A DNA stretch of 8,130 bases from Desulfobacteraceae bacterium (lineage in GTDB: Bacteria; Desulfobacterota; Desulfobacteria; Desulfobacterales; Desulfosalsimonadaceae), in assembly GCA_007136525.1 (NCBI GenBank), contig SLGU01000117.1, positions 1 to 8,130 of the forward strand. The letters run 5' to 3'. Shown piece after piece: positions 1 to 8,130 of the stretch. Position 1 is the first letter of the stretch; every line of letters starts with the position of its first letter. The notes beneath the pieces were generated by a model. That model was not told the DNA's origin and searched no databases. It was given only the letters and a program-made list of their open reading frames with translations. A program made the position numbers and the translations under genes.

Positions 1-215
1 GCCATGAGCTCCATGCCTTGGTCGATTACAGTACCTCCAATACGGCGTATCCCCCGGTTTTCGACGACAACTGGGCTTCACGGTTCTGGACTTCCACATC
101 TTCCCCTGAAAGCACGGGCGACGCTTATACAGTTGAATTCTATTACGGATATGGGGGTTATTGGGGAAAGTGGAATTATGACGTGCTGGTTCGCTGCGTC
201 CGCGGCGGCAATTAA
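1..215 (+). CDS. DUF1566 (Lcl_C) domain protein, C-terminal fragment
   Basis: This is the 3' end of a gene that begins upstream of the window; the reading frame is open from base 3 to the TAA at 213-215, giving about 70 residues. The end of the frame has the hallmark of DUF1566/Lcl_C domains: a leading ELHALVDYS segment, a central FWTSTSS stretch, an aromatic Tyr/Gly-rich strand (EFYYGYGGYWG), and the terminal VRCVRGG motif followed almost at once by the stop. DUF1566 is a C-type-lectin-like fold found in many secreted or surface proteins of aquatic bacteria, usually of unknown binding role. The start and any other domains lie outside the window, so neither localisation nor total length can be judged. 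It is followed by a 59-bp gap and then the caspase-like gene on the same strand, so it may be part of the same locus, but this is not shown. Family call is firm; function is unknown. Confidence 0.85.
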   Translation, partial: HELHALVDYSTSNTAYPPVFDDNWASRFWTSTSSPESTGDAYTVEFYYGYGGYWGKWNYDVLVRCVRGGN

Positions 216-246
216 AGCATTCGGCGGGCAGAAGCGGGCCTTTAAA

Positions 247-252
247 TATAAT
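247..252 (+). promoter_or_regulatory. Possible -10 element upstream of the caspase-like gene
   Basis: A perfect TATAAT lies in an A/T-rich patch 22 bp before the ATG at 275, in the 59-bp gap after the DUF1566 stop codon. No good -35 hexamer is visible 16-18 bp upstream, where the sequence is G/C-rich. It would give a leader of only about 15 nt. Treat it as a weak candidate for a promoter of the downstream genes. Confidence 0.3.
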
Positions 253-274
253 CCGATAAGATAACGGGTGCATT

Positions 275-2335
275 ATGAAAACAAAAATTATGATTTCCAT
301 CATTGCGATATGCGCGCTTATGGCGGGGTGGAGCCCCGCCTGCATGGCAGCCGAAAATGCAAAGCTGATCGTTTTTATCAGCCCTGAAAATGCAGAAGCC
401 ATATCGGCGGTCGATTCGCGCGCTTTGATCGGCAACCGGTTGATTTCCGCGGAAAATCACCTGGCAAAGGCGCTGCAGGGGAAAGGGTACCGGGTAATGA
501 CCAGCAGCGACGTGATGCCCGATAGCCGGTTGGCCGCATCCGAAATCGCCAGTGCCGCGGCGGGGGATTTAAAAAGCATTCGAAAGGCGGCCATCGTCAA
601 TTCGGCCCATTTCATTGTCAGCGGCTTCATGGATGCGGAGGTGACAGAAGAAGAAACCCTGGGCATGACCCTTCAGAAAGTCGTCGCAACCATCAGCTAC
701 AAGGTCTACGAAACAACGTCAGCCGAAGTGCTGTATATCGACTCCGGGGTGTATACCGTGGTCGGGAGATCCCCCCGGGCGCTTTTCAATACCGCCCTGG
801 AACAGATGGCCGCCGAGGTTTCCGGAAAGGTGGCGGGCGAATCGCCCCTGGCGGTCTCGCGCCAGCAGGCCGAACTGCTTGCGGAGCTCAACAGGAAAGC
901 CCAGGCCGTGGAAGTGGCTGCGGATACCGCTCCAGTGAGAATAACAACCGGAACAGGCGGCATCCCGCAGATCGTGATCATCAATCCGCCCATCGGCCGC
1001 GGGTTTGCCATTGCCCAGAAGGAGCGTGCCGTTGACATGGAAGGCATGGTGATCGACCACAGCGGTACGGGTATCCAGTACTTCAATATCAACAACGAAC
1101 CGGTGCGCCTCCTTGATGGGGGCGAGTTCCGATATGGTATCATGCTCGATCCCGGGGACAACCGTTTTGAAATGGCCGCCATGACCAGGGACGGGAAGCT
1201 CGTGAAAAAAGAAATCACCCTGACCCTGCCGGATGACAAGACGCCGCCGGAAATTGTCATCACCGAGCCGATGATTGCCCGGGGGTTTACCACGATCGTG
1301 ACCGATCCCTTACAAAACCTTCTTATCAGGGGGATCGCCAAAGACTCAATCGGCGTTCAATACGTGAGGATCAACGATCAGCCGGTCACAACCGATGCAG
1401 AAGGGAACTTTGAAGCGGATGTCGTCCTTCATGGCGATAACACCCCCATCCGGATCGTTGCGGCGGATTTGTTCGGAAACGTGGCCACAAAAGAATTTAA
1501 GGTGGAACGCGGCCAGCGCAGCCTTGTTCCGCAGGCCGGCCAAACCGCTGTTTCGCCTGCCGTGCATGCGCCTGTTTTGTGGGGGTTGGCCATTGGCGTG
1601 TCGCAATACAGCAGCAGCACGCTGGATTTGAAATATGCCGCGGCGGATGCCGAGGCCATGGCCCATTTTTTTGAAACCCAGGGGGGCGGTCTTTTTTCCG
1701 AGGTCAATTTCAAGGTGCTGACGGACAGGGTTGTAACCCGGGATGCCATTATTGAAAGCTTTGCTTCGCACCTGGGCAAGGCGGGTCCCAATGATGTCGT
1801 GTTTATCTTTGTGGCCGGCCATGGCATCAAGCACCGGCAGACCGGCTCGTATTATTTTCTGCCGTCTGATGCCGACCACGGCAATATCGTGTCCCGGGGT
1901 CTGCGCATGTCGGATTTTGAAGTGGCGGTCAGGATTTTGTCCCATAATGTCAACAAGGTCGTTATCGCCATGGACACCTGCCATTCCGGGGCGATTGAAA
2001 TCGGGCTCCGGTCGGGCATGTCGCCGGAAAACCTGGCTGAAACGCTGCAAGCGGCATCGGGCCTGTATATCCTTTCTTCCTCCAAGGCCGGGGAAGTTTC
2101 CATAGAGGGGGACGAATTCAAGCTGGATGACCCGCATTCGGGGCACGGCGTATTTACCTATGCATTGATTAAAGGGATGAGGGGCGCTGCGAATTTCGAC
2201 AATGATTCGGTTGTGACGCTCAATGAGCTTTTTCAATATGTATCGCGAAAAGTGCCCCGGTTGACACAAGGGCGTCAGCACCCTTACATGAAGGTCAGCG
2301 GAACCGACATGCCGCTGGTGCTGGTCGGGAATTAA
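275..2335 (+). CDS. Secreted caspase-like (peptidase C14) protein with CsgG/TolB-like N-terminal region and two Ig-like domains
   Basis: This 686-residue protein starts with a Sec signal peptide (about residues 1-26: MKTK, hydrophobic core, cleavage near CMAA-E). Residues ~28-195 resemble the alpha/beta domain of CsgG, FlgT and TolB-N proteins. Two beta-rich Ig-like modules follow, near 230-320 and 324-412, each opening with a similar PQIVIINPP or PPEIVITEP strand and a G-R/A-RGF turn. The C-terminal domain (~435-686) is a p20-like caspase fold. It opens with LWGLAIGVSQY and carries the catalytic dyad His516 (in VAGHG) and Cys569 (in MDTCHSG), 53 residues apart. Asp567, two residues before the Cys, matches the acidic S1-pocket residue of metacaspases, so cleavage after Arg/Lys is expected (inference). 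The dyad is intact, so the protein is probably active in the periplasm or outside the cell. The Shine-Dalgarno is weak (GGGTG, 4 nt before ATG). The next gene follows after 41 bp, suggesting an operon. Substrate is unknown. Confidence 0.88.
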   Translation: MKTKIMISIIAICALMAGWSPACMAAENAKLIVFISPENAEAISAVDSRALIGNRLISAENHLAKALQGKGYRVMTSSDVMPDSRLAASEIASAAAGDLKSIRKAAIVNSAHFIVSGFMDAEVTEEETLGMTLQKVVATISYKVYETTSAEVLYIDSGVYTVVGRSPRALFNTALEQMAAEVSGKVAGESPLAVSRQQAELLAELNRKAQAVEVAADTAPVRITTGTGGIPQIVIINPPIGRGFAIAQKERAVDMEGMVIDHSGTGIQYFNINNEPVRLLDGGEFRYGIMLDPGDNRFEMAAMTRDGKLVKKEITLTLPDDKTPPEIVITEPMIARGFTTIVTDPLQNLLIRGIAKDSIGVQYVRINDQPVTTDAEGNFEADVVLHGDNTPIRIVAADLFGNVATKEFKVERGQRSLVPQAGQTAVSPAVHAPVLWGLAIGVSQYSSSTLDLKYAAADAEAMAHFFETQGGGLFSEVNFKVLTDRVVTRDAIIESFASHLGKAGPNDVVFIFVAGHGIKHRQTGSYYFLPSDADHGNIVSRGLRMSDFEVAVRILSHNVNKVVIAMDTCHSGAIEIGLRSGMSPENLAETLQAASGLYILSSSKAGEVSIEGDEFKLDDPHSGHGVFTYALIKGMRGAANFDNDSVVTLNELFQYVSRKVPRLTQGRQHPYMKVSGTDMPLVLVGN

Positions 2336-2364
2336 CCGGGCGGTGCGGCCCGCACAGACAAAAA

Positions 2365-2370
2365 GGGGGA
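2365..2370 (+). promoter_or_regulatory. Ribosome binding site fixing the GTG start at 2377
   Basis: GGGGGA lies 6 nt before GTG 2377. This supports GTG as the start of the CsgG-like lipoprotein; the GTG at 2372 is in another frame and meets a stop two codons later. Confidence 0.6.
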
Positions 2371-2376
2371 TGTGTT

Positions 2377-3081
2377 GTGAAACGGCGATCTAACATTCAA
2401 TTTGCCATTGCAATATTACTGGTGGCGCTCCTGGCGGCATTGCATGGGTGTACCACAATGCGCACGGACGGGACAGACCAGGCGGATATTTCACAAGCAC
2501 CGCAGATCGATTGGGCGCAGCTCCCGCCGGCGCCCCTGGAAAAAGAACTGATTGCGGTTGCCGGTTTTGAAAACAGGAGCACTTACTCGGCAGACCGATT
2601 GTGGGATACGTCTTCACAAATACTGGCGTCTTCACTCCTGCGGGCAGGGTATTTCCGTGTGGTGGAATGGGAGCGGATGAAGCAGCTTTTTGACTGGGAC
2701 ACCCTGAGCCATGCCAGCATCGTGAAGACGCCTGAAAACCTGGAACGGGCCCGGCGGATTCTGTTGTGCGAGTATTTCGTGTCCGGCGCCATTACCCAAT
2801 TCAATGTCAACCAGCATTCCCAGGTCAGCGCTTTTTCCAAGGGCAAGCAGATCGACACCACGGTGCGGGTGGACCTGCTCCTCCAGGATGCGCGGTCCGG
2901 GGAATATCTTGCCACCGGCACAGGGTCGCACATGGTCCGGCAGACGTATACGGGCGGGATGTCAGGGGGCCAGACCGGTTCATGGGATTCTCACGCAGCG
3001 GATCAGGCCCTTTCCGCAGCAATTGAACTGGCCTTGTTCGAACTGATTGAGAATTTCGACAAGGCCCGCGGGGCCCAATAA
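2377..3081 (+). CDS. CsgG-family outer-membrane lipoprotein
   Basis: The 234-residue product has a basic n-region (MKRRSN), a hydrophobic core and a lipobox LHGC with the lipidated Cys at residue 25. His at -2 is less common but acceptable. The mature ~210 residues match the CsgG family: an opening strand with IAVAGFENRS, a WDTSSQILASSLL helix, then FRVVEWERM, a CEYFVSGAITQF strand, DTTVRVDLLLQDARSG, and a C-terminal amphipathic helix. In curli systems CsgG forms a nonameric secretion pore in the outer membrane. The mature protein here is shorter than E. coli CsgG (about 262 residues), and the two stretches corresponding to membrane hairpins (around 145-160 and 185-210, the latter Gly/Ser-rich) are short. 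Pore formation is therefore uncertain, and a periplasmic scaffold role as in LpoB-like relatives is possible. It sits 41 bp after the caspase gene and is separated from the GNA1162-like gene by a hairpin repeat. No curli subunit gene is present, so I give no csg symbol. Confidence 0.8.
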   Translation: MKRRSNIQFAIAILLVALLAALHGCTTMRTDGTDQADISQAPQIDWAQLPPAPLEKELIAVAGFENRSTYSADRLWDTSSQILASSLLRAGYFRVVEWERMKQLFDWDTLSHASIVKTPENLERARRILLCEYFVSGAITQFNVNQHSQVSAFSKGKQIDTTVRVDLLLQDARSGEYLATGTGSHMVRQTYTGGMSGGQTGSWDSHAADQALSAAIELALFELIENFDKARGAQ

Positions 3082-3084
3082 TGA

Positions 3085-3108
3085 TGGACGCGTAAAAAGT
3101 CGAGATCA
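3085..3108 (+). repeat. Degenerate duplicate of the repeat terminus
   Basis: The stretch just before the hairpin element (GGACGCG, then AAAAAGTCGAGATC) resembles the first ~26 bases of the element itself (GACGAC, then AAAAAAGTCCAAGATC), with small gaps. It looks like a second, decayed copy of the element end in tandem. The match is short and by eye. Confidence 0.4.
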
Positions 3109-3236
3109 GACGACTTTGAAAAAAGTCCAAGATCAAGGCTTGCGCAATGTTTGAAGAATTGAGTCACGCCTTTGGCGTGATGAGATTCATCGGAAATTGC
3201 GCGTAACGCAGATATTGGACTTTTTGCGAAGTCGTC
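3109..3236 (+). repeat. Long imperfect palindromic (MITE/REP-like) element, complete copy
   Basis: The 128-bp segment starts with GACGACTT and ends with AAGTCGTC. Its left and right arms (about 55 nt each) pair with each other over most of their length, with conserved blocks at the ends (GACGACTT), in AAAAAGTCCAA, and in GCGCAAT. The apex is a perfect 7-bp stem, TCACGCC / GGCGTGA (3164-3170 / 3174-3180), closed by TTT. A second copy in reverse orientation begins at 8034. No ORF is encoded. The size, hairpin shape and multicopy nature fit a non-autonomous mobile or REP-like element; no transposase is visible. Lying 27 bp after one gene and 25 bp before the next, it could attenuate or stabilise an operon transcript (inference). 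Confidence 0.8.
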
Positions 3237-3261
3237 AATAATGAAATGGTTTTAAGTCGTT

Positions 3262-3954
3262 ATGCGCTGCCTCGGGTGTTTCATCATTTTATTTGTATTT
3301 TTTTTTGCATTCCCTGCATTTTCAGGTGTTTTTGCTGAAATTGTGCCGGGGGGCATTGAAACAAGAGAGAACTGGTGGCTTGCAGAAGACTTTAAGCAGT
3401 ATGCCATTGGCAGGGTTGCGGTGTTGCCCATGGAGAACCTGTCTTTGGAGCCCGGCGTCGAAAAAGCTTTATATGATGCGGTATACGCCCGCCTGACGGC
3501 CAAGGGCTACATGAAGATCGATGTGGATGAAGTCACTTCGGTCATGGATCGACTTGGCATCCAGACGGCGGGGCAGCTTGCCGGTATTTCGCCTGCCCGG
3601 CTGGGGGAGATATTGCGCTGCGATGCGATTATGAAAGGGCGTGTCGATCAGTCCGGCGCAATCCATATGGGGGTTTATGATGCCCTCGTGGTTTCGATTT
3701 CTCTTCAGTTGGTGGATTGCCGGACAGGGAAAACCCTCTGGACTACCGAGCAGTGGCGCGCCGCACACCGGCAGTGGCATGCCGATCCGTTCAACCTGCT
3801 CTTGAGTTTCGCCTCCCATGAAATGGCATCGAGAGAACTGCGGGTGGCCTGGCTGGTTCAGGAGATGCTGAAAACCCTGCCGGACGGTCCTGTTCAGGTC
3901 GTGGAGGACAATTTCCTGAATGAGGCCCTGACGATTCCGGCGGCCGAAGAATAA
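3262..3954 (+). CDS. GNA1162/DUF799-type exported protein
   Basis: The 230-residue product has a strongly hydrophobic N-terminal signal sequence (residues ~7-25, cleavage likely after SGVFA). The body matches the GNA1162/DUF799 family: YAIGRVAVLPMENLS, then a helix with ALYDAVYARLTAKGY, a DEVTSVMDRLGI segment, AGISPARLGEILRCDAIMKGRV (the typical 'LGADALLYG'-like core), and VSISLQLVDCRTGKTLWT. Members adopt a TolB-N/CsgG-like fold and are usually lipoproteins; in Neisseria and others they sit beside a CsgG-family lipoprotein gene, as here. Unusually, no lipobox is present: Cys3 and Cys6 lie before the hydrophobic core. An in-frame TAA at 3253 fixes the start at ATG 3262, yet no Shine-Dalgarno is visible, and a hairpin repeat ends 25 bp upstream, so the leader may have been altered by insertion. 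The partner lipoprotein of the known trio (DUF4810) is absent. Cellular role is unknown; an envelope scaffold is likely. Confidence 0.75.
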   Translation: MRCLGCFIILFVFFFAFPAFSGVFAEIVPGGIETRENWWLAEDFKQYAIGRVAVLPMENLSLEPGVEKALYDAVYARLTAKGYMKIDVDEVTSVMDRLGIQTAGQLAGISPARLGEILRCDAIMKGRVDQSGAIHMGVYDALVVSISLQLVDCRTGKTLWTTEQWRAAHRQWHADPFNLLLSFASHEMASRELRVAWLVQEMLKTLPDGPVQVVEDNFLNEALTIPAAEE

Positions 3955-3960
3955 TCACTT

Positions 3961-3966
3961 GGAGGG
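3961..3966 (+). promoter_or_regulatory. Strong ribosome binding site fixing a TTG start
   Basis: GGAGGG lies 8 nt before TTG 3975, just after the preceding stop codon. It is the best Shine-Dalgarno in the window and supports the TTG as start of the phosphatase; the next residues (LSFGYGTSAG) already belong to the PP2C domain, so a later start would cut it. Confidence 0.7.
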
Positions 3967-3974
3967 CCAGTTCC

Positions 3975-4856
3975 TTGGGGGTTCTGTCTTTTGGATATGG
4001 GACAAGTGCCGGCATCGTAAGGCAGGAGAATGAAGACAGCCTGTGCGTGCGCCCGGATATCGGCCTGTGGGCGGTGGCCGATGGCATGGGCGGGTACAAG
4101 GGGGGAGAGACGGCCAGCCGCATAACCGTGGAGCAACTGGCCGAAGACGCAGCCGCCGGTATGCCGCTTGCCGAATCCATCTCCGGCATCCACCATCGTA
4201 TCGTAGCCCTTGCCCGAACGGATTCGGCATATGAATCCATGGGTTCTACGGTCGTTGCTGTAAAAACAGACGGGAAGGTGTATGAGGTTGCATGGGTGGG
4301 TGACAGCCGGGCCTATCTGTGGGACGGCCGGGAATTGTCCCGCCTGACCCGGGATCATTCTTATATTCAGTATCTTATCGATAGTGGCGTCATTTCCGAA
4401 GCCGACGCCTTGGAGCATCCGGAGCGCCATGTTATTCTGCAGGCGCTGGGTGCTGAAGAAATCAAGGCTGTGGATGTCGATGTCGTTCGCGGGGGGTTCA
4501 GAGAAAACGAGAAAATTCTATTGTGCAGCGATGGACTGACCAATGAGGTTGGGGATTCCCAGATTTCGTCCATACTGCGTCAGCCGTTTTCAGAGCAGGT
4601 TCTGGTCGACCACTTGATTGCTGCCGCCAAGGAAAACGGCGGCTCCGACAATATTTCCGCCATACTGATTGCCGCTGACAGTACCGCCCTTCCGGAAAAG
4701 GCGGGAGGAAAAACGCCGCACAATCCATCGGGCGGTTCTCCCCCCGGTATTTTGCGCCCGGATGCAGCTGAAACCAACTACCCTTTCTGGTTTCTGATGG
4801 TGATTGTTTTACTGGTACTTTTTCTATCGGTTATGTTTGTCTACGATATTTTATAG
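3975..4856 (+). CDS. PPM/PP2C-type Ser/Thr protein phosphatase with C-terminal membrane anchor
   Basis: The 293-residue protein carries a complete bacterial PP2C domain (about residues 5-235) with metal-binding and catalytic motifs in order: RQENEDS (Asp21), VADGMGG (Asp36-Gly40), GSTVVA, WVGDSRAYL (Asp110), LTRDHS, LLCSDGLTNEV (Asp186) and GGSDNIS (Asp225). It should be an active Mn/Mg-dependent phosphatase that removes phosphate from Ser/Thr of proteins. A Pro/Gly-rich linker (~237-262) leads to one transmembrane helix at the very C-terminus (~268-290: FWFLMVIVLLVLFLSVMFV), so the enzyme is tethered to the inner face of the cytoplasmic membrane. It starts at TTG with a strong Shine-Dalgarno 20 bp after the preceding gene, suggesting an operon. 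The downstream gene encodes an FHA domain, which binds phosphothreonine; the phosphatase therefore probably counteracts a Ser/Thr kinase that is not in this window. No gene symbol can be assigned safely. Confidence 0.93.
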   Translation: MGVLSFGYGTSAGIVRQENEDSLCVRPDIGLWAVADGMGGYKGGETASRITVEQLAEDAAAGMPLAESISGIHHRIVALARTDSAYESMGSTVVAVKTDGKVYEVAWVGDSRAYLWDGRELSRLTRDHSYIQYLIDSGVISEADALEHPERHVILQALGAEEIKAVDVDVVRGGFRENEKILLCSDGLTNEVGDSQISSILRQPFSEQVLVDHLIAAAKENGGSDNISAILIAADSTALPEKAGGKTPHNPSGGSPPGILRPDAAETNYPFWFLMVIVLLVLFLSVMFVYDIL

Positions 4857-4904
4857 AAGCCGTCTGAAAATTGTCCTTTGGCCCGATGTCTTTGTTTTAA
4901 CAAA

Positions 4905-4930
4905 CGAAATCGAAATCGGGATCGAAATCG
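4905..4930 (+). repeat. Left arm of 26-bp inverted repeat (TCGAAA-type)
   Basis: The arm is made of repeated CGAAAT units with an internal CGGGAT. It is matched in reverse complement by 5034-5059 at 25 of 26 positions. The arms are 103 bp apart and could form a long stem. A low-complexity hexamer repeat arising by slippage is an alternative, but the inverted placement and shared GGGA interruption argue for a true palindromic element. Confidence 0.8.
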
Positions 4931-4950
4931 AAATAACGCAAAATAACGCA
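4931..4950 (+). repeat. Tandem decamer AAATAACGCA x2
   Basis: Two perfect, adjacent copies of AAATAACGCA follow directly on the left inverted-repeat arm. Function is unknown; it could be part of the repeat element or a binding site. Confidence 0.7.
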
Positions 4951-5033
4951 ATATGACATGTGAACGCCATAATCTTTATGACTGCCGTCTTTTAAAAAAA
5001 GTAAGATGGCATGGCCCAGGGAGTTGCAAAACC

Positions 5034-5059
5034 CGATTTCGTTCCCGATTTCGATTTCG
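5034..5059 (-). repeat. Right arm of 26-bp inverted repeat (TCGAAA-type)
   Basis: Reverse complement of 4905-4930 with a single mismatch (at the position after the GGGA interruption). It ends about 115 bp before the next gene. Confidence 0.8.
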
Positions 5060-5160
5060 AAAAAACCAAATACAGATAAGCGGATGGGAGCCTGGTCTGA
5101 GGTTTTAAACAGTTTCCAACGGTCCTTTCAATTGCGTCAGGTCTGACGGGAAAAACGAGT

Positions 5161-5165
5161 GGGGA
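5161..5165 (+). promoter_or_regulatory. Ribosome binding site favouring GTG 5176 over TTG 5167
   Basis: GGGGA lies 10 nt before GTG 5176 but only 1 nt before the in-frame TTG 5167, which is too close to serve it. The FHA domain begins at VIHVILKKG, so either start leaves it intact. Confidence 0.45.
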
Positions 5166-5175
5166 TTTGTTTCCG

Positions 5176-6612
5176 GTGATTCATGTTATCCTGAAAAAAG
5201 GCCATACCGGCCGTGAAGAATATAAATTTACACGCTCATTTCAAATCGGCCGCTCCGCCGACTGCGACGTTCAGGTTCTTGAAGAAGATGTCAGCCGCCG
5301 GCATGCAGCCGTTGAATACCGAAACGGGCAATGGGTGATCAGCGACCTGGAAAGCAGCAACGGGATCTGGGTTAACGGCGAGAAGGTCGCTGAGGTGCGG
5401 TTGCATGATCACACCGAAGTCGAACTCGGCTCAGGCGGTCCCCTTCTTCTTTTTAAAATCCCCGGTGAGGTCGCCACTGCACTGCATCCACCATCCTCGC
5501 CCGTGGATAAGGGCGATCGCGAATCCATAGAGGACTATGCCCGGTATTATTTCGGCGATGCTTCTGAAAATGGGATCGGGGAGCGCACCATGATGGTGCG
5601 CAAGGCTTTTCAGGGCGTCCGCCGCAGTCATAAGCGCCGGTACATCTGGATCATTGCCGTTTCGGCCAGCATTTGTCTGCTTGCTGTAACCTTTGCCATT
5701 TTCAAGCACCTTGAAACTGAAAAACAGAAACGGCTGGCCGAAGACATCTTTTATGCCATGAAATCACTTGAGCTTGAGTTTGCAGAGGTGTTGGCGCTTG
5801 CCCGAAAAACCGAGGACGTGGAAACGATTAAAGCCGTCGAAGGGTTCAAGGCAAAATACGGCTCCCTGGAAGAGAGTTATGACCGGTTTGTGGATTCGCT
5901 GGGTATTTACGGCAAGACGGTCGATGAAAAGGACAAAGCCATATATAGGGTCGCCAGGATTTTTGGGGAAAGTGAGGTCAACATGCCTGAAGCTTTCAAA
6001 AAGGAGGTCCTGAATTATATCAGAAAGTGGCAAACGACCGGCAGAATGAAGTCCGCCCTGGCGCGTGCGGCCCGTCACGGATATGTGCACCCGATTGCAG
6101 GCGCCATGCAGCATTATGACCTGCCGCCTCAATTTTTTTACGTGGGCCTTCAGGAAAGTAATTTTGACACCCATGCGATCGGACCGGAAACCCGGTTCGG
6201 TATTGCAAAAGGAATGTGGCAGTTCATTCCAACGACAGCCGAAGAATTCGGGCTCAAGGTAGGTCCGCTGGCCAATATGCGCAAACCCGATGAGCTTGAT
6301 GATCGCCACGATTTTGAAAAATCGACCCAGGCGGCCGCCCGGTATCTCCGGCATATCTACGACACGGATGCAAAGGCCTCGGGCCTTCTTGTCATTGCCT
6401 CCTATAACTGGGGGCAGGGGCGGGTCAACCGGCTGATCCGGCAGATGCCGGCGCATCCCGGGGAAAGAAATTTCTGGAAGTTTCTGGAGCAATACCGCGA
6501 CAGTATTCCCAGAGAGACGTATGATTATGTTTTCTATATTTTTTCTGCTGCGGTGATCGGCGAGAATCCGGCGATTTTCGGGTTTGATTTCGACAATCCG
6601 CTCTTGCTTTGA
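5176..6612 (+). CDS. FHA domain - transmembrane - lytic transglycosylase (MltD/SLT-like) fusion
   Basis: Taken from GTG 5176 the protein has 478 residues (481 from TTG 5167). Residues ~1-95 form an FHA domain with the phosphothreonine-binding signature: GRS (Arg26, Ser27), SRRH (Ser40-His43) and SSNGIWVNG (Ser60-Gly68). A linker of ~55 residues, ending in basic residues (RRSHKRR), leads to one membrane helix (~156-176). A helical, charged region (~177-290) follows. Residues ~296-478 are an SLT domain with the family 1 motifs: GLQESNF with catalytic Glu327, GMWQFIPTTAEEFGL (346-360) and ASYNWGQGRVNR (408-419). These resemble MltD more than Slt70. Topology follows: FHA in the cytoplasm, peptidoglycan cleavage in the periplasm. 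MltD-type enzymes cleave the MurNAc-GlcNAc bond to give 1,6-anhydro ends. No LysM repeat is present, unlike MltD. With the PP2C gene just upstream, phosphorylation-controlled wall remodelling is a plausible role. The downstream gene follows closely. Confidence 0.9.
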   Translation: MIHVILKKGHTGREEYKFTRSFQIGRSADCDVQVLEEDVSRRHAAVEYRNGQWVISDLESSNGIWVNGEKVAEVRLHDHTEVELGSGGPLLLFKIPGEVATALHPPSSPVDKGDRESIEDYARYYFGDASENGIGERTMMVRKAFQGVRRSHKRRYIWIIAVSASICLLAVTFAIFKHLETEKQKRLAEDIFYAMKSLELEFAEVLALARKTEDVETIKAVEGFKAKYGSLEESYDRFVDSLGIYGKTVDEKDKAIYRVARIFGESEVNMPEAFKKEVLNYIRKWQTTGRMKSALARAARHGYVHPIAGAMQHYDLPPQFFYVGLQESNFDTHAIGPETRFGIAKGMWQFIPTTAEEFGLKVGPLANMRKPDELDDRHDFEKSTQAAARYLRHIYDTDAKASGLLVIASYNWGQGRVNRLIRQMPAHPGERNFWKFLEQYRDSIPRETYDYVFYIFSAAVIGENPAIFGFDFDNPLLL

Positions 6613-6662
6613 CCGGCAATTCCCGGAAAAAGGCTATGGTCGCAATTGGGAAAGCGTTTCAT

Positions 6663-8033
6663 ATGGGTACGATACATCGGTTGCTATTCTTTTCCGTCCT
6701 GATTTTTGCGTCGTCCCCTGCATGGGCTGGTTCCTATGACCTTGAAGGTATCATCAACCGGGCCATAGCGGCCAACTGGGGAATGATCGATGCGCAAGAG
6801 AGCGTCCAGAGAGCCGGGCTTCGGATTGAAGCCGCCGAGTCGGAATTCGAACTCAAGTTTTTTCCGGTGGCCGGCATCGGTCTTGCTGGGGATGACGGGT
6901 CATCCGATGTGGTTTTCAGCATGGGTGTCAGGGTGGAGAAAATAACGGAATTCGGCACCCAGATCGAATTGACGCCTTCGGTTCAGAGGTCTGATGACCA
7001 ATACCGGAACAGGGCCAATCTTCGCATTACGCAGCCGCTTCTGCGTGGAGCCGGCAGGGACTATACCCTGTCAGGGGTGTACAGCGCCCGGTTTGGCGAA
7101 AGGACGGCCATGCGCGCGCGGCATCAGAGAGAAATCGATACGGTTGTCGATGCCGTGCGCCACGGTTACGAGGTGGTCCGCCAGAGGGAGTTGTTGCGAC
7201 TGCGCGAGGAATCCCATCAGCGGTTGAAGGATCTTGCCGAGGCTACGGATATCAAGAAGCGCATGGGGCTTGTGGATGCCATGGATCTCTTTCGGGTCCG
7301 AATTCAGCTTACCCAGGCAGTCGAAGAGCGCAACCGGAGCCTGGAAATGTATACTGAAACCCTGGATGCGTTAAAAATTTTTCTTGCGCTGCCGTTGGAT
7401 GAAGCGATCGACGTTACACTCCCCATGACTTTTGACCGGATTTATCCGGATGAAGCCGGAATGGTCCAAACCGCACTGGCCAACAGGATAGAACTCGAAC
7501 AGATCCGCGATGCCCTGGCCGAAGCCCGGCGCCTTTCAGACAGGGCCGGAAGCGATACCCTGCCGGAACTGGATATCCGGCTTTCGCTGAGCCAGGCAGG
7601 GGAGCCGTCATCGCATTTTCCGGGATCAACGCCGGATCAGACGACCTGGAGTATAAGTCTCGGCTCGACAACGGATTTCAGGCGGACCGCTCAAAAGGCC
7701 CTATACGAGGAAAGTGTGATCAGTGTCGGGCAGGCCGCGAGAAGGCATCGCATCGCAACAGACGAGATTGCCGCCCAGGTCAAGCGTGAAATCCGGAGCC
7801 TGGAGCGTCTGGACAAAGCCATAACCAACCAGGAAGATCAGATTCACCAGGCAAGCGGGCAGCTCGAGCTCGCCCGGGTCAAATTTGAGCATGGCATGGC
7901 CGACAACTTCGACCTCATCGATGCCGAGATATCTTTGAGACGTGCCCAAACCCAGCTGGTGTCGGCCGTTATCGAATATATCGTCGGCCAGTACCGCCTG
8001 CGTGCAGTTATCGGCACGCTGGTTCACCATTAA
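6663..8033 (+). CDS. TolC-family outer-membrane channel protein
   Basis: From ATG 6663 the protein has 457 residues and a clear Sec signal peptide (~1-22, cleavage after SPAWA). The same frame is open from TTG 6609, which overlaps the previous stop codon, and ATG 6636 is also possible; 6663 is chosen because it places the signal peptide at the N-terminus. The body has the pseudo-duplicated layout of TolC: an N-terminal DLEGIINRAIAANW helix, a beta segment with FFPVAGIG, QPLLRGAG (typical 'QPLLR' of the family), long coiled-coil helices rich in Arg/Glu/Gln (~140-225), then a second repeat with ELDIRLSLSQAG, WSISLG and helices ending in ARVKFEHGMADNFDLIDAEISLRRAQ. TolC trimers form outer-membrane exit ducts for efflux pumps or type I secretion. 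No membrane-fusion protein or transporter is encoded beside it, so its partner is unknown. The signal peptide carries no lipobox. It is likely co-transcribed with the FHA-transglycosylase. Confidence 0.88.
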   Translation: MGTIHRLLFFSVLIFASSPAWAGSYDLEGIINRAIAANWGMIDAQESVQRAGLRIEAAESEFELKFFPVAGIGLAGDDGSSDVVFSMGVRVEKITEFGTQIELTPSVQRSDDQYRNRANLRITQPLLRGAGRDYTLSGVYSARFGERTAMRARHQREIDTVVDAVRHGYEVVRQRELLRLREESHQRLKDLAEATDIKKRMGLVDAMDLFRVRIQLTQAVEERNRSLEMYTETLDALKIFLALPLDEAIDVTLPMTFDRIYPDEAGMVQTALANRIELEQIRDALAEARRLSDRAGSDTLPELDIRLSLSQAGEPSSHFPGSTPDQTTWSISLGSTTDFRRTAQKALYEESVISVGQAARRHRIATDEIAAQVKREIRSLERLDKAITNQEDQIHQASGQLELARVKFEHGMADNFDLIDAEISLRRAQTQLVSAVIEYIVGQYRLRAVIGTLVHH

Positions 8034-8130
8034 TTGACGACTTCGCAAAAAGTCCAATATCTGCGTTACGCGCAATTTCCGAAGAATCTCACGTACGGCT
8101 AAGTACGATCAATTCTTCAAAAATTGCGCA
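8034..8130 (-). repeat. MITE/REP-like element, inverted partial copy (runs off the window)
   Basis: Bases 8033-8091 match the reverse complement of 3181-3239 at 58 of 59 positions, and 8109-8130 match the reverse complement of 3141-3162 at 21 of 22. Between them the apical hairpin differs in sequence: here it is CGTAC / GTACG (8092-8096 / 8103-8107) with a GGCTAA loop. The element begins right at the TolC stop codon. About 32 more bases would be expected beyond the window to complete the copy. Confidence 0.85.

Follow-up and report, generated by a model that had tools for sequence, protein, structure and literature searches.

Gene content of the locus

The window, by which we mean the whole stretch of 8,130 nucleotides analysed here, carries six co-directional open reading frames, and both these frames and the families to which a first-pass annotation had assigned them were confirmed, with Pfam matches for g1 to g6 that all exceed the curated cut-offs. 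The first gene, g1 (275..2335, + strand), is predicted to encode an exported protein composed of an N-terminal region, Ig-like domains and a caspase (C14) domain (Peptidase_C14, 71 bits; Glucodextran_B, 37 bits); one Ig-like domain derives from Pfam and the second from a predicted structure model with a mean pLDDT of 69. The caspase fold contains a His-Cys dyad, H516/C569, which is invariant in 8 of 8 and in 15 of 15 aligned rows. It is followed by g2 (2377..3081, +), which has a GTG start and encodes a CsgG-family lipoprotein (PF03783, 51 bits against a cut-off of 20.8) whose lipobox cysteine, Cys25, is kept in all 39 of 39 aligned rows, and by g3 (3262..3954, +), encoding a GNA1162-like envelope protein (PF05643, 50 bits) with an N-terminal hydrophobic segment at residues 6-24 and a match to GNA1162 in the PDB (4hrv, E 8.8e-6). 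An N-terminal signal is plausible in g1, g2 and g3.

The fourth gene, g4 (3975..4856, +; TTG start), encodes a PP2C Ser/Thr phosphatase with a C-terminal membrane anchor at residues 271-289 (PF13672, PP2C_2, 47 bits), which scores 210.8 bits against the NCBIfam Stp1 model, under the cut-off of 230. In g5 (5167..6612, +; TTG start) a single membrane segment (residues 160-178) lies between an FHA domain (PF00498, 68 bits) and an SLT lytic transglycosylase domain (PF01464, 62 bits). The catalytic glutamate of the latter, E330, is present in 80 of 80 homologues from loci of several phyla, and the FHA residues R29, S43 and N65 are kept in 66, 74 and 68 of them, respectively. The last gene, g6 (6663..8033, +), encodes a TolC-family outer-membrane channel with two stretches matching PF02321 (OEP, 85 bits). 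Its start had been placed at the TTG at 6609 and needs revision: the orthologue in G202, the most syntenic relative, aligns only from residue 19, and translation therefore probably begins at the ATG at 6663. No segment of g6 passed the hydrophobicity threshold used; from the ATG at 6663 its N-terminus is moderately hydrophobic, ends in AWA and looks signal-like by eye.

Upstream of g1, and separated from it by 59 bases, lies the 3' end of an Lcl_C (DUF1566) gene (3..215, +), probably the tail of a surface lipoprotein. Its match to PF07603 (E 1.1e-7, 32.5 bits) falls under the cut-off of 34.9, and it scores 57 bits against a profile built from the Lcl lipoproteins of G202, G283 and G277, in which such a gene precedes g1.

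The gaps between g2 and g3 and between g4 and g5 are each widened in the window by an insertion that is absent from the related locus L001 and lies outside the module. The first, of about 160 bp (3076..3235), carries a MITE-like hairpin (approximately 3096-3240, arms 3109-3134/3211-3236), copies of which occur at L127 (90%) and L095 (78%). The second, of about 260 bp (4859..5126), has inverted repeat arms at 4905-4930/5034-5059, and the corresponding gap in L001 is about 50 bp. Another copy of the MITE-like element, an inverted repeat of 3181-3239, sits directly 3' of g6 (8033..8130); in L001 and L095, TolC is followed by HlyD. Searches of PDB sequences with the g2 profile gave no chain at 0.01, and those with g1 likewise gave no match; Rfam returned no match, and among 108 plasmid records with matches none covered 80% of g1 in one place.

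Exporter genes and protein X in relatives

Synteny with G202 spans the window and supplies genes missing from it. Upstream, G202 adds a Ser/Thr kinase, a secreted protein that we call X and an Lcl_C lipoprotein; downstream it adds HlyD, an ABC ATPase and a MacB-type permease, the latter two being separate genes of 228 and 417 aa. The permease contains MacB_PCD and FtsX domains and matches a solved MacB at 2.8e-42. Because the locus extends past both ends of the window, the first-pass annotation had missed the kinase, X and lipoprotein genes as well as HlyD, ABC and MacB. Since relatives add HlyD, an ABC ATPase and a MacB-type permease, g6 probably provides the outlet of a split MacB-type exporter. 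G202, together with a HlyD fragment in L001, leads us to infer that the organism of the window has exporter genes of its own.

Protein X accompanies g2 closely. It was found in all 12 genomes with a close g2 relative, described below, and in 16 of the 291 genomes of the order overall; in nine of the 12, X and g2 share a contig and lie within about 31 kb. The hypergeometric chance of this co-occurrence, 3e-18, ignores kinship and was obtained with an X profile holding rows from most of the genomes concerned. A 24-row profile devoid of rows from g2 genomes still found X in all 12, at 120-560 bits across the searched loci, and gave no match at any of the 80 loci collected around the FHA-SLT protein. 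In G246, a genome without g2, X lies beside a TolC-HlyD-ABC-MacB set, and in several genomes it adjoins Lcl_C, PKD, fn3 or cysteine-rich proteins. The X profile had no match in the PDB sequence search, and a structure model (mean pLDDT 69) gave only weak matches, to Ig-like regions in other proteins (best E 9e-5, TM 0.23).

Recurrence of the locus

The closest relative is a Desulfobacterales MAG, and of the 291 genomes that we surveyed from its order, 12 have a close g2 relative. In seven of these 12 genomes a single locus unites four or more of the six window families; two of them unite all six, one in a different gene order. The most constant neighbour is g3, present at 12 of 12 g2 loci, followed by TolC, HlyD and the caspase (nine each, two of the caspases being CsgG-caspase fusions), the ABC ATPase and MacB (eight each), the kinase and PP2C (five each) and FHA-SLT (three), some absences in this matrix falling at contig ends. 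G142 and G187 have no caspase near g2. G065 has its module genes dispersed over about 31 kb. Most of these loci had served to train the component profiles; the TolC/HlyD/ABC/MacB sets of L129 (G065) and L133 (G246), which lay outside the training, scored 309-613 bits, and the MacB of G089 scored 529 bits.

Gene content across these genomes shows a recurring linkage of the predicted g1, g2 and g3 products with TolC, HlyD, an ABC ATPase, a MacB-type permease and X, which a putative Lcl_C/PKD lipoprotein, Ser/Thr kinase, FHA proteins and PP2C often join. The six genes had been proposed to form a unit. Their linkage does recur, with the caspase, CsgG and GNA1162 families as recurring partners by sequence match; PP2C and the FHA-transglycosylase are optional, whereas GNA1162, X, and TolC with HlyD are found at more of the loci.

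The FHA-SLT and caspase proteins, suggested earlier as anchors for such comparisons, served poorly. Of 93 confirmed FHA-SLT relatives we kept 80 as loci, many on short contigs, and the module is retained at L001 (90% identical) alone; the FHA-SLT protein is widespread, and its gene surroundings vary. Within 5 kb of FHA-SLT there is a PP2C gene in seven of the 80 loci and a kinase in 14, as against 0 and 2 at 5-10 kb, with 597 kb and 409 kb of sequence examined, respectively. At L022, MacB/HlyD/TolC-like genes lie near FHA-SLT on the opposite strand. The g1 caspase proved non-specific: it matched 12 of the 291 genomes, five of which (G024, G073, G090, G154 and G296; L136-L140) have a g1-like caspase with neither g2 nor the module there, and the seven genomes common to g1 and g2 are those whose g1 built the profile. 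The better anchor is g2.

Were the genes unrelated envelope genes that lie together by chance, the varied surroundings of FHA-SLT, which has other neighbours in 79 of 80 loci (many contigs being short), would be as expected. The g2-anchored linkage already contradicts this explanation, which is hardly credible: seven of the 12 g2 genomes share neighbours even though gene orders are rearranged and g1 identity falls to about 40%.

The locus is largely confined to one order within the sampled genomes. In a phylum sample of 395 genomes, for which part of the candidates were scored, a close g2 relative was found in one, G001 itself. Six further matches (7/395 at 1e-25) reached 91-101 bits in longer frames and were counted as distant CsgG proteins, and the weak g2 relatives of G003 and G011 (E ~1e-12) stand without the module at L106 and L107. 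Beyond the phylum, g2 was found in none of 12 genomes chosen for their FHA-SLT loci, a search run without a positive control, and in none of 295 genomes from the phylum of the Nitrospira locus genome at 1e-30, where part of the candidates were scored, again without a positive control. One protein match, P0099, is named Nitrospirota. The expectation that at least four of the six genes would recur together was borne out in seven of the 12 g2 genomes of the order, and such recurrence was seen chiefly inside that order. A full-text literature search found no title or abstract describing the gene set, and the cluster, although it recurs, is apparently undescribed.

Tad pilus and retroelement neighbours

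In G260 and G065 the locus forms a single continuous array with genes for Flp, RcpC, a secretin, a CpaE-like T2SSE, T2SSE, T2SSF, FHA proteins, the kinase, g1 and g2, the Tad genes of G065 being interspersed among those of the module; in G289 and G277 it is probably also continuous with Tad genes, the contig ends fitting the same layout. The labels TadE and TadG were given by eye, and the one that was scanned had no Pfam match. The locus might accordingly be a cassette that serves a Tad (type IVc) pilus or a Tad-like machine for contact-dependent killing. Pilus assembly would then be under the control of the kinase, PP2C and FHA proteins, and adhesins or effectors linked to the pilus would be processed or delivered by the caspase and the exporter. 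RcpC is enriched in g2 genomes (5/12 versus 35/279 others; Fisher 0.015), and the Tad-like Kil system of Myxococcus has many FHA proteins (PMC8460266). Yet RcpC had no match in seven of the 12 g2 genomes, among them G001 and G202, which are nearest to the window but are drafts of 2.5-2.8 Mb; in G142 it lies on a different contig from the module, and G202 and G283 have the exporter and X with RcpC absent from the genome. We therefore consider a Tad cassette rather unlikely.

In G142 the locus adjoins a diversity-generating retroelement, with a reverse transcriptase (RT), Avd and an adenine-mutated TR/VR set in Lcl_C genes, and such elements with DUF1566 targets have been described (PMC4159848, PMC6642488). 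A strong RT match occurs in two of the 12 module genomes and a weak one in four more, adjoining the module in G142 only; with strong matches in 2/12, the retroelement was ruled out as a core part. Neighbours of these two kinds, Tad genes and the retroelement, suggest that the locus acts in the recognition of, or attachment to, surfaces or other cells.

Discussion

The first-pass annotation held that the parts fit a trans-envelope machine, and the components do point to one, namely an export machine. The closest parallel is the MacAB-TolC exporter, with which the locus shares a TolC channel (g6) and, in relatives, a HlyD-type adaptor and a MacB_PCD/FtsX permease. In E. coli MacB the ATPase is fused to the permease, whereas here the two are separate, and the exporter is linked to caspase, CsgG, GNA1162, X and kinase/FHA/PP2C genes. 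MacB, TolC and HlyD are best known for small-molecule, peptide or lipid loads, and pumps of the MacB kind also accept small molecules or peptides as substrates; the locus might thus encode an efflux or lipoprotein-handling pump for such a load, with the caspase, CsgG and GNA1162 as mere neighbours. G045, which has g3, CsgG-caspase and X and no TolC, HlyD or MacB in the 18 kb around g2, would fit such a separation. The association of g2-g3 with TolC-HlyD in nine of 12 loci, and the interleaving of X and Lcl_C genes with both the g2-g3 and the exporter halves, argue against it, and we find this reading quite improbable.

A Ser/Thr kinase, PP2C and an FHA protein next to a secretion machine, encoded together in G202, G289 and G260, recall the control of type VI secretion, in which PpkA, PppA and Fha act through threonine phosphorylation. 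Several type VII variants also carry kinase, phosphatase and FHA genes (PMC11217815). The machine here, however, is a MacB-type exporter, and the FHA domain shares a chain with a lytic transglycosylase, a membrane segment lying between the two; no T6SS structural genes were found in the window or the scanned ORFs of G202 52-16508. A VipA/VipB-like T6SS gene was seen at G283 only. With the Kil apparatus, loci such as those of G260 and G065 share Tad parts and several FHA proteins, but the window's two closest relatives have no RcpC match, and the main text on Kil mentions no kinase, phosphatase, caspase or TolC (PMC8460266). Curli CsgG and meningococcal GNA1162 share their Pfam families with g2 and g3, the latter also matching the 4hrv structure; here, by contrast, both genes are linked to a caspase and an exporter, and no curli subunit genes occur among 12 labelled or Pfam-scanned ORFs of G202 52-16508, the other genomes having been partly scanned.

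With orthocaspases, metacaspases and the MALT1 paracaspase, g1 shares the caspase fold, an intact HC dyad and Ig-like domains, and differs in being exported, by prediction, and in lying in a secretion locus. Bacterial caspases are often found in conflict systems (PMC7159879), and a conflict or anti-phage function built from caspase, kinase and membrane parts could be read into the 70 bits of a PADLOC caspase model on g1 and the many PD-T4-6 kinase models on the G202 kinase. Across ten proteins, however, PADLOC recognised the caspase and kinase domains and, weakly, the FtsX part of the permease; g1 scored 85.6 bits against the EACC1-associated caspase (NF047832), with a cut-off of 140, and it is a caspase with a signal-like N-terminus and Ig domains that travels with a TolC-MacB exporter. 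An anti-phage role is therefore very improbable.

We instead propose, with about an even chance of being right, that the window holds the central part of a trans-envelope locus, regulated by phosphorylation, for the export or display of adhesin-like surface proteins. Working as MacAB is known to do, the MacB-type permease and its separate ATPase would drive cargo from the periplasm through HlyD and TolC, the putative cargo being the neighbouring adhesin-like lipoproteins, X, or both. At the exit site g2 and g3 may form an outer-membrane ring or anchor, where g1 would trim the cargo, probably after a basic residue, as is reported for other orthocaspases (PMC6426788). The kinase would phosphorylate a partner read by the FHA domain of g5; this would bring the transglycosylase to the site of duct assembly to open the wall there, with PP2C resetting the switch. 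Phosphorylation-controlled wall opening, as envisaged earlier, would be one element of this scheme. Because PP2C, the kinase and FHA-SLT are each absent from most of the 12 loci, this regulation may be an add-on.

More tentatively, the locus could represent a new class of surface-display machine, a possibility that we rate well short of even. A kinase/PP2C/FHA switch would permit the FHA-transglycosylase, which spans the membrane, to cleave the wall locally; a split MacB-type pump with TolC would export adhesin-like Lcl_C lipoproteins and X, the latter with an Ig-like N-terminus that stays constant and a C-terminal domain that varies; and an exported Ig-caspase, seated on an outer-membrane ring of CsgG and GNA1162, would cleave the cargo and release or activate it. 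Such a machine could be combined with a Tad pilus, and the retroelement could make its cargo hypervariable.

If the proposal is correct, the export route of a Gram-negative cell would include a caspase-type protease, and g5, with FHA and SLT on one chain, would connect threonine phosphorylation in the cytoplasm, through the membrane, with cleavage of the wall. The proposal would also put a name to a conserved exporter locus, the unnamed family X included, whose genes can be tested one at a time.

Results

Reading of the open reading frames (ORFs) of the window confirmed that the six genes lie where the first-pass annotation had placed them, all in one orientation, and Pfam scores above the cut-offs bore out all six family assignments. 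The exported protein encoded by the first gene, g1, is 686 AA long and has a signal-like segment and an N-terminal region, together with Ig-like domains (one from Pfam, the model showing a second) and the caspase domain. FlgT and HP0492 are among its Foldseek rows, which carry no ranges, and we infer that they match the N-terminal region. A Desulfosalsimonadaceae protein (P0150) is 77% identical to g1, and the window likely belongs to that family. Upstream of g1 lies the tail of an Lcl_C gene (3-215). In g2, a lipoprotein of the CsgG family, the lipobox cysteine is kept in 39/39 aligned rows; g3 is GNA1162-like and matches PDB 4hrv, g4 is a PP2C phosphatase anchored at its C-terminus, g5 is an FHA-membrane-SLT protein and g6 is a TolC-family channel, its start probably at 6663.

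Between g2 and g3 (3076-3240), and again after g6 (8033-8130), lies a MITE-like element about 143 bp long whose arms are inverted; a second insertion (4859-5126; arms 4905-4930 and 5034-5059) separates g4 from g5. The contig closest to the window, L001 of the Desulfobacterales MAG G001, lacks both the g2-g3 element and the second insertion. Copies of the MITE-like element occur in L127 (2170-2311, 90%) and L095 (14370-14509, 78%, between HlyD and ABC), and L127 also carries, at 6841-6872, a short inverted repeat like that of the second insertion.

It had been proposed that the six genes may form a module, to be checked by neighbourhood comparison with the FHA-SLT and caspase proteins as anchors. 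From the FHA-SLT anchor, with 80 of 93 confirmed relatives examined, L001 retains the neighbours (its g5 is 90% identical), but it is alone in this among the 80 contigs, many of which are short. FHA-SLT proteins are widespread (by record titles Acidobacteria, Ignavibacteria, KSB1, Bacteroidota, Gemmatimonadota, Nitrospira and others), and the catalytic Glu330 is present in 80/80 loci. The g1 anchor was not specific: its profile matched 12/291 genomes of the order of G001 at 1e-60, of which the seven shared with g2 are those from which the profile was built and the five without g2 show no module.

With g2 as the anchor, 12 of the same 291 genomes gave a close relative at an E of 1e-20 or below, and gene orders were established by reading the surroundings and by profile searches. 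In seven of the twelve, four or more of the window's six families lie together in one locus, and recurrence of at least four genes is what the module proposal had named as support. G202 is syntenic with the window (kinase-X-Lcl-g1-g2-g3-PP2C-FHA/SLT-TolC-HlyD-ABC-MacB, X being a secreted protein), while G277 has all six genes in another order (Lcl-TPR-g1-g2-g3-TolC-HlyD-ABC-MacB-PP2C-FHA/SLT). The others are G001 (g2-g3-PP2C-FHA/SLT-TolC-HlyD fragment, 6.2-kb contig), G283 (kinase-X-Lcl-g1-g2-g3-TolC-HlyD-ABC-MacB), G289 (FHA genes-kinase-g1-g2-g3-X-X-HlyD-ABC-MacB-TolC, PP2C opposite), G260 (FHA genes-kinase-g1-g2-g3-X-X-TolC-HlyD-ABC-MacB, PP2C about 20 kb off, past Tad genes) and G065 (g3-X-TolC-HlyD-ABC-MacB, Tad genes, then FHA genes-kinase-g1-g2, spanning about 31 kb). 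In L001, what follows the HlyD fragment, from about 5720 on, resembles a foreign join when judged by eye (reverse-strand ORF) and may be an assembly chimera.

The remaining loci are G142 (g3-g2-g1-like gene-X-TolC-HlyD-ABC-MacB-Lcl, the g1-like match being of 45 bits and without a caspase), G187 (g3-g2-X, contig end), G174 (g3-g2-g1, 5.4-kb contig), G045 (g3, CsgG-caspase fusion, X; exporter absent within 18 kb) and G089 (g3, fusion, X, TolC-HlyD-ABC-MacB), the last being an eighth locus with at least four families if the fusion counts as two. MacB and ABC each occur in 8/12 loci. The single protein joining CsgG and caspase domains, beside g3 (L104 9367-11124; L105 9034-10719), favours a physical link between these two.

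Protein X is about 360 AA long. Its N-terminal part is constant and, in the model, Ig-like; it also has a hydrophobic stretch rich in Gly and Ala, and its C-terminal domain varies among genomes, some members giving weak C-terminal matches to Lipocalin_4 or Ig models. No match was found in Pfam for X of G202 and G283, in PADLOC for X of G202, or in the PDB for the X profile by sequence. That profile, which contained rows from most of the genomes concerned, found X in 16/291 genomes including all twelve with g2, an overlap with a chance of 3e-18 if genomes were independent, which they are not. With a held-out profile, built from 24 rows that excluded all of these loci, X was again found in 12/12 g2 genomes, and in none of the 80 FHA-SLT loci. 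X and g2 share a contig within about 31 kb in nine of the twelve. Four genomes have X without g2: in G246 it adjoins TolC-HlyD-ABC-MacB, and in G031 (3.1-kb contig), G122 and G154 no exporter of this type lies beside it. Neighbours of X also include Lcl_C, PKD/LRR, fn3 or cysteine-rich proteins.

The locus runs on into Tad pilus genes in G260 and G065 (Flp, RcpC, secretin, T2SSE and T2SSF; other Tad labels by eye), and within the Tad part of G065 an ORF of 1214 AA (L143 9112-12756) begins in a signal-like manner and matches nothing in Pfam. T2SSF ends the Tad contig of G289 and the next FHA gene begins the module contig, which appears to continue it; G277 seems similarly laid out across three contigs. 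RcpC occurs in 5/12 g2 genomes vs 35/279 others (Fisher 0.015), 40/291 overall; it lies on a different contig from the module in G142 and was not matched in G001 or G202, the genomes nearest to the window.

A diversity-generating retroelement (Avd, RT; L101 14079-17470) adjoins the module of G142, its RT having a C-terminal MutS_I match. Lcl_C-type genes nearby contain four variable repeats, whose mismatches to its template (14614-14757) fall at template adenines in 17/17, 24/24, 14/17 and 19/21 cases. RT matches among the twelve g2 genomes are strong in two and weak in four others.

Other settings of FHA and FHA-SLT genes were also seen. Past the kinase of G283, close to the contig end, lie a VipA/VipB-like (T6SS sheath) ORF and a double FHA gene (L141 3620-5959). 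In Desulfopila (L009 6667-9377), FHA-SLT follows pentapeptide and DUF3540/DUF2345 proteins, which we take to be a T6SS-effector-like setting, and the module is absent; by clustering, L003 and L008 have some of these neighbours in common. In another Desulfobacterales MAG (L004 2186-4081), FHA-SLT precedes a different caspase, a caspase-PEGA-FGE-sulfatase protein, and a Terriglobia locus (L022 2463-11722) has TolC/MacB/HlyD-like genes close by on the opposite strand.

Discussion

Across a phylum-wide sample of 395 genomes, the one close g2 was that of G001 itself, with six distant matches (91-101 bits). Searches run without a positive control gave no close g2 in 12 genomes from other phyla or in 295 from the phylum of the Nitrospira genome. 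We found no description of the gene set in the open-licence full-text library searched. Within that library, the combination and X are undescribed, while the parts from which the machine is built are known families.
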